DNA from: Xanthomonas sp. SI
Lineage (GTDB): Bacteria > Pseudomonadota > Gammaproteobacteria > Xanthomonadales > Xanthomonadaceae
Length of the DNA: 64,000 nt
Assembly (NCBI RefSeq): GCF_014236855.1
Contig: NZ_CP051261.1
Coordinates: 5,146,001 to 5,210,000, forward strand
Direction of reading: 5' to 3'
The notes under the pieces are model-generated. The model did no database searches. It had not been told where the DNA came from and worked only from the letters and a program-made list of their open reading frames with translations. Position numbers and translations under genes: made by a program. Positions 1 through 64,000 of the stretch are shown here, piece by piece. Numbering within the stretch: position 1 is the stretch's first letter; each line of letters starts with the position of its first letter.

Positions 1-1
1 T

Positions 2-922
2 CCGGTCAACCTGCTGGCGCTGGCGCTGTTGTCCACGCCCAAGCACGCGATGGGCGAAGCCGACCTGATCGCGCAGATCGAACTGTGCAAGAAGCTGCTG
101 GCCGAACTGCCGTACTCGGACCGGGTCACCGTCACCCCGCATTCGCCCGAGCGCATCATCGCCCACGCCGAGGAGATCAACGTGCTGACCCGCACGCCGC
201 ATCCGCTCGGCGACGTGCTCAGCGTCAACGGCGACAACGCGGTGCTGCTGAGCTACTTCCGCAACAACGTGCTGCACCTGTTCACCGCCTCCTCGTGGGT
301 GGCGTGCTGTTTCCAGAACAACCGCCGCATGAGCCGCTCCGGCCTGCTGCGGCTGGGCCGCACCGTGTACCCGTTCCTGCAGGCCGAACTGTTCCTGCCG
401 TGGAGCGAGGACCAGTTCGCCGAACGCATCGAGCGCACCATCGAGGTGTTCGCACGCGAAGGGCTGTTGCTGCAGGTCAACGACGACGACGGCGGCGTGC
501 TGGCGCGCAACACCGGGCAGACCGACGAGGTGTTCCGCCTGCGCGCGATCGGGCATTCGCTGCAGCAGGCGTTCGAGCGCTACTACATCGCCATTTCGGT
601 GCTGGTCAAGAACGGCCCCGGCAAGCTCGGCGCCGGCGAACTGGAAAGCCTGTGCCAGCAGGCCGCGCAACGCCTGAGCCTGCTATACGCCCCGGCCGCG
701 CCGGAGTTCTTCGACAAGACCCTGTTCCGCGGCTTCATCCAGAAGCTGCGCGAACTGAAGCTGGTGTGGCCGGACGAGAACAGCAAGCTGATGTTCGACG
801 AGCGCCTGGACGCATGGGCCAAGGACGCCAAGTTCATCCTAGGTCGCGAACTGCGCCATACGATCGAGCGGGTCAGCCCGGAGGCGGCGAAGCCGGAAGA
901 GCCGGTGGTGCCGCAGGATTGA
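2..922 (+). CDS. plsB: Glycerol-3-phosphate 1-O-acyltransferase PlsB, C-terminal part (5' end outside window)
   Basis: The frame is open from base 2 with no start in the window, so about 306 residues of the C-terminal region are visible. The stretch with NVLHLFTASSWVACCF and the segment SPERIIAHAEEINVLTRT match the C-terminal half of bacterial PlsB. This inner-membrane enzyme acylates sn-glycerol 3-phosphate at position 1, the first step of phospholipid synthesis. The catalytic HxxxxD acyltransferase motifs lie in the missing N-terminal part, so activity cannot be judged here. The family is usually over 800 aa. The TTG at 29 is internal and not the real start. A REP pair follows and may serve as the 3' boundary. 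Confidence 0.93.
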   Translation, partial: PVNLLALALLSTPKHAMGEADLIAQIELCKKLLAELPYSDRVTVTPHSPERIIAHAEEINVLTRTPHPLGDVLSVNGDNAVLLSYFRNNVLHLFTASSWVACCFQNNRRMSRSGLLRLGRTVYPFLQAELFLPWSEDQFAERIERTIEVFAREGLLLQVNDDDGGVLARNTGQTDEVFRLRAIGHSLQQAFERYYIAISVLVKNGPGKLGAGELESLCQQAAQRLSLLYAPAAPEFFDKTLFRGFIQKLRELKLVWPDENSKLMFDERLDAWAKDAKFILGRELRHTIERVSPEAAKPEEPVVPQD

Positions 923-959
923 GCGGCCGCCGTATGTGTTTCTCGCCGCTAGCGACAGT

Positions 960-1033
960 CCTGTAGGAGCGGCTTCAGCCGCGACAGACACCACCCGGCG
1001 AGACCCTGTCGCGGCTGAAGCCGCTCCTACAGG
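960..1033. repeat. Inverted pair of GTAG-type REP palindromes
   Basis: Two copies of the palindrome tGTAGGAGCGGCTTCAGCCG (first at about 962-985, second inverted at about 1007-1031) face each other across a 20-base spacer. The 5' GTAG tetranucleotide plus imperfect palindrome fits the REP class mobilised by RAYT transposases in Xanthomonadaceae (SMAG-like). It sits between the 3' ends of plsB (+) and the DUF488 gene (-), where it could form a large hairpin that ends both transcripts. The terminator role is inference. Confidence 0.85.
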
Positions 1034-1056
1034 TGAGATCGTACGGAGCGAATCGC

Positions 1057-1626
1057 TCAGCCGCCGAACAGATCGCCGGTGACCGGCGCGACATCCGCCG
1101 GATACACCAGCTGCCCATTCGCATCGCTGCGCGCGGCGGGGTTGAGGACCGCCGGCTCCTGGCGCCTGGCATCGATCAGGTGGATCACCGGGTGGCCGTG
1201 GTGCAACAGGTGATCGCAGATGATCTGGCGGTGGCACTGGCGCCAGTAGGCCTCTGCGCACATCACCGCGCACGCGCCACGGCTGCCGAGGTCGCGAAGC
1301 TGGGCGAAGGCCTCGCCGAATTCGGTGCCCAGCGCGTAGTCGGCATAGTTGTGGAAGCTGACGCTGCGCCAATGGCCGTTGCGCTGCGGGTCGATGCCTG
1401 GTTGCTTGCCGCGGCGCCCGCCCAGCGCGCGGAAGTGCTTGTAGCCGATGCCGGCCGCGGCCAGACTGCGCGCCAGTGCGCTGCCGTCGAACTGCGGGAA
1501 GCGGCGCGAGTACGGAAACGCGCGCACGTCCGCCAGGTGCGCGATCTGCGCGCCGTGCAGGATGTCCAGGAATTCGTCCAGCGGCCGCGTGGAATGGCCG
1601 ACGCTGAAGAACGTCGCCGCGCTCAC
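1057..1626 (-). CDS. DUF488 domain-containing protein
   Basis: 189 aa. The N-terminus FFSVGHSTRPLDEFLDIL and the segment LADVRAFPYSRRFPQF are hallmarks of DUF488; CAEAYWRQCHRQII carries the conserved Cys/His region. The biochemical role of the family is not established. The start chosen is GTG at 1626, because it overlaps the TGA of the upstream DUF465 gene as GTGA and begins just before the conserved domain. The frame stays open to 1839, but that extra stretch is a shadow of the upstream gene. Likely translationally coupled to the upstream small protein. Confidence 0.85.
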   Translation of the reverse strand: MSAATFFSVGHSTRPLDEFLDILHGAQIAHLADVRAFPYSRRFPQFDGSALARSLAAAGIGYKHFRALGGRRGKQPGIDPQRNGHWRSVSFHNYADYALGTEFGEAFAQLRDLGSRGACAVMCAEAYWRQCHRQIICDHLLHHGHPVIHLIDARRQEPAVLNPAARSDANGQLVYPADVAPVTGDLFGG

Positions 1627-1826
1627 GCCGGTTCGTCGGGGATCAGCAGGTTTTCCAGGCGCATGATGCAATCCTTGAGCTGCAGCTTGCGCTTCTTCAG
1701 CCGCTTGGCCTGCAGTTCGTCGTCGAGGTTGGCCGGGGTGCGCTGGATCTGTTCGTCGAGCGCACGGTGCTCGCGACGCAGGGCGTCGATGCGCAAGGAG
1801 ATCTCGGCGGGCGTCATGTCTTCCAC
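1623..1826 (-). CDS. YdcH-type DUF465 small coiled-coil protein
   Basis: 67 aa, highly charged and predicted almost entirely helical: RIDALRREHRALDEQIQ followed by LQAKRLKKRKLQLKDCIMRL. Length and pattern fit the YdcH/DUF465 family of short coiled-coil proteins of unknown function. ATG start at 1826; its TGA overlaps the start of the DUF488 gene by 4 bases, so the two form a small leftward operon. Confidence 0.85.
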   Translation of the reverse strand: MEDMTPAEISLRIDALRREHRALDEQIQRTPANLDDELQAKRLKKRKLQLKDCIMRLENLLIPDEPA

Positions 1827-1985
1827 TAGGCCCGAGCATACACAGCCGATGGGGCTGCCGTCACCGTGCCCGGCGACGGCAGCTGGATCGGCGGCGGCAC
1901 CCTGCCGGGGGAATCGCGAACCGGTGATCCGTTCCGGCGCGACGGTCGCGGCCGGCTGCGCGCACCGACCGGCCCCGCGCCGCCC

Positions 1986-3002
1986 TCACTCCCCGTACGG
2001 ATGGACCAGGGCGATGCGCCCCTGCGCGTCGTGCTGCAGTTCGGTGAGCTTGATCGAGCGCAGGTGGGTGACGCCGCCGGACAGCATGGCGTCGTGATAG
2101 AACAGGTACCACTTGCCCTGGAACTCGCAGATGGAGTGGTGCGTGGTCCAGCCGACCACCGGGCTCAGCAGCGGCCCCTGGTAGGTGAACGGGCCGTAGG
2201 GCGAATCGCCGATCGCGTAGCACAGCAGATGCGTGTCGCCGGTCGAATACGACAGGTAGTAGCGGCCGCCGTACTTGTGCAGCCACGGCGCTTCGAAGAA
2301 ACGGCGCGCATGGTCGCCGGCCAGCAGCGGCTGGCCGTGTTCGTCGACGATGCTGACCTCGCGCGGCGGCTCGGCGAACTGGGTCATGTCCGCGCGTAGC
2401 CGCGCCACGCGCGGCCCCAGCGCCGGCTCGGCATCGACCGGTTCCTCGTGCGCCTGCGCATACGCGTTGTCGCGGTACTTCTGCAACTGCCCGCCCCAGA
2501 TCCCGCCGAAATACAGGTAGTGCTCGCCGTCGTCGTCGGCGAACGCGGCCGGATCGATCGAGTAGCTGCCGTCGATGGCCTGCGGCTCGGCGGCGAACGG
2601 TCCTTCCGGGCGCGCACCGATGGCCACGCCGATCTGGAAGATGCCGTCGGCGCGCTTGGCCGGGAAATACAGGTAGTAGCGTCCGTCCTTGCACGCCGCG
2701 TCCGGCGCCCACATCTGCCGCTGCGCCCACGGCACGTCGTTCACATGCAGCGCCACGCCGCAGTCCACCGCCGGGCCGTCGGCGCTGTCCATGCGGAACA
2801 CGTGGTAGTCCTCCATGTCGAAATGGCCGCCGTCGTCGTTGAAGGCGATGCCGGCGTCTATGTCGTGCGAGGGATAGATGTACAACGCGCCCTCGAACAC
2901 GTGCGCCGACGGATCGGCGGTGTACATGTGGGTCACCAGGGGTTGCGAGATGGCCTTGCTGGCCAGCCTGCGCAGGTCTGCGGCATCGGTGTCGGCGGAC
3001 AT
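1986..3002 (-). CDS. gly43E: Glycoside hydrolase family 43 protein (beta-xylosidase / alpha-L-arabinofuranosidase), cytoplasmic
   Basis: 338 aa without a signal peptide, so probably cytoplasmic, acting on imported xylo-oligosaccharides. The five-bladed propeller family 43 signature residues are visible: a catalytic Asp in MYTADPSAHVFEGALY near residue 30, a central Asp in YSIDPAAFADDDGEHYLY near residue 150, and the general acid Glu in FEAPWLHKYGGRYYLSYS near residue 240. Whether it releases xylose or arabinose cannot be told from motifs. It is the last gene of the leftward operon receptor-symporter-GH43, 31 bases after the symporter gene. The symbol follows the naming of the X. campestris xylan locus and is tentative; the family call is firm. 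Confidence 0.88.
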   Translation of the reverse strand: MSADTDAADLRRLASKAISQPLVTHMYTADPSAHVFEGALYIYPSHDIDAGIAFNDDGGHFDMEDYHVFRMDSADGPAVDCGVALHVNDVPWAQRQMWAPDAACKDGRYYLYFPAKRADGIFQIGVAIGARPEGPFAAEPQAIDGSYSIDPAAFADDDGEHYLYFGGIWGGQLQKYRDNAYAQAHEEPVDAEPALGPRVARLRADMTQFAEPPREVSIVDEHGQPLLAGDHARRFFEAPWLHKYGGRYYLSYSTGDTHLLCYAIGDSPYGPFTYQGPLLSPVVGWTTHHSICEFQGKWYLFYHDAMLSGGVTHLRSIKLTELQHDAQGRIALVHPYGE

Positions 3003-3033
3003 TGCGTACCTAGAGCGTGAGGGGGAGGAAGCG

Positions 3034-4518
3034 TCAGTTGCCGAGCGCGGCGGCCTGCAGGCGGCGCGTGTCCAGGTCGCGTTCGATGCGCGACTCCAGC
3101 GCCTTGTCGATCTCGTACAGGAACAGCAGCGCCACGCCGAGCAGGAACGGGATCGCGCAGTACACGCTGACCGCCAGGCGGATGCCGCCGGTCACCGCGG
3201 CGCTCTGCTGCGGCAGCGCGGCGTCGTAGCCGTAGAACGCGAGCAGGCCGGCGACCAGCGCGCCGCCCACGCTCAGGCCGACCTTCAGCCCGCACAGCAT
3301 CGCCGAGAAGATGATCGCGGTGGCGCGCCGGTGGTTCTTCCACTCCGAGTAGTCGGCCACGTCGGCGATCATCGCCCACAGCAACGGGATGGTGATGCCG
3401 TAGAAGAACCCGTGCAGCACGTAGGAGCCGAACACCAGGCCGATCGCCTGCGGCGGATACACCGCGAACGCCAGCAGGAACAGCGTGGACACCAGCAACG
3501 CGGCGCCGAACACGTTGCGCTTGCCGTAGCGGTCGGCCAGGCGCTTGGAGCAGCCGATGCCGACGATCATCGCCAGGATCCCGCCGGCGCTGAACACGCT
3601 GAAGGCGGAGGTCGGCGCGTCCTGCGGCCAGTGCAGTGCGGTCAGCCCGGCACTGGCGAGCAAGCCGTTGATGCCGGCGATGAACCCGTTGAACCCGGCC
3701 TGGTCGAGGAAGCGCGTCAACGCCGCCGCATCCAGGTAGTACTTGAAGTAGTACACGTACATGCCGCCCTTCATCGCCAGGTTGACGAACACCAGGATGG
3801 TCAGCGCCAGCATCACCAGCCACGGCTTGTTGCGGACCAGGTCGCCCAGGTCCTTGCGCACGCTGGACGGTTCGGCGGCGATCGGCAGCACCCGCTCGCG
3901 GGTGGTGAGGAAGGTGATCAGGAAGCAGATCGTGCCGACCACCGCGAACAGCGCCATGGTGCGCTGGAAGCCCTGCGCCTTGTCGCCGTTACCGAGGATC
4001 AGCACCAGCGGCAGCAGCAGCACCTGGATCACGAACTGGGCGATGGTGACCGCGAAGAAGCGGTACGCCGACAGGCTGTTGCGCTGCTCCATGCTGCCGG
4101 TGAGCACGCCGCTGAGCGCCGAATACGGCAGGTTGTTGGCGACGTAGATCAGCACCAGCAAGGTGTAGGTGGTGAACGCGTAGATCACCTTGCCCTGCTC
4201 GCTCAGCGCCGGGGTGCTGAAGGCGAGCAGCGAGATCGCGCCGAACGGCAGCGCGGTCCACAGGATCCACGGCCGGAACTTGCCCCAGCGCGTGCGCGTG
4301 CGGTCGGCGAGCACGCCCACCAGCGGCGTGAACACCAGCGCGCCGAACATGCCGACCACCGAGATCAGCGTGGCCGCGGTGCCGGCGGGGATGCGGTAGA
4401 TGTCGGTGTAGAAGAACGCCAGGAACGTGATCAGGGTCTGGAAGATCAGGTTGGCGGCCAGGTCGCCCAGGCTGTAGCCGATCTTTTCGCTGAGCGGGAG
4501 GCGGTGCGTGCTGGTCAT
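3034..4518 (-). CDS. GPH-family MFS symporter for xylosides/oligosaccharides (XylE/XynP-like)
   Basis: 494 aa with about 12 hydrophobic segments. N-terminal EKIGYSLGDLAANLIFQ and the loop LADRTRTRWGKFRPWIL are characteristic of the glycoside-pentoside-hexuronide:cation symporter family; IADVADYSEWKNHRRAT is another family motif. It should carry xylose or short xylo-oligosaccharides across the inner membrane. Context supports this: it lies between an outer-membrane TonB receptor gene and a cytoplasmic GH43 gene in one leftward operon. The corresponding X. campestris gene is called xylE, but substrate is not provable from sequence. The 177-base gap upstream to the receptor gene holds a palindromic repeat. 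Confidence 0.88.
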   Translation of the reverse strand: MTSTHRLPLSEKIGYSLGDLAANLIFQTLITFLAFFYTDIYRIPAGTAATLISVVGMFGALVFTPLVGVLADRTRTRWGKFRPWILWTALPFGAISLLAFSTPALSEQGKVIYAFTTYTLLVLIYVANNLPYSALSGVLTGSMEQRNSLSAYRFFAVTIAQFVIQVLLLPLVLILGNGDKAQGFQRTMALFAVVGTICFLITFLTTRERVLPIAAEPSSVRKDLGDLVRNKPWLVMLALTILVFVNLAMKGGMYVYYFKYYLDAAALTRFLDQAGFNGFIAGINGLLASAGLTALHWPQDAPTSAFSVFSAGGILAMIVGIGCSKRLADRYGKRNVFGAALLVSTLFLLAFAVYPPQAIGLVFGSYVLHGFFYGITIPLLWAMIADVADYSEWKNHRRATAIIFSAMLCGLKVGLSVGGALVAGLLAFYGYDAALPQQSAAVTGGIRLAVSVYCAIPFLLGVALLFLYEIDKALESRIERDLDTRRLQAAALGN

Positions 4519-4548
4519 GGGCCTGGGAGTCGCGGGAGGAGCTTGCTG

Positions 4549-4586
4549 CCCTCTCCGCCGGGAGAGGGGCCGGAGGACGAGGGTAC
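4549..4586. repeat. Palindromic intergenic repeat, CTCTCC/GGGAGAGG family, copy 1
   Basis: CCCTCTCCGCCGGGAGAGGG followed by a GAGGGTACG tail. Similar elements occur at 20163-20212 and, as an opposed pair, at 61951-62079, always outside genes. The stem-loop lies in the gap between the TonB receptor and symporter genes, where it may stabilise or attenuate the transcript (inference). Confidence 0.6.
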
Positions 4587-4695
4587 GGCGAACGCGGAAG
4601 CAGGTGCAGCGGTTGCGGCGCGTCTGGCGGCAGGCCCGCTGCCGGCCGCGCGCGCGGTGCCTCGCCGCAGCGGGGCACCGCGCCCGGCGCCAGGA

Positions 4696-7635
4696 TCAGA
4701 ACGAGCCGCGGATGCCGAGCATGATGGTGCGCCCGGGCTGGTACAGGTCGTAGGTGGCGTTCGGATACTGGAAGGTGGTGCGCAGCGGTTCGTCGGTGAG
4801 GTTGGTGACGTTGAGGGTGATCTGCGGCGCCGAGCGCATCCACGCCAGCGTGTAGCTGGCCGACAGGTCCAGCTGTCCGCGCGCGTCGGCCATCAGCCGC
4901 GCATCCGGAATGCCGTTCTGGTTGGCGCCGGAAATGATCATGTCGTCGTTCCAGGCGTAGGACAGGCGCACCGAGGCGTTGTTCTTCTCCCAGTACACCG
5001 TGCCGTTCCACAGGTTCGGCGCCACGCCCACCGCCACCGCCTGGATGCCGTCGCCCTCGGACTCCTGCTTGACGTGTGTGTAGTTGAGGCTGAAGCCCAG
5101 GCCGTCGAGCAGGCGGTCCAGCGGCTGCACCCAGATCGCTTCCAGGCCGCGGATGTTGAGCGTGCCGTCGGCGTTGACCTGGGTCTGCACGTCCACGGTG
5201 GCCGCGTTCGGCCCGCCGCGCTGGTCGATCGCGGCCTGCTGGGTCGCGGTCAGGTCGCTGTAGGCCACGCCCAGGTCCTGGAACGGAATGCGGCGCACGC
5301 CGTTGACGGTGAAGCCGTCGATGCGCTTGTCGAACAGGGTCAGGCCGACGAAGCCTTCGCCGCCGGTGTACCACTCGCCGCCGATGTCCACGTTGGTGGA
5401 GCGGTACGGCGCCAGGTTGGAATTGCCCTGGGTGGCGGTCTGCGCGGAGGGATCGCTGAAGTTGGTGTTGGGCAGCATCGCGCTGGGATCGGGCCGGGTC
5501 AGCGTGCGCGAGCCGGACAGGCGCAGCACCACGTTGTCGGCCACATCCCAGGCCACGTTGAACGAGGGCAGCAGTTCGTTGTAGTCCGAATTCAGCACCT
5601 GATAGCGGCGCACCCCGCCGACGGTGACCGGGCCGCTGATGGTCTGGTCGGTGGTCACGTAGCGCACGCCGGCGTTGAAGCGCATCGACCGGTTCCACAC
5701 GTCGGTCTCGGCGTTGGTCTCGACGTAGAAACCCCAGTTCTTTTCCTCGATACCGCCGGTGGAGGCACCGGTATTGGCGGCGTTGGTCTCCGGCGCGGCG
5801 GCGCTCAGGCCGTAGTAGCCGCTGTCGCGCAGGAAGCGATCGAAATCCACGGTGATGAAGCCGCCCTGGCCGGATTTCAGGTACGAGGCCAATGCCGATT
5901 GCGGGATCAGCGAGCCGGGGCCACCGGTGCAGGTGGTGCCGGCGCCGCGGCACACCAGGGTCTCCCAGGCAGTGCTGTTGTCGAAGCCGCGGATGCGGCG
6001 CTCGGCCTGGTCGTAGGCGACGCCGACCTTGATGTTGCGCTTGTCCTCACCGAACTGCAGGTCGGCACGGGCGCCGCGGGTCTCGGTCTCGCGCTTCTCG
6101 TTGCTGATGTTGAGCCGGCCGCCGGTCCAGCTCCAGCCCAGGTTCGGATCGTTGAGGTCCAGCGGGCTGTCGATCGAGGGCTGGTCGCCACCGGTGTTGC
6201 TGTAGTCCACGGTGGTGAACGGCGAGGTCACCAGGATGCTCGGCGACTGCCGCTCCATCCAGCTGCGCGTGGCATTGGCCTGCACGTTGAGCTTGATGTC
6301 CTGGTTCGCGCCGAACAGCAGTTCGGCGCCCGGATTGACGCTCCAGAACTTGACGTCCTCGTGGTACGGGCGCGCTTCCAGGAAGTACTGGGCGTTGGTG
6401 AAGGTGGCCTCGGTGACGACGTTGTTGCCGTCCAGCTGCATGTCCAGCGGGATCATGTTCCCGTTGCGCCCGATCAGGTTCATGCTGGTCCGATCGGTGG
6501 TGCGCTTGGCCTTGGAGAACATCGTGTCCAGATAGAAATGCGCGGTGTCGCTGGGCCGCCATTCCAGCGACATCACCGAGGCGTCGCGGTCGCGGTCGCC
6601 CTGCATCTGCACGCGGCGGCCCAGGCGCGGGATCAGCGCGTCGCTGATCTGCGCGATGCTCAGGCCGGGGTTGTGCGCCAGCAGCCAGGCTGCGTCGATG
6701 CTCTCTCCCGGAGTGAGTCCGGCGCCAGCGGTGACCGGCACGGTGTCGGGGATGCGCCAGTTGCCGCCGCCGTTGGCGTTGCACGCGGCCGGTTGGTTGG
6801 TCGCCGGCGTGCCGGCTGGCGGCGTCAGCCCGCATTGCGCGTAGGTCAGGCCCGGATTGGTCCAACCGATCGTCTCGAACCCTTCCACGCCGATCTTGCT
6901 GCGCACCGAGGCCACGCCGAACAGCGCGCCGAAGGTGCCGGCTTCGTTGGTCCAGCTGCCCATCACGGCGCCGCGCGGCGTGGTCTTTTCGCTGGTGCTG
7001 TTCCAGTCGCCCTGCAGCTGGTAGGTCAGATGCGTACCGGGCCGATCGAACGGCCGCGCGCTGCGCATGTCGACCACGCCGGACACGCCGCCTTCGAGCA
7101 TGCTCGCGGTCGGCGTCTTGCTCACCGTCAGCTGGGTGAAGAACTCGGTCGGAAACAGGTTGAGGTCGACCTCGCGGTTCTGGTTCTGCGCGTTGATCCC
7201 GATCGAGGCGGTGGCGATGCTGGCGCCGTTGAGCGTGGTCTTGGTGAAGCTGGTGCCCAGGCCGCGGATGGCGATGTTCAGGCCTTCGCCGTTGACGTCG
7301 CGCGCGAGCTGCACGCCGGGAATGCGGTTGAGCGACTCGGCGATGTTCATGTCCGGGAACTTGCCGATGTCCTCGGCGAACACGGTATCGCTGAAGGTCA
7401 CCGAATCGCGCTTGGCGTCGGTGGAGAACTGGATGCTGCGGCGGTAGCCGGAGACGGTGACCGTATCCAGTTGCTTCACCGCATCGTCGCCGGCCGCCGC
7501 GGGCGCGGGCGCCGCCTGCGCCGCAGGGGCTTCTGTGGGCGGTGCGGTCTGCGCCCAGGCGCTGCCGGCGGCCATGCCGAGCAATGCGGTAGCCAGTGCA
7601 TGAGACAACGTGGTGCGCGCGTAACTGTTCTTCAC
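4696..7635 (-). CDS. TonB-dependent outer-membrane receptor of the xylan locus (XytA-like)
   Basis: 979 aa. A signal peptide ends near SAWAQ, followed by an Ala/Pro linker and the TonB box-like VTVSGYRRSIQ. The plug domain contains IAESLNRIPGVQLARD and GEGLNIAIRGLGTSFTKT; the barrel ends in LYQPGRTIMLGIRGSF with a terminal Phe. Size and the IGKFPDMNIAE motif fit the oligosaccharide-type TonB-dependent transporters of Xanthomonas CUT loci. It should import xylan fragments into the periplasm. GTG at 7635 is preferred because GGAGG (about 7641-7645) lies 5-6 bases upstream; the frame itself opens slightly earlier at a TTG. A xyl-box at 7770-7783 lies upstream. Whether it corresponds to XytA or XytB needs an alignment. 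Confidence 0.9.
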   Translation of the reverse strand: MKNSYARTTLSHALATALLGMAAGSAWAQTAPPTEAPAAQAAPAPAAAGDDAVKQLDTVTVSGYRRSIQFSTDAKRDSVTFSDTVFAEDIGKFPDMNIAESLNRIPGVQLARDVNGEGLNIAIRGLGTSFTKTTLNGASIATASIGINAQNQNREVDLNLFPTEFFTQLTVSKTPTASMLEGGVSGVVDMRSARPFDRPGTHLTYQLQGDWNSTSEKTTPRGAVMGSWTNEAGTFGALFGVASVRSKIGVEGFETIGWTNPGLTYAQCGLTPPAGTPATNQPAACNANGGGNWRIPDTVPVTAGAGLTPGESIDAAWLLAHNPGLSIAQISDALIPRLGRRVQMQGDRDRDASVMSLEWRPSDTAHFYLDTMFSKAKRTTDRTSMNLIGRNGNMIPLDMQLDGNNVVTEATFTNAQYFLEARPYHEDVKFWSVNPGAELLFGANQDIKLNVQANATRSWMERQSPSILVTSPFTTVDYSNTGGDQPSIDSPLDLNDPNLGWSWTGGRLNISNEKRETETRGARADLQFGEDKRNIKVGVAYDQAERRIRGFDNSTAWETLVCRGAGTTCTGGPGSLIPQSALASYLKSGQGGFITVDFDRFLRDSGYYGLSAAAPETNAANTGASTGGIEEKNWGFYVETNAETDVWNRSMRFNAGVRYVTTDQTISGPVTVGGVRRYQVLNSDYNELLPSFNVAWDVADNVVLRLSGSRTLTRPDPSAMLPNTNFSDPSAQTATQGNSNLAPYRSTNVDIGGEWYTGGEGFVGLTLFDKRIDGFTVNGVRRIPFQDLGVAYSDLTATQQAAIDQRGGPNAATVDVQTQVNADGTLNIRGLEAIWVQPLDRLLDGLGFSLNYTHVKQESEGDGIQAVAVGVAPNLWNGTVYWEKNNASVRLSYAWNDDMIISGANQNGIPDARLMADARGQLDLSASYTLAWMRSAPQITLNVTNLTDEPLRTTFQYPNATYDLYQPGRTIMLGIRGSF

Positions 7636-7769
7636 CGTGATCCTCCCCAAAAAACAGGCGACCTGCGGCCCCGTGCAGTGTGACGCGGAGCGACCAGCCG
7701 ACGAATTGCCCGAGTGACGGAAAAACGTGCAGCGACTTCAAATGCCCATGCTTGGGCAGTGGCCGCGGA

Positions 7770-7783
7770 TGTTAGCGCTACCA
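7770..7783 (-). promoter_or_regulatory. xyl-box operator upstream of the TonB receptor operon
   Basis: TGTTAGCGCTACCA on the plus strand reads TGGTAGCGCTAACA on the minus strand, which is exactly the xyl-box known for XylR-controlled xylan genes in X. campestris. It lies about 135 bases upstream of the receptor start. A LacI-type regulator that would bind such a palindrome is encoded at 42190-43266. Confidence 0.85.
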
Positions 7784-7938
7784 GGATGGCTGTCACGCTG
7801 CAGGGCAACATAAAACCGCTGCACACCGATACATTTCGGAAAATGTGCGCCTGGTATGGCGGATGCACGTCGCATATCGGCGTCGGCATCGCGTTTCGTG
7901 CTGCTGTGCACGATGGATCGCCTGTGGCGGCGTGCTAA

Positions 7939-7952
7939 TGATAGCGCTACCA
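7939..7952 (+). promoter_or_regulatory. xyl-box operator upstream of the exuT-xyn10C operon
   Basis: TGATAGCGCTACCA is a one-base variant of the symmetric box TGGTAGCGCTACCA found at 44884. It lies about 177 bases before the hexuronate transporter start, in the same divergent intergenic region as the box at 7770-7783. The two boxes are 155 bases apart and presumably serve the two divergent operons separately. Confidence 0.75.
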
Positions 7953-8128
7953 AACGGCGGCGACCGCCGCGCCCTGTGGGGATCGAAGCGTATGCACCGA
8001 GCCGGGAACAGCGCAGATAGCGTGCTGCATCGCAATATCCGACAGCTGCACGGATGCAGCGCCGCATGCCGCTGCAGACCTCCGCAGCACGGCGCGTGTA
8101 TCCGGGTCGCCATGCCGGTGCCGCTCAC

Positions 8129-9439
8129 ATGATTCCCTCGCCCGGCGCCGATGCGACCGACACCGTCGACACCGTCACCGGCACGCGCCTGGGGCGCATG
8201 CGCTGGCGCATCTGCGCGCTGCTGCTGGCCGCCACCACCATCAACTACATCGACCGCCAGGTGCTCGGCGTGTTGGCGCCGTTCCTGCAGGTGCAGATCG
8301 GCTGGAACGAGATCGAATACGGCTACATCGTCACCGCGTTCCAGGCCGCCTACGCGCTGGGCCTGCTGTGCAGCGGCGCGGTGATCGACCGCTTCGGCAC
8401 GCGCGCCGGCTATGCGCTGGCGATCGGCATCTGGAGCCTGGCGGCGATGAGCCATGCGCTGGCCACCACCGTCATCGGCTTCGCGATCGCGCGCTTCTTC
8501 CTGGGCCTGGGCGAATCGGGCAACTTCCCGGCGGCGATCAAGACCGTGGCCGAATGGTTTCCGCGGCGCGAGCGCGCGCTGGCCACCGGCATCTTCAATT
8601 CCGGCTCCAACATCGGCGCCATCGTTGCCCCGCTGCTGGTGCCGGTGATCGCCAGCACCTGGGGCTGGCAATCGGCGTTCCTGTTCACCGGCGCGCTCAG
8701 CGCCACCTGGCTGGCGGTGTGGTGGCTGAACTATCGCGCGCCCGAGCAGCAGCCGCGCCTGAGCGCGGCGGAACTGGCGCATATCCGCAGCGACCCGCCC
8801 GAACCCATGCAACGGCTGAGCTGGGCGCAGGTGCTGCGCCACCGCCAGGCCTGGGCGTTCGTGGTGGCGAAGTTCGTCACCGATCCGATCTGGTGGTTCT
8901 TCCTGTTCTGGCTGCCCAAGTTCCTGCATGCCGAGTACGGACTGAGCCTGCTGCAGCTCGGCGCGCCGCTGATCGTGATCTTCGTGCTCGCCGACGTCGG
9001 CAGCATCACCGGTGGCTGGATCGCCGGGCGCTTCATCGCCCGCGGCTGGAGCGTCAACCGCGCGCGCAAGACCGCGATGCTGATCTGCGCGCTGTCGGTG
9101 GTGCCGATCGTGTTCGCCGCGCGCGCCGACAACCTGTGGCTGGCGGTGGGCCTGATCGGCCTGGCCACCGCCGCGCACCAGGGCTGGTCGGCGAACCTGT
9201 TCACCCTGCCCTCGGACATGTTCCCGCGCCACGCGGTGGCCACCGTGGTCGGCATCGGCGGCTTCGCCGGTGCGGTCGGCGGCATGCTGATCGCCACCTT
9301 CATCGGCTTCCTGCTCGAGGCCACCGGCAGTTACGTGCCGGTGTTCCTGATGGCCGGCTCGGCCTACCTGCTGGCGCTGGCGCTGGTGCAATGGCTGGCG
9401 CCGCGCCTGCAGCCGGCACAGTTGGAAGACCATGCCTGA
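8129..9439 (+). CDS. exuT: MFS hexuronate transporter (ExuT-like)
   Basis: 436 aa, about 12 transmembrane segments. The N-terminal TTINYIDRQVLGVLAPFLQ and later FFLGLGESGNFPAAIKTVAEWF are signatures of the anion:cation symporter branch that includes ExuT (D-glucuronate/galacturonate uptake) and the phthalate and nitrate-independent relatives. It is first in a rightward operon with a GH10 xylanase gene and uxaC, which fits glucuronate released from glucuronoxylan as the substrate. ATG at 8129 was chosen because homologues begin shortly before the IDRQ motif; the frame is open upstream to 8054 without family similarity. Confidence 0.87.
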   Translation: MIPSPGADATDTVDTVTGTRLGRMRWRICALLLAATTINYIDRQVLGVLAPFLQVQIGWNEIEYGYIVTAFQAAYALGLLCSGAVIDRFGTRAGYALAIGIWSLAAMSHALATTVIGFAIARFFLGLGESGNFPAAIKTVAEWFPRRERALATGIFNSGSNIGAIVAPLLVPVIASTWGWQSAFLFTGALSATWLAVWWLNYRAPEQQPRLSAAELAHIRSDPPEPMQRLSWAQVLRHRQAWAFVVAKFVTDPIWWFFLFWLPKFLHAEYGLSLLQLGAPLIVIFVLADVGSITGGWIAGRFIARGWSVNRARKTAMLICALSVVPIVFAARADNLWLAVGLIGLATAAHQGWSANLFTLPSDMFPRHAVATVVGIGGFAGAVGGMLIATFIGFLLEATGSYVPVFLMAGSAYLLALALVQWLAPRLQPAQLEDHA

Positions 9440-9532
9440 TCGGGCCTGCCCAGCACATGCCGAAAAGCGCAGACGCGCGAGCGTATCCGCATCCATCCGA
9501 CAACGTTCCATCCCATCCCACCGCGAGATGCC

Positions 9533-10516
9533 ATGATGAAAACGATCGCATCGATCCTGTTCGCACTGTCGCTGGCCGTTTCCGCTGCGGCTGGCGCCGC
9601 GCCGCTGGCCGCCGGCAAGCAGCGCTTCCTGGGCAGCGCCTATGGCCCATCGCAGACGCAGGACTTCACCCGCTACTGGAACAAGGTCACGCCCGAGAAC
9701 GCCGGCAAATGGGGCAGCGTGGAAGCGGTGCGCGGGCGCATGGACTGGAGCGCGCTCGATGAGGCCTACAACCTCGCCAAGCGCAACAACATGCCGTTCC
9801 AGATGCACGTGCTGATCTGGGGCAGCCAGCAGCCGCTGTGGATGCGGACGCTGTCGCCGACGGAGCAGCGCGCCGCGATCGAGCAGTGGTTCGCCGCGGT
9901 GGCGCAGCGCTATCCGGACATCGACCTGCTGGAGGTGGCCAACGAAACCCTGCCGGGCCACAATCAGCCCGACAACAGGAAGGACGACAGCGGCAACTAC
10001 CTGCAGGCGCTGGGCGGCGCCGGCAGCACCGGCTGGGACTGGGTGCTGCAGTCGTTCCGTCTGGCGCGGCGCCATTTCCCCCATGCCAAGCTGATGATCA
10101 ACGACTACGGCATCACCAACAGTGCCGACGCCACGCGCCAGTACCTGCACGTCATCCAGCTGCTGCAGCGCGAGCGCCTGATCGATGCGATCGGCCTGCA
10201 GCAACATGCTTTCGAGACGCGGGCGGACGTGCCGATCTCGGTCCACCGCGCCAACCTCGACACGCTGGCCGCGACCGGGTTGCCGATCTACGTCACCGAA
10301 CTCGACCTGGACGGTCCCACCGATGCGCAGCAACTGGCCGACTACCAACGCGTGTTCCCGCTGTTCTGGGAACATCCGAGCGTGCGCGGCGTGACCCTGT
10401 GGGGCTTCCGCCGCGGCCTGTGGCGCGACAAGGAAGGCGCCTACCTGATCCGCGACGACGGCAGCGAGCGCCCGGCGCTGGCCTGGCTGCGCGGCTACGT
10501 GGCGAGCAAGCCGTAG
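9533..10516 (+). CDS. xyn10C: Endo-1,4-beta-xylanase, glycoside hydrolase family 10 (Xyn10C type)
   Basis: 327 aa with a signal peptide ending near AAAGAAP, so exported. The GH10 fold motifs are present: NKVTPENAGKWGSVE, the acid/base Glu in LLEVANETLP near residue 142, and the nucleophile Glu in LPIYVTELDLDG near residue 254, plus VTLWGF near the C-terminus. It hydrolyses internal beta-1,4 bonds of xylan or large xylo-oligosaccharides. It lies in the xylan operon between exuT and uxaC. The usual TLVWH strand is replaced by HVLIWGSQQP, as in the shorter GH10 subgroup of this locus. Confidence 0.9.
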   Translation: MMKTIASILFALSLAVSAAAGAAPLAAGKQRFLGSAYGPSQTQDFTRYWNKVTPENAGKWGSVEAVRGRMDWSALDEAYNLAKRNNMPFQMHVLIWGSQQPLWMRTLSPTEQRAAIEQWFAAVAQRYPDIDLLEVANETLPGHNQPDNRKDDSGNYLQALGGAGSTGWDWVLQSFRLARRHFPHAKLMINDYGITNSADATRQYLHVIQLLQRERLIDAIGLQQHAFETRADVPISVHRANLDTLAATGLPIYVTELDLDGPTDAQQLADYQRVFPLFWEHPSVRGVTLWGFRRGLWRDKEGAYLIRDDGSERPALAWLRGYVASKP

Positions 10517-10568
10517 CGCGAAACACGCTGCGTCCGACCATCATCATTCCACGACCCGCATCCCGACC

Positions 10569-11993
10569 ATGACCCTGTCCTCCCCCGCCCTGTCCCTGCA
10601 TCCCGACCGCCTGCTGCCGCCGGAGCCGGGCATGCGCGCGATCGCGCGCCGCCTGTACGCGCAGGTCGCCACGTTGCCGATCGTCAGCCCGCACGGCCAT
10701 ACCGATCCGGCCTGGTTCGCCGAGGATGCGCCGTTCGCCAACGCCACCGAACTGCTGCTGGTGCCCGACCACTACGTGTTCCGCATGCTCTACAGCCAAG
10801 GCGTGGACCTGGATGCGCTGGGCATCCCGCGCGCCGACGGCAGCCGCGCCGCGGTGGACCCGCGCGCGGCCTGGCGCGTGTTCGCCGAGCGCTTCCAGCT
10901 ACTGCGCGGCACGCCGTCGGCGCTGTGGCTGAACCATGTCTTCCACGAAGTGTTCGGCCTGCGCGTGCGCCTGGACGCGGCCAGCGCCGACCTGTACTAC
11001 GACCGCATCGGCGAGGCGCTGCAGACACCGGCATTCCGGCCGCGCGCGCTGTTCGATCGGTTCGGCATCGAGGTGATCGCCACTACCGAATCGCCGCTGG
11101 ATCCGTTGCAGCACCACGCCACGATCCGCGCCAGCGGCTGGAGCGGGCGGGTGATCACCGCCTACCGCCCCGACGCGGTGATCGACCCGGAGCACGAGCA
11201 GTTCCCCGACGCGCTGCACCGTTTCGGCGAGCTGACCGGCGAGGACGTGTACGCCTGGGACGGCTACCTGCGCGCGCATCGCCAGCGCCGCGCGTTCTTC
11301 GCGCAGATGGGCGCCACCTCCACCGACCATGGCCATCCCAGCGCGGCCACCGCCGACCTGCCCGCGGCCGAGGCGGCGCGGCTGTTCGCGCGGGTGCGCG
11401 GTGGCGGCGCCAGCGCCGCGGACGCGGAACTCTTCCGCGCGCAGATGCTGACCGAAATGGCGGCGATGAGCGTGGACGACGGCCTGGTGATGCAGTTGCA
11501 CCCAGGTTGCTTCCGCAACCACAACCGCGCGCTGTTCGCGCGCTACGGCCGCGACAAGGGCGCCGACCTGCCGCTGCGCACCGACTACGTGCATGCGCTG
11601 AAGCCGCTGCTGGACCGCTTCGGCAACACGCCCGGCTTCACCCTGATCCTGTTCACCCTGGACGAGAGCACCTACGCGCGCGAACTGGCGCCGCTGGCCG
11701 GGCACTACCCCGCCCTGCTGCTCGGCCCGGCCTGGTGGTTTCATGACGCGCCGGAAGGCATGTGGCGCTTTCGCGAGCAGACCCTGGCCAGCGCCGGTTT
11801 CTACAACACAGTCGGCTTCAACGACGACACCCGCGCGTTCCTGTCGATCCCGGCGCGGCACGATGTCGCGCGCCGCGTCGATTGCGCGTTCCTGGCCAAA
11901 CTTGTGGCCGAGCATCGCCTCGACGAGGACGAAGCGGCCGAGGTTGCGCTGGACCTGGCGTATCGGTTGCCGAAGCAGGCCTACCGGCTGTGA
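10569..11993 (+). CDS. uxaC: Glucuronate isomerase
   Basis: 474 aa, the usual length for UxaC. The N-terminal IVSPHGHTDPAWFAED supplies the metal-binding HxH motif of the amidohydrolase-related barrel; ATTESPLDPLQHH, MQLHPGCFRNHN and LGPAWWFHDAPEGM are family landmarks. It isomerises D-glucuronate to D-fructuronate, the first cytoplasmic step for glucuronic acid taken up by the transporter encoded upstream. The next enzyme, a fructuronate reductase, is encoded at 30212-31681, and the mannonate dehydratase at 36548-37807. Confidence 0.95.
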   Translation: MTLSSPALSLHPDRLLPPEPGMRAIARRLYAQVATLPIVSPHGHTDPAWFAEDAPFANATELLLVPDHYVFRMLYSQGVDLDALGIPRADGSRAAVDPRAAWRVFAERFQLLRGTPSALWLNHVFHEVFGLRVRLDAASADLYYDRIGEALQTPAFRPRALFDRFGIEVIATTESPLDPLQHHATIRASGWSGRVITAYRPDAVIDPEHEQFPDALHRFGELTGEDVYAWDGYLRAHRQRRAFFAQMGATSTDHGHPSAATADLPAAEAARLFARVRGGGASAADAELFRAQMLTEMAAMSVDDGLVMQLHPGCFRNHNRALFARYGRDKGADLPLRTDYVHALKPLLDRFGNTPGFTLILFTLDESTYARELAPLAGHYPALLLGPAWWFHDAPEGMWRFREQTLASAGFYNTVGFNDDTRAFLSIPARHDVARRVDCAFLAKLVAEHRLDEDEAAEVALDLAYRLPKQAYRL

Positions 11994-12049
11994 CAGCGGG
12001 TGTCGCTTGCGTTGGCGCCGCGTCGGCGCGCGAACCTGCGCGAACCGCC

Positions 12050-14797
12050 GTGGCGATATCCAGGCGCGCGCTGCAACGCGCGCTCGCACCGCTGCTCGTG
12101 CTGGGCTCGCTTGCCGCCGGCAGCGTCGACGCGGCGCCGGCGCCACAGCCGCCGCCTCCGCGCGAACGGCTGTCGCTGGATGCCGATTGGCGCTTCCATC
12201 GCGGCAATGCGCCCGGCGTCGGCGACACCCTGGACTACGACGTGCGCCCGGACATCGAGCGCAGCGCCGACGGCAAGGTGGCCGATGCCCGCCCCGATGC
12301 CGCCGACCATGTCGCGGCACGCATCCGGCCGGTACTCAAGCCGTGGATCCTGCCCACCGGCAACGCCTTCATCGCCGACCCGACGCAACGCCACCAGCGC
12401 CCGCCCGGCGACCCGGGCAGCGACGTGGCCTTCGTGCGCGCCGATTTCGACGACAGCGCGTGGACGCGCGTGGACCTGCCGCACGACTGGGCGATCGCCG
12501 GGCCGTTCCTGAAAGACGGTCCATATGGCGGCATGGGCCGGCTGCCGAGCTGGGGCGTGGGCTGGTATCGCAAGCGCCTGGACATTCCCGCCAGCGACCG
12601 CGGCCGCGCGGTGTTCCTCGACATCGACGGCGCGATGTCCTACGCCACGGTGTGGCTCAACGGCCACCTGGTCGGCGGCTGGCCGTACGGCTACAGCTCC
12701 TGGCGCGTGGACCTGACCCCGTACCTGGTGCCCGGCGGCAGCAACAAGTTGGCGATCCGCCTGGACAACCCGCCCGAGTCGGCGCGCTGGTATCCCGGCG
12801 GCGGCCTGTACCGCAGCGTGTGGCTGAGCAAGACCGCGCCGGTGCATGTCGGCCAGTGGGGCACGCAGGTCAGCACGCCGCAGGTGTCGGCGCAGGCGGC
12901 GACGGTGCGGGTGGCGGTGACGCTGGACAACAGCGGCGACGCGGCGGCGCAGGTGCAGGCCAGCACCGCGATCTATGCGCTGGATGCCGAGGGCCGCCGG
13001 CAAGGCGCGGCGGTGGCGCGGATCGCTGCGGCCAGTGCACGCATCGCGGCGCGATCGAGCACCACGCTCGACGGCAGCGCGCGCATCGCCAAGCCGCAGT
13101 TGTGGGGCCCGCCGCCGACGCAGAAACCGCACCGCTACGTCGCGGTCACCGAAGTGACGCAGCACGGGCGCGTGGTCGATCGCTACGAAACCCCGTTCGG
13201 CGTGCGCACGCTGCACTGGAATCCGGACCGCGGCCTGCTGGTCAACGGCGAACACGTGCCGATCCGCGGCGTCAACAACCACCACGACCTCGGCGCGCTC
13301 GGCGCGGCGTTCAACCTGCGCGCCGCCGAGCGCCAGCTGCAATTGCTGCAAGGCATGGGCGCCAACGCGATCCGCATGAGCCACAACCCGCCCGCGCCGG
13401 AACTGCTGGAACTGACCGACCGCATGGGCCTGCTGGTGGTCGACGAGATCTTCGACAGCTGGGAAATGAAGAAGACCCCGCTGGATTTCCACCTGCTGTT
13501 CGCCGACTGGCACGAGCCGGACCTGCGCGCGCTGCTGCGCCGCGACCGCAACCATCCGTCGGTGATCCTGTGGAGCGTGGGCAACGAAGTCGGCGAGCAA
13601 TACACCGGCGAAGCCGGCGCGGCGATCGCGCGGCGCCTGCAGGCCATCGTGCACGAAGAAGATCCCACCCGCCTGGCCACCGCGGCGATGAACTACGCCG
13701 CGCCGGACATGCCGCTGCCTGCGGCGCTGGACGTGATCGGCCTCAACTATCAGGGCGAAGGCATCCGCGACACCCCGGAGTTCGCCGGCACCGAGCGCAT
13801 CCGCAAGCCGCCGCAATATCCGCTGTTCCATGCGCACTTCCCGCACACGCCGATCTTCAGCAGCGAGACCGCCTCGGCGCTGAGCAGCCGCGGCGTATAC
13901 CTGTTCCCGGTGACCGCGGACAGCAGCGCGCCGGTGCGCGACGGCCGCGGCGGCGATGCGATCGCGCACCAGGTCAGCGCCTACGAACTGCACGCGGTGG
14001 ATTTCGGTGCCAGTGCCGACAAGGTGTTCGCTTCGCTCGACACGCATCCGTTCGTCGCCGGCGAGTTCGTCTGGACCGGCTTCGACTACCTCGGCGAACC
14101 GACCCCGTACTACTCCTCGCGCAGCTCCTACTCCGGCATCTTCGACCTGGCCGGTTTTCCCAAGGACCGCTATTGGCTGTATCAGGCTCGCTGGCGCCCC
14201 GAATTGCCGATCGCGCATCTGCTGCCGCACTGGACCTGGCCTGGCCGCGAGGGCCAGGTCACGCCGGTGCACGTGTTCACCTCCGGCGACGAGGCCGAGC
14301 TGTTCGTCAACGGCGTCTCGCAAGGGCGCAAGAAAAAAGCGCCGCTGCAGTACCGGCTGCGCTGGGACGAGGTGATCTATGCGCCGGGCGAACTGCGCGT
14401 GCAGGCCTACAAGGACGGCAAGCCCTGGGCCAGCGAGCGCGTGCATACCGCCGGCCCGGCCGCGCGGCTGCAGGCCACGCCCGACCGCACCACGCTCCGC
14501 AACGACGGCCGCGACCTAGCCTTCGTCACCGTGCGCCTGCTCGACCGCGACGGCACTCCCGCGCCCACCGCGGGCGACCGGCTGCGCTTCCGTGTCGAGG
14601 GCCCGGGCGAACTCGTCGCCACCGACAACGGCGACCCCACCGACCTGGAATCGTTCGCCGCGCCCGCGCGCAATGCGTTCAATGGCCTGGCGCTGGCGAT
14701 CGTGCGCGCGCTGCCGGACAAGACCGGCACCATCACGTTGCATGTCGAATCGGACACGCTGCAGTCCGCCAGCACGCAGATGCGGGTGCAGCCATGA
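12050..14797 (+). CDS. gly2A: Glycoside hydrolase family 2 protein (beta-galactosidase-like), exported
   Basis: About 915 aa. A GTG start at 12050 gives a plausible signal peptide (APLLVLGSLAAGSVDAAP); no ATG fits before the conserved part, so the start is a best guess. The sugar-binding jelly-roll domain contains DLPHDWAIAGPF and WYRKRLDIP, followed by an Ig-like domain. The TIM barrel has RGVNNHHDLGALGAAF, the acid/base Glu in LWSVGNEVGEQY and the nucleophile Glu in IFSSETASALSSR. A C-terminal DUF4982-like segment (PVHVFTSGDEAELFVNG) and another Ig-like domain follow. Position between uxaC and a GH10 gene suggests it trims side chains of xylan oligomers; exact substrate unknown. Confidence 0.87.
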   Translation: MAISRRALQRALAPLLVLGSLAAGSVDAAPAPQPPPPRERLSLDADWRFHRGNAPGVGDTLDYDVRPDIERSADGKVADARPDAADHVAARIRPVLKPWILPTGNAFIADPTQRHQRPPGDPGSDVAFVRADFDDSAWTRVDLPHDWAIAGPFLKDGPYGGMGRLPSWGVGWYRKRLDIPASDRGRAVFLDIDGAMSYATVWLNGHLVGGWPYGYSSWRVDLTPYLVPGGSNKLAIRLDNPPESARWYPGGGLYRSVWLSKTAPVHVGQWGTQVSTPQVSAQAATVRVAVTLDNSGDAAAQVQASTAIYALDAEGRRQGAAVARIAAASARIAARSSTTLDGSARIAKPQLWGPPPTQKPHRYVAVTEVTQHGRVVDRYETPFGVRTLHWNPDRGLLVNGEHVPIRGVNNHHDLGALGAAFNLRAAERQLQLLQGMGANAIRMSHNPPAPELLELTDRMGLLVVDEIFDSWEMKKTPLDFHLLFADWHEPDLRALLRRDRNHPSVILWSVGNEVGEQYTGEAGAAIARRLQAIVHEEDPTRLATAAMNYAAPDMPLPAALDVIGLNYQGEGIRDTPEFAGTERIRKPPQYPLFHAHFPHTPIFSSETASALSSRGVYLFPVTADSSAPVRDGRGGDAIAHQVSAYELHAVDFGASADKVFASLDTHPFVAGEFVWTGFDYLGEPTPYYSSRSSYSGIFDLAGFPKDRYWLYQARWRPELPIAHLLPHWTWPGREGQVTPVHVFTSGDEAELFVNGVSQGRKKKAPLQYRLRWDEVIYAPGELRVQAYKDGKPWASERVHTAGPAARLQATPDRTTLRNDGRDLAFVTVRLLDRDGTPAPTAGDRLRFRVEGPGELVATDNGDPTDLESFAAPARNAFNGLALAIVRALPDKTGTITLHVESDTLQSASTQMRVQP

Positions 14798-14892
14798 GCG
14801 GCGCGCCCGCCGGCATGCAGGCGCCGCCTGCCCGTCGCCGCACACGCACCACGCCTCCGCATGACATCAACGCTCGAACAAGGACCGCCGCC

Positions 14893-16092
14893 ATGCCTGC
14901 ATTGCGCAACACACGCATCGCGACCCTGCTGCTGGCCTGCCTGCTCGGCACGGCGACGGCAGGCGCCGCCGACCAGCCTGCCGCCGCATCGCGCACGCCG
15001 TCCGCAGCCGCGGACGGCCGCGGCCTCAAGGACGCCTACGCCGGCGCGTTCCTGATCGGCACCGCGGTCAACGCCGACATCGTCTCCGGCAAGGACGCCG
15101 CCTCCGCCGCACTGGTGCCGCGGCAGTTCAACGCGATCACCGCCGAGAACGCGATGAAGGCCGAGGTGGTCAATCCGCGCCCGGGCGTGTTCGACTTCGC
15201 CGCCGCCGATGCCTTCGTCGACTACGGCCGCCGCCACGGCATGTTCGTGGTCGGCCACACCCTGGTCTGGCACAACCAGACCCCGGACTGGTTCTTCGTC
15301 GATGCGCAGGGCAAGCCCAACAGCCGCCACGCACAGATCGAACGCATGCGCGCGCACATCCAAGCGGTGGCCGGGCGCTACGTCGGCAAGGTGCAGGCCT
15401 GGGACGTGGTCAACGAGGTGATCGACGAGGACGGCAGCTACCGCAACACCAAGTGGGTGGAGCGCGTCGGCGACGGCGACGAGCTGGTGCGGCAGGCGTT
15501 CCGTTTCGCCGCGCAGTACGCGCCGGATGCGCAGCTGTACTACAACGACTTCAACGCCTGGCGCCCGGAAAAGCGCGACGGCATCGTGCGCATGGTGAAG
15601 ATGCTGCAGCGCGCCGGCATCCGCATCGACGGCGTCGGTATGCAGGGCCACTGGGGCCTGGACTATCCCAGTCAGCACGATATCGAGGCGGCGATCGACG
15701 CCTACGCCGCGCTCGGGGTCAAGGTGATGATCACCGAACTGGACGTGGACGTGCTGCCGCTGACCAAGGAAGGCCAGGTGATCGGCACCGGGATGGCGCA
15801 CAAGCAGTTCCAGCTGCCCGAGTTCAAGCGCTACCTCGATCCGTACCGCGACGGCCTGCCGGCGGACGTGCAAACGCAGCTGCGCGATCGCTACGCCGAA
15901 TTGTTCCAGCTGTTCTGGCGCAAGCGCGACAAGCTGGCGCGGGTCAGCGTATGGGGCGTGGACGACGGCATGTCGTGGAAGAACGACTACCCGGTGCCGG
16001 GGCGCCGCAACTATCCGCTGCTGTTCGACCGCGAACGCAAGCCCAAGCCTGCGTTCGACGCGGTGCTGGCGGTGCCGGCGCAGGCGCAGTAG
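14893..16092 (+). CDS. xyn10A: Endo-1,4-beta-xylanase, glycoside hydrolase family 10 (Xyn10A type), secreted
   Basis: 399 aa with a signal peptide ending near TATAGAA. All GH10 landmarks are intact: ITAENAMKAEVVNPRPG, the substrate strand HTLVWHNQTPDWFF, acid/base Glu in WDVVNEVIDE near residue 178, ELYYNDFNAW-like YYNDFNAW, nucleophile Glu in VMITELDVDVLP near residue 283, and VSVWGVDDGMSW. It is the classical full GH10 xylanase, whereas the gene at 9533 is the shorter variant. ATG at 14893 begins a good signal peptide. An in-frame ATG at 14793, overlapping the GH2 stop region, would add a non-signal extension and is less likely. Last gene of the rightward operon. Confidence 0.92.
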   Translation: MPALRNTRIATLLLACLLGTATAGAADQPAAASRTPSAAADGRGLKDAYAGAFLIGTAVNADIVSGKDAASAALVPRQFNAITAENAMKAEVVNPRPGVFDFAAADAFVDYGRRHGMFVVGHTLVWHNQTPDWFFVDAQGKPNSRHAQIERMRAHIQAVAGRYVGKVQAWDVVNEVIDEDGSYRNTKWVERVGDGDELVRQAFRFAAQYAPDAQLYYNDFNAWRPEKRDGIVRMVKMLQRAGIRIDGVGMQGHWGLDYPSQHDIEAAIDAYAALGVKVMITELDVDVLPLTKEGQVIGTGMAHKQFQLPEFKRYLDPYRDGLPADVQTQLRDRYAELFQLFWRKRDKLARVSVWGVDDGMSWKNDYPVPGRRNYPLLFDRERKPKPAFDAVLAVPAQAQ

Positions 16093-16213
16093 CGCGCCCG
16101 GCCGGCGCAGCCGCAACGGCTTCGACCGCCGCGGCACGCCCTGGCCTTTTCGCCAGGCAACCGGCCGCATTGCCGCGAAGGGCCGGCGCACGTACCAACG
16201 CGCCGGCACCGTC

Positions 16214-17551
16214 TCAGCGCGTCAACACCTGCGGCGCCTGGGCCTGGGTCTGCGCCTGCGTGGCCTGCTCCTGTGCCTGCACCGTGCGCTGGGTCTGCGC
16301 CTGCTGCACGGTCTGCTCCTGCAGCTGCTGGTAGGTCTCCTGCGCCGGCCGCGCGATCGCCTCGCTGGTCGTCATGTGCGCGCGGTTGGCGTAGGGATCG
16401 GGCGACGCCGAGGCGCCTTCGCGATACACGAACGCCAGCTCGCCGCCCTGGTGCGCCCCGGTGGGCCGGTTGAAGCCCACCGACAGCTGGTCGCGCTCGC
16501 TGAAACCGCTCTGCTTGGCCAGCAGGGTCAGGCTGGCGGTCATGCGGTCGCTGTTGTCGTCCCAGCCCTTGCCCAGCGCCTGCTCGGCCTGGGCGACGCC
16601 GCTGCGCACCTTGTCGTGCAGCGCGCGGTCCGCGCCGGTCGGCTCGGCCGCGGGCGCAGCGGCGCGCGGCGCCGGCGGAGTCGCGCCGGTATCGCGGAAA
16701 CCGTTCGGGATCCACTCCGGCCGTACCTTGTCCTGGTCGATGCCCAACGCCTTCAGATCGGCGCGCACTTCCGGCTGCGCGCGCTTGGGATCGCGCAACT
16801 GCGCGGCATCCTCGGCTTCGGCGACCATGCCCAGGTCGCGCGCGCCGTATTCCTGCGGATAGCCGCGCGCGTCGTAGAACAGCTTGCCCATCGCCTCGAC
16901 GTTCTTCGGCGCGTTCGCGTCGATCTTCAAGTCGTTGCCGAAGGTCAACCCATCCTTGGCCTTGTAGGTCGCCTTAGCGCCCTCGCCGTCCTTGTCGATG
17001 TAGCTGGCCATCTCCGTACTGGCGTTGTACAGATCCTTCAGCGTCGCCTTGGGATTGCTGTGCTTGACGTAGTCGGCCAGCGTGTTGATCCCGGCGATCT
17101 CGTCCTTGGACTCGCGCGTGCGCTCCTCGGCGCTGTGCGCCTTCAGTGCCGCGGTGTAGTCGTGCGGCGAGGGCGACCTGGCGATCTCGTCGATCTTGTC
17201 CTTGAACGCGGTATCGGATGTGTCGATCGCCGCCTTGTTGATCGCATGGCCGATCTCGTGGCCGAGGATGATCCGCGCGGTATTGGCCGAATCGTCGCGC
17301 GGCGCATCCATCTTGGCGGTGCGCAGCACGTCCATCGGCAGCAGGATCTCGCCGGTGCTCGGCCGGTACGCGCCATTGCCGTCGCGCGGATGCGGCCCGA
17401 ACCCGGACAGCTGCTTCTGCTCGATCGCCTGCTCCACCCGCGCCTTCAGCTCGGGCGTGTTGTCCAGCATCTTGCGCAGCGCCTGGCCTTCCTTGGCGTG
17501 CGCCGCCTCGAACGTGTCCACCATCTTCTTCAGGTCATCGTCGGTCGCCAT
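16214..17551 (-). CDS. Putative antibacterial type IV secretion effector: zinc metallopeptidase with XVIPCD-like C-terminus
   Basis: 445 aa, no signal peptide. The N-terminal half contains ARIILGHEIGHAINKAA, an HExxH zinc-peptidase motif near residues 94-100. The C-terminal part from about residue 300 (TGADRALHDKVRSGV, FSERDQLSVGFNRP, GELAFVYREG) resembles the XVIPCD recruitment domain of Xanthomonas X-T4SS effectors, followed by a Gln-rich tail (QEQTVQQAQTQ), also typical. Known XVIPCD proteins are injected into rival bacteria. ATG at 17551 follows AAGGAG with good spacing. It lies 11 bases downstream of a lipoprotein gene that may encode its immunity protein. No secretion apparatus genes are in the window. 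Target of the peptidase is unknown. Confidence 0.8.
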   Translation of the reverse strand: MATDDDLKKMVDTFEAAHAKEGQALRKMLDNTPELKARVEQAIEQKQLSGFGPHPRDGNGAYRPSTGEILLPMDVLRTAKMDAPRDDSANTARIILGHEIGHAINKAAIDTSDTAFKDKIDEIARSPSPHDYTAALKAHSAEERTRESKDEIAGINTLADYVKHSNPKATLKDLYNASTEMASYIDKDGEGAKATYKAKDGLTFGNDLKIDANAPKNVEAMGKLFYDARGYPQEYGARDLGMVAEAEDAAQLRDPKRAQPEVRADLKALGIDQDKVRPEWIPNGFRDTGATPPAPRAAAPAAEPTGADRALHDKVRSGVAQAEQALGKGWDDNSDRMTASLTLLAKQSGFSERDQLSVGFNRPTGAHQGGELAFVYREGASASPDPYANRAHMTTSEAIARPAQETYQQLQEQTVQQAQTQRTVQAQEQATQAQTQAQAPQVLTR

Positions 17552-17562
17552 CACCCATCTCC

Positions 17563-18192
17563 TTATGCGGTGGCCAGGATCTGCAGCTTCGACACGCAGG
17601 CCTGCGCATCATCCGCGCCGGCAGCGTCGCCGACGAACGCGTACACCACCACGGCGCCGCGCTCGAAGTGCCAGCGCCCCGGACTGCCCAGACGTGGCGG
17701 CGCGATCCACTGCGCGGCGAAACCGGCCTCGGTCAACGCCTGCTTGTACGCACCGAGCGGCTGCATGCAGTGCGTCGGTGCAGCGGATGCCGGTGCGAAC
17801 GCGAAGTCCAGCCGCGACGGCAGCTCTCCATCGGCATCGGCGACCGACTCCAGTGAATAGCGCCCGCCGCCGGCCACAGGTCCCGACGCGCTGAACGCAT
17901 GCGCGGTGTCGCCGGCCTCCACCTGCAGGCCCGCATGCGCAGCGACCTGCGCCGGGGTCAGGTCCTGCTTGCCGCCGATCGCCAGGATCAGCCGCACTAC
18001 GCCTTGTGCCAGTTGCTCTGGCGTCATCTCCGACATGGCCCGCTCCTTTGTAGTGGGAATCGATGAAGGTTGGGGTTGCGCACCGGCGCAGGCGGCCAGC
18101 AGCGCCGCCGCCAGCAGCGCAGCGCCGCGCTGCACGAGCCGGCGCCCAGCGCGCGATGGTGGGCGGATGTCGCCGGGGGAAACAGAGTCCAT
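17563..18192 (-). CDS. Putative periplasmic lipoprotein, candidate immunity protein for the adjacent effector
   Basis: 209 aa from ATG 18192. The N-terminus has an Arg-rich start, the hydrophobic run GAALLAAALLAAC and a lipobox with Cys near residue 35, then ESM-like polar sequence. The mature part begins MTPEQLAQGVVRLILAIGG and ends in a domain with LDFAFAP and HFERGAVVVYAFVG. I do not recognise a named family. Immunity proteins of Xanthomonas T4SS effectors are commonly small lipoproteins encoded directly beside the effector gene, which matches this arrangement. An internal ATG at 18036 would give a cytoplasmic form; the lipobox argues for the longer start. Immunity role is inferred from position only. 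Confidence 0.65.
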   Translation of the reverse strand: MDSVSPGDIRPPSRAGRRLVQRGAALLAAALLAACAGAQPQPSSIPTTKERAMSEMTPEQLAQGVVRLILAIGGKQDLTPAQVAAHAGLQVEAGDTAHAFSASGPVAGGGRYSLESVADADGELPSRLDFAFAPASAAPTHCMQPLGAYKQALTEAGFAAQWIAPPRLGSPGRWHFERGAVVVYAFVGDAAGADDAQACVSKLQILATA

Positions 18193-18396
18193 GGTGCGCC
18201 TCTCCTTTGAACGCCTGTCGCGCGTGTCCGCGGCCAGGCATGTTGCCGGCGATTGTAGCCATCGCGTCGGCGCGCTGCAGCCCGCACGGGCGCGCCACCG
18301 TGGCCGCGAGCATACGCAGCCGTGCGGGCGCCCGGAGGTGAAGAGCACGCGCCCGGCAGATGGCATCATCGCCCCACACCACCCAGGAATCCTCCG

Positions 18397-19434
18397 ATGC
18401 GATTGCCGACCCGCGTCCTGCTTGCCGCCTCCGTGCTGGCGTTGCTCGCCTGCTGTGCGAAGAGCCAGCCGCCCGCGCCACGCTTCCCCGTGATCGGCCA
18501 TGTCACCGCGTTCGACCCCGCGTTCAGCGACACGGTGGCGACGGACGCGCGCATCGAACGCATCGCCGAAGGCTTCACCTGGTCGGAAGGCCCGGCCTGG
18601 GTCCGCGACGGCGGCTACCTGCTGTTCAACGATGTGCCGCAGAACACCATGTACCGCTGGTCGGAGCGCGACGGCCTGTCGGTGTTCCTCAAGCCCTCCG
18701 GCTACGCCGGCCCGCCGCTGGATGTCCTGCGCGAGGCTGGCGCCAACGGCATGCACGCCGAGCCATCCGGCAGCGTGCTGCTCGCCGATTCAGGTACGCG
18801 CGCCGTGGCCCGGCTCGATCCGGCCACGCGGCGCAAGACGATCCTGGCCAGCGCCTACGACGGCCACCGCCTCAACAGCCCCAACGACCTGATCCAGCGC
18901 AGCGACGGCGTGGTGTTCTTCACCGACCCGCCGTACGGCCTGAAGGACGGGGACAACTCCCCGGTCAAGGAACTGCGCTTCAACGGCGTCTATCGCCTGG
19001 ACACCGACGGCAGCGTGCACCTGCTCGACGACAGCCTGAGCCTGCCCAACGGCATCGCCCTGTCGCCCGACGAACGCACCCTGTACGTGGCCAATTCCGA
19101 TCCGGCGCGACCGATCTGGACCGCGTACACGCTCGACGCGCGCGGCGAAGTCACCGGCAAGCGCCTCTTCGCCGACGCGTCCGACATCGTCGGCGACGCC
19201 AACCCCGGCCTGCCGGACGGCATCGCCGTGGCCAGCGACGGCCGCTTGTTCGCCACCGGCCCCGGCGGCGTGCTGGTGTTCGCACCCGACGGCCGCCGCC
19301 TGGGCCGCATCGAAACCGGCGGCCCCATCGCCAACTGCGCCTTCGGCGACGACGGCCGCACCCTGTACATGACCTCGCACAAGATCCTGGCGCGGGTGCG
19401 GGTGAAGGCGACGGGGTTGGGTTTTACGCCATAA
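18397..19434 (+). CDS. SMP-30/gluconolactonase family lipoprotein
   Basis: 345 aa. Signal sequence with lipobox LALLACC near residue 17, so probably anchored in the periplasm. The beta-propeller family is shown by the metal ligand Glu in GFTWSEGPAWV, by HRLNSPNDLIQRSDGVVFFT (Asn/Asp ligands), and by LPNGIALSPDERTLYVA and NPGLPDGIAVASDGR. The family includes gluconolactonases that hydrolyse sugar-acid lactones with a bound divalent cation. Actual substrate is unknown. The start at 18397 was chosen for the signal peptide; the frame is open from 18322. It is divergent from the lipoprotein/effector pair. Confidence 0.88.
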   Translation: MRLPTRVLLAASVLALLACCAKSQPPAPRFPVIGHVTAFDPAFSDTVATDARIERIAEGFTWSEGPAWVRDGGYLLFNDVPQNTMYRWSERDGLSVFLKPSGYAGPPLDVLREAGANGMHAEPSGSVLLADSGTRAVARLDPATRRKTILASAYDGHRLNSPNDLIQRSDGVVFFTDPPYGLKDGDNSPVKELRFNGVYRLDTDGSVHLLDDSLSLPNGIALSPDERTLYVANSDPARPIWTAYTLDARGEVTGKRLFADASDIVGDANPGLPDGIAVASDGRLFATGPGGVLVFAPDGRRLGRIETGGPIANCAFGDDGRTLYMTSHKILARVRVKATGLGFTP

Positions 19435-19440
19435 CCGACC

Positions 19441-19457
19441 GACGGGCTCGGCCCGTC
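19441..19457 (+). terminator. GC-rich hairpin after the SMP-30 gene
   Basis: GACGGGC-TCG-GCCCGTC forms a perfect 7-bp stem with a 3-base loop, 6 bases after the stop of the SMP-30 gene. No T-run follows, so it is at best a weak intrinsic terminator. Confidence 0.45.
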
Positions 19458-19498
19458 CATTCAAGCAGCCTCGCGCCGCCAACACGGCCATTAGGTAT

Positions 19499-19987
19499 AT
19501 GGAAATCACGGGATTCGCGGATGCAGTAGCGCTGGATGAACCCGCATATGCGGTCTTCAAGGCTGCGCTCGACGTAGTCTTCGACAAGGGCGATGGAGTT
19601 ACGGAGCATATCGATCGCCTCTCTCCTGAAGCGCGGCTGGTCTACTTGCTGTGGTGCTTGGACGGCGAGATCCACAATGGTGGCTTCGACCAACTTTTCA
19701 CGAACTCGCTAGGCAACCATTGCGTCGAGATCCTTGGCCACTTGCAGACCATCGGCGCGGGCAAGTCCCACGACCTTCTGTCCAAAGCGGTTTCGTGGTT
19801 TCGGAACGCATTGCCATCCAGCGACCGCCGGGTCAGGTGGTCGCAACGTCAAGCCTTCTCCGGCACGCCTGAGTACGAGGCGGAGATAGACAGGCTGGAC
19901 GTCGAGTTCTACAAGTACGAAGACAATCTGGTTTCGCTGCTGAACTCGTATGTGTCCGATCACCCCAGTGCATCGATCAGGGCCTGA
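19499..19987 (+). CDS. DUF4375 (DMP19-like) protein
   Basis: 162 aa, no signal peptide. The segment LLWCLDGEIHNGGFDQLFTNSLGNHC is the characteristic core of DUF4375/DMP19 domains, where a protein-binding or mimic role has been proposed; function remains unclear. Similar genes often occur singly among accessory genes. Codon choice is visibly less GC-biased than in neighbouring core genes, suggesting acquisition. ATG at 19499 gives the full domain. The 440 bases downstream hold a palindromic repeat, a REP and no convincing gene. Confidence 0.75.
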   Translation: MEITGFADAVALDEPAYAVFKAALDVVFDKGDGVTEHIDRLSPEARLVYLLWCLDGEIHNGGFDQLFTNSLGNHCVEILGHLQTIGAGKSHDLLSKAVSWFRNALPSSDRRVRWSQRQAFSGTPEYEAEIDRLDVEFYKYEDNLVSLLNSYVSDHPSASIRA

Positions 19988-20162
19988 TCCGCTCCAACGT
20001 TCGGCCTCTCAGGAGGCATTCCATGGCTCGCCTTGGTGCCCATTTCGTCCTGCCGGACGAAGATGTTGCCGTTCTTCTATCTGAGCAACGTAACGAAGAG
20101 CGTCTGGCCGTCGTCGGGGAAGAAAATCGAGGGACGCTGGTTTGAGCAGTCCGGAAGCCCAG

Positions 20163-20212
20163 TCCCCTTCTCCCCCCGGGAGAAGGTGGCGCGCAGCGCC
20201 GGATGAGGGTAC
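20163..20212. repeat. Palindromic intergenic repeat, CTCTCC/GGGAGAGG family, copy 2
   Basis: CCCCTTCTCCCCCCGGGAGA followed by AGGTGGCGCGCAGCGCCGGA and the GAGGGTACG tail shared with copies at 4549 and 61951. The inner GGCGCGCAGCGCC is a second small palindrome. Confidence 0.6.
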
Positions 20213-20327
20213 GGGCGACCCAGGCAGTCGCACCGCACCTCAGGCTGCTTTTTTTCAAGGCAGGCATCCACAGTGGACGCTCTTCAATCCAACCATTCGC
20301 GTCGCCGTGATGTCTGCCGCTTCGTTC

Positions 20328-20351
20328 GTCGCGGCTGAAGCCGCTCCTACA
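20328..20351. repeat. GTAG-type REP palindrome (single)
   Basis: GTCGCGGCTGAAGCCGCTCC followed by TACA, the inverse orientation of the REP core at 962. It lies about 80 bases beyond the stop of the aldo/keto reductase gene. Confidence 0.8.
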
Positions 20352-20429
20352 GGAGGAATTCAACCCCCTTCGCGCTGTAGCTAGGACGCGGCGTCGCTGC
20401 GAAACACACACTGATTTACGTTGAATTTC

Positions 20430-21305
20430 TCAGCCAGCCTTTTGCCCGATCCGATCCAACGCGGCCAGCACATCGTCCGACAACGACAGCTCAGCCGCCG
20501 CCAGATTCTCCCGCAGATGCGCAACCGACGAGGTGCCCGGGATCAGCAGGATGTTCGGCGCACGCGCCAGCAGCCACGCCAGCGCCACCTGCATCGGCGT
20601 CACGCCAAGTTCCTGCGCAATGGACGACAGCGAGTCGGACTGCAACGGAGAGAAACCACCGAGCGGAAAGAACGGCACATAGGCGATGCCGTCGCGGCCG
20701 AGCGCATCGATCAACGCATCGTCGCCGCGGTGCGCGAGGTTATAGTGATTCTGCACGCAGACCACCTTGGCGATGCCCCGCGCTTCCTGCACCTGCGCGG
20801 CCGTGGCGTTGCTGATGCCCAGATGCCGGATCAGGCCGCGCTGCTGCAGTTCCGCGAGCGCACTGAACTGCGCCTCGATCGAACCCTCGCTGGGCTTGTA
20901 CGCGTCCAGCATCACCCGCAGGTTGACCACGTCCAGGACCTCCACGCCAAGGTTGCGCAGATTGTCGTGCACCGCCTGGGTCAGCTCGGCGGGGCTTTGC
21001 GCCGGCAGCCAGGACGCGTCGTCGCCGCGCATGGCGCCGACCTTGGTGACGATGGTCAGCGGCTGCGGGTACGGGTGCAGCGCCTCGCGGATCAGCTGGT
21101 TGGTGATGTGCGGCCCGTAGAAGTCGCTGGTGTCGATGTGGTCCACGCCCGCGGCCACCGCCTCGCGCAACACCGCCAGCGCCGCGGCGCGGTCCTTGGG
21201 CGGGCCGAACACGCCCGGCCCGGCCAGCTGCATCGCGCCGTAGCCGATGCGCGTCACCGTGCGGTCGCCGAGGGAAAAAGTGCCTGCTGTCGAAAGCTTG
21301 CTCAT
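20430..21305 (-). CDS. Aldo/keto reductase
   Basis: 291 aa. The (beta/alpha)8 AKR fold is indicated by IGYGAMQLAGPGVFG, the catalytic Asp/Tyr region VDHIDTSDFYGPHITNQL (Asp and Tyr near residues 54 and 59), the Lys in LTIVTKVGAMRG, and the NADPH-binding C-terminus LLIPGTSSVAHLRENLAA. An NADPH-dependent carbonyl reductase; substrate unknown. The usual catalytic His strand here reads VVNLRVMLDAY, as in the bacterial AKR13-like branch. It is divergent from a LysR regulator gene 112 bases away, the usual arrangement for a regulated oxidoreductase. Confidence 0.92.
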   Translation of the reverse strand: MSKLSTAGTFSLGDRTVTRIGYGAMQLAGPGVFGPPKDRAAALAVLREAVAAGVDHIDTSDFYGPHITNQLIREALHPYPQPLTIVTKVGAMRGDDASWLPAQSPAELTQAVHDNLRNLGVEVLDVVNLRVMLDAYKPSEGSIEAQFSALAELQQRGLIRHLGISNATAAQVQEARGIAKVVCVQNHYNLAHRGDDALIDALGRDGIAYVPFFPLGGFSPLQSDSLSSIAQELGVTPMQVALAWLLARAPNILLIPGTSSVAHLRENLAAAELSLSDDVLAALDRIGQKAG

Positions 21306-21417
21306 GACTGCCTCCAGAAGGGGTGGGCCGAAGCCCGGGTGAGGCCTGCACTGTAGGCCGCGCGCCGATGCGCGATAATCCGGTCGAATCGGCACGGGCT
21401 GTGCGGGATCTCGAACA

Positions 21418-22314
21418 ATGACCACGGACCTGCAAGACCTTTTCGCCTTCCTGGCGGTACTGCGCGGCGGCGGCTTTCGCGAAGGCGCGCGGCTCAGCGG
21501 CAGCTCCGCCTCCAGCCTGAGCGAGGCCGTGCGGCGCCTGGAAACCCGCCTCGGCGTGCGCCTGTTCAACCGCACCACCCGCAGCGTGCTGCCGACCGAG
21601 GCCGGCGCGCGCCTGGCCGAACGCCTGATCCCCGCCCTCGGCGAAGTGGAAGCGGCGCTGGACGTGGTCAACGGCTTCCGCGACCGCCCCAGCGGCACCC
21701 TGCGCCTCAACGTGCCGGGCGCCGCCGCGCGCCTGGTGCTGCCGGCGATCGTCACCCCGTTCCTGAAGGCCTATCCGGAGATCAGGCTGGAGGTGATCGT
21801 GGAAGACAGCTTCGTCGACATGCTGGCGGCCGGCTGCGATGCCGGCATCCGCTACGACGAGCGGCTGGAGCAGGACATGATCGCCGTGCCGATCGGCCCG
21901 CGCGTGCAGCGCTTCGCCACCGCCGCGGCGCCCGAGTACCTCGCCGCGCACGGCCGCCCGCAGCACCCGCGCGACCTGCTCGCGCACGCCTGCCTGCGCG
22001 GCCAGTTCGCCAGCGGCGCCATCCCGGCCTGGGAATTCGAACGCGACGGCGAGATCGTGCTGGTCGAACCGACGGGCCCGTTGCTGGTACGCCTGGGCGC
22101 CGCGGTGGACCTGGCCGTCGACGCCGCGGTCGGCGGCCTGGGCGTGATCCACCTGTTCGAAGACTGGCTACGCCCGCACCTGGACAGTGGCGCGCTGCAG
22201 CCGGTGCTGGAACCGTGGTGGCAGAGTTTCAGCGGCCCGTTCCTGTACTACCCCGGGCGCCGCCATCTGCCCGCCCCGCTACGCGCGTTCGTGGATTTCA
22301 TTCGGACGCCGTGA
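21418..22314 (+). CDS. LysR-family transcriptional regulator
   Basis: 298 aa. N-terminal winged helix-turn-helix: LQDLFAFLAVLRGGGFREGA, then SSASSLSEAVRRLETRLGVR and the wing LFNRTTRSVLPTEAG. The C-terminal substrate-binding domain runs from about residue 90 (PSGTLRLNVPGAAARLVL). The sequence is of the CrgA/DmlR-like group that commonly controls a divergent oxidoreductase. The 112-base divergent gap to the aldo/keto reductase gene is the probable operator region. Inducer unknown. Confidence 0.93.
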   Translation: MTTDLQDLFAFLAVLRGGGFREGARLSGSSASSLSEAVRRLETRLGVRLFNRTTRSVLPTEAGARLAERLIPALGEVEAALDVVNGFRDRPSGTLRLNVPGAAARLVLPAIVTPFLKAYPEIRLEVIVEDSFVDMLAAGCDAGIRYDERLEQDMIAVPIGPRVQRFATAAAPEYLAAHGRPQHPRDLLAHACLRGQFASGAIPAWEFERDGEIVLVEPTGPLLVRLGAAVDLAVDAAVGGLGVIHLFEDWLRPHLDSGALQPVLEPWWQSFSGPFLYYPGRRHLPAPLRAFVDFIRTP

Positions 22315-22353
22315 GCGCGGTGCAAGCGGCGGTGCTCACTGCTTCCTGCTCCC

Positions 22354-22377
22354 TGTAGGAGCGGCTTCAGCCGCGAC
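22354..22377. repeat. GTAG-type REP palindrome (single)
   Basis: TGTAGGAGCGGCTTCAGCCG followed by CGAC, about 40 bases after the LysR stop, between two convergent genes; it may act as the 3' end of both transcripts. Confidence 0.8.
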
Positions 22378-22457
22378 CCGCCTCACCGACAACGCCCAGC
22401 GCGCCTTTCGGAGGCACGCCATCTGCATCGCCCCACCACTTGCAAGAAAACTCCCAA

Positions 22458-23021
22458 CTACTCCCGAAACCGCCGCAACCAAACAAACCCAGGCACCGCG
22501 ATCCGCATCTTCGACGTCTCATCCCACGCCAACACAAACCCCGCATCCACCAACGCCGCAGCGACCTGCCGCCCGACCGCAAGATCCGCATCCGCCCCAC
22601 CCTGCAAATCCCCGAACGCGATAAACAACCCGCCGCCGTCCACCGCGCACTCCACATCCTGCCCGTGGTAGAAACAATAGCCGCGGTACTCGCCCTCCGG
22701 CGCCTCCGCCACCGCCTCGGTCACCTCGGTGTGGCCATCGGACATCGTGTAGCCGGCATTCGCCAGCGCGCAGATGCCCGCATCGTGCAACTGCTCGAAC
22801 ACCGCATCCAGGCGATCGCAATCGGTCAGCGCCGGCCAACCCTGCTCCGCCTGTTGCTTCGCCTGCCAATGGCTGGCGACCGCGGCACGCAACATCGATT
22901 CATCGCAATCGTCTTCCAGAATATCGTCGAGCATCTCCTCGCGGATCTCGGATTCCGAGTAGAACCCGGACCAGACCCACTTCCGGATTGAATCGAGGAC
23001 ATACGCATCGGTCTCGTTCAC
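22458..23021 (-). CDS. DUF6891-like hypothetical protein
   Basis: 187 aa, acidic and soluble. Landmarks are IRKWVWSGFYSESEIREEM at the N-terminus, DCDRLDAVFEQLHDAGICAL in the middle, and GYCFYHGQDVECAVDGGGL with FIAFGD near the C-terminus, matching the DUF6891 family as I recall it. Function is unknown. Start is GTG at 23021, supported by AGGAG just upstream (complement of 23028-23032). Stands alone. Confidence 0.7.
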   Translation of the reverse strand: MNETDAYVLDSIRKWVWSGFYSESEIREEMLDDILEDDCDESMLRAAVASHWQAKQQAEQGWPALTDCDRLDAVFEQLHDAGICALANAGYTMSDGHTEVTEAVAEAPEGEYRGYCFYHGQDVECAVDGGGLFIAFGDLQGGADADLAVGRQVAAALVDAGFVLAWDETSKMRIAVPGFVWLRRFRE

Positions 23022-23230
23022 GCTCGCTCCTTTGAAGACCAGGCACTTGCCTGGCGCGCACGGTAGCAGGGCGACGTTTCGATCTTGGAAACGCCGAGTG
23101 AATCTCGGGATCGAGGCCGGCGCTATCGCAGCGAGAAACCGACCACCAACACCACGCCAGGCGCCGCCTTACGCGACGCTGGAGTGGCCCCGGCGGCGCA
23201 CGCCACACGGACGTGCGCATACCAATGACG

Positions 23231-23668
23231 TCAGACCTTGGATCGCAGCGGACGCGAAGCGACGCGCGTAGCCCGCGCCTTCTTCTTCCCCGCAGCCCGC
23301 GCCGATGGCCCAACCGCAGCCGGCACGCGGCTGATCAACAACACCCCGCGCCCCACCGTCACCCGCAACGCATCGCCCACGGCAAAACCGTACTGCTCCA
23401 ACCAGCGCCCGGACAGGCGCAGCTTGGGCACGGCACAGCCGACGACATCCTCGGCACGGCGCACGTCGTAGTACTGGTAACTCATCGTGCAGCGTTCGGG
23501 CACGCGGAAGCGCAGGCGCGACGCGGCGGGTGTGGCGAATGGGGAGGCATCGGCGGTCGCCGGGTGCTCAGCGGCCTGCGTGCCGGCCGATCGAGTGCGG
23601 CGCTTAGTTGTACGCGACGCGGACGTAGCCTTGGGGGGAGTGAAGGTGGTTCTGTTGAAACGATGCAT
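23231..23668 (-). CDS. symE: SymE-like type I toxin (AbrB/SpoVT fold)
   Basis: 145 aa. The conserved domain lies at about residues 49-112: RLRFRVPERCT, then VPKLRLSGRWLEQYGF with AVGDALRVTVGRGVLLI. This aligns in pattern with E. coli SymE (IPAITLKGQWLEAAGF), an SOS-induced toxin whose translation is blocked by an antisense RNA. The basic Ser/Thr-rich N-terminal 48 residues and Lys/Arg-rich tail are extra. ATG at 23668 is supported by AAGGAG with 7-base spacing; a start at 23485 would cut the domain. A symmetric repeat lies directly upstream. Whether an antisense RNA exists is not visible. Confidence 0.75.
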   Translation of the reverse strand: MHRFNRTTFTPPKATSASRTTKRRTRSAGTQAAEHPATADASPFATPAASRLRFRVPERCTMSYQYYDVRRAEDVVGCAVPKLRLSGRWLEQYGFAVGDALRVTVGRGVLLISRVPAAVGPSARAAGKKKARATRVASRPLRSKV

Positions 23669-23705
23669 GTCGGACTCCTTGTGTGCTCAGGAATCCACCG
23701 ACTCG

Positions 23706-23742
23706 CTGTCAACCGAGGTGGCGGACGGTGCGCGGTTGACAG
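23706..23742. promoter_or_regulatory. Perfect 10-bp inverted repeat upstream of the SymE-like gene
   Basis: CTGTCAACCG (23706-23715) and CGGTTGACAG (23733-23742) are perfect complements separated by 17 bases. Each arm contains TTGACA in outward orientation, so the element could be a pair of divergent -35 regions, an operator, or the stem of a leader RNA. It starts 38 bases upstream of the toxin start. Role is inferred. Confidence 0.5.
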
Positions 23743-24113
23743 ACCGGCCACAAGGAACCGGCAGACCTTTCGGCCTCCGCACACCGCCCGCCAAAGGACG
23801 AGCACGCGACCCATCCCGAAAGCCGGACAAAAGAAAAACGCCGACATCGAGCAATGGGCGCTGGTGCGCCTTGTGGTTTCAGGCTGTCAATCCCGGCCGC
23901 GGAATGTGCCGCAGCATTTCGATCATGCGACTTGGCATTGAATCCTGTCAATGGGTTTCCATCCACGATTTCAAGCAACTTGCTGGCAAAAGGAAACCTG
24001 ACCACAACGAGCCAAACGTCTACCGGCCCGATGGCTTGAATGCTTGCGGCCATCGAATTGTGCTGATACCGTCACATTCATAGGCACTTATAGGCACTTA
24101 CGGGAAAGACACC
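23743..24113. other. Intergenic stretch between SymE-like gene and integron array
   Basis: No convincing gene on either strand. It contains a tandem TAGGCACTTA direct repeat at 24081-24100. An antisense RNA to the SymE transcript could start here, but no clear promoter with both boxes is visible. No tyrosine-recombinase (IntI) coding potential was found. Confidence 0.5.
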
Positions 24114-24242
24114 GTGATTAGGCACAAGGATTACACCCCTACTGAAATGGAATCTTTTGGTGTGATGAGTTCGCCACGGCAGATTGGCCGAGTGAGGTCG
24201 GGAATACAAACCTCGGTTACAACCCAAACTGTCGCCGAATAG
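24114..24242 (+). CDS. Possible small ORF, 42 aa, before the first cassette
   Basis: GTG at 24114 opens a frame (VIRHKDYTPTEMESFGVM...) that ends in TAG at 24240-24242, three bases before the first integron core site. There is no clear ribosome binding site and no recognised family. It may be the 3' remnant of a gene adjoining the integron or chance. Confidence 0.2.
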   Translation: MIRHKDYTPTEMESFGVMSSPRQIGRVRSGIQTSVTTQTVAE

Positions 24243-24244
24243 TA

Positions 24245-24251
24245 GTTAGGC
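24245..24251 (+). other. Integron core recombination site GTTAGGC (left end of cassette array)
   Basis: GTTAGGC immediately precedes the first cassette gene and matches the R' core of the attC sites at 24597 and 26826. No R'' partner or attC-like palindrome lies to its left, so it is either an attI remnant or a half-site left by deletion. Confidence 0.65.
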
Positions 24252-24255
24252 GCGC

Positions 24256-24540
24256 ATGGCAAGCGATCAATTATTTGAAATTCTTGAGGCGGTTGCGGAC
24301 GAGTCCTCGTTCGTTCGTTTTGTGGAGCTTCTCGTCGCGGACCGGCAGTCCGCGGACTTGCTCATGCTGACAGTCGATGGGTTTCAGGGAGAGTGGGCCA
24401 ATCAAACCATCGCAGACTTCTTGGGGGCCGCCTCGGCATGGGCCAGAGACTCTGCTTTCGGTGAGCGGCCAGGCCAAAAGCCCGGCAATGCCTGGAAGTT
24501 GTTCGCGACCTTTCTATGGGCTGGGCGTGGCTACGAGTAG
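24256..24540 (+). CDS. Cassette 1: DUF7660 family protein
   Basis: 94 aa. SSFVRFVELLVADRQS at the N-terminus, WANQTIADFLGAASAWARDS in the middle and NAWKLFATFLWAGRGYE at the end follow the pattern of DUF7660, a small family common in mobile and toxin-neighbour contexts; function unknown. ATG starts 5 bases after the core site with no Shine-Dalgarno, as often in cassettes. The stop is 3 bases before attC1. Base composition is lower in GC than the flanking chromosome. Confidence 0.7.
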   Translation: MASDQLFEILEAVADESSFVRFVELLVADRQSADLLMLTVDGFQGEWANQTIADFLGAASAWARDSAFGERPGQKPGNAWKLFATFLWAGRGYE

Positions 24541-24543
24541 CGC

Positions 24544-24603
24544 GCCTAACAATTCATTCAAGCCGAACCCGCTTCGCGGGTCGGCTTAATTCAGGCGTTA
24601 GGC
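24544..24603 (+). other. attC: attC site 1 of integron cassette array
   Basis: 60 bases from R'' GCCTAAC (24544-24550) to R' GTTAGGC (24597-24603). Between them AAGCCGAACCCGC-TTCG-CGGGTCGGCTT forms a near-perfect hairpin. This is the short attC type known from Xanthomonas chromosomal integrons. Confidence 0.9.
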
Positions 24604-24606
24604 GCC

Positions 24607-25305
24607 ATGCACAGCATCAGGCAACGTGTAGCAAATTGGACAGCGTCTCTCCCCGCAGAAGTTGACGCTGGATCGCTATATGCGCGTTGCCCTATCGCTC
24701 ACAAATGGAAAGCGACATTTCGGATCCTTCTTGTCCGAGAGGCATCACTGTGGCGCATGGCTGATCTCGGGGCAGCGTTTGTAGATTTAGTTGACTCAAG
24801 CAAGTACTTGTCCGCCCGCATCATCTTACGCAGTGCTTGCGAGACTTCTGCACTGCTCGCATATCTGAACAAAAAGCTGCACGATGTAGTGTCTGGCCAA
24901 GTCGACTTTGAGGCGTTCAACGAGCTTACGAAGCAATTGCTACTCGGCGGAAAGAATGAGGACTATTTCCCGCCAGTGAATGTTCTAACAGCTCTGACGC
25001 ACTTCGCCAAAGACCATCCGACGATCCTCGAGATCTACAACAGACTGAGCGAGGATGCCCATCCAAATGCTGCCGGCATGATCTACGGATTTAGCACCAG
25101 CCAACCCGATATATTTTTGACCAGCTTCTCAAACAGATTCTCTGCAACGGATCCGCTCAAAAACCACACAGTTTCATCTGCAGATTTGCTGTTCCTATGC
25201 TACGAGCAACAGTACAACGAGATTTGGCCTCAGAGATTTGAGGCACTCGAGCAATGGCTGCGTGACAATGATCAGAGACTTGAGGCGCTACGAGATGGCG
25301 CCTAA
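24607..25305 (+). CDS. Cassette 2: hypothetical protein, DUF5677-like helical protein
   Basis: 232 aa, predicted all-helical and soluble. RILLVREASLWRMADLGAAF, SARIILRSACETSALLAYL and LSEDAHPNAAGM recall the DUF5677/HEPN-related group, in which a helical bundle carries a polar His motif; the resemblance is by eye only. ATG at 24607 lies 3 bases after attC1, without a visible ribosome site. The stop TAA (25303-25305) is formed inside attC2, which is common in cassettes. Function unknown; similar helical proteins occur in defence-related cassettes. Confidence 0.6.
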   Translation: MHSIRQRVANWTASLPAEVDAGSLYARCPIAHKWKATFRILLVREASLWRMADLGAAFVDLVDSSKYLSARIILRSACETSALLAYLNKKLHDVVSGQVDFEAFNELTKQLLLGGKNEDYFPPVNVLTALTHFAKDHPTILEIYNRLSEDAHPNAAGMIYGFSTSQPDIFLTSFSNRFSATDPLKNHTVSSADLLFLCYEQQYNEIWPQRFEALEQWLRDNDQRLEALRDGA

Positions 25306-25359
25306 CAAATCATTCAAGCCTAACCCGCTTCGCGGGTCGGCTTAATTCAGACGTTAGCC
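25300..25359 (+). other. attC: attC site 2 of integron cassette array
   Basis: R'' GCCTAAC (25300-25306) to R' GTTAGCC (25353-25359), with the same central hairpin ACCCGC-TTCG-CGGGT as attC1. It overlaps the end of the cassette 2 gene. Confidence 0.9.
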
Positions 25360-25375
25360 CTTCTAGGAGATATCT

Positions 25376-25879
25376 ATGTCGTTTGCAGACATGACCAAGG
25401 ACAAAGTGTTTATCGTCAAACCTAGCGGAGAGCGGCTGGGCCCTTACAACTCGGCACTTTCTCCCAGCAGCTGCACCATCTTCGACAAGACGCTGGATGT
25501 GGATCATGGCGACACCATCGCGAGACCCCTGCCAAACGGAAAGGAAGAGCACTACACCGTGCTTCGAGCCGACTTTCGCGAGGACTTTCATGGCATCCCT
25601 GGCGGCTACGACCTAAAGCTTCAGAAAGAGCAACAGATACACAAAGCGCCGTCTAGCGTTGTCAATAACGTCAGCATCACTCACTCAACAGGCGTGCAGG
25701 TTGGGGACCACAATATCCAGAACATGCAGACTGCGTTTAAGACACTAGAGAGAGCAATTGACGCTCAGACCGCCCCTCCTGAGTCCAAGGCTGATGCCAA
25801 AACCAAACTGCAAGCGCTCTTGCAACATCCGTTGGTCGTTGCGGTACTTGGCGGCGCTGCTAGCGGCGTCGCTGGCTAG
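25376..25879 (+). CDS. Cassette 3: protein with RHIM-like amyloid motif
   Basis: 167 aa. Three parts are visible. Residues about 10-85 look beta-rich (FIVKPSGERLGPYN, then GDTIARPLPNGKEEHY and FHGIPGGYDL). Residues 96-117 hold VNNVSITHSTGVQVGDHN, which carries the core V-Q-V-G and a following Asn, as in the RHIM of RIPK1/RIPK3 that forms hetero-amyloids. Residues 118-167 are a charged helix ending in a small Gly/Ala-rich hydrophobic stretch (HPLVVAVLGGAASGVAG). ATG 25376 has TAGGAG 6 bases upstream. Bacterial RHIM-like motifs are known from amyloid signalling in immune systems; the function here is inferred. It ends at attC3. Confidence 0.7.
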   Translation: MSFADMTKDKVFIVKPSGERLGPYNSALSPSSCTIFDKTLDVDHGDTIARPLPNGKEEHYTVLRADFREDFHGIPGGYDLKLQKEQQIHKAPSSVVNNVSITHSTGVQVGDHNIQNMQTAFKTLERAIDAQTAPPESKADAKTKLQALLQHPLVVAVLGGAASGVAG

Positions 25880-25939
25880 GGCTAACAATTCATTCACGCC
25901 GACTCCGCTTGGCGGCGCGGCTTAACTCAGGCGTTAGCC
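25880..25939 (+). other. attC: attC site 3 of integron cassette array
   Basis: R'' GGCTAAC (25880-25886) to R' GTTAGCC (25933-25939). The central hairpin is CACGCCGACTCCGC-TTGG-CGGCGCGGCTT, more diverged than in attC1 and attC2 but of identical length. Confidence 0.88.
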
Positions 25940-25952
25940 AAGGAGAAGGGCA

Positions 25953-26780
25953 GTGGCGTCCACTTCGATTTGCGTATGTCAGCTTGATCACATCGACCAG
26001 ATCATTCACAGGGAAGTTGCGCAGTGCCACCCTAGATATTGGAATGAAGACCATATCACTTACAGCTGGTTGAAGAAGCTCATTTCCGAGTGGCCGTCTA
26101 TTAATCTGGCCCCGCATCCGACCACCAGCGTCCACTGGGATGCATACAAGATGGATGGCAACCTCGAACAAGATAATGGTGATATTGCCTTCTTGATCGA
26201 TATCAATTTTGACAATGGCAACAGACTGAAGGGCGTCGGATTCTTAGAAGCAAAGAGAATCTACCCCACTGACAGGTTTGAAGCACTAAAGTGGGCCCAA
26301 CTCCGTTTGCTGAGCTCTAACTCGTCGAACCACCAACTATTGCTGTATGACCACAATCCGATCTCCACGCAGTACTCACTTGGAGCTTGCCTCCCTTGTG
26401 ATTACTGCCACTACTGCGAAGATCACCGCCCATATTGCTGCGAACCGTCTGAGCTTAGTTCCGCCATCGTAATGCCTACACTTCACGCGATTGCATATGA
26501 AGAGAAGGGGAGAAAATTAGAGAGTATCGGCCACCGCCTGTCGGAACAGATTGTGCTCCGGTACTTCAGAGGCTTGGATCTTGACTTCGACACTGACCTT
26601 GTGAAGCGTGTTCTCGCAGGGGCACCTGGCGGCGCCAAATTCCTAGCAGTTGCGACGATCCATATAGGAGACGAAGCAAAACCTTCAGACACAGGTGGCA
26701 CTCAGGAAAGAAAGCCGACCAAGCCAGATGAAGCTAGCGGCTACAGATCTCTTGATAGAGATATTCGCAGAGATGGCTAA
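25953..26780 (+). CDS. Cassette 4: putative PD-(D/E)xK-fold nuclease-like protein
   Basis: 275 aa, soluble. EDHITYSWLKKLISEW near residue 32 resembles the N-terminal helix of restriction-type enzymes; GDIAFLIDINFDNGNRLKGV with GFLEAKR supplies Asp77 and Glu99-x-Lys101, the spacing of a PD-(D/E)xK active site. A Cys-rich segment CLPCDYCHYCEDHRPYCC at about residues 146-163 could bind zinc. GTG start at 25953 is supported by AAGGAGAAGG upstream; TAA lies within attC4. I do not recognise a named family. A nuclease in a cassette would fit a defence role, but this is inference from a motif. Confidence 0.55.
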   Translation: MASTSICVCQLDHIDQIIHREVAQCHPRYWNEDHITYSWLKKLISEWPSINLAPHPTTSVHWDAYKMDGNLEQDNGDIAFLIDINFDNGNRLKGVGFLEAKRIYPTDRFEALKWAQLRLLSSNSSNHQLLLYDHNPISTQYSLGACLPCDYCHYCEDHRPYCCEPSELSSAIVMPTLHAIAYEEKGRKLESIGHRLSEQIVLRYFRGLDLDFDTDLVKRVLAGAPGGAKFLAVATIHIGDEAKPSDTGGTQERKPTKPDEASGYRSLDRDIRRDG

Positions 26781-26832
26781 CAAGTCATTCAAGCCGACGC
26801 CGCTTCGCGGCGGCTTAACTCAGGTGTTAGGC
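26775..26832 (+). other. attC: attC site 4 of integron cassette array
   Basis: R'' GGCTAAC (26775-26781) to R' GTTAGGC (26826-26832), 58 bases, with hairpin AAGCCGACGCCGC-TTCG-CGGCGGCTT. This is the last attC; none follows the next gene. Confidence 0.88.
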
Positions 26833-26917
26833 CTCTGATCGCCCCATGCTGTAGATACAGTTTTACCCAGCACTCATCGACAAGATGGGCACATCAACGA
26901 AGAAAAGGAGGACACAA

Positions 26918-27142
26918 ATGGGAAGAGTAAAAGGATCCATCACCAAGGATCGGTCAATCGACGCAGAAGCTTTGCGCGAAGTACTCAAGCCAATATATGA
27001 AAAGCTCAGGGAAAAGGGCGTCTCGGATACAGACCTTCCCAATAACGAAGACCTTGTCGATCGCCTCCTTGAATTCATCGACGAGAAGGCAGTAGATGAC
27101 TGGGGCGACAAATATGCGGAGTGGATTAAGAATAAGCCGTAA
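26918..27142 (+). CDS. Small hypothetical protein following the last attC
   Basis: 74 aa, charged and mostly helical (EALREVLKPIYEKLREKGV, then NNEDLVDRLLEFIDEKAVDD). No known family recognised. ATG at 26918 is chosen over the in-frame ATG at 26885 because AAGGAGG lies 6 bases upstream at 26905-26911. It follows attC4 but no attC lies downstream, so it is either the last cassette whose attC was lost or a resident gene at the array's end. Confidence 0.6.
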   Translation: MGRVKGSITKDRSIDAEALREVLKPIYEKLREKGVSDTDLPNNEDLVDRLLEFIDEKAVDDWGDKYAEWIKNKP

Positions 27143-27149
27143 GTAAACC

Positions 27150-27368
27150 GGGATCAGAGTAAATATCCGCTCACAATAATCCCAACAACGGGGCCAGAGG
27201 AAATATCTAGCTCAAACGATATTTCCCGGCCCCGTTGCTCCGTCACCGGCTATTCCACACGATTGAAACGGTTCGTCGTGATCTCCGGCTTACCGTTGAT
27301 GTTCAGCCAGACAACGGTTTCGAGCATCGTCTTGCTGTCCACATATGGGGTCAGCGTAAATATCCGCT
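27150..27368. repeat. 22-bp imperfect direct repeats flanking a hairpin
   Basis: GGGATCAGAGTAAATATCCG (27150) and GGGGTCAGCGTAAATATCCG (27347) are direct copies with two mismatches over 22 bases. Between them, 27186-27237 forms a long stem: CAACGGGGCC...GGAAATATC pairs with GATATTTCC-GGCCCCGTTG around a 10-base loop. The region down to about 27540 has no convincing gene. It looks like the remnant of a mobile element or the end of an insertion at the edge of the integron. Confidence 0.5.
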
Positions 27369-27603
27369 TGAAGCGGGCCTCAAAGCAAGAGTCAACGATC
27401 GGCGCAAATACGCGGCAACCGAAGCGCTTGCGTTGCATCTATCGCATGCCGACTCTCTCAGCCGCTACAACGCCTCCAACGACCCACCCGAAGTAACAGG
27501 ATCAGGTTCACTTAAGAAGTCAACCTGACCCTCAGGTTTCGCTGTTGCACGCGACGACAGCTAAGGATTTAAGCCATTCGACGAAGCGATGTCGCCCGCA
27601 GTA

Positions 27604-27853
27604 TCAGGCGAGCCCGTCATCGGGACCACTGGACAAGAGCGAGCCATCCCGCGCGACTCTTGCGCCGCACGCTGGGCATTGCCATCCCCCCCAGCATCGC
27701 TTCGCGCGCACTACTTGGCTTGCGGAACCTCGGCAGGAGTGTCTTGCATTTCGGGCACGACTTGCGCGGAAGCAGGAATGCCACGACCAGCACCGCTGCA
27801 CCGCCAGCGATACCGCCCACCACCGCGAATGCCAGAATCGCATACGTGAACAT
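27604..27853 (-). pseudogene. Zinc-ribbon membrane protein, frameshifted in a G7 run
   Basis: Starting at 27853 the frame reads MFTYAILAFAVVGGIAGG, a membrane helix, then SCPKCKTLLPRFRKPSS with the first CxxC knuckle. After LGG the frame runs out of the family pattern. The -1 shifted frame continues as GGWQCPACGARVARDGS, supplying the second CxxC knuckle, and ends at 27604. The switch falls at seven G (plus-strand C7, 27686-27692); six G would restore one continuous protein of about 82 aa with a two-knuckle zinc ribbon. This is either a real frameshift, a slippery or phase-variable tract, or a sequence error. It is third in a leftward cluster of small genes. Confidence 0.7.
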
Positions 27854-27909
27854 GCTGCCAGGGCCTCACATGGGGGTTGGGCGGTTGCGAAACCTTCCGC
27901 CCGAGTACG

Positions 27910-28233
27910 TCAGTTCCATAGTACGACCACGGCAACGATGGATGAAGCCACGAGAAGTGGCAAGGCCAAGAGCAGCAGCTCCGCGAGGCGGCGACGCGGC
28001 CGAGGCGCAGGCAGACGCACAAACGACACGACCCCGAGACCCAGAGCAACCAAGGAAAGAAAGCACATGGCCAACAATCCGACCCCCCAGGCCCCGAGCA
28101 GGGGCATGCCGCACACGCCACCGTCCTGCGTCTCGGCCCACTGGCTGAAGCGCCAGGAAAAATAGGCGACGTACGCGGCCGGCGCGAGCACCGACAGCAC
28201 CAACATGGCGATGGAGCAGGATCGAAACGTCAT
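27910..28233 (-). CDS. Small integral membrane protein, about three helices
   Basis: 107 aa with hydrophobic segments at about residues 7-27 (IAMLVLSVLAPAAYVAYF), 45-72 (LLGAWGVGLLAMCFLSLVAL) and 84-106 (LLLLALPLLVASSIVAVVVL). No named family recognised. The ATG at 28233 overlaps the stop of the upstream Cys-rich gene as ATGA, so the two are translationally coupled. The frameshifted zinc-ribbon gene follows 56 bases downstream. Confidence 0.7.
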   Translation of the reverse strand: MTFRSCSIAMLVLSVLAPAAYVAYFSWRFSQWAETQDGGVCGMPLLGAWGVGLLAMCFLSLVALGLGVVSFVRLPAPRPRRRLAELLLLALPLLVASSIVAVVVLWN

Positions 28234-28457
28234 CTCGGTGCCACCCCCGGCGTCCTCTCGGCGCAGACGACACAGCGCTGCTGAAGCGTCGCGCAGTCAA
28301 CGCAAATCTTCCAGGCGCTGTTGCAGTAGTTTTTGCTTGCAGCGCCGCCTTGACCGTTCCAGGTTGCGCCGCACAGCGTACAGCTGCGGAAAGAGCGGTT
28401 GCGTTCGGCCCCCATGCAAGCTTGCGAGCAAAAGGGCGTATCTCTCTGAGACGCCAT
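28230..28457 (-). CDS. Cys-rich small protein, probable zinc finger
   Basis: 75 aa from ATG 28457, with about ten Cys in pairs: FCSQAC, SCTLCG, YCNSAW, CVDCATL and CVVCAE, the pattern of a double zinc-binding module. No named family recognised with certainty. The frame is open further upstream to 28646, but the extra part lacks any family pattern. It shares ATGA overlap with the downstream membrane protein gene. The 335 bases upstream of it hold no gene that I can support. Confidence 0.6.
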   Translation of the reverse strand: MASQRDTPFCSQACMGAERNRSFRSCTLCGATWNGQGGAASKNYCNSAWKICVDCATLQQRCVVCAERTPGVAPR

Positions 28458-28792
28458 GTCGTTCTCTTGGTATCCAGCTGTCATGCAAGCGCCTGGAAGC
28501 GGCGTTGCGGCGAGTATCCGCCAACGCCAGAAGCCTGGGAAGAGAACAGCTCCCATTCTGCATCGGTGATTGGCGAGTCGCGGCCGGCGATCCTTCACCC
28601 ATAGGGGCAGCGCCCCATACCCGACGGTCACCGCCGTCGGTGCCACCTGACTGTACCGAGTCCAGTTCGAGATCAGGTAATCGCGACGCTGCCCGAGCTA
28701 CCGTAGCGGGCGGACCCGAAAATTGGACGCCGAACTGCAGTGATGCACGCGCCGCGTGCGGACGCGATCCGGATGATGCCGCTCGCCCTGGC

Positions 28793-29155
28793 TCACTCCT
28801 CTGGAGGCCACTCACGGAAATTCACGCACACCGTGCTCTTGTCCAGCATCGCGAACTCGCGCGAACCCCAGGGCCGGAGTGCGACGGTGTTGCAATTCGG
28901 GTGTAGCAGATGCGGCACGCGTGCGGACATTTCCGCGAAGATCGCATCGACATCGTCGGTGTCGACGCTGAGTTCCGGACGGTCCTTCGCCGCCCACTCG
29001 GGGTTCTCGACCAGATAGGCCTTGGCGCCGTCGCGTGCGACGACGGCCATCGTGCCGTCCTGGTACTGGACGGCAAAGCCCAGGCCATCGACGAAGAAGT
29101 CGAGTCCGTCCTGCAGGCGGTCGTAGAAGATCTTCGGAATGAGGTTCTTGAACAT
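28793..29155 (-). CDS. VOC (glyoxalase/bleomycin-resistance-like) family protein
   Basis: 120 aa, one VOC-type beta-alpha-beta-beta-beta unit pair: LIPKIFYDRLQDGLDFFVDG and LGFAVQYQDGTMAVVARDG in the first half, ELSVDTDDVDAIFAEM and ALRPWGSREFAMLDKSTVCV in the second. Members bind metals and act on small molecules or sequester drugs; substrate unknown. ATG 29155 has AGGAG 5 bases upstream. Single gene. Confidence 0.85.
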   Translation of the reverse strand: MFKNLIPKIFYDRLQDGLDFFVDGLGFAVQYQDGTMAVVARDGAKAYLVENPEWAAKDRPELSVDTDDVDAIFAEMSARVPHLLHPNCNTVALRPWGSREFAMLDKSTVCVNFREWPPEE

Positions 29156-29224
29156 CGGTTCTCCTGCGTTGGAAGCCTGCTGGCGGCCGGAGCTAAGGTA
29201 ACACCGAGAAGAGTCGGGTCTTGC

Positions 29225-29623
29225 TCATAGCTCCGCGGCATCCTCCGCAAGCGCCCATTCCTTCATGTCCGGGATCACCTGCCCCGCCACGAACGCGAAC
29301 ACGTCTTCGAAGCTGGCGACGACGATGTTCCAGGTGCGAGGCGATGGCGTGGAGCTGTCGGCGAACACGGGATGAAAGTAGACGACGGTGTCGCTGATGC
29401 GACCATCGACCACCAGCAACCCGGCGAAGTCTTCGCGGTCCTGGCGCCTGGCGAAGGTGAAGAGGTCGCCACCGCTCACATCCTCGCGGGCAAATGCACG
29501 CGACGCGAACGCCAGCTCCGACGCTTCGGTGATGAAGTGCCAGGGGGTGAAGCTGGTCAGGTCCTGCGCTAGGAACCAGCGCAGTGCGTTGGGCCAGGCT
29601 GGGTCGATCTGATTCCGTTCCAT
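29225..29623 (-). CDS. SMI1/KNR4 (SUKH)-like protein
   Basis: 132 aa. The pattern WPNALRWFLAQDLTSFTPWHF, then DLFTFARRQDREDFAGLLVV and VYFHPVF, with SFEDVFAFVAG at the end, fits the SUKH superfamily, many of whose members are immunity proteins against contact-dependent or polymorphic toxins. No toxin gene is adjacent, so it could be an orphan immunity gene. The family assignment is by pattern, not by alignment. Confidence 0.65.
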   Translation of the reverse strand: MERNQIDPAWPNALRWFLAQDLTSFTPWHFITEASELAFASRAFAREDVSGGDLFTFARRQDREDFAGLLVVDGRISDTVVYFHPVFADSSTPSPRTWNIVVASFEDVFAFVAGQVIPDMKEWALAEDAAEL

Positions 29624-29729
29624 GCGTGTGAGGCGGGCTTTCGCTGCTCTTCGGATGGCTGGATGCGTGGCTGCAGCCTTACACTGATACGCTCAAACCT
29701 CAAGATCAGCGTACACCCCAAGGAACACT

Positions 29730-30134
29730 ATGCGGCGGCTGCTAGCGATTTCATTCGTGCTCGTTGTTTTCATGAGTAGCGCCGACTGCTCGTCGTTATC
29801 ATCCACCGAGCGTTGGAACCAGTTAAAGGATGAAAGCGACCGGCAAACGTCGACCTTCCGCGGCACGCTGTGGGAAAGGGAGATGATTCTGGTGCACAAC
29901 CAATTCTGGGCTCAGGTGTATCAGACCTGCGCGCCAGAGGCGAGAGCTGCCGGCATCAGCAGCTTCAAGGCTGTCGCAACCGTCGACCGCCGCGGCAAGG
30001 TGACCGAGTATCTGGTCAATCCGAACGTTCCCGCGCTGCGATGCTTCGCCACGCAGATGGTGGGCCGCCAGTATCCGGAACCTCCAGCAGCCCCCTTTTA
30101 TGAAGTCTATGGCGTCGCTATCGATCCGGAATGA
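29730..30134 (+). CDS. Hypothetical exported protein
   Basis: 134 aa with a signal peptide ending near MSSADC (MRRLLAISFVLVVFMSSA), so periplasmic, possibly lipidated at Cys20. The C-terminal part (FKAVATVDRRGKVTEYLVN, CFATQMVGRQYPEPPAAPFY) recalls the TonB-C-like fold seen in small periplasmic proteins of Xanthomonadaceae. Function unknown. Single gene flanked by leftward genes. Confidence 0.6.
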   Translation: MRRLLAISFVLVVFMSSADCSSLSSTERWNQLKDESDRQTSTFRGTLWEREMILVHNQFWAQVYQTCAPEARAAGISSFKAVATVDRRGKVTEYLVNPNVPALRCFATQMVGRQYPEPPAAPFYEVYGVAIDPE

Positions 30135-30211
30135 CTTGGCGGGAGGCCGACCAGCTCGCACAAAACGTCCTTGACGTCATTCGCTTTTGCCGTCGAATGA
30201 CTACTGCGGAT

Positions 30212-31681
30212 CTATGCCGACTCAAGAGCGCTTTCCACAGCTTTCGGTCCGCTGTTGTCACCGCTCAACATTGCACAAACCGCTCGCAGCGTCTCGACGA
30301 AGCGCACATCCTGCGATAGCGGAGCGAACACGCCATCCAGCTTGAGGAACGCCTCCACATCGCGGCCTGCATCACCGGTCGCGCTACGCCCGATCTCGCT
30401 CAGCACCTCGCTCATCGGGTCCACCAGTGCCACGCCGTCGCGCGCCTGCCGCCTCACGAACTGCATCCACGCCGCGATCGGCAGGCACAGGCGGTCGATA
30501 CGGCGGCCGGCGGCCAGGGCGTCGGCGATGGTGCCAAGCAGGCGTACCGGAATTTTTTGTGAGCCATCCCAGGCGATCTGCGCCAGCCGGTGGGCGATGG
30601 CGGGGTTGCGGAAGCGAGCGAGGATGGCGCCGGTGTAGTGCTGCGGGTCGAAGCCGGGCATCGGCTGCAGGGTGGGGGCGATGTCCTCGCGCATCAGGGT
30701 GTCGACGAAGGCGGCCAGTTGCGGGTGACGCATGGCGTCGGCGACGGTGTCCAGGTCGAGCAGGGAGCCGAGGTAGGCCAGCGCGGAATGCGGGCCGTTG
30801 AGCAGGCGCAACTTGGCGCGGTCGTAGCCGGCGATGTCGTTGCTCAACGTCACGCCGGCGCGCTCGAAGGCCGGGCGGCCGTTGCAGAAGCGGTCTTCGA
30901 TCACCCATTGGCTGTAGCGCTCGCGCTGGATCGGCCAGGCGTCGTGGCAGCCGAGTTGCGTGGCGACGCGTTCGCGCAGGGCGTCGTCGCTGGCCGGGGT
31001 GATGCTGTCGACCATCGAGCGTGGGAAGGCAGCTTCGGTTTCGATCCAGGCGGCCAGCGCCGGGTCAATGGTGTGGGCGAACTGGAGGACGGCGCGGCGC
31101 AGCTTGCCGCCGTTGTCGGGCAGGTTGTCGCAGCTGAGCACGGTGTACGGCGCCAGGCCCAGCCGCAGGCGTTCGCGCAGGCCGGCGACGAGGTAGCCGA
31201 TGGCGCTGCGCGGGGCGTGCGGGGCGGCCAGGTCGTGGACGATGTCCGGATGGGCGAAGTCGAGCTGTTCGCCGGCCAGGCAGTAGCCTTTCTCGGTGAC
31301 GGTGAGGGTGACCAGGCGCACCGCCGGGTCGGCCAGGCGGGCGAGGACGGCGGGTTGTTCGTCCTGCGCGCAGAGCACTTCGCGGATGGCGCCGATGATG
31401 CGCAGCTCGGGGGGTTCGTCGAGCAGGGCGAGGGTGTAGAGGCCGTCCTGCGGGCGCAGGGCGTCGCGCACCTGCGGGCTGTGCAGGGAGACGGCGCTGA
31501 TCGCCCAGTCCGGCTCGTCCGCGAGCAGGTCGTCCAGATAGACGGCCTGGTGGCCGCGGTGGAAGGCGCCGGCGCCGAGGTGGACGATGCCGATGCGGAC
31601 GCGTTCCAGGGCGTAGGTAGGGCGGACGATGGCCGGCGGCAGGCAGGGGAGCGTGGCGGCGGTGAGGTGCGGTTCGGTCAC
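30212..31681 (-). CDS. uxuB: Fructuronate reductase / mannitol dehydrogenase family protein
   Basis: 489 aa, the usual length. The NAD-binding motif IGIVHLGAGAFHRGHQAVY lies near residue 30. TLTVTEKGYCL, LSCDNLPDNGGKLR, MVDSITPASDD and the catalytic Lys region in YDRAKLRLLNGPHS belong to the mannitol dehydrogenase family. Next to uxaC and a mannonate dehydratase in a xylan locus, the likely reaction is NADH-dependent reduction of D-fructuronate to D-mannonate. ATG at 31681. It is downstream of the GH3 gene but separated from it by an array of REP elements, so it may be less tightly co-transcribed with the operon. Confidence 0.9.
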   Translation of the reverse strand: MTEPHLTAATLPCLPPAIVRPTYALERVRIGIVHLGAGAFHRGHQAVYLDDLLADEPDWAISAVSLHSPQVRDALRPQDGLYTLALLDEPPELRIIGAIREVLCAQDEQPAVLARLADPAVRLVTLTVTEKGYCLAGEQLDFAHPDIVHDLAAPHAPRSAIGYLVAGLRERLRLGLAPYTVLSCDNLPDNGGKLRRAVLQFAHTIDPALAAWIETEAAFPRSMVDSITPASDDALRERVATQLGCHDAWPIQRERYSQWVIEDRFCNGRPAFERAGVTLSNDIAGYDRAKLRLLNGPHSALAYLGSLLDLDTVADAMRHPQLAAFVDTLMREDIAPTLQPMPGFDPQHYTGAILARFRNPAIAHRLAQIAWDGSQKIPVRLLGTIADALAAGRRIDRLCLPIAAWMQFVRRQARDGVALVDPMSEVLSEIGRSATGDAGRDVEAFLKLDGVFAPLSQDVRFVETLRAVCAMLSGDNSGPKAVESALESA

Positions 31682-31714
31682 GGGAGATCCAGGAGGAGGA
31701 TTTCGGTCTGAGGC

Positions 31715-32029
31715 TTGGTCGGTAAGGCTGTCGGGACTGAAGTCCCTCCCACAATGGGGCTGAGGCGAGCTGGTGTTTGGTCGGTAAAGCCGTCGGGACT
31801 GAAGTCCCTCCTACAGGGGAGCTGGGGCGAGCCGATGCTTGGTCGGTAGAGCGGTCGGGGTTGAAGCACCTCCTGCAGGGGGGATTAGGCGGGCTGCGTT
31901 TGGTCGGTAAGGCGGTCGCGGCTGAAGCCGCTCCTACAGGGGAGCTTGGGCGGACTGGGTTTGGTCGGTAGGGCGGTCGCGGCTGAAGCCGCTCCTACAG
32001 GAATCGCGTCGGTCTGGTGGTTGGTCGGT
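31715..32029. repeat. Tandem array of about 61-bp units, each holding a REP palindrome
   Basis: The word TTGGTCGGT recurs at 31715, 31777, 31839, 31900, 31961 and 32021, a period of 60-62 bases. Units 1-2 carry GTCGGGACTGAAGTCCCTCC, unit 3 a diverged form GTCGGGGTTGAAGCACCTCC, and units 4-5 GTCGCGGCTGAAGCCGCTCC; the sixth lacks the palindrome. So two REP subtypes share one tandem array. It lies in the 412-base gap between the GH3 gene and the uxuB-type gene. Confidence 0.9.
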
Positions 32030-32093
32030 GAGGTGATCGGGGCCGTCGCTGCTTCGGTGGTGCGAGCGTTGCCTGCTCGCACCACCGCGCGCA

Positions 32094-34838
32094 TCACTTG
32101 TGCGGCTTTGCCTCCGCCGCGGACGACGGCTGCACGCTGAAGCGCTGGCGCGCGCGTACGTCGCTGCTGGAGGCGCCGACCTGCAGTTCGTAGTCGCCCG
32201 GGTCCACCACGTAGGCCTTGCGCGTCTCGTCGTAGATGCGCAGGTCGGTCTGCGGGGAGATGGCGAAGCGCACTTCGCGGGTTTCGCCGGGTTGCAGGGC
32301 AATGCGCTGGAAGCCGCGCAGTTCCTTGCCCGCGCGTTCGCGCTTCGGCGACAGCGGGTGCAGGTACAGCTGCACGACTTCGTCGCCGGCGCGCTGGCCG
32401 GTGTTCTTCACCTTGAGCGTGGCGTGCAGGCTGCCGTCGGCTGCGAGCTTGCTGCGGTCCAGGCGCAGGTCGGAATAGGCGAATCGGGTGTACGACAGGC
32501 CGTGCCCGAACGGGTACAGCGCGGTGCCGGCGAAGTAGCGGTAGGTGCGGCCGCGCATGGCGTAGTCGTCGAAGGCCGGCAGTGTTTCGCTCTCCTTGTA
32601 GAACGTCACCGGCAGGCGGCCGCCGGGGTTGGCGTCGCCGAACAGCACGTCGGCCACGGCGCTGCCGCCGCGCTGGCCGGGGTACCAGGCCAGCAGGATC
32701 GCCGGCACATGCTGCTGCGCCCAGTCGATGGCCAGCGCCGAGCCGGTGGTCAGCACCGCCACCACCGGTTTGCCGGTGCCCTGCAGCGCTTCGAGCAACT
32801 CGCGCTGCGGCTTGGGCAGGCGCAGGTCGGTGCGGTCGCCGCCGGCGAAGCCGGGATAGTTGACCTTCATCTCCTCGCCTTCCACGTCGCCGGTCAGGCC
32901 GCCGACGAACACCACCACGTCGGCGCGCCGCGCCGCGTCCAGCGCTTCGTCCAGCGGCGGCTTGGCGCCGGGCTGGCGCCAGGCCAGGCGCACGCCGGCA
33001 TCGCGCTCGCCTTCGTAGTACTCCAGGCGCAGGTCGTAGCTGCGGCCAGCCTCCAGGCGCACATCGACGCCGTCGGCATGCAGGCGGTCGCTGGCGCTCC
33101 AGCGGTCGATCAGGCGCTTGCCGTCCAGGTACAGGCGCACGCCGTCGTCGGCTGCGGTTTCCAGGTGGTAGGTGCCGGTGGCCGGCGGCACCAGCTTTCC
33201 GCTCCAGCGGATGCTGAAGTTGTCGGCCGGGATGGCCTGGTCCGGGCCGGCTTCGCCGCGCGCGAGCAGGTTGTCGGTGGGCGAGCCGCGGTCCCACTTG
33301 AAGCCGATCTGCGCATCGGTGCGCACCAGCGCCGGGGTGCCGGACAGCTCGCGGTTGCGGAAGTATTCGCCGCGCAGGCCGCGCTCGGGCGAATCGGCCG
33401 ACGGGCGCAGGTACTGCGGTTCGATCAGCGGCGTGGCGGCGGGATCGTCGCGGCCTTCGACCAGGTCGGCGCCACGCGCGTAGAGCACTTCGGCGTCGGG
33501 CGCGGCTTCACGGATCCCTTGCAGCACGGTGACCGGCGCGGCCGGCGTGCCGTAGTAGTTGCCGAGCAGCGCCATGGTGTCGTCGGCGGTGGGGCCGACC
33601 ACGGCGATGCGCTTGATCTTCGCGCGCGACAACGGCAGCACGCCGTCGTTCTTCAGCAGCACCAGCGATTCGCGCGCGGTGCGCCGGGCGAGTGCGTCGT
33701 GTTCGGGCGACTGGTTGGCCGAGATGGGAATCTGCGCCCAGCGCAGGGTGCCCGGCGGGTCGAACATGCCCAGGCGCATGCGCGAATACATCAGCTTCTG
33801 CAAGGCCTTGTCGACTTCTGCTTCGCTGATCAGCCCTTTGCGCACGGCGGCCGGCAGCGTGGAGTACTCCTCGCCGCATTCCAGCTCGGTGCCGTGCTTC
33901 ACCGCCAGCGCGGCGGCTTCCTCGCGGGTGGCGACGATCTTGTGGTTCTTCCAGATGTCCACGATCGCCCAGCAGTCGGACACCACGTAGCCGTCGAAGC
34001 CCCACCGATCGCGCAGCACGTCGCGCAGCAGGAACTTGCTGGCGCTGGCCGATTCGCCGAACACGCGGTTGTAGGCGCCCATCACCGCATCCACCTTGCC
34101 TTCCTTGACCAGCGCTTCGAACGCCGGCAGGTAGGTCTCGTACAGGTCGCGCTGCGACGGGTGCGCGTCGAAGTGGTGACGGTCGGCCTCCGGGCCGCTG
34201 TGCACGGCGAAGTGCTTGGCGGTGGCGTCGAGCTTGCGATAGGCCTCGCCTTGCGCGTTCTTCGGCACATCCGCGCCCTCGCCCTGCAGGCCCTGCACGA
34301 AGGTCACGCCCATGCGCGCGGTGAGGAACGGATCCTCGCCGTAGGTTTCCTGGCCACGGCCCCAGCGCGGGTCGCGGAAGATGTTGATGTTCGGCGACCA
34401 GAAGGTCAGGCCCTGGTAGCGCGCGTGCTGGTCGTGGCGCAGGGCCTCGTGATGCTTGGCGCGCGCCTCGTCGCTGATCGCGGTGGAGACGTCGTGCATC
34501 AGCGGCACATCGAAGGTGGCCGCCATGCCGATCGCCTGCGGGAACACGGTGGCGCCGCCGGCGCGGGCCACGCCGTGCAGCGCCTCGTTCCACCAGTCGT
34601 AGGCCGGCACGCCCAGGCGCGGGATCGCCGGTGCGGCGTTCTGCATCTGCGCGGCCTTTTCCTCCAGCGTCATCCGCGACACCAGGTCGGCGGCGCGCTG
34701 CTCGAAGCTGCGCTGGGTGTCCAGGTACGGCGGCGGCGCTTCGGCGGCGGACGCCGCGCACGGCGCGATGGCCAACAGCAGCGCCAGCGTCGCGACGCGG
34801 CGGCCATGTCCTTGGTACGGCGCAGTCTCGATGTGCAT
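32094..34838 (-). CDS. xyl3A: Glycoside hydrolase family 3 beta-xylosidase/beta-glucosidase with PA14 insert
   Basis: 914 aa with a signal peptide ending near CAASAAEA, so periplasmic. The GH3 N-terminal barrel has RMTLEEKAAQMQNAAPAIP and PAYDWWNEALHGVARAG; the nucleophile Asp lies in GFDGYVVSDCWAIVDIW near residue 290. A PA14 domain (GLRGEYFRNRELSG to RLAWRQPGAKP, about 480-620) is inserted in the C-terminal GH3 domain, and a FnIII-like domain ends the protein. It should release xylose from xylo-oligosaccharides; beta-glucosidase activity is not excluded. ATG 34838 lies 3 bases after the stop of the GH43 gene. Last gene of the agu67A operon. Confidence 0.9.
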   Translation of the reverse strand: MHIETAPYQGHGRRVATLALLLAIAPCAASAAEAPPPYLDTQRSFEQRAADLVSRMTLEEKAAQMQNAAPAIPRLGVPAYDWWNEALHGVARAGGATVFPQAIGMAATFDVPLMHDVSTAISDEARAKHHEALRHDQHARYQGLTFWSPNINIFRDPRWGRGQETYGEDPFLTARMGVTFVQGLQGEGADVPKNAQGEAYRKLDATAKHFAVHSGPEADRHHFDAHPSQRDLYETYLPAFEALVKEGKVDAVMGAYNRVFGESASASKFLLRDVLRDRWGFDGYVVSDCWAIVDIWKNHKIVATREEAAALAVKHGTELECGEEYSTLPAAVRKGLISEAEVDKALQKLMYSRMRLGMFDPPGTLRWAQIPISANQSPEHDALARRTARESLVLLKNDGVLPLSRAKIKRIAVVGPTADDTMALLGNYYGTPAAPVTVLQGIREAAPDAEVLYARGADLVEGRDDPAATPLIEPQYLRPSADSPERGLRGEYFRNRELSGTPALVRTDAQIGFKWDRGSPTDNLLARGEAGPDQAIPADNFSIRWSGKLVPPATGTYHLETAADDGVRLYLDGKRLIDRWSASDRLHADGVDVRLEAGRSYDLRLEYYEGERDAGVRLAWRQPGAKPPLDEALDAARRADVVVFVGGLTGDVEGEEMKVNYPGFAGGDRTDLRLPKPQRELLEALQGTGKPVVAVLTTGSALAIDWAQQHVPAILLAWYPGQRGGSAVADVLFGDANPGGRLPVTFYKESETLPAFDDYAMRGRTYRYFAGTALYPFGHGLSYTRFAYSDLRLDRSKLAADGSLHATLKVKNTGQRAGDEVVQLYLHPLSPKRERAGKELRGFQRIALQPGETREVRFAISPQTDLRIYDETRKAYVVDPGDYELQVGASSSDVRARQRFSVQPSSAAEAKPHK

Positions 34839-34841
34839 TGC

Positions 34842-36542
34842 CTACTCCTTGTCGGATCGATCCGGTTCGCGGCGGGCGTACGGCCCGAGGGTGGTGCCAG
34901 TGAAACCGCCGGCCACGGCCGTGCTGAGCATCGCGGCATCGTCGTCGCGGCGCAGCCACTGCCAGTCCTGGCCATCGGCGGCGAAGGCGAAGCCATAGCG
35001 GCCGCCATCGCCGGCGATCTTCAGGCGCAGCGCGCCCTTGGCATCGACCGTACTGCGTGCGACGGTGGTGGTGCGCTTGCCGTCGCGTTTGTCGAGGAAC
35101 ACTTCGGCGCGCGCGCCGCGGCGGCGCACGCCGAGCACGTACCAGGCATCGGCATTCTGGAATGCGGCCAGGCCGGCGACCAGGCCCGGCTGCGCCGGTA
35201 TCTGCACGGCGGTGCTGGCGTCGAAGCGGGTGTGCTGCTGCCGGTAGCCCAGGAATGCCGGATTGCCGCTGCCGTCCAGGCCTTGCGTATCGGGTTGCAG
35301 GGTCAGCCAGCCCGGGCGCGCGCGCAGGTCGAGCCATTCGCGCTTGGGCGTGCGCAGCAGCAGCCAGCGGCGGTCGCGCTGCGGCGCGTCAAAGCCGTCG
35401 CGCCAGGTGAAGTTGCCGCTCAATGGTGCGGCATCGGCCTCGGCGCGCAGTCCGGCCGGCCCCGGCGCGACGTAGGGAATCGGCTGCCCGGCGGGCAGGA
35501 TCGACGGCCAGCCGTCGTGCCAGGTGACCGGCAGCAGGAAGGTCTCGCGGCCGGTGTTGTAGCGATCGCCCGCGTACGGGCGGCTGGCCAGGAACAGCGC
35601 CCACCACTTCCCGTCGGGGCCTTCGACCAGATCGGCATGGCCGGCGTTGCTGATCGGGTTGGCGCGTTCGGCGGGCAGGTCCCGCTGGGTCAGGATCGGA
35701 TTGTGCGGCGCCGGCACGTACGGCCCCCACGGCGTGCGGCTGCGCAGCGCCACCTGCGAATGCTGCGGGCCGGTGCCGCCTTCGGCGCAAGACAGCACGT
35801 ACCAGCCGTCTCGCTTGTACAGGTGCGGGCCTTCGATCCAGATCGGCTTGCTGGCCAGATCGGTGCCGCCGTTGACCAGCACCTTGCGCGGGCCCACCGG
35901 CTGCATCCGCGCCAGGTCGAAACGCTGCATCCAGATCGCGCGGTGTCCCTCGTACAGCGGCGCGCCGTCGGGCGGGCCGTTGTTGAGCAGGTAGGCGGTA
36001 CCGTCGTCGTCGAAGAACAGCGACGGGTCGATGCCGTCGATGTCCGGCAACCAGTGCAGCGCCGACCACGGCCCGGCCGGGTCGTCCGCCGTGGCGATGA
36101 AGTTGCCGCCGCTGTCCACCGCGGTGCCGACCACGTAGAAGCGGCCGTCATGGTGCGCGATGCTGGCGGCGAACATGCCGCGCGACACGCGCAGGCCGTC
36201 GTAGTCCAGCTGCTCGGCGCGCTCGACCACATTGCCGACCTGCCGCCAGTGCACCAGGTCGCGACTCTCGAACACCGGAATCGCCGGGAAATAGGCGAAG
36301 GTGGAATTGACCAGGTAGTAGCGGTCGCTGGCGCGGACGACGCTGGGATCTGGATAGAAGCCGGCCAGCACCGGGTTGCGGTAGTGGCCGGGCGGCAGCG
36401 GCGTGGCGAACACCGCATCGTCGCCGCGGTATTCGAACCAGTCGAATTCGGCAATGTTGGCGGCCTGCCCGCGCTGCGCCGATGCCGTCTGCATCGCCAC
36501 GACACACAGAAGCGCCAACACCAGTGCGCGTCCCCAGCGCAT
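34842..36542 (-). CDS. Exported glycoside hydrolase family 43 beta-xylosidase/arabinofuranosidase
   Basis: 566 aa with a signal peptide (ALVLALLCVVAMQTASAQ). The propeller has the catalytic base Asp in YRNPVLAGFYPDPSVVR, the modulating Asp in DIDGIDPSLFFDDDG, and the acid Glu in WIEGPHLYKRDGWYVL. A C-terminal beta-sandwich (GH43_C2-type) from about residue 370 follows. It is probably a periplasmic beta-xylosidase or arabinofuranosidase acting beside the GH3 enzyme encoded next. The frame is open far upstream, but only from ATG 36542 does a signal peptide appear; the previous gene's stop is at 36548. Confidence 0.9.
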   Translation of the reverse strand: MRWGRALVLALLCVVAMQTASAQRGQAANIAEFDWFEYRGDDAVFATPLPPGHYRNPVLAGFYPDPSVVRASDRYYLVNSTFAYFPAIPVFESRDLVHWRQVGNVVERAEQLDYDGLRVSRGMFAASIAHHDGRFYVVGTAVDSGGNFIATADDPAGPWSALHWLPDIDGIDPSLFFDDDGTAYLLNNGPPDGAPLYEGHRAIWMQRFDLARMQPVGPRKVLVNGGTDLASKPIWIEGPHLYKRDGWYVLSCAEGGTGPQHSQVALRSRTPWGPYVPAPHNPILTQRDLPAERANPISNAGHADLVEGPDGKWWALFLASRPYAGDRYNTGRETFLLPVTWHDGWPSILPAGQPIPYVAPGPAGLRAEADAAPLSGNFTWRDGFDAPQRDRRWLLLRTPKREWLDLRARPGWLTLQPDTQGLDGSGNPAFLGYRQQHTRFDASTAVQIPAQPGLVAGLAAFQNADAWYVLGVRRRGARAEVFLDKRDGKRTTTVARSTVDAKGALRLKIAGDGGRYGFAFAADGQDWQWLRRDDDAAMLSTAVAGGFTGTTLGPYARREPDRSDKE

Positions 36543-36547
36543 GCGCC

Positions 36548-37807
36548 TCACCAGTCCCACATCGCGCCGTCTTCCAGCCGCGCCACCGGCAACTGCTTGG
36601 GCGCGTACGGATAACGTGCAGCCAGGGTTTCGTCGATGTCCACGCCATGCCCGGGCGTCTCGCCGCAATGCAGGCGGCCGGCATGGAAGGTGTAGTCGTG
36701 CGGGAACACCGCGTTGGCTTCGTCGGAATGGAACATGTATTCCTGGATGCCGAAGTTCGGTACCCAGGTATCGAAGTGCAGCGCCGCGCCCATGCACACC
36801 GGCGAAAGATCCGTGGCGCCATGGAAGCCGGTACGCACCTGGTGCAGCGCGGCGAAGTCGGCCAGGCGGCGCACGTGGGTGATGCCGCCGGCATGCACAA
36901 TGGTGGTGCGGATGTAGTCGATCAGCTGTTGTTCGATCAGGTGCTTGCAGTCCCAGATCGAATTGAACACCTCGCCCACCGCCAGCGGCGTCACCGAGTG
37001 CTGGCGGATGGTCTCGAACGCGCGCTGGTTTTCCGCGGGCGTGGCGTCTTCCAGCCAGAACAGCCGGTACGGTTCCAGGTCGCGCGCCAGCCGCGCCGCC
37101 TCGATCGGGGTCAGGCGGTGATGCGCGTCGTGCAGCAGTTCGATCTCGTCGCCATGGTCGGCGCGCAACTGTTCGAACAACTTCGGCACCACGCTGAGAT
37201 AGCGCGGCGTGGACCACACGGTCTCGGTCGGCAGTTCGCTCTCGGCCGGTTCGTAGGGCTTGCCGCCGCTGGAAATGCCGTAGGTCTTCTTGATCCCGGG
37301 CACGCCGCACTGCGCGCGGATGGCGATGAAGCCCAGTTCGCGGAAGCGGGCGACTTCCTCGCTGGTCTCGGCGATGTCGCGGCCGTTGGCGTGGCCGTAG
37401 ACCAGCGCGCCTTCGCGCGAGCGCCCACCCAGCAGCTGGTACAGCGGCATGCCGGCCATCTTGCCGAGGATGTCCCACAGCGCCACGTCCACCGCGGCGA
37501 TCGCGGTCATCGTCACCGGCCCGCGCCGCCAGTACGCGCCGCGGTAGAAGAACTGCCAGATGTCCTCGATGCGGCCGGCGTCGCGGCCGATCAGGTTCGG
37601 CACCACGTGGTCCTGCAGATAGGACGCCACCGCCAGTTCGCGGCCGTTGAGGGTGGCGTCGCCCAGGCCGTACACGCCGGAACGGGTGACGATCTTGAGG
37701 GTGACGAAATTGCGCCCCGGGCAGGTGACGATGACCCGCGCCTCGACGATCTCGCGATCGCGGGCCGAGCCTTGGGCGGAAGAAGCGCTATCGGAAGTCT
37801 GGGTCAT
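36548..37807 (-). CDS. manD: D-mannonate dehydratase, ManD type (enolase superfamily)
   Basis: 419 aa. Enolase-superfamily metal ligands are in [12 protein letters not shown] (Asp and the acid-base His), LFWLEDATP (Glu) and [10 protein letters not shown] (Glu), with the ManD-type [13 protein letters not shown] near residue 320 and the active-site Tyr region [12 protein letters not shown]. This is the RspA/ManD branch, unrelated in fold to UxuA. It dehydrates D-mannonate to 2-keto-3-deoxygluconate, the third step of glucuronate catabolism after UxaC and the UxuB-type reductase. ATG at 37807 lies 10 bases after the esterase gene. The N-terminal 15 residues are a variable Ser/Gly-rich extension. 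Confidence 0.92.
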
Positions 37808-37817
37808 CGCGGATCGC

Positions 37818-39809
37818 TCACGGGGAAGAAGCCGCAGCCGCACGGGCCACGGACGGGAGGGAAAGTTCGAACGGACCGGCCGGCAGCCTGGCGCGGTCGA
37901 ACAAGGTGCACACCGGGCTGTCGGCCCAGCAATAGCGAACGCGGGTAGGCGCGGTGCCGGCGGGAACCGGCAGGCGCACGCTGCGGCCCTGCAGTTCGGC
38001 CTGCGCATAGCGGCAGCTGCCGGATGCCGCGCCGCACAGTTCGAAACCGATCGGTGCATCCGCGCTATAGGTCTGCAATGCGCCATCGACATCGTCGAAA
38101 TCGACGACCAGCGCTGCGCCATCGCGGCGCAGCGCATGCGGCACCGGCCCGGACGGCGCCAAGGCCTCGCCGTAGACCACGTGCCGCGCCGCGCGCGCCA
38201 GGCGCCGGCCGAGTTCCTGCTTGTTGGCCGGATGGATGTCGTAGCGGTCGCCGATGTCGATCGCCACCGCCAGGCCGGCGTGCGGATCGGCCGCGACGAA
38301 GCGCCGTTGCGCCTCGCGCAGCTGCGCCCAGCCGCTGTCGCCGGGCTGGGTGGGCGGCGCGCCGTAGTTGGCCAGTTGCACCAGCAGCAGCGGCAATTGC
38401 GCGCCGAAGCGCTGCCGCCAATCGCGCTGCCAGGCGTCGAGCAATGCCGGATAGCCGGCGGCATCGCCGGTATTGGATTCGCCCTGGTACCACAGCACGC
38501 CGCGCAGGCCGACCCGGCCCAGCGGCGCGATCATGCCGTTGTACAGCGTGGTCAGGCCCGCGGCCGAGGACCACGGCGCGCGCGGCGGCGTGCCCAGCTG
38601 CGGCGGCACGATGCGGTATTGCCACCCGGCCAGCGCCACCCGACTGCCGTCGCCCAGTTGCAGCTGCTGCGCCTGCGCAGCGCCGAGCAGGCCGCCGCGG
38701 CGGTAGCTGTTGTACACGTTGACCACCACGGTGTTCTTGCCCGCGTGCAACGTACCGCGCGGCAGGCGATAGCTGCGCGGTTGGTCGGCGCCGTAGCTGC
38801 TGCCCACCGCCTGGCCGTTGACCCAGGTCTGGTCGAGTTCGTCCACCGGCCCCAGCGCCAGCGTCGCCTGCTGTTTCGCCTGCTCGGCGCTCAACGTGAC
38901 CGTGCTGCGGTACCAGACCATGCCGTTGAAATTGACCAGCTGCGGCACGCCCCAGTCGTCCCAGGCGCCCAGCGCCGCCGGTGCGGCGCGCCAGTCTTCA
39001 CTGGCATCGTCCGGCTGCCAAGGCGCACCAGTGCCGTGCGCGCGCCACCACGTCTCCCACAGCCCGCCCCAGCGCGGCGCCGCCTGCTGCGGATCCTTGG
39101 CGTAGCGCGCCAGCACGTCCAGCGCCGGCGCGTTGCCGTCCACCTTGCGCAGCGCCGCATCGCCGATCCACGCCTGCATCTGCGAACCGCCCCAGGAGGC
39201 ATTGATCAGCCCCATCGGCACGTCCACCGTCTTGCGCAGTTCGCGGGCGAAGTAATAGCAGGCCGCGGAGAACGCGCCCACCGTCTCCGGCGTGGTCGGC
39301 TGCCAGGCGGCGGCGCCGCCGAACTGCGCCTGCGGGGTCGGGCTGGACTGCGCCGGCACCTTGAACATGCGGATCGCCGGCTGCTGCGCGTCGGCGATCT
39401 CGCTGCGCGTATCCAGCGTGCGCTGCACCGGCAGCTCCATGTTCGACTGGCCCGAGCACAGCCACACGTCGCCAAGCAGCACGTCGTCGGCGCGCTGCAC
39501 GCGGCCGTGCGCGGTGCTGGCCTGCAGGACGTACGGCCCGCCGGCTGGCAACGGCGCCAGCTGCGCCTGCCAGCGGCCCTGGCGGTCGGCGCGCGCCTGC
39601 ACGCGCTGCTGCGCCAGCTGCACGGTCACCGTCTCGCCGGCCGCGGCCTGCCCCCAGACGCGGATCGGCGCATCGCGCTGCAGCACCGCGTGGTCCTGGA
39701 ACAGCGCATTCAACAACGGTGCGTCGTCGGCATGCGCGAACGCGGGCACGCACAGCGCCGCCAACAGCAGGCGGCGGGTGATGTGGACAGCGGAACGGTG
39801 CGGCGTCAT
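37818..39809 (-). CDS. axeXA: Acetyl xylan esterase, sialate O-acetylesterase-like (AxeXA type)
   Basis: 663 aa with a signal peptide ending near AFAHADDAP. The SGNH-like esterase motifs are the nucleophile Ser in [12 protein letters not shown] near residue 117, [12 protein letters not shown], and the Asp/His pair in [15 protein letters not shown] beta-sandwich (lectin-like, residues about 260-400, with [12 protein letters not shown]) is inserted between the catalytic parts, as in this family. In this operon it should remove acetyl groups from xylan chains. Its ATG overlaps the stop of the alpha-glucuronidase gene by 4 bases. The symbol follows the Xanthomonas gene name and is tentative. Confidence 0.87.
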
Positions 39810-42007
39810 TTCGGATTTCCCGGTGCGTACGGAAACGACAGCGATTGGTAATACGCCAGCGGATGCGGCGGCGCTACGGTGCCCGGCGGCAGCGCGCGTC
39901 CGGACACCTCTTGCCAATACGCAATGCTGGCATCGCGCCACCACTGCGCCTCGCGCTGCTGGATCGCCAGGAAGTCGGCGACCTGGCGATAGCGCTGCGC
40001 GTCCACGTACGGTGCAAGCCCGGCCCAGGTCGCTCGCATCCGCGCCACCTCGGCCACGCCGTGGTCGTAGCGGCCGAGCAGCGCATTCCACAGCGGCTGG
40101 CCCGAGGCCATGCGATGGTCCCACGGTACGTGGTGGAACCACAGCAGGTATTCCTCCGGCACCGTGCGCACGTCGCCGAAGCGGCGCGCCAGCGGCGGCG
40201 CGTACTGCGCCACCGCGTTGCTGCCGGTCGCGCTGCGGTCGAAGCCGATGCCGTTGCGGTCGGCGCGGTGGTAGTACACCGGGTCCCAGTCCGGCCGCGC
40301 GCTGCCCGCGTCCCACGGCGCCGGGCCGTAATGGTGGCCGCGGCCCATCAGGTGATGCAGGCCGAGCGGGGTCATGTAATCGACCGCGGCTTCGTGCGAA
40401 GCCATCATCATGCCGACCACCGGCGCGACCAGCGCCGGATCGTTGCCGAAGGTCATCCGCACCCAATCCTCGGCGATGGCCTGCGCATCGCCCTGCGGAT
40501 CCCAGGCCAGCCGCCCGAACGCGTACCAGTTGGCCTGGTCGAAGATCGAGCCGCACCAGTTGCGGTCGGCACCGATGTTGGCGACACCTGCGATGCCGCT
40601 GAGCGCATGCCCGTCCACCGCGCCCTCCACCACCCGCGCCACCGTCGCGCGCTTGCCGCGCCGCGTGTCCGCTTGCAGGGTTTCCTGGTACAGCGTGCCC
40701 AGGTAGACCAGGTGCGTGGCGAAGCCCAGGTACTCCTTGGTGATCTGGAATTCCAGCATCAGCGGCGTCTTCGGCATCGCTCCGAACAGCGGATGGAACG
40801 GCTCGCGCGGCTGGAAGTCGATGGCGCCGTTCTTGACCTGCACCACCACGTTGTCGCGGAACTTGCCGTCCAGCGGCACGAACTCGCTGTAGGCCTGCTT
40901 GGCACGGTCGTCCGGTTGTTCGTGCGAATAGACGAAGGCCCGCCACATCACCACCCCGCCATGCGGCGCCAGCGCGTCGGCGAGCATGTTGGCGCCGTCG
41001 GCGTGGCTGCGCCCGTAGTCCTGCGGGCCTGGCTGGCCTTCGGAATTGGCCTTGACCAGGAAGCCGCCGAAATCGGGAATGCGCGCGTAGATCTCGTCCG
41101 CCTTGTCCTTCCACCAGCGCCGCACCGCCGGGTCCAGCGGATCGGCGCTGCGCAGTCCGCCGATCTCGATCGGCGCGCTGAAGCGCGCGCTCAGGTACAC
41201 GCGGATGCCGTATGGCCGCAGCGCCGCGGCCAGCGCCGCGGTCTTGTCCAGGTAGGCCGCGGTCAGGCTCAGCGCCTTGGCGTTGACGTTGTTCAGCACC
41301 GCGCCGTTGATGCCGATCGAGGCGTTGGCGCGCGCGTAGTCGGTATAGCGCGGGTCCACGTAGCCGGGCAGTTTCTGCCAGTCCCAGAGCGAGGCGCCGG
41401 CGTAGCCGCGTTCGATCACGCCGTCCAGGTTGTCCCAGTGATCGAGCACGCGCAGCTTCACCCGCGGCGCATCGCGCAACGCCAGCGGCGCCGGTGCCTG
41501 CCCGGTCTGCAGCAGGCGCAGGAAGCGGAACGCCGCATACAGCGCGCCGCGCTCGCCACCGCCGACGATGGCGGTGAGCGGGCGGCCGTCGACCACCACG
41601 CTGCGGATCAGGTAGCCCTCTTCGCCCAGGCCTCGCATGTCCAGCCGCAGCCGCGCGATCGCCGGCGTGGCCGGGGTGCCGAGCACGATCGCGCCGGCGC
41701 GGTCCGCACTTGCCGCCAGTGGCGGCTCGGCGCCGAGCAGGCCGCCCAGGCCGCGGCGCAGTTCGTCGCGCGCGGCCTGCTGCATCGGCGTGTCGGCGCC
41801 GGCCACCAGCTGCGTGGCGGCCGCGCGCCACGGCGCGGCCTGTGCCTCGGCCAGCGGCTGGTAGCGCAACCATAGATCGTAGCCGTCCTCGGCCTGGGCC
41901 ACGGCGATCGGCAACAAAAGCACCAGCCACAGGCAGGCGCTGCGCAGCCATCTGCCGCGCAACGGGCGCCGACGCTGCTGCGCACGCAGCCGCGGGTGGC
42001 CGCTCAT
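39806..42007 (-). CDS. agu67A: Alpha-glucuronidase, glycoside hydrolase family 67
   Basis: 733 aa from ATG 42007; the N-terminus has a hydrophobic run LWLVLLLPIAVAQA consistent with export. GH67 hallmarks: GINGAVLNNVNAKALSLT, FGGFLVKANSEGQPGPQDYG (acid Glu), NGAIDFQPREPFHPLFG (catalytic Asp) and LMLEFQITKEYLGFATHLVY (catalytic Glu), followed by GVANIGADRNWCGSIFDQAN. It removes 4-O-methylglucuronyl groups from the ends of xylo-oligosaccharides. First gene of a five-gene leftward operon (esterase, ManD, GH43, GH3). It is divergent from the xylR gene; the frame extends to 42025 but the chosen ATG has the better signal context. Confidence 0.93.
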   Translation of the reverse strand: MSGHPRLRAQQRRRPLRGRWLRSACLWLVLLLPIAVAQAEDGYDLWLRYQPLAEAQAAPWRAAATQLVAGADTPMQQAARDELRRGLGGLLGAEPPLAASADRAGAIVLGTPATPAIARLRLDMRGLGEEGYLIRSVVVDGRPLTAIVGGGERGALYAAFRFLRLLQTGQAPAPLALRDAPRVKLRVLDHWDNLDGVIERGYAGASLWDWQKLPGYVDPRYTDYARANASIGINGAVLNNVNAKALSLTAAYLDKTAALAAALRPYGIRVYLSARFSAPIEIGGLRSADPLDPAVRRWWKDKADEIYARIPDFGGFLVKANSEGQPGPQDYGRSHADGANMLADALAPHGGVVMWRAFVYSHEQPDDRAKQAYSEFVPLDGKFRDNVVVQVKNGAIDFQPREPFHPLFGAMPKTPLMLEFQITKEYLGFATHLVYLGTLYQETLQADTRRGKRATVARVVEGAVDGHALSGIAGVANIGADRNWCGSIFDQANWYAFGRLAWDPQGDAQAIAEDWVRMTFGNDPALVAPVVGMMMASHEAAVDYMTPLGLHHLMGRGHHYGPAPWDAGSARPDWDPVYYHRADRNGIGFDRSATGSNAVAQYAPPLARRFGDVRTVPEEYLLWFHHVPWDHRMASGQPLWNALLGRYDHGVAEVARMRATWAGLAPYVDAQRYRQVADFLAIQQREAQWWRDASIAYWQEVSGRALPPGTVAPPHPLAYYQSLSFPYAPGNPK

Positions 42008-42189
42008 GCGCGCCCCCGCTGGCACGGTGCCGGCGCTCGCCTGCGGTCGCCGCCCACTCGGCTTCCCGGTACCATGCAGCCGTCACTCGTGTCGGGATCC
42101 ACACCGTGTCGCGGCGCCGCCGCACACGCGGCTTGCGCAGCACGTCCCCGGTCGCGATCCACGCCCGCAAGCCAACGAAGAGGCGCATC

Positions 42190-43266
42190 TTGGAGAAGGT
42201 CAGGAAATCGGTTCGCCGCAAGAGCCTCGCCGTGACCATCGACGAGGTGGCCGCACTGGCCAAGGTCTCGCCGATGACCGTGTCGCGGGTGATCAACGGC
42301 CAGGGCAACGTGCGCGACAGCACCCGCGAGCAAGTCATGCGCGCGGTCGACACGCTCGGTTACACGCCGAACCTGGCGGCCAGCGCGCTGGCTGCCGCGC
42401 AGAGCACCCGGGTCGCGCTGATCTACAGCAATCCCAGCGGCGCCTACCTCGGCGAGCTGCTGGTCGGGGTGCTGCGCGCGGCCTCGCGCACCTCGATCCA
42501 GGTGGTGATGGACTACTGGGACGACCTCGGCGCCGAGGCCGAACGCAAGGCCGCGCGCAAGCTGGCCAAGAGCGGCGTGGCCGGGGTGATCCTGCCGCCG
42601 CCGCTGTGCGAATCGGATGCGGCGATCCGCGAGCTGGTGCGCGCCAAGGTGCCGGTGGTGGCGATCGCCTCCGACCGCTTCAGCGACCAGGTCGCCTGCG
42701 TGCGTATCGACGAGTTCAACGCCAGCAAGGACATCACCGCCTACCTGATCGCGCAGGGCCACACGCGTATCGGCTACATCGCCGGCCGCTCCAATCTGTC
42801 GGCCAGCGCGCGCCGCTTCGAAGGCTTCCAGGCGGCGCTGGCTGAGGCCGGGCTGCGCCTGGACCGGCACCTGCTGCAGCCGGGCGACTACACCTATCGC
42901 TCCGGCCTGGACGCCGCCGAGAAACTGCTGTCGCGCCGCCATCGGCCCAGCGCGATCATCGCCAGCAACGACGACATGGCCGCCGCGGCGATCTCGGTCG
43001 CGCATCGGCGCGGCCTGGACGTGCCGCACGACCTGTCGGTGGTCGGTTTCGACGACACCTCCGCCGCGACCACCGTGTGGCCGGAACTGACCACCATCCG
43101 CCAGCCGATCGCAGCCATGGCCGATGCGGCGATCGACATCCTGTTGCGCAGCATCCGCAGCAAGGAACGCACGGCTCGGACGAAGATCGATCATGTGCTC
43201 GCTCATCAGCTGGTCAAGCGCGATTCGGTGGCCGCACCGGCCGCCGCGCGCAGCGAACGGCGCTGA
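42190..43266 (+). CDS. xylR: LacI-family regulator of xylan genes (XylR)
   Basis: About 358 aa. The helix-turn-helix TIDEVAALAKVSPMTVSRVI begins near residue 15, followed by the LacI hinge LGYTPNLAASALA and the periplasmic-binding-like effector domain (VALIYSNPSGAYLGELL, IASNDDMAAAAISVAHRRG). It probably represses genes with xyl-boxes at 7770, 7939 and 44884 and is relieved by a xylose-derived inducer. TTG at 42190 gives the basic leader LEKVRKSVRRKS seen in relatives; a GTG at 42232 is the other choice. It runs convergent to the xylose isomerase gene. Confidence 0.87.
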   Translation: MEKVRKSVRRKSLAVTIDEVAALAKVSPMTVSRVINGQGNVRDSTREQVMRAVDTLGYTPNLAASALAAAQSTRVALIYSNPSGAYLGELLVGVLRAASRTSIQVVMDYWDDLGAEAERKAARKLAKSGVAGVILPPPLCESDAAIRELVRAKVPVVAIASDRFSDQVACVRIDEFNASKDITAYLIAQGHTRIGYIAGRSNLSASARRFEGFQAALAEAGLRLDRHLLQPGDYTYRSGLDAAEKLLSRRHRPSAIIASNDDMAAAAISVAHRRGLDVPHDLSVVGFDDTSAATTVWPELTTIRQPIAAMADAAIDILLRSIRSKERTARTKIDHVLAHQLVKRDSVAAPAAARSERR

Positions 43267-43292
43267 CGCGGCGGCGGGCGGCAGGTTCCGCA

Positions 43293-44633
43293 TCAGCGGA
43301 TCAGGTACTGGTTGATCAGGTTCTCGTAGGCTTCCTGGCGGCCGCTGACCTGCTTGGGCGCGCCGGCCTTGGCCGCGTGCGCCGCCAGGTCCGCCAGCGT
43401 GCTGCTGCCGGCCGCGAACGCCGCGCCGGCGCCGCTGTCGAAGCTGCTGTAACGCTCGGCGCGCCATTGCTCCAGCGGCGAGGACGTCAGCAGCGCATGG
43501 GCCACTTCCAGCCCGCGCGCGAACGCGTCCATGCCGCCGATGTGGGCCAGGAACAGATCCTGCGGATCGGACGACTCGCGCCGCACCTTGGCGTCGAAGT
43601 TCAAGCCGCCCGGCGCCAGCCCGCCCTGCCGCAGCACCACCAGCATCGCGCCGACCGTGTCGTACAGGTCGGTCGGGAACTGGTCGGTGTCCCAACCGTT
43701 CTGCGGATTGCCGCGGTTGGCGTCGATGCTGCCGAGCAGCCCGGCATCGCTGGCCACCTGCAGGTCGTGCTCGAAGCTGTGGCCCGACAGCGTGGCGTGG
43801 TTGGCCTCGATGTTGAGCTTGAAGTCCTGGTCCAGGCCGTGCTGGCGCAGGAAGCCGATCACCGTGGCGCTGTCGAAGTCGTACTGGTGCTTCATCGGCT
43901 CCATCGGCTTGGGCTCGATCAGGAAATTGCCTTTGAAGCCGATGCTGCGGCCGTAGTCGCGAGCGATGGTCAGAAAGCGCGCCATGTTGTCCTGCTCGCG
44001 CTTCATCTGCGTGTTGTGCAGGCTGGCATAGCCTTCGCGGCCGCCCCAGAACACGTAGTTCTCGCCGCCCAGCTCCACCGTGGCGTCGAGCGCAGCCTTG
44101 ACCTGCACCGCCGCGCGCGCGACCACGTTGAAGTCCGGGTTGGTCGAGGCGCCGTTCATGTAGCGCGGGTGCGAGAACAGGTTGGCGGTGCCCCACAGCA
44201 GCTTGATGCCGGTGTCCGCTTGGCGCTGCTTGGCGATACCGACCATGTGTGTGAGGTTCTTCTCGTACTGGCCGACGTCGTCGGCGTCCGGCGCCAGGTC
44301 GATATCGTGGAAGCAGTAGTACGGCACGCCGAGCTTGGTGAAGAACTCGAACGCCGCATCGGCCTTGGCCTCGGCGCGGCCCAGCGCGTCGCTGCCGGCG
44401 TCCCACGGATAGGCGCGCGTGCCCGGACCGAACGGATCGGCGCCGTTGCCGCAGAAGCTGTGCCAGTACGCCACCGCGAAGCGCAGGTGCTCGGCCATGG
44501 TCTTGTCGCCGATGCGCTTGTTCGCGTCGTAGACCTTGAAGGCGAGCGGATTGTCCGAGGCCTTGCCTTCGAACGCGATGCGGCCGATGCCCGGGAAGTA
44601 TTCCTTGGCGCCGATGTAGACGGAAGTGCTCAT
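43293..44633 (-). CDS. xylA: Xylose isomerase
   Basis: 446 aa, the usual length of the long (class II) xylose isomerases. [12 protein letters not shown] carries the catalytic His/Asp; [14 protein letters not shown] and [19 protein letters not shown] supply metal ligands; [17 protein letters not shown] and [20 protein letters not shown] are further family landmarks. It interconverts D-xylose and D-xylulose in the cytoplasm. ATG 44633 is preceded by ACCTCCC-complement (GGGAGG). A symmetric xyl-box lies 251 bases upstream at 44884-44897. No xylulokinase gene is in the window. Confidence 0.95.
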
Positions 44634-44883
44634 GGGAGGTGGAATCCTGTCGAGTGGGAGGAACAAGAAGAGGCGGGTTCGGCCGCGGCGGCGGCGGAAG
44701 GCAGCGGGATGGACCCGGGCACGCATGGATGGAGCAGCGCCGGCACGGATATGCGCGCGGCGCGATCGCCGTGGCTGCCCCGTGCACTGGTCGCGCGGAT
44801 GCTGCAGGCGCAGTCCCGGGCGAAGCTCAGGCGCCGCATCCGGTAGCCTGCGCGCGTGGTGGCCCGCGCCATACGCAACGTTA

Positions 44884-44897
44884 TGGTAGCGCTACCA
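44884..44897 (-). promoter_or_regulatory. xyl-box operator upstream of xylA
   Basis: TGGTAGCGCTACCA is a perfect 14-base palindrome and the most symmetric of the three boxes in the window. It lies about 250 bases upstream of the xylose isomerase start, in an otherwise empty intergenic region shared with the rightward ttcA gene. It very probably binds the LacI-type XylR encoded next to xylA. Confidence 0.85.
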
Positions 44898-45155
44898 GAA
44901 ACAGCGCTAAAAAAAGCTTCACTGCGGAGGGAAGCCGACGGGGCCATCAGATGCGGTTCGCAAGCCGGGGGGACAGGCGGACTTTACCCAGCCCATCGGC
45001 GAAACGCTTGCTGCGCTGCGCCATCCGTATCCGCAGCGTGCGCGCCACCACAGTGCAACACGCCGGCCGCAACGTGCGCCACGTCGCGATCTCGCGCGGG
45101 TAACCCATGCGTCCCGCTCAACGATTGTGCAGCGCGCCGACTACAATGCGCGCCG

Positions 45156-46031
45156 ATGACCTCCGCGCCCCTGCCGCTGCCGCAACGCCTCGCCGATCCC
45201 GCCCCGCGCGAGCGGCGCACGCCGTCGGCGCTGGGCAAGCGCCTGTGCCGGCAGGTCGGCCAGGCGATCGCCGATTTCGGCATGATCGAGGCCGGCGACA
45301 AGGTCATGGTCTGCTTGTCCGGCGGCAAGGACAGCTACACGCTACTGGACATCCTGCTGCAGCTGCAGCGCAAGGCGCCGGTGCCGTTCGAACTGGTGGC
45401 GGTGAACCTGGACCAGAAACAGCCCGGCTTTCCCGCGCAGGTACTGCCCGACTACCTGCGCGCGCTCGGCGTGGCCTGGCACGTGATCGAGCAGGACACC
45501 TACTCGGTGGTCAGCCGCGTGGTGCCCGAAGGCAAGACCATGTGTTCGCTGTGCTCGCGGCTGCGCCGCGGCGCGCTGTACCGCTATGCCGCCGAAAACG
45601 GCATCAGCAAGATCGCGCTGGGCCACCACCGCGACGACCTCGTCGCCACCTTCTTCATGAACCTGTTCTTCCACGCCAGGCTCGCGGCGATGGCGCCGAA
45701 GCTGCGCAGCGACGACGGCCACCACGTGGTGATCCGGCCGCTGGCCTACGTGCGCGAGGCCGACATCGCCGACTACGCGCAGGCGCGCGGCTTCCCGCTG
45801 ATCCCGTGCACGCTGTGCGGCAGCCAGGAGAATCTGCAGCGGCGCCAGGTCGGGCTGATGCTGCAGCAGTGGGACCGCGACCATCCCGGTCGCATCGAGC
45901 AGATCGCGCGCGCCATGGGCAACGTGCAGCCGGCGCAGCTGGCCGACCCGGCGCTGTTCGATTTCCGCACGCTCGGCGCTGCCGATACCGCGCCGGCCAC
46001 GTCCGCCTGGCCGCTCGACGACGACACCTGA
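45156..46031 (+). CDS. ttcA: tRNA 2-thiocytidine synthetase TtcA
   Basis: 291 aa. The PP-loop ATP pyrophosphatase motif [16 protein letters not shown] lies near residue 50. The Fe-S/thiol Cys pairs [11 protein letters not shown] and [14 protein letters not shown] are both intact, as needed for thiolation of cytidine 32 in tRNA. ATG 45156 was chosen because the conserved part begins shortly after; the frame is open to 44856. Single gene. Confidence 0.95.
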
Positions 46032-46163
46032 GGCCGCTGCCGGCGGCGCGCACGCGCCGCTGAACCGCGCGTTGCGGTATCCGGGCGGGAGCGATGCGAC
46101 AATGCCCGCCGCCCACCCTGCGCACGGCGCCGGGCCGTTCCGTTTCCTTCTGCTGGATGCTCG

Positions 46164-47072
46164 ATGTTCTTTCGCAACCTGACCCTGTTCCGCTTCCCCA
46201 CCACCCTCGACTTCTCCGAGATCGACAAGCTCCTGCCGGAAGTGCAGCTCAAGCCGGTCGGCCCGCTGGAAATGAGCTCGCGCGGCTTCATCTCCCCGTT
46301 CGGCCGCGACGAGCGCGAAGTGCTGTCGCACCGCATCGCCGAGTTCCTGTGGCTGACCGTCGGCGGCGAGGACAAGATCCTGCCCGGCTCGGTGGTCAAC
46401 GACCTGCTCGAGCGCAAGGTCGCCGAGATCGAGGAGAAGGAAGGCCGCCGGCCCGGCGGCAAGGCGCGCAAGCGGCTCAAGGACGATCTGATCCACGAAT
46501 TGCTGCCGCGCGCCTTCGTCAAGTCCTCGCGCACCGACGCGATGCTCGACCTGCAGCACGGCTACGTCGCGGTGGACACCTCCAGCCGCAAGACCGGCGA
46601 GAACGTGATGTCCGAGATCCGCGGCGTGCTGGGCAGCTTCCCGGCGCTGCCGCTGAATGCGGAAGTGGCGCCGCGCTCGATCCTGACTGGCTGGATCGCC
46701 GGCGAGCCCCTGCCCGAAGGCCTGAGCCTGGGCGAGGAGTGCGAGATGAAGGATCCGATCGAAGGCGGCGCGGTGGTCAAGTGCCAGCACCAGGAACTGC
46801 GCTGCGACGAGATCGACAAGCACCTGGAAGCCGGCAAGCAGGTCACCAAGCTGGCGCTGATCCTGGACGACCATGTCTCCTTCGTGCTCGGCGACGACCT
46901 GGTGATCCGCAAGCTGAAGTTCCTCGACGGCGCCCTGGACCAGCTGGAGAACACCGACCAGGACGGCGTGCGCGCCGAACTGGACGCCCGTTTCGCGCTG
47001 ATGAGCGCCGAAGTGCGGCGCCTGTTTCTGTTGCTGGAAGAGGCGTTGAAGCTGAGCAAGGCGGAGACCTGA
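46164..47072 (+). CDS. rdgC: Recombination-associated protein RdgC
   Basis: 302 aa, the family length. FFRNLTLFRFPTTLDF at the N-terminus, MSSRGFISPFGRDEREVLSH and VNDLLERKVAEIEEKEGR are typical. RdgC forms a ring on duplex DNA and limits RecA activity. ATG 46164. It is followed by a region rich in REP elements (47160-47295). Confidence 0.95.
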   Translation: MFFRNLTLFRFPTTLDFSEIDKLLPEVQLKPVGPLEMSSRGFISPFGRDEREVLSHRIAEFLWLTVGGEDKILPGSVVNDLLERKVAEIEEKEGRRPGGKARKRLKDDLIHELLPRAFVKSSRTDAMLDLQHGYVAVDTSSRKTGENVMSEIRGVLGSFPALPLNAEVAPRSILTGWIAGEPLPEGLSLGEECEMKDPIEGGAVVKCQHQELRCDEIDKHLEAGKQVTKLALILDDHVSFVLGDDLVIRKLKFLDGALDQLENTDQDGVRAELDARFALMSAEVRRLFLLLEEALKLSKAET

Positions 47073-47159
47073 GGCGAGGCCGGCGACATCTGGGCCGATC
47101 GCGCCTCGCGCCATCGGCCCAGACAGGCACCGAAGCCGGCCCATTTCCGGGCTGCGTTC

Positions 47160-47295
47160 GTCGCGGCTGAAGCCGCTCCTACACAAGCCGCGCGCCTGCT
47201 GGGTCGGGTGCACTGTAGGAGGGACTTCAGTCCCGACTGCTGCCAAACCGGCCAGCTTCCTCACTTCGTTCGTCGCGGCTGAAGCCGCTCCTACA
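47160..47295. repeat. Cluster of three GTAG-type REP palindromes of two subtypes
   Basis: GTCGCGGCTGAAGCCGCTCC at 47160-47183 and again at 47272-47295 flank an inverted TGTAGGAGGGACTTCAGTCC at 47214-47237. The outer two belong to the CGGCTGAAGCCG subtype, the middle one to the GGACTGAAGTCC subtype also present in the array at 31715. Located in the 358-base gap between rdgC and the YgjP-type gene. Confidence 0.88.
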
Positions 47296-47430
47296 GAGGC
47301 GTTGGCGTGCGCTGTCCGGATCCGCTGCCGAACGACCCGCAGGCCACTGTGCCGGAACTCAGCTGAAGCATGCAGCGCGATCGGTGCGCGCTGTCACCGT
47401 GCGCGTGCGCATGAGCGGTATGCTGTGCGC

Positions 47431-48210
47431 ATGCCCGATTTCCTCCGTCGCCTGATCGCGCCGCCCGCCGCGGCCGTCGAACGCGACCTCGTCCGCCTGC
47501 GGTTGGACGAGCGCGAGATCGAGGTGCTGCGCGTGCGCGACCCGCGCGCGCGGCGGATCAAGCTCAGCGTGGACGAACGCGGCGCGCGGCTGACCCTGCC
47601 GCTGCGCGCCAGCCTGGTGTCCGGCGAGCGCTTCCTGATCGAGCACCGGCACTGGCTCGGCGAGCAGCTGGCGCGTTACCAGGACGAAGACGACGAGCCC
47701 GGCCTGCAGCGCGGCGTGCCCGGCTGGCTGCCGCTGCGCGGCGAACGCCTGCCGCTGCGCTGGAGCGAGGGCCGCTACGCGCGGCTGCAGGTCGATGGCG
47801 ACGGGGCGGAGCTGCAGCTGCCGGCGCGCGCCGGCGATGCCGCGATCGCGCGCGCGCTGCGCGAGTTCTACGAAGCGCAGGCGCGCGCCGACGTCGGCCG
47901 CTGGCTGCCCAAGTACCTGCCCTCGCTGCCGCGCGCACCGGCGCGGGTGCGGCTGAAGGTGATGTCCTCGCAATGGGGTTCGCTGGCGCCGGATGGCTCG
48001 ATGGCGCTGGATCTGGCGCTGGTGCTGGGCCAGCCCTCGGCGTTCGAGTACGTGCTGGTCCACGAGCTATGCCATCTGCTGCAGGCCAACCACTCGCCGG
48101 CGTTCTGGCGCGAGGTGGAAGCGCGGTTCCCGGCCTGGCGGGCCGAGCGCGACTATTTCCACGCGCACGGTCGGCGCCTGAAGGCGCAACTGCGGCGGCT
48201 GTTGAGTTAG
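47431..48210 (+). CDS. YgjP-type M48-like zinc metallopeptidase (DUF45)
   Basis: 259 aa. The zinc motif lies in YVLVHELCHLLQANHSPAFW near residue 210 (HExxH with a downstream Glu/His helix), and VKVMSSQWGSL is the family signature just before it; RIKLSVDERGARLTLP marks the N-terminal beta part. The family is cytoplasmic with unknown substrate. ATG 47431 begins just before the conserved domain; the frame opens at 47302 without similarity. Confidence 0.88.
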   Translation: MPDFLRRLIAPPAAAVERDLVRLRLDEREIEVLRVRDPRARRIKLSVDERGARLTLPLRASLVSGERFLIEHRHWLGEQLARYQDEDDEPGLQRGVPGWLPLRGERLPLRWSEGRYARLQVDGDGAELQLPARAGDAAIARALREFYEAQARADVGRWLPKYLPSLPRAPARVRLKVMSSQWGSLAPDGSMALDLALVLGQPSAFEYVLVHELCHLLQANHSPAFWREVEARFPAWRAERDYFHAHGRRLKAQLRRLLS

Positions 48211-48923
48211 GGCGGCTCGTGCGCGCCGCTGTTGCGCCCACGAGGCAAGGCACGCAAGAAAGCATGGAGGCTGTTTCAGCCCGGACGATGGCATAGCGCG
48301 GGGCGACGGCCTGCCGGCCGCGGTGGACCGCGAGCCCAACGCCGGCAAGCCGGCCATGCCTGGACCCATGAGAGCGGCCATGCAAGTTGGGCCTGTCAGG
48401 CCGGTAGCCAACGTAGTGCGACACGGCCACAAGACGCGCAGTCGCGGCGCGCCGGGCGAATCCGGCGGCGTCTTCGGGAATGGATCGCGCGCATCGAGGC
48501 GCGCAGCGCCGCGGCGATGGACAGATCGGAGAAACGGAAGTCGGAGAAAACGGAAGGACGGCGGGTTTCGCCTCAGCGCTGCGGAAGAAGAACTCCATGC
48601 GCAGCGCCCGGCAGGCCCCCTCTCCCCGCCTACCTCACACCTGGCGCGGCCTCCGGCGCCAGCGAACGATACGGTCCGAGCGGCGCTACGCCGGCATGTC
48701 AGGACGCCGGGATCGGGCCACGTACGCAAGACGTATCGCGTCTATGCCTGTTTTGTCGGCAGGCGTGGCGGGAACTTAAGCGAAATTTTTTCTACACACA
48801 AGCTTCACAAGCGGTGTGTAGGCGCCGCATTCAGCCGCCGGCCCAGGTAAGGCCGATCCGCTGGCGCCACGCGAGCGGGAGCGCCCCTGCCACGGCCCCC
48901 GCCCATGCGCTATGCCCACCCGC
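48211..48923. other. 713-base stretch without a supported gene
   Basis: Open frames exist on both strands but none has family resemblance, a good ribosome site or consistent codon bias. An AT-rich patch with a T6 run lies at 48780-48795 (GCGAAATTTTTTCTAC), at the 3' side of the leftward chemotaxis receptor gene; it could be part of its terminator or a promoter for an unrecognised transcript. Confidence 0.4.
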
Positions 48924-51104
48924 TTAGCCGCCAACGGCGAGGGCGAGTCCGGCAGGCACTGACGCCGGCGCAGCGGCCACGGGCCGCCGTTCCGGCACCG
49001 CCGGCTGCAGCCGGAACACCGCCACCGCCGCGGCCAGCGTGCCGGCCTGCTGTTCCAGCGCATGCGAGGCCGCGGTGGCCTGCTCCACCAGCGCCAGGTT
49101 CTGCTGCGTGCTGCGGTCCATCTGCGCCATCGCCTGGCCGACCTGCTCGATGCCGGCCGACTGCGCCTGCGAGGCCACCGCGATCCCGGCCACGACGTCG
49201 TTGACCTCGCGCATCGAAGCCAGCACCCGGCCCATGGTCTGGCCGGCGCCGTGGACCTGCGCCGAGGCCACCGCGACCTGGGACAGGGAGGCTTCGATCA
49301 GCGTCTTGATCTCCTTCGCCGCCCCGGCCGAGCGCTGCGCCAGCGCGCGCACCTCGCTGGCGACCACGGCGAAGCCGCGCCCCTGCTCGCCGGCACGCGC
49401 CGCCTCCACCGCCGCGTTCAGGGCCAGGATGTTGGTCTGGAACGCGATGCTGTCGATCACCGCGATGATCTCGCCGATCTTGCGCGACGAGCCCTGCACG
49501 CCCTGCATCGCCGCCACTGCTTCGTCGATCGCCGCGCCGCCCTGGCGCGCGACCGACGCCGCGACGGTCGCCAACTGGTTGGCCTGGTCCGCGTGCGCGG
49601 CGTTCTGTTTGACCGTCTCGGTCAGTTGCGCCGCCGATGCCGCGGTACGCTCCAGCGCACCGGCCTGCTCGGCGCTGCGGCGCGACAGGTCCTGGTGCCC
49701 GCCGGCGATGGCGCCGGCCTCGCTGTCGATCGCCGCCGCCGCCTGCTGGATGCCGGCCACGATCCCCGCCAGCTGGTCGGCGGTGGCGTTGGCGTCGTCG
49801 CGCATGCCCGCGAACACGCCATGGAATTCGCCATGCATGCGCACGCCCAGGTCGCCGCAGGCGATCGCGCGCAGCAGCGTCGACAGCGCGCCGAGGTTGC
49901 CGTCCACGGTCGCCATCAGCTGGTTCAGGCTTTCCAGCATGGTGCGGAAATCGTGCTGGTGGCGGCCGACGTCGCCGCGCGCGCTGAAATCGCCGGCCGC
50001 CGCGGCCGCCGCCAGGTGCCAGATGTCGCGGTTGAGCGCGCCGAGGTTGGCCTTGATCGCGTCCATGGTGTCGGAGATCGCCGCCTGCTCGCCGGGCAGG
50101 CGCGGCATGTCCTCGCTGAGGTCGCCGATGGCGTAGCGCTGCATCAACGCGACCGTGGACTGCACCGTGCCCACGTGCAGGTCGACCAGCGCATTGGCAT
50201 CGTGCAGCAGTTGCCCGTATTCGCCCGGGAACCCTGCCGCGTCGCTGCGGTGCGCGACCGCGCCGGCGGCGTGGCGCTGCGCCATCTGCCGTTGCTCGGC
50301 GAGCACCGCGCGCAACTGCGCCTGCATGGTCTGCATGCTGCGCAGCAGCTCGGCGGCCTCGTCGTTGCCGTGCACCGGCAGCGGTGCGTCGAGCCGGCCG
50401 GCGGCGATCGCCGCGGCGATCCGCGTGCCTTCGCGCAGCGGCCGCACCAGGCTCTGGGTGATGCACCAACCCAGCCAGGTGCTGACCGCCAGCAGCAGGC
50501 CGCCGCCGATCAACAGCATCCAGCGCGCGCGGTCCATCGTCGTCACCGCATCGGTATACGCCTGGTCGCTGAGCGAGCGCAGGTGCGTGGCATTGCGCTG
50601 GATCGCCTGCTGCCAGTTCGCCAGCAATGGCTGCAGCGTGTACAGATGCAGGGTCTGCGCGTCCAAGTTCTGGTTGTCGGCGGCCAGCGCCAGCACCTGG
50701 GTCTGGAACGGCTGCACCTGGACATAGGCCTGGTCGATCGCGGCGCGGCGCTGCGCGCCGGTGCGGTCGGCCGGATCCAGGCGCATCGCGAACAGCTTGC
50801 GGCGTACCTGCGCGTAGTCGCGCGCGGCCTGGCCGATCGCGCGCACGATCTCGCGCTTCTCGTCGGGGTTGGTCAGGATCACATCGTTGAGCAGGCCGAT
50901 TTCCAGCCGCGCCTGGGCGGTGACCATGGCATCGGACAGGCGGATCTTCTCCATCTTGTCCAGGCTGATGTCGTCGAGCTGGTGACGCGCCATGGCCATC
51001 GAGGCCAGGCTGGCGACGATCAGCGCGCCGCAGAGCAGCAGCAGGGCCGCGAAGGCGAAGGTCAGTCGGGGACCGACGGGATAACGGCGAAGGAGACGGA
51101 TCAT
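48924..51104 (-). CDS. Methyl-accepting chemotaxis protein
   Basis: 726 aa. First membrane helix at about residues 12-34, a helical four-helix-bundle-like periplasmic domain to about 190, then a second helix [24 protein letters not shown] ([19 protein letters not shown]) and a second HAMP-like linker region follow. The signalling hairpin tip reads [20 protein letters not shown], with methylation helices around it. Ligand unknown. ATG 51104 was chosen as it precedes the first helix; the frame continues to 51155. The tail is Ala/Pro-rich without the CheR-docking pentapeptide. Stands alone, not in the main chemotaxis cluster. Confidence 0.93.
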
Positions 51105-51424
51105 CGGGGCGGGGAAGGTTCGGGCGCAATTGCCCACGCGTACCCTGGCCAGCAAGCTTTACCGAAACGCGACCGACCTACGACAACATGGCGAACTGTG
51201 ACGCCGGGTGGATCGCAACCGCGGCGTGCCGCGCGTCCCAGGCGTTTATCGGCGGCGATGCCGGGAACTTGAGCAGGCGCTGGCGCCGTTCGTGCACGCG
51301 TTGACGTTCGAGGGCGTGTGCTGGACGTGCGACGGCGTCGGTTCGGGCGAGCGGCGCAGCGTCCCACTGCGGCGGGCGCACGATGCCGCGCTGGCAGGGC
51401 GGCGCAACGGCGCCGGCCGGCGGC
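51105..51424. other. 320-base stretch without a supported gene
   Basis: Lies between the chemotaxis receptor start and the 3' end of the hydrolase gene. Nothing recognisable on either strand; it must hold the promoter of the leftward receptor gene. Confidence 0.4.
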
Positions 51425-52273
51425 TCAGAAGAAGTCGTGCAACAGCGCCGCCACCGCGGCCGGCTGCTCCATGTGCAGGTGATGGGTGCCGGGCAGCACG
51501 TGCACGCGGCCATGGCGCAACCGCGCCGCACGTTCGTTGCGCAACGGCTCGGGGAAATACGGCTGCGCCGGGTCGGCGTAGATCACCCGCGCCGGGCAGT
51601 CGATGCCGGCCAGCAGCGCCTGCACCTGCGCCTCGCTCAGCCGCACCGCGGTGGGCAGGGTCAGGCGCCGGTCGCTGCGCCACACGTAGCCGCCCTCCAC
51701 CGCCTCGACCCCGCGTTCCACCAGCAGCCGCGCCGCCGGCTCGCTGAGCTGGTTGGCCAGCATCCGCGCGCGCACCGGCGCGGCCAGGTCGGGGAACACG
51801 CGCAGCGGCGAGGCGCTGGCGTTGGCGCGGCGGGTCGCGGCGACGCTGTCGCGCAGGCGTTCCAGCGTACCCTCCACGGTCTCGGCCAGGCCGCCGAGCA
51901 TTTCGATCGCGACCAGCTTCTCGATGCGCTGCGGCGCCGCCGCGGCCAGGGTGCTGGCGATCGCCGCGCCCATCGAATGGCCGATCACCGCGAAGCGCTC
52001 CCAGCCCAGCGCGTCGGCCGCGTCCAGCAGCGGATGCAGCGCGCCGGTCAGCAGATAGTCGGCGCCGGCCGGCAACGGTTCGCTGTGGCCGTGGCCGGGC
52101 AGGTCCAGCATCACCAGGTCCAACTGCGGCAGCTGCGCGCTCAGCGGCACGAAGCTGGCGGCGTTGTCCAGCCAGCCATGCACCGCCAGCACCTTGGGCC
52201 CATGCGGATCGCCGCTGCGCAGCCCGGCCAGCGTGCCCACCCGCGAAGGGCAGGCGAAGGTGCGCAGCGTCAT
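51425..52273 (-). CDS. Alpha/beta hydrolase
   Basis: 282 aa, no signal peptide. Oxyanion region [12 protein letters not shown] near residue 32, [10 protein letters not shown], the nucleophile elbow [19 protein letters not shown] near residue 97, the Asp in [13 protein letters not shown] and the His in [14 protein letters not shown]. It is a serine esterase-type hydrolase of unknown substrate. Its ATG overlaps the hemH stop by 4 bases, so it is translationally coupled to ferrochelatase, a layout conserved in Xanthomonadaceae as far as I know. Confidence 0.9.
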
Positions 52274-53229
52274 GCGGCGCGGGCGGCCAGCTGCGCCAGC
52301 GCGCGCGCGTGCGCCGGGGCGTCGTTGAGGCAGGGGATGTAGCGCACCTGCATGCCGCGCGCGGCGCAGGTCTCGACGAAGCCCATCGCCACTTCTTCCA
52401 GCGTTTCCAGGCAGTCGGTGGCGAAGCCCGGGCAGATCACGTCGACCCGCTTGGTGCCCTGCTCGGCCAGCTGCCACAGGCTCGGCTCGGCATACGGCTG
52501 CAGCCAACGCTCGGCGCCGAAGCGCGACTGGTAGCCGAGCTGCCATTCGTCGGCGCTCAGGCCCAGCGCCGCGGCGATCGCCTGCGCGCTGGCCTCGCAG
52601 CGTTGCGGATACGGGTCGCCGTTGTTGGCCACGCGCTGCGGCAGGCCATGGAAGGAGAAGAACAGGGTCTCGCCGCGGCCGTGCTGCGCCCAATGCGCAC
52701 GCACGCTGTCGGCCACCGCCTCGACCCAGCCCGGATCGGTCGGATAGTCCTCGATCAGGGTCACCGGCAGCTGCGGATTGCGCGCCTGCCAGGCCTGCAC
52801 CACGTCCTCGATCGAGGCGGTGGTGGTGGTCGAATACTGCGGGTACAGCGGCAGCACCACGATCCGGCGCACGCCGCCGTCGCGCAGCGCGTCCAGTGCC
52901 GGCGCCAGCGCCGGGGTGCCGTAGCGCATCGCCCAGGCCACGCGGTGCCCGGGCAGTTCGCGCTGCATGCCCTCGGTCAGGCGCCGGGTGTACACCGCCA
53001 GCGGCGAGCCTTCCGGCAGCCACACCAGCGCGTACTTCTCTGCCGAACGCGGCGAGCGCCGCGGCAGGATCACCCAGTTCAGCAGCGGCCACCAGAACAG
53101 CCTGGGGATGGCGACCACGCGTTTGTCGCCGAGGAATTCGGCCAGGTAACGGGCGACCGCAGGCGCGGTCGGCGCCTCGGGCGTGCCTAGATTCACCACC
53201 AGCACGGCGGTCTCGGGTGCGTCGCTCAT
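52270..53229 (-). CDS. hemH: Ferrochelatase
   Basis: 319 aa, the usual bacterial length. [20 protein letters not shown] starts the domain; the metal-binding His is in [19 protein letters not shown] and the conserved Glu in [18 protein letters not shown]. It inserts Fe(II) into protoporphyrin IX to form haem, in the cytoplasm or at the inner membrane. ATG 53229 was chosen because it directly precedes the conserved N-terminus; the frame is open to 53316. Confidence 0.95.
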
Positions 53230-53394
53230 CCACGCATTGTGGCAGAGGCGCCCGCCGCGCGCGTCGCGATCGTGTCTATCGCAACGATCGATGCGCCCGC
53301 GCAGCGCCGCGCGCACTCATTGCCGATTCATTGCGCTGTGACTAAGTTCAAGGACTTGCAGTATCTTGCTGCGGACCTATTTCGGAAGCCCGCC

Positions 53395-54309
53395 ATGCCC
53401 CGCCTGCCGCGCCTCGCCCTGTTGTTGAGTACCACGCTGTTCGTCGGCCACGCCGTGGCCGGCCCGGAAGAAGACGAGCGCGCCCGCAACGCGCTGCGCG
53501 TGCTGAGCGACATCCAGGAGATCCCGGAGCAATCCATCCCCGACAAGCTGCTCGACGAGGGCCGCGCGATCGTGGTGATCCCGGACACGCTCAAGGCCGG
53601 CCTGGTCATCGGCGGCCGCCGCGGCCACGGCCTGATGTCGGTCAAGCGTCCCGACGGCACCTGGTCCAACCCGGTATTCGTCAAGCTCACCGGCGGCAGC
53701 ATCGGCTTCCAGGTCGGCGTGCAGTCCTCCGACGTGGTGCTGGTGTTCCGCAACGACCGCAGCCTGGACAACATCGTCAACGGCAAGTTCACCCTCGGCG
53801 CCGATGCCGGCGTCGCTGCCGGCCCGGTCGGGCGCAACGCGTCGGCCGCCACCGACGGCCAGCTCAAGGCCGAGATCTGGTCGTGGTCGCGTGCGCGCGG
53901 CCTGTTCGCCGGCGTGGCGCTGGACGGCGCGGCGCTGCAGATCGACGATGCCGCCGACCTCAACGTGTACGGCAGCAACACCACCCCGCGCATGATCTTC
54001 GAAGGCCGCACCACCGGCCTGCCGTCCAACGACGTGGTCGCCTTCCGCGACAAGCTCGAGGAAGCCACCTACGCCGCGCGGCAGAACCGCGGCACCGACA
54101 GCGCCGGGCGTTCCGCCACGGCGCCGCCGCCGCCGCGGCCGCAATCGTCGGCGCAGGCCGCACCGCCGCCGGTCGCCGAACCCGCTGCCGCCGACGGCGC
54201 CAGCACCGCACCGTTGCAGGCTCCGCCGCAGACGCCGCCGCCACAGGGCGGCTTCCAGCCGGTGTCCGAAGGCGAGATCCGCACCGAATCGCTGGACGGC
54301 AACCGCTAG
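53395..54309 (+). CDS. SYLF-domain (Ysc84-like) exported protein
   Basis: 304 aa with a signal peptide ending near GHAVAGPEE. The SYLF/Ysc84 lipid-binding domain is shown by AIVVIPDTLKAGLVIGGRRG, GHGLMSVKRPDGTWSNP and WSWSRARGLFAGVALDGAAL, over about residues 30-225. The remaining 80 residues are a Pro/Ala-rich low-complexity tail ending QPVSEGEIRTESLDGNR. Function in bacteria is unclear. ATG 53395 gives the signal peptide; the frame opens at 53239. Confidence 0.9.
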   Translation: MPRLPRLALLLSTTLFVGHAVAGPEEDERARNALRVLSDIQEIPEQSIPDKLLDEGRAIVVIPDTLKAGLVIGGRRGHGLMSVKRPDGTWSNPVFVKLTGGSIGFQVGVQSSDVVLVFRNDRSLDNIVNGKFTLGADAGVAAGPVGRNASAATDGQLKAEIWSWSRARGLFAGVALDGAALQIDDAADLNVYGSNTTPRMIFEGRTTGLPSNDVVAFRDKLEEATYAARQNRGTDSAGRSATAPPPPRPQSSAQAAPPPVAEPAAADGASTAPLQAPPQTPPPQGGFQPVSEGEIRTESLDGNR

Positions 54310-54396
54310 AATCCGCGGTACGGCGTGCAGCACTGAACGTACCGCGGCGCGGTGCGTTATCCTCTTTATTCCTTACGACTTCTCTGCGAGCGGATC

Positions 54397-54624
54397 ATGG
54401 GCGGTTTTAGCATCTGGCACTGGCTTGTCGTGCTGGTGATCGTGCTGCTGGTGTTCGGCACCAAGCGGCTGACCAGCGGCGCCAAGGATCTGGGCAGTGC
54501 GGTCAAGGAATTCAAGAAAGGCATGCGCGACGAGGACAAACCCGCCGGCCAGCTCGGCGACGAGTCGCGCAGCAGCGAGCAGTCCCGCGAGACCCAGGCC
54601 GAGCGCGACCGCGACGCGCGCTGA
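54397..54624 (+). CDS. tatA: Sec-independent protein translocase TatA
   Basis: 75 aa. One N-terminal membrane helix ([18 protein letters not shown]), then the amphipathic helix [20 protein letters not shown] and a charged acidic tail. TatA oligomers form the passage for folded proteins with twin-arginine signals. ATG 54397; start of the tatABC operon, 16 bases before tatB. Confidence 0.95.
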
Positions 54625-54640
54625 ATAGGACGCTGTCGGC

Positions 54641-55192
54641 GTGTTCGATATCGGATTCAGCGAACTGCTGCTGATCGCAGTGGTGGCGCTGGTGGTGCTC
54701 GGCCCGGAACGCCTGCCCAAGGCAGCGCGCTTCGCCGGCCTGTGGGTGCGCCGCGCGCGCGCGCAGTGGGATTCGGTGAAGCAGGAACTGGAGCGCGAAC
54801 TGGAAGCCGAGGAACTCAAGCGCAGCCTGCAGGACGTGCAGGCCTCGTTGCGCCAGGCCGAAACGCAGTTGCGCGACAGCGGCCAACAGCTGCAGCGCGA
54901 AACCGACGCGCTGCGCCGCGAGATCGACCCGACCGGACCGGAACCGCTCGCCGAGGCCGCGCCTGCGGGCAGCGAACCGCAGCCGACGGCGCCAGCGCCG
55001 GAAGCCTTGCCGCCGTCGGGCGCTCCCGCCGCTGCCCCCGCGGTGCCGGCTACCGCGCCAGCGGCGCCAGCCGCGCATCCGCATCCGCACGCAGCAAGCG
55101 ACGCACCGCCGCCCGCCGCGCACGAGCCGGCCCACACACCGCCGGCGCCTGGCGCCGCACCGCCCAACGGCGATCCTGAGGCGCCGCGATGA
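54641..55192 (+). CDS. tatB: Sec-independent protein translocase TatB
   Basis: 183 aa, start GTG 54641. The N-terminal helix MFDIGFSELLLIAVVALVVL and GPERLPKAAR are diagnostic of TatB. An amphipathic helical part to about residue 95 is followed by an unusually long Pro/Ala-rich tail of about 85 residues. TatB with TatC forms the twin-arginine signal receptor. Stop overlaps the tatC start by 4 bases (ATGA). Confidence 0.95.
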   Translation: MFDIGFSELLLIAVVALVVLGPERLPKAARFAGLWVRRARAQWDSVKQELERELEAEELKRSLQDVQASLRQAETQLRDSGQQLQRETDALRREIDPTGPEPLAEAAPAGSEPQPTAPAPEALPPSGAPAAAPAVPATAPAAPAAHPHPHAASDAPPPAAHEPAHTPPAPGAAPPNGDPEAPR

Positions 55193-55932
55193 ATCCGGAA
55201 GCCGAAAGCAGCCTGATCGAGCATCTGGTCGAATTGCGCGCGCGCCTGGTGCGCGCGCTGCTCGGCCTGGGCGTGGTGGTGCTGGCGCTGCTGCCGTTCT
55301 CCAAGCCCATCTACACTTGGCTGGCCGCGCCGATGCTGGCGCAGCTGCCGATCGGGCAGAGCGTGATCGCCACCCACCCGGCCGGCGCGGTGTTCGCGCC
55401 GCTCAAGCTGACCTTTTTCGTGGGCGTGTTCATCGCCGTGCCGTGGCTGCTGTACCAGGCCTGGGCGTTCGTCGCCCCGGGCCTGTACCAGCGCGAGAAG
55501 CGCCTGGCGCTGCCGCTGCTGGCCTCGGCGGTGCTGCTGTTCTACGTGGGCTGCGCCTTCGCCTATTTCCTGGTGCTGCCGGCGGTGTTCCACTTCCTGA
55601 CCACGTTCAAGCCGGACATCATCCAGCTCACCCCGGACGCCGGCGCCTACCTGGATTTCGTGCTGGCGATCTTCTTCGCCTTCGGCGCCAGCTTCGAGCT
55701 GCCGGTGGCGCTGGTGATCCTGGCCCTGCTCGGCTGGGTCACCCCGCAGCAACTGCGCGAAGGCCGCGGCTACGCGGTGGTCGGCATCTTCGTGCTGGCC
55801 GCGGTGCTGACCCCGCCGGACGTGGTCTCGCAGCTGATGCTGGCGATCCCGATGTGCCTGCTGTACGAGATCGGCATCATTGCGGCTAGTGCGGTAACCA
55901 AGAAGCCGTCTGAAGCCGAGATTCGGGATTAG
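55189..55932 (+). CDS. tatC: Sec-independent protein translocase TatC
   Basis: 247 aa, six transmembrane helices. SSLIEHLVELRARLVRALLG at the N-terminus and GLYQREKRLALPLL with FAYFLVLPAVFHFLTTF are conserved TatC landmarks. It recognises twin-arginine signal peptides at the inner membrane. Last gene of tatABC. Confidence 0.96.
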   Translation: MNPEAESSLIEHLVELRARLVRALLGLGVVVLALLPFSKPIYTWLAAPMLAQLPIGQSVIATHPAGAVFAPLKLTFFVGVFIAVPWLLYQAWAFVAPGLYQREKRLALPLLASAVLLFYVGCAFAYFLVLPAVFHFLTTFKPDIIQLTPDAGAYLDFVLAIFFAFGASFELPVALVILALLGWVTPQQLREGRGYAVVGIFVLAAVLTPPDVVSQLMLAIPMCLLYEIGIIAASAVTKKPSEAEIRD

Positions 55933-56029
55933 AGATTCGCAAAGGCCGGGGCGGCCGCGCCTTCGCCATGTAGCGCGGCTCCAGGAACCTCATGCTTCGT
56001 CAATCGCGGCAATCCACGAAGCCGAAAGC

Positions 56030-56053
56030 GTCGGAGCTGAAGCCTCTCCTACA
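56030..56053. repeat. Diverged REP palindrome
   Basis: GTCGGAGCTGAAGCCTCTCC followed by TACA. This is a third REP variant with a weakened stem, in the 225-base gap after tatC between convergent genes. Confidence 0.6.
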
Positions 56054-56157
56054 GATGCGACGACCTGGCAAGGCTAGAGCTCTGCAAAAGCGACGACCGG
56101 GAAACCGTCAGCTCCCGCTTTTACGAATCCCCAATCCCGACTCCCAAATCCCGGCCC

Positions 56158-57057
56158 TTAAGCCGCAAACACATTGGAAGGCGGCGGCGGCACCGCCGGC
56201 GCGGCGTCGCCGCTGTGCACGAACATCTGCTTCCAGGCCGCGTAGACCGCGCCGGCCAGCGCCGGCATCGCCAGCGCCATCAGCAGCAATTGCGCGACCA
56301 GGGCGGCGATGGTCGGCCCGGCCAGCGCCTGCACCAGCAGGATCACCAGCACCAGGGCGAAATACAGCGCGAACATCGCGATGAAGGCGAGGATGAAGAA
56401 CACCAGCATCGCCGGCAGGTTGTGCAGGCAGGCGCGCAGGCTGTTGCGCATCGCCGCCAGGCCGCCGCGACCGTCGAACATCACCTGCGGGGCGAGCACG
56501 AACAGGGTCAGCGTCACCGCCACGAAGCCGACGAACACCATCAGCAGCCACAGCAGGATGCGCATCGCCGGCAGCGTGGCCACCAGCTGCTCGACCTGCG
56601 CCGGATCCGGCTGGGCGCTGGACTGGCCGAGTTCGTTGAGCTTGTTCATCACCGTGCCCAGCTGCTCCCAGCCGCTCTGGCCGACCACCACCAGGGCCAG
56701 CGCGCCCAGCGCCAGGCCGACCAGCACCTGCGGCAGCAGCGCCACCAGCAGGCGCGGCGCGCGGCCGTCGTGCAACCCCTGCAGCAGGTGCGCCGGCTGC
56801 GCGACGCGGCCCAGGTCCACTTCGCGCACCGCCCACACCAAGCCGCCGAACAGCAGCGGTCCTGCCAAGCCCAGCAGCAATTGCGCCAGCATGCCCAGGG
56901 TCGGGTTCAGCGCGCCCATCAGCAGCGCCAACAGCGCCGCCAGGCCCCAGATCACGCCCAGCAGGCCCAGCGCCAGCGGCGCCCGGCGCAGCAGCGCAAT
57001 ACCGCTCAACAGCCATTCCGCGCCGGCCGAGGCCGGCAGCTTGCGAATCTCGATCAT
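56158..57057 (-). CDS. BPSS1780-family integral membrane protein
   Basis: 299 aa with about six hydrophobic segments (GLLGVIWGLAALLALLMGAL, LLWLLMVFVGFVAVTLTLFV, MLVFFILAFIAMFALYFALV and others). The N-terminus IRKLPASAGAEWLLSGIALL and the loop PQVMFDGRGGLAAMRNSLRA match the BPSS1780 family of unknown function. ATG 57057 preferred to the TTG at 57063. It follows the amidotransferase gene by 48 bases in the same direction. Confidence 0.85.
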   Translation of the reverse strand: MIEIRKLPASAGAEWLLSGIALLRRAPLALGLLGVIWGLAALLALLMGALNPTLGMLAQLLLGLAGPLLFGGLVWAVREVDLGRVAQPAHLLQGLHDGRAPRLLVALLPQVLVGLALGALALVVVGQSGWEQLGTVMNKLNELGQSSAQPDPAQVEQLVATLPAMRILLWLLMVFVGFVAVTLTLFVLAPQVMFDGRGGLAAMRNSLRACLHNLPAMLVFFILAFIAMFALYFALVLVILLVQALAGPTIAALVAQLLLMALAMPALAGAVYAAWKQMFVHSGDAAPAVPPPPSNVFAA

Positions 57058-57105
57058 TGCCAATCCGAAGTGGGGGAACGCCGTACAGCGCGGCGCCTGT
57101 ACAGA

Positions 57106-57855
57106 TTATCGCGGTTTTGCCAGGCCGCCGGCGGTTTGCTGGCCGCGCGCGTGCTGAACGAAGCGCCGCAGCAGCTTGCGCGCCAGCGGCGCGGCGCTGA
57201 CCTCGCGGGCGATGGTACGGGCGCAGCGGCCGGCGCTGCGTAGACACTCGGCGCGGGCGTGCACGTAGCCGCGCATGTGGTGGGTGGCGAATTCCGGGTG
57301 GAACTGCACGCCCCAGGCCGCCTCGCCCCAGCGGAACGCATGGCACTGGTCCTGCGCCGAGCGCGCCAGCACGGTGGCGCCGGCCGGCGCGCGCAGCACC
57401 GTCTGCAGGTGCGTGGCGTGGGCCGGGAAGCGTTCGGGCAGGCCGGCGAACAGCGGATCGTCGAACGCCGGCGGATGCAAGTCGATGTGCACGGTGCCCG
57501 ATTCGCGCCCGGCCGGGTTGTAGGCAACCTCCCCGCCCAGCGCATGCGCCAGCAGCTGATGCCCGTAGCAGATGCCCAGCAGCGGCGTGCCGGCGTGGGC
57601 GGCCTCGCGCAGCCAGTCGGCCGAGCGCTCGCTCCAGTCGGCGCGGTCGGTGACGAAGGCGGCCGAGCCGGTGACGATGATCCCGGCAAAGCCCGTGCGC
57701 GCGGGCAATGCGGCGCCGCCGGCGACATTGGCGACCACCGTGTCGCGCTCGGCCAGGCCGGCGGCGACGCGGATCCAGTGCGGGAAGCGCCCATAGCGCC
57801 GCATCGTCGCCACCGGCTCGCCGGTTTCGAGGATCAGGAAGGGCGCAGGCGTCAT
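57106..57855 (-). CDS. Class I glutamine amidotransferase
   Basis: 249 aa. The catalytic Cys is in LLGICYGHQLLAHALGG near residue 87, with the His and Glu in WGVQFHPEFATHHMRGY near residue 170. FAGIIVTGSAAFVTDRADW precedes it. It belongs to the stand-alone GuaA-N-like group that uses glutamine as ammonia donor or acts on gamma-glutamyl compounds; partner unknown. ATG 57855; the frame continues upstream to 58017 without similarity. Confidence 0.9.
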   Translation of the reverse strand: MTPAPFLILETGEPVATMRRYGRFPHWIRVAAGLAERDTVVANVAGGAALPARTGFAGIIVTGSAAFVTDRADWSERSADWLREAAHAGTPLLGICYGHQLLAHALGGEVAYNPAGRESGTVHIDLHPPAFDDPLFAGLPERFPAHATHLQTVLRAPAGATVLARSAQDQCHAFRWGEAAWGVQFHPEFATHHMRGYVHARAECLRSAGRCARTIAREVSAAPLARKLLRRFVQHARGQQTAGGLAKPR

Positions 57856-58055
57856 CGGCGGGCGGCAACTCGGGTGGGGTCGACCCGATTGTAGACAGAC
57901 CTTCGCGGCTTTTTCCAAGCCTGCGCCGCACTGCACGGCTGTCGCGCGTCGCAATTCAGCTGCTCGACAGTCGTTTGCCGTGGCAACGCGTCGGTTTTGA
58001 CATAAGCGCTGCGCCACTCGAGCGGATGGACGCAGCGCTGATGACCGCAGGGGCT

Positions 58056-58901
58056 TTACGCCAGCATCGCCGGATCCACGACCGTGAGCCGCTCGTCGGG
58101 ATCCAGTTCGAAGATCTGCCGGTACTGTTCCGGGGTAAGGGCCTTGGCCGCTGCGTCCTGGAATTCCAGGGCGATGCGGTTGATCTCCTCGCCCTCGGCC
58201 TGGCTGGTGGCGGCGTCGGCCCGCAACGTTTCGCGCGCGGCGACTGCCGCGATCCTGGCGAGCGCGGCATCACGGATCTGCAGCACGCCATCGCGCGCAT
58301 CGGCGGTCAGCGCTTCGCCCACGGTGGCGTGCACCCGCGCGGTGAAATCGTCCGTGTCCTGCGCGGCGACCAGCGCGGCACCGACCGCACAGGCGTTCTT
58401 CTTTTCCTCCCACGCATTCGACAGCCAGTTGCGGCCATAGGTGCCGTACAACGCATTGCTGAGCCAGTAGCCACGCGCGATGCGCACCGTCAGCGGCGCG
58501 GTGGTGGCGCTGCCGGTCGCCCACAGCACCTGGTTGGCGAGCTGGTGGCAGACGCCGTTGATGGCGTAGCGGAAGATGGTGCCCTGCGCCGGCGGGTTGT
58601 CGCTGGAGGCTTGGTTCGGCAGGCACAGGCAGCTGGCGTGGCCGAGGTCGGCCTGCGCTTGCCCGGCATAGCCGCCGGGGGATTTCTTGCTCTGCCCGGT
58701 CGGATGGAACACGCCCCAGCAATACCAATACTGCTGCTGATGGGCGAGGACTTCGTCGATCGTGTACGGGTGCTCGCGGTTGTCGTAGCTGGTCACCCAG
58801 GTGTGATCGACCAGGGCGCTGAGCCGGGGCGCCTGCTGGATGAAGCCGGTGTCGCCGGCGCCGACCGGGTTCACCCAGGCATACAGTGTGGTTGTCGTCA
58901 T
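58056..58901 (-). CDS. Unrecognised 281-aa protein with GVCHQ motif
   Basis: No named family recognised. No signal peptide. The central block IFRYAINGVCHQLANQVLWA near residue 115 and ARGYWLSNALYGTYGRNW near 145 look strongly conserved; the Cys-His pair could be catalytic, as in papain-like or NlpC/P60-type enzymes, but no full triad pattern is evident. The C-terminal third is helical and acidic. ATG 58901 is supported by AAGGAG 8 bases upstream. Single gene. Confidence 0.65.
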   Translation of the reverse strand: MTTTTLYAWVNPVGAGDTGFIQQAPRLSALVDHTWVTSYDNREHPYTIDEVLAHQQQYWYCWGVFHPTGQSKKSPGGYAGQAQADLGHASCLCLPNQASSDNPPAQGTIFRYAINGVCHQLANQVLWATGSATTAPLTVRIARGYWLSNALYGTYGRNWLSNAWEEKKNACAVGAALVAAQDTDDFTARVHATVGEALTADARDGVLQIRDAALARIAAVAARETLRADAATSQAEGEEINRIALEFQDAAAKALTPEQYRQIFELDPDERLTVVDPAMLA

Positions 58902-59134
58902 TGCGCGATCTCCTTGCACTTCCGTTGACGTGCATTACGGGAAGAGCCACGCACAGGCGAAAAGCGGCGCGCTGCCGCACTGGAGTGGGCAACGCAGCGA
59001 TCGAGGTCTGCAAACGCGGCCCGCATGCCGTCCCTTGCGTCCCCCGGACGGCCCCACCGTTCTAGCGCAGCTGGCGCCGCCGCGGGTGGACAATTTGCCG
59101 GCAATGCAACGCGCCAGCGCACGCCACGGTGCGC

Positions 59135-60955
59135 TCACTCGCGCGGCGGCAGCACCGACAGCACTTCCTCGATGGTGGTCAGGCCGGCGGCCACCTTTTC
59201 CAGGCCGGCGCGGCGCAGGCTGCGCACGCCCTCGGCCTGCGCGGCGCGGCTGAAGCCGGCCAGGTCCATGTCGGCGCGGATCAGCGTGCGCAGGCGCGGC
59301 GTCACCGGCAGCAGTTCGTACAGGCCGACCCGGCCCAGATAGCCGGTGCGGCGGCATTCCAGGCAGCCGACCGGGGCGTGCACCTGCAGGTCGTCCGGCA
59401 GCGCCTCGCCCGGCTCGCGCAGCGCGTCCCATTCGAGGTCGCTGAGCGTGTGCGGACGCTTGCAGTGGCTGCACAGCGTGCGCACCAGGCGCTGCGCCAG
59501 CACGCCGTTGAGGGTGGAGGCGACCAGGTAGTGCGGCACGCCCAGGTCGAGCAGGCGGGTGATCGCCGAGGGCGCGTCGTTGGTGTGCAGGGTGGACAGC
59601 ACCAGGTGCCCGGTCAGCGAGGCCTGCACCGCCATCTGCGCGGTTTCCAGGTCGCGGATCTCGCCGATCATGATGATGTCCGGGTCCTGCCGCAGCAGGG
59701 TGCGCACGCCGCTGGCGAAATCCAGGTCGATGTTGGTCTGCACCTGCATCTGGTTGAACTCCGGCGCGATCATCTCGATCGGGTCCTCAACGCTGCACAC
59801 GTTCACGTCCGGGGTGGCCAGGCGCTTGAGCGTGGAATACAGCGTGGTGGTCTTGCCCGAGCCGGTGGGGCCGGTGACCAGCACGATGCCGTGCGGGCGC
59901 TCGACCAGCGCCGCCCAGCCGGCCGCTTCCTGCACGCTGAAACCGAGCTGGTCCACACTCTTGAACGCCGCGTCCGGGTCGAAGATGCGCATCACGCACT
60001 TCTCGCCGAACGCGGTGGGCATGGTCGACAGGCGCATCTCGGTCTCGCGCCCGCCCGGCGAGCGGGTCTTGATGCGCCCGTCCTGCGGGCGCCGGCGCTC
60101 GGCCAGGTCCATGCGCCCGAGCACCTTGATCCTGCTGACGATGGCGGTCATCACCGCCGGCGGCACTTCCAGCACCTTGTGCAGCACGCCGTCGATGCGG
60201 AAGCGCATGCGCCCGGCCTCGCGCCGCGGTTCCAGGTGGATGTCGCTGGCGCGCTGCTCGTAGGCGTACTGCAGCAGCCAGTCGACGATGTGCACGATGT
60301 GGTGGTCGTCGGCGTTGACGTCGCCGCCGCGGCCCAGTTCCACCAGCTGCTCGAAGCTGGGCAGGCCGCTGCTCTGCTCGTTGCGCCCGTCCTTGGCCCC
60401 GCGTACCGAGCGGGTCACGCCGAAGAACTCCATCGTGTAGCGATGCAGGTCCAGCGGGTTGACCACCGCGATCTCGATCCGGCGCCGCGCCAGGTGTTGC
60501 ACGTCGGCCAGCCAGTCCAGCGCCAGCGGCTCGCTGGTCGCCACCAGCAGGCGTTCGCCGTCCAGCGCCAGCGGCAGGATGCGGTGGCGGCGCGCGTAGG
60601 CATGCGAGACCACGGCGGTGACCGCGGCCACGTCGACCCGGGTCGGATCGATGCGCAGGTAGCGCAGGCCGCAGCGCTGCGCCAGCCATTCGGTCAGCCG
60701 TTCCAGGCCCAGTTCGCTGCCCGGCGGGCGGGTGGCGGCCAGTTTCAGGTTGGACAGCAGCACCAGCGGATGCACGTCGCTGACGGTGCGCGCGGACTGC
60801 GCCGAGAACTGCATGCGGCCGCGCTCGGCCGGCGCGACCAGGCCGTCGGCGAGCAGCGCGGCGACCACGCGCTCGAAATTCAGGCGCCCCGGCGGCAGCG
60901 ACACGGCGGCGGGTACAGGCACGGCGGGCGGCTGCGCGGCAGGTCGCGTATCCAT
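59135..60955 (-). CDS. GspE/PilB-type secretion or pilus assembly ATPase
   Basis: 606 aa. N-terminal MshEN/GspE-N-like domain to about residue 200, then the ATPase: Walker A VLVTGPTGSGKTTTLYS near residue 370, Asp box, Walker B IIMIGEIRDLETAQ, and His box HLVLSTLHTNDAPSAI. A C4 zinc element follows (LCSHCKR ... CLECRRTGYLGR). It powers a type II secretion or type IV pilus-like machine from the cytoplasm. No other gsp or pil genes are near; it sits divergent from glyQ as an orphan. Which system it serves is not decidable here. Confidence 0.88.
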   Translation of the reverse strand: MDTRPAAQPPAVPVPAAVSLPPGRLNFERVVAALLADGLVAPAERGRMQFSAQSARTVSDVHPLVLLSNLKLAATRPPGSELGLERLTEWLAQRCGLRYLRIDPTRVDVAAVTAVVSHAYARRHRILPLALDGERLLVATSEPLALDWLADVQHLARRRIEIAVVNPLDLHRYTMEFFGVTRSVRGAKDGRNEQSSGLPSFEQLVELGRGGDVNADDHHIVHIVDWLLQYAYEQRASDIHLEPRREAGRMRFRIDGVLHKVLEVPPAVMTAIVSRIKVLGRMDLAERRRPQDGRIKTRSPGGRETEMRLSTMPTAFGEKCVMRIFDPDAAFKSVDQLGFSVQEAAGWAALVERPHGIVLVTGPTGSGKTTTLYSTLKRLATPDVNVCSVEDPIEMIAPEFNQMQVQTNIDLDFASGVRTLLRQDPDIIMIGEIRDLETAQMAVQASLTGHLVLSTLHTNDAPSAITRLLDLGVPHYLVASTLNGVLAQRLVRTLCSHCKRPHTLSDLEWDALREPGEALPDDLQVHAPVGCLECRRTGYLGRVGLYELLPVTPRLRTLIRADMDLAGFSRAAQAEGVRSLRRAGLEKVAAGLTTIEEVLSVLPPRE

Positions 60956-61030
60956 GGTCAGGTCCGGTGCGCGGAAGTCCCCGCAAGTCGGTCGCTATAC
61001 TAGCGCACCCCTTTTGCCGGCCTTTGCTGC

Positions 61031-61939
<909 letters not shown>

Positions 61940-61950
61940 GGCTGTAGAGC

Positions 61951-62079
61951 CCCTCTCCCTCCGGGAGAGGGGTTGGGGTGAGGGTACGCCGGCACGAGAA
62001 CCTGCCACTCCCAAACTCCAAAGGCTCCGCCGTACCCTCATCCGCCCCTTCGGGGCACCTTCTCCCGCAGGGAGAAGGG
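61951..62079. repeat. Opposed pair of CTCTCC/GGGAGAGG family repeats
   Basis: CCCTCTCCCTCCGGGAGAGG with the GAGGGTACG tail (61951-61987) faces an inverted copy (62032-62079, GTACCCTCATCCGC ... TTCTCCCGCAGGGAGAAGGG). The two could fold into one large cruciform between glyQ and glyS. Confidence 0.7.
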
Positions 62080-62101
62080 AACCGCTAGCAAGGTCTGACA
62101 C

Positions 62102-64000
62102 ATGAGCGCACTACATCCCCTGCTGATCGAACTGGGTACCGAGGAACTGCCGGTCAAGGCGCTGCCGGGTCTGGCGCAGGCCTTGTTCGACGGTGTGATC
62201 GCCGGGCTGGAGAAGCGCGGCATCGCGGTCGAACGCGGCGACGCCAAGCCGCTGTCCACCCCGCGGCGGCTGGCGGTGCTGCTGCCGGGCGTGGCCGCCG
62301 AGCAGCCGGAGCAGCGTTCGGAAGTACTCGGCCCCTACCTCAACATCGCGCTGGACGCCGATGGCCAGCCGACCAAGGCGCTGGCCGGCTTCGCCGCCAA
62401 GGCCGGCATCGACTGGACCGCGCTGGAGCGCACCAGCGACGCCAAGGGCGAGCGTTTCGTTCACCGCGCGGTGAACGCGGGCGCGCAGACCGCCGCGCTG
62501 CTGCCGGAGATCCTGCGCGAAGCGATCGCGGCGATGCCGATCCCCAAGCCGATGCGCTGGGGCGACCACGACTACGGTTTCGCGCGGCCGGTGCACTGGC
62601 TGGTGCTGCTGTTCGGCAACGACGTGGTGCCGGTGCAGCTGTTCGGCGTGCAGGCCGACCGGGTCAGCCGCGGCCACCGCTTCCTGCACGATGCGCCGGT
62701 GGCGCTGGCGCAGCCGGGCGACTACGTGGCCGCGCTGCAGGCGGCGCAGGTGCTGGTGGATCCGGATGCGCGCCGCGCGCGCATCGTCGCCGAGGTCGAG
62801 CAGGCCGCGCGCCAGGCCGGCGGCAGCGCGCGCATCTCCGACGACAACCTGGAGCAGGTGGTGAACCTGGTCGAATGGCCGTCGGCGGTGCTGTGCCATT
62901 TCGAACAGGCGTTCCTGGCGGTGCCGCAGGAAGCGCTGATCGAGACGATGGAGAGCAACCAGAAATTCTTCCCGGTGCTCGACGACGGCGGCAAGCTGAC
63001 CGAGCACTTCATCGGCATCGCCAACATCGTTTCGCGCGACGTGGCCGAAGTGGCCAAGGGCTACGAGCGGGTGATCCGCCCGCGCTTCGCCGACGCCAAG
63101 TTCTTCTTCGACGAGGACCTCAAGCAGGGTCTTGAGGCGATGGGCGCGGGCCTGGCCAGCGTGACCTACCAGGCCAAGCTCGGCAGCATCGCCGACAAGG
63201 TGCAGCGCGTGGCCGCGCTGGCCGAGGCGATCGCGCCGCTGGTCGGCGTGGACGCTGTGCAGGCGCGGCGCGCCGCCGAGTTGAGCAAGAACGACCTGCA
63301 GTCGCGCATGGTCAACGAATTCCCCGAACTGCAGGGCATCGCCGGGCGCCACTACGCCAAGGCTGCCGGCGAGCCGGGCGAGATCGCGCTGGCGATCGAC
63401 GAGGCCTACCAGCCGCGCTTCGCCGGCGACGACATCGCGCTGTCGCCGCTGGGCAAGGTGCTGGCCATCGCCGAGCGCCTGGACACCCTGGCAGGTGGGT
63501 TTGCCGCGGGGCTGAAGCCGACCGGCAACAAGGACCCGTTCGCGCTGCGACGCAATGCGCTGGGGTTGGCGCGGACGGTGATTGAGAGTGGGTTTGATGT
63601 GAGTCTGAAGGTGCTGCTGACCGATGCAGCAACCCGTGCAATGGAAGCCATTCGCCTAACCGCGGTAATGAAGAAAGTAGAAGCCGCCAACGAAGCAAAG
63701 CGGAAAGGAGCGGAAACATCGCCGATGCAGTCTCAGGTGGGCGGGGTATCGTTGGAGCAGGTTGAAGAGGTCTACGACTTCATCCTCGACCGCCTGCGCG
63801 GCTACTACGCCGACAAGGGCGTGCCGGCCACGCATTTCAACGCGGTGGCGGCCTTGTTCTCGGTCGGGGTTGAAGGAAGCGCAGCTTCTGTAGGAGCGGC
63901 TTCAGCCGCGACCGCCACCCACGGATCGCTCTACGACTTCGACCGCCGCATCGATGCGATCGGCATCTTCGCCACGCTGCCGGAAGCCGAGGCGCTGGCT
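62102..64000 (+). CDS. glyS: Glycyl-tRNA synthetase beta subunit, 3' end outside window
   Basis: Open from ATG 62102 to the end of the window (633 residues visible of about 700). [20 protein letters not shown] [16 protein letters not shown] at the start, [37 protein letters not shown] and [24 protein letters not shown] are GlyS landmarks; the tRNA-binding C-terminal part begins near 63770. Two oddities near the 3' end: a lower-GC stretch at about 63590-63760 with atypical sequence, and a REP palindrome translated in frame at 63889-63912. The frame stays open through both and resumes the conserved [13 protein letters not shown]. Confidence 0.93.
63889..63912 (+). repeat. GTAG-type REP palindrome inside the glyS coding sequence
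   Basis: TGTAGGAGCGGCTTCAGCCG followed by CGAC, identical to the intergenic REP core, read in frame as VGAASAAT. It sits between the conserved GlyS segments THFNAVAAL and SLYDFDRR. Confidence 0.9.

Follow-up and report, generated by a model that had tools for sequence, protein, structure and literature searches.

A cassette-borne Xanthomonas protein with a RHIM/BASS3-like core is a candidate NLR-independent assembly switch

A protein of 167 amino acids, encoded by an integron gene cassette of Xanthomonas sp. SI, carries at its centre a motif close to the one through which human cell-death kinases self-assemble, and this likeness recommends it as a candidate for a bacterial defence switch encoded by a single gene. 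The protein is modular, with a predicted beta-barrel N-domain, a RHIM/BASS3-like core and a helical, Gly-rich tail. We tentatively read it as an NLR-independent, single-gene assembly switch of the RHIM/BASS3 type, probably directed against phage, and regard this as quite possible yet somewhat short of probable. The motif class is already known and NCBI labels some members of the family accordingly; an NLR-free family borne on cassettes and prophages, its domain dissection and its module swaps appear to be new. No paper on the family was found within the open-licence literature, among the matches listed.

Results

Organization of the protein and its cassette

The window, the whole stretch of 64,000 nucleotides that was analysed, contains the following features, all on the forward strand.

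25300..25357, forward: attC of the preceding cassette, forming the upstream boundary (direct-repeat family D1, half-site scan)
25354..25933, forward: RHIM-like integron gene cassette of 580 bp with a single ORF (GTTAGCC core sites and attC-like repeats)
25365..25369, forward: AGGAG, ribosome-binding-like, 6 nt 5' of the ATG (sequence)
25376..25879, forward: 167-aa protein matching phrog_16834, a family of no assigned function (ORF, profile match)
25400..25645, forward: predicted N-terminal beta-barrel domain, approximately residues 9-90, common to a plasmid TIR effector (AlphaFold2, region shared with P0129)
25670..25726, forward: RHIM/BASS3-like motif, residues 99-117, VSITHSTGVQVGDHNIQNM (conservation, Pfam RHIM, PDB profile search, pLDDT)
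25694..25705, forward: VQVG core, residues 107-110 (Q108 and G110 invariant in 58/58 rows of alignment A2)
25706..25828, forward: predicted post-motif helices, residues 111-130 and 135-149 (AlphaFold2)
25829..25876, forward: hydrophobic, Gly/Ala-rich C-terminal tail, residues 152-167 (hydropathy, G159 invariant in A2, low-confidence short helices)
25880..25937, forward: attC closing the RHIM-like cassette on its downstream side (repeat family, half-site scan)

The ORF lies alone between GTTAGCC core sites at 25353 and 25933, flanked by attC-like repeats, and the mobile integron cassette proposed in the first-pass annotation was thus recovered. The cassette array contains four attC sites, with the RHIM-like ORF between two of them in head-to-tail arrangement, and the attC half-site pattern gave eight matches (four sites, both strands) where 0.15 were expected. 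The GC content of the four cassette ORFs was 50-58%, compared with 68% for the window. As the intI profile had no match in the window, the array was classed as a CALIN; the best intI matches fell elsewhere on this chromosome, at 448.7-449.7 kb, as three pieces below the cut-off, and the integrase there may be broken or divergent. Of the other cassette ORFs, that at 25953-26780 (275 aa) had no Pfam match at E 1 and no PADLOC match at E 0.01. The 232-aa product of the adjoining cassette at 24607-25305 matches DUF5677 weakly, scoring 20 bits where the cut-off is 27.1, and the ORF at 24256-24540 encodes a DUF7660 protein. According to an excerpt of a survey of Xanthomonas integrons, few cassette genes there were classed as defence; the same source cites work in which anti-phage systems are encoded by 20% of the Vibrio cholerae cassettes that lack a predicted function (PMC12444791).

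The beta-rich N-terminal domain that had been claimed was borne out by the AlphaFold2 models, in which the mean pLDDT of ten-residue blocks across residues 11-80 was 81-88 in one model and 87-95 in another. The domain may resemble phage neck barrels, and the head-closure or stopper barrels of phages (e.g. the SPP1 connector and the phage Chi neck) are among the known systems that come closest. Foldseek produced no match at E <=0.001 against PDB and viral models, and a profile of the N-domain found four matches among PDB sequences, with no neck protein among them.

The confidence of the AlphaFold2 model fell below 50 at residues 87-109, and the motif lies within a linker between the folded barrel and the helices. 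Placement of the motif in an ordinary buried strand of a globular domain, which had been named beforehand as evidence against a RHIM assignment, was accordingly rejected, as the model leaves the core unfolded. The C-terminal, Gly/Ala-rich hydrophobic helix of the first-pass annotation was upheld in part: the tail is present, but its hydropathy was modest (best 19-residue mean 1.52, borderline as a membrane segment) and model confidence was low, with a mean pLDDT of 68 at residues 151-160 and 48 at 161-167.

Conservation of the core across the family

A single-sequence search identified 55 homologues at E <=0.01 among 163 candidates, and a profile search identified 218 among 5515 candidates. 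The best 120 of the 218 homologues were listed, and the listed matches correspond to 128 proteins (P0001-P0128). From these, 58 were picked for diversity to give alignment A2, with truncated, fused and near-identical proteins excluded; a further alignment, A4, was reduced from the 58 motif rows to 35 by exclusion of near-duplicates and of P0055. A homologue from Xanthomonas arboricola had 75% identity, and the named homologues among the matches listed include Xanthomonas, Shewanella and Vibrio.

Residues I101, Q108, G110, N113, L124 and G159 were invariant in all 58 rows of A2, and the relative entropy at residues 104-113 was 3.39 bits, compared with a protein mean of 2.58 bits. The core [VIFL]Q[VIL]G was present in 125 of the 128 listed proteins and the strict pattern [ST]xG[VIFLM]Q[VIL]GxxN in 120; only P0039, P0040 and P0041 (112-122 aa) lacked the core. 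Loss of V-Q-V-G among homologues, which was to have counted against the motif, was therefore not the pattern found, Q108 and G110 being fixed throughout A2.

The phrog_16834 profile matched the protein over residues 2-162 (E 1.2e-30) and matched every row of A2. The name 'RIP homotypic interaction motif-containing protein' is given by NCBI to 3 of the 120 listed homologues, and a precomputed PF12721 assignment was present on 12 of the 120; phrog_16834 and the NCBI name denote the same family, in both cases without an attached function, dissection or mechanism. A second family with no assigned function, phrog_5789, was matched by 56 of the 58 rows and by the window protein at residues 87-166 (E 0.096). 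It has the core-plus-tail module in common, and its member P0135 differs in the N-terminal part. A search of 274 genomes with phrog_5789 gave no match anywhere and its controls were likewise blank, making that search uninformative. The NCBIfam FTL_1293 family (NF049902) was matched by 11 of the 58 rows (best E 4.8e-6) and not by the window protein at E 0.1.

The gene is sparse, occurring in 3 of 297 genomes of the taxonomic family of the host. Of 369 genomes of the class, two gave a match to a profile of the motif at E 0.01, and in each case the match was a family member. Additional weak matches were noted: phrog_21028 in 22 of the 58 rows of A2 (best E 0.0012) and Pesticin in 14 of the 47 rows of alignment A1 (best E 0.025). 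P0052, a shortened member of 103 aa, is labelled pantothenate kinase by one source, which is probably a mislabel.

Resemblance to RHIM

Residues 103-113 read HSTGVQVGDHN. The RHIM (PF12721) has an (I/V)-Q-(I/V/L)-G core with a flanking S/T-G and an Asn, all of which are present here, and the assertion that the match extends beyond the tetrapeptide held, the extended motif being near-invariant in the family. The bare tetrapeptide core occurred in 3.3% of composition-preserving shuffles of the protein and is therefore weak on its own; the weight is carried by the extended motif and its conservation, the strict pattern occurring in a fraction of 3.5e-5 of the shuffles. A chance tetrapeptide as sole evidence was discarded for the same reason.

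Pfam RHIM was the top family for the protein, scoring 15.2 bits in a protein scan, under the curated 20, and 20.4 bits in a genome search in which in-frame neighbours contributed. Of the close relatives, 35/47 matched at E 1, and among the diverse relatives 37/58 matched at E <=5.7e-4, which by conversion is the approximately 20-bit cut-off. Sub-cut-off RHIM matches were also found in 7 of 14 control genomes, none above the cut-off.

A 32-residue query gave four matches in PDB sequences, all to RIPK1 or RIPK3 (E 0.33-1.6). The family profile gave 14 matches, eight of which were RIPK1 or RIPK3 (E 0.021-0.17), including the first seven (E 0.021-0.11). The remainder were five unrelated chains and the last match (E 2.2), a ribonucleotide-reductase-like chain whose entry contains RIPK3 as well and which we take to be the cytomegalovirus RHIM protein. 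The full-length query gave five matches, to PufX and bromodomain chains (best E 0.013), with no RIPK among them. The likeness to RIPK1 and RIPK3 runs gap-free through a longer core, I-x-x-(S/C)-x-G-(I/V)-Q-(I/V)-G-x-x-N. Unlike these kinases, the window protein is bacterial, is 167 aa long and has a predicted barrel and helical tail, with neither a kinase nor a death domain.

A second RHIM-like protein was sought in the genome and none was found at a meaningful score, the other two matches to the core having E-values of 1.28 and 1.48. A weak second match to Pfam RHIM at genome position 5,014,974 (E 0.7) falls in a 139-aa open frame, and the ORFs there gave no link. Across the loci scanned, the loose core pattern was found outside the family in three ORFs only, and no kin were seen by eye. 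A two-protein RHIM system was considered and rejected on the absence of a meaningful second core in the genome and of kin in the loci scanned. Since the genome gave no second RHIM-like protein, any signalling would be purely homotypic, and the simplest interpretation is a device of one gene that acts homotypically.

Resemblance to BASS3

The BASS3 bacterial amyloid signalling motif was reportedly described by Dyrka et al. 2020. It has a GVQVGDxNxQ core and two Gln residues spaced by seven, as in the window motif. Alignment of the motif with the Frankia BASS3 peptide gave 9 identities in 21 positions and a score of 41, which was reached by none of 20,000 shuffles (best shuffle 40). The Frankia peptide is described as forming amyloid-like aggregates, with infrared spectra of the aggregate type and Congo Red binding (PMC8086366). 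In one BASS3 motif from Streptomyces, Pro at either of two Gln residues seven apart is stated to have abolished foci (PMC9815663). In the family studied here Q108 (invariant) and Q115 (83%, weighted) are likewise seven residues apart and may correspond to the two BASS3 Gln residues.

The surroundings of the motif differ from those of BASS systems. BASS motifs, as outlined in a 2021 review, have been defined for the most part in multicellular bacteria, where they lie at the C-terminal end of Bell effectors and the N-terminal end of the NLRs next to them (PMC7889193), whereas the window motif is central, a second copy was not found in the genome, and the hosts include Xanthomonas, Shewanella and Vibrio. 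The BASS signalosome, in which an adjacent NLR and an effector share the motif, has no counterpart here in that the genome itself yielded no second RHIM-like protein at a meaningful score, and a Pfam scan of the four neighbouring window ORFs identified no NLR domain. A modelled beta barrel occupies the position before the motif where a Bell helical domain would stand.

Exchange of modules with other proteins

The N-domain and the core-plus-tail module were each found in other combinations, represented by the following loci.

L025:6001-7101, plasmid pE5_001: N-domain-TIR fusion
L026:6001-6600, L031:1162-1755, L032:2244-2831, L033:3989-4567: relatives with an Asn/Ser-rich motif (ARVN or ARIN, then S-x-DNS)

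In the 366-aa plasmid protein P0129 the N-domain is fused to a CAP12/Pycsar TIR (PF10137, E 1.3e-35); the TIR part also matched the PADLOC candidate PDC-S35. Compared with CAP12/Pycsar TIR effectors, the window protein is without a TIR and has the RHIM-like core and tail in its place. The N-domain of the fusion matched 220 plasmid records, 206 of them conjugative, and 42 of the 60 listed rows were annotated as nucleotide-binding protein; the fusion was translated and read in one record and three further rows were fetched. A DUF4238 gene (by Pfam match) adjoins both the Shewanella relative (L002:6609-7610) and the plasmid TIR fusion (L025:7134-8255). Repeats were seen near the Shewanella relative, and no attC was resolved among them.

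In four proteins that were read, the N-domain is followed by a different, Asn/Ser-rich motif, helices and a hydrophobic tail. As these relatives carry the Asn/Ser-rich motif in place of the RHIM core, the RHIM core is not obligatory for the architecture, and the replacement is possibly a second assembly motif.

Conversely, the core-plus-tail module lies behind other N-domains, in the phrog_5789 protein P0135 (z 7.2 against shuffles), in P0136 and P0155 (z 20 and 27), which are wHTH-like, and in P0165 (z 22). The wHTH label for the N-domain is drawn from weak, sub-threshold Pfam matches of P0136 and from sequence appearance. Proteins with a wHTH-like N-domain and the core-plus-tail module (L036:3647-4189; P0137-P0165) came from one plasmid and three viral contigs. 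Nine of 29 such other-N-domain proteins were read; in eight the residue preceding the Gln is Ala, Gly or Ser, and one reads VVVG and lacks the Gln.

Two-way swapping is typical of sensor and effector modules in bacterial conflict systems. Because the N-domain and the core-plus-tail module swap in both directions, the core plus tail appears to be a unit comparable to the TIR, and the suggestion of an effector or adaptor was strengthened by this exchange, which involves both a TIR effector and N-domains of other kinds.

Viral and defence surroundings

Twelve viral contigs were found, and 11 contain full-length relatives, those of L017 and L023 being an identical protein. In the twelfth, L024, the match was confined to residues 120-165 and no fitting ORF was found. 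The Cronobacter phage ENT39118 also carries the full gene, which had no DNA match in E. coli genomes. Each of these 11 contigs and the Cronobacter phage has one gene copy per record. In contig L015 the gene lies two ORFs from a phage integrase, and in L018 after a phage tail hub gene.

Defence genes adjoin the family gene in two of the loci examined. In genome G071 it begins 37 bp downstream of a short Argonaute gene, which itself overlaps a SIR2 gene; PADLOC identified the pair (pAgo_I 1.7e-205, Aga_SIR2 6.8e-214). The SIR2, short Argonaute and family genes run in one direction (L043:4253-8089) and are possibly a three-gene short-Argonaute operon. In viral contig L014 (L014:5989-7121) the family gene is succeeded, after 26 bp, by a gene that matches the candidate defence family PDC-S67 (E 1.1e-18). 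These two neighbourhoods, one each, are not a statistical association. The family members that were tested had no match among the PADLOC models.

Discussion

The reading that we tentatively favour, an assembly switch encoded by one gene, would work as follows. The N-terminal beta barrel would act as a sensor or a lock, and the RHIM-like core would be unstructured in the monomer. Release of the lock would permit homotypic stacking of the core into a cross-beta assembly, after which the stacked C-terminal helices and the Gly-rich hydrophobic tail would serve as effector, with the membrane as the likeliest target, and growth of the infected cell would be stopped. The analysis establishes the motif, its conservation, its likeness to RHIM and BASS3, the domain architecture with its exchanges and the mobile setting; amyloid assembly, trigger, membrane action and anti-phage function are inferred.

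The likeness to RHIM could itself be fortuitous, the motif being a conserved loop in an uncharacterized family with an unrelated function. The motif is short, the Pfam RHIM score of the query is sub-threshold, individual PDB E-values exceed 0.001 and the 2021 review, in the part concerned, cautions that bacterial RHIM annotations could be false positives (PMC7889193). These points are opposed by an extended motif that is invariant or near-invariant across the family, by the rarity of the strict pattern in shuffled sequences, by RIPK1 and RIPK3 heading the ranking of the PDB profile search, by a BASS3 score that no shuffle reached, and by a motif profile confined, within the class, to genomes with family members. 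A coincidence of this kind seems to us improbable. A genuine motif could still be an ordinary oligomerization element, a short beta-arch or beta-prism that links a few subunits (for example as a trimer) by backbone and Gln/Asn contacts and never forms open amyloid; the protein would then be a stable multimer of few subunits bearing a helical tail. Its position in a linker between the folded barrel and helices suits this arrangement, as does the retention of the architecture by relatives with the Asn/Ser-rich motif, and conserved Gly, Asn and Gln residues also suit closed beta-arch oligomers. However, the PDB sequence searches returned RIPK1 and RIPK3 rather than trimeric beta-folds, the BASS3 match points the same way, and the two Gln residues that BASS3 foci need are kept at their spacing of seven. 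We consider a closed oligomer to be on the unlikely side, while giving it some weight.

The direction of action was also considered. The protein could be a lysogenic-conversion or counter-defence factor of phages, captured later by a cassette, whose target would be phage assembly or a defence complex of the host and which would not act by killing the cell. The full gene in 11 viral contigs (two with an identical protein) and in phage ENT39118, together with an N-domain resembling phage neck barrels, is consistent with this origin; the N-domain-TIR fusion and the pAgo/SIR2 neighbourhood fit defence better. Prophages also carry defence genes against competitors, and phage context is therefore not decisive between the two. 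On balance a phage factor appears unlikely. A more elaborate version of the defence reading is that the N-domain is a captured phage stopper barrel serving as bait: the neck of an assembling phage would draw it in or destabilize it and so release a killing amyloid of the RHIM type, with the same bait driving the plasmid TIR. This is highly speculative and we doubt that it is correct; if true, virion assembly would be sensed by an amyloid immune switch that needs no NLR and is traded as cassettes and as prophage and plasmid genes.

Under the assembly-switch reading, the family bears on a question raised by the same review, as far as the excerpt used here extends, namely whether bacteria have signalling amyloids that are independent of NLRs, earlier searches having been biased towards NLR/effector pairs (PMC7889193). 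It is a concrete candidate for such an amyloid, comprising one gene with a central RHIM/BASS3-like core. It occurs in Proteobacteria, where it was found as an integron cassette and in viral contigs, and its modules also occur on plasmids. If the protein assembles, a motif of animal necroptosis would be tied to a portable, one-gene bacterial device, and the family would offer a minimal laboratory model of RHIM signalling.
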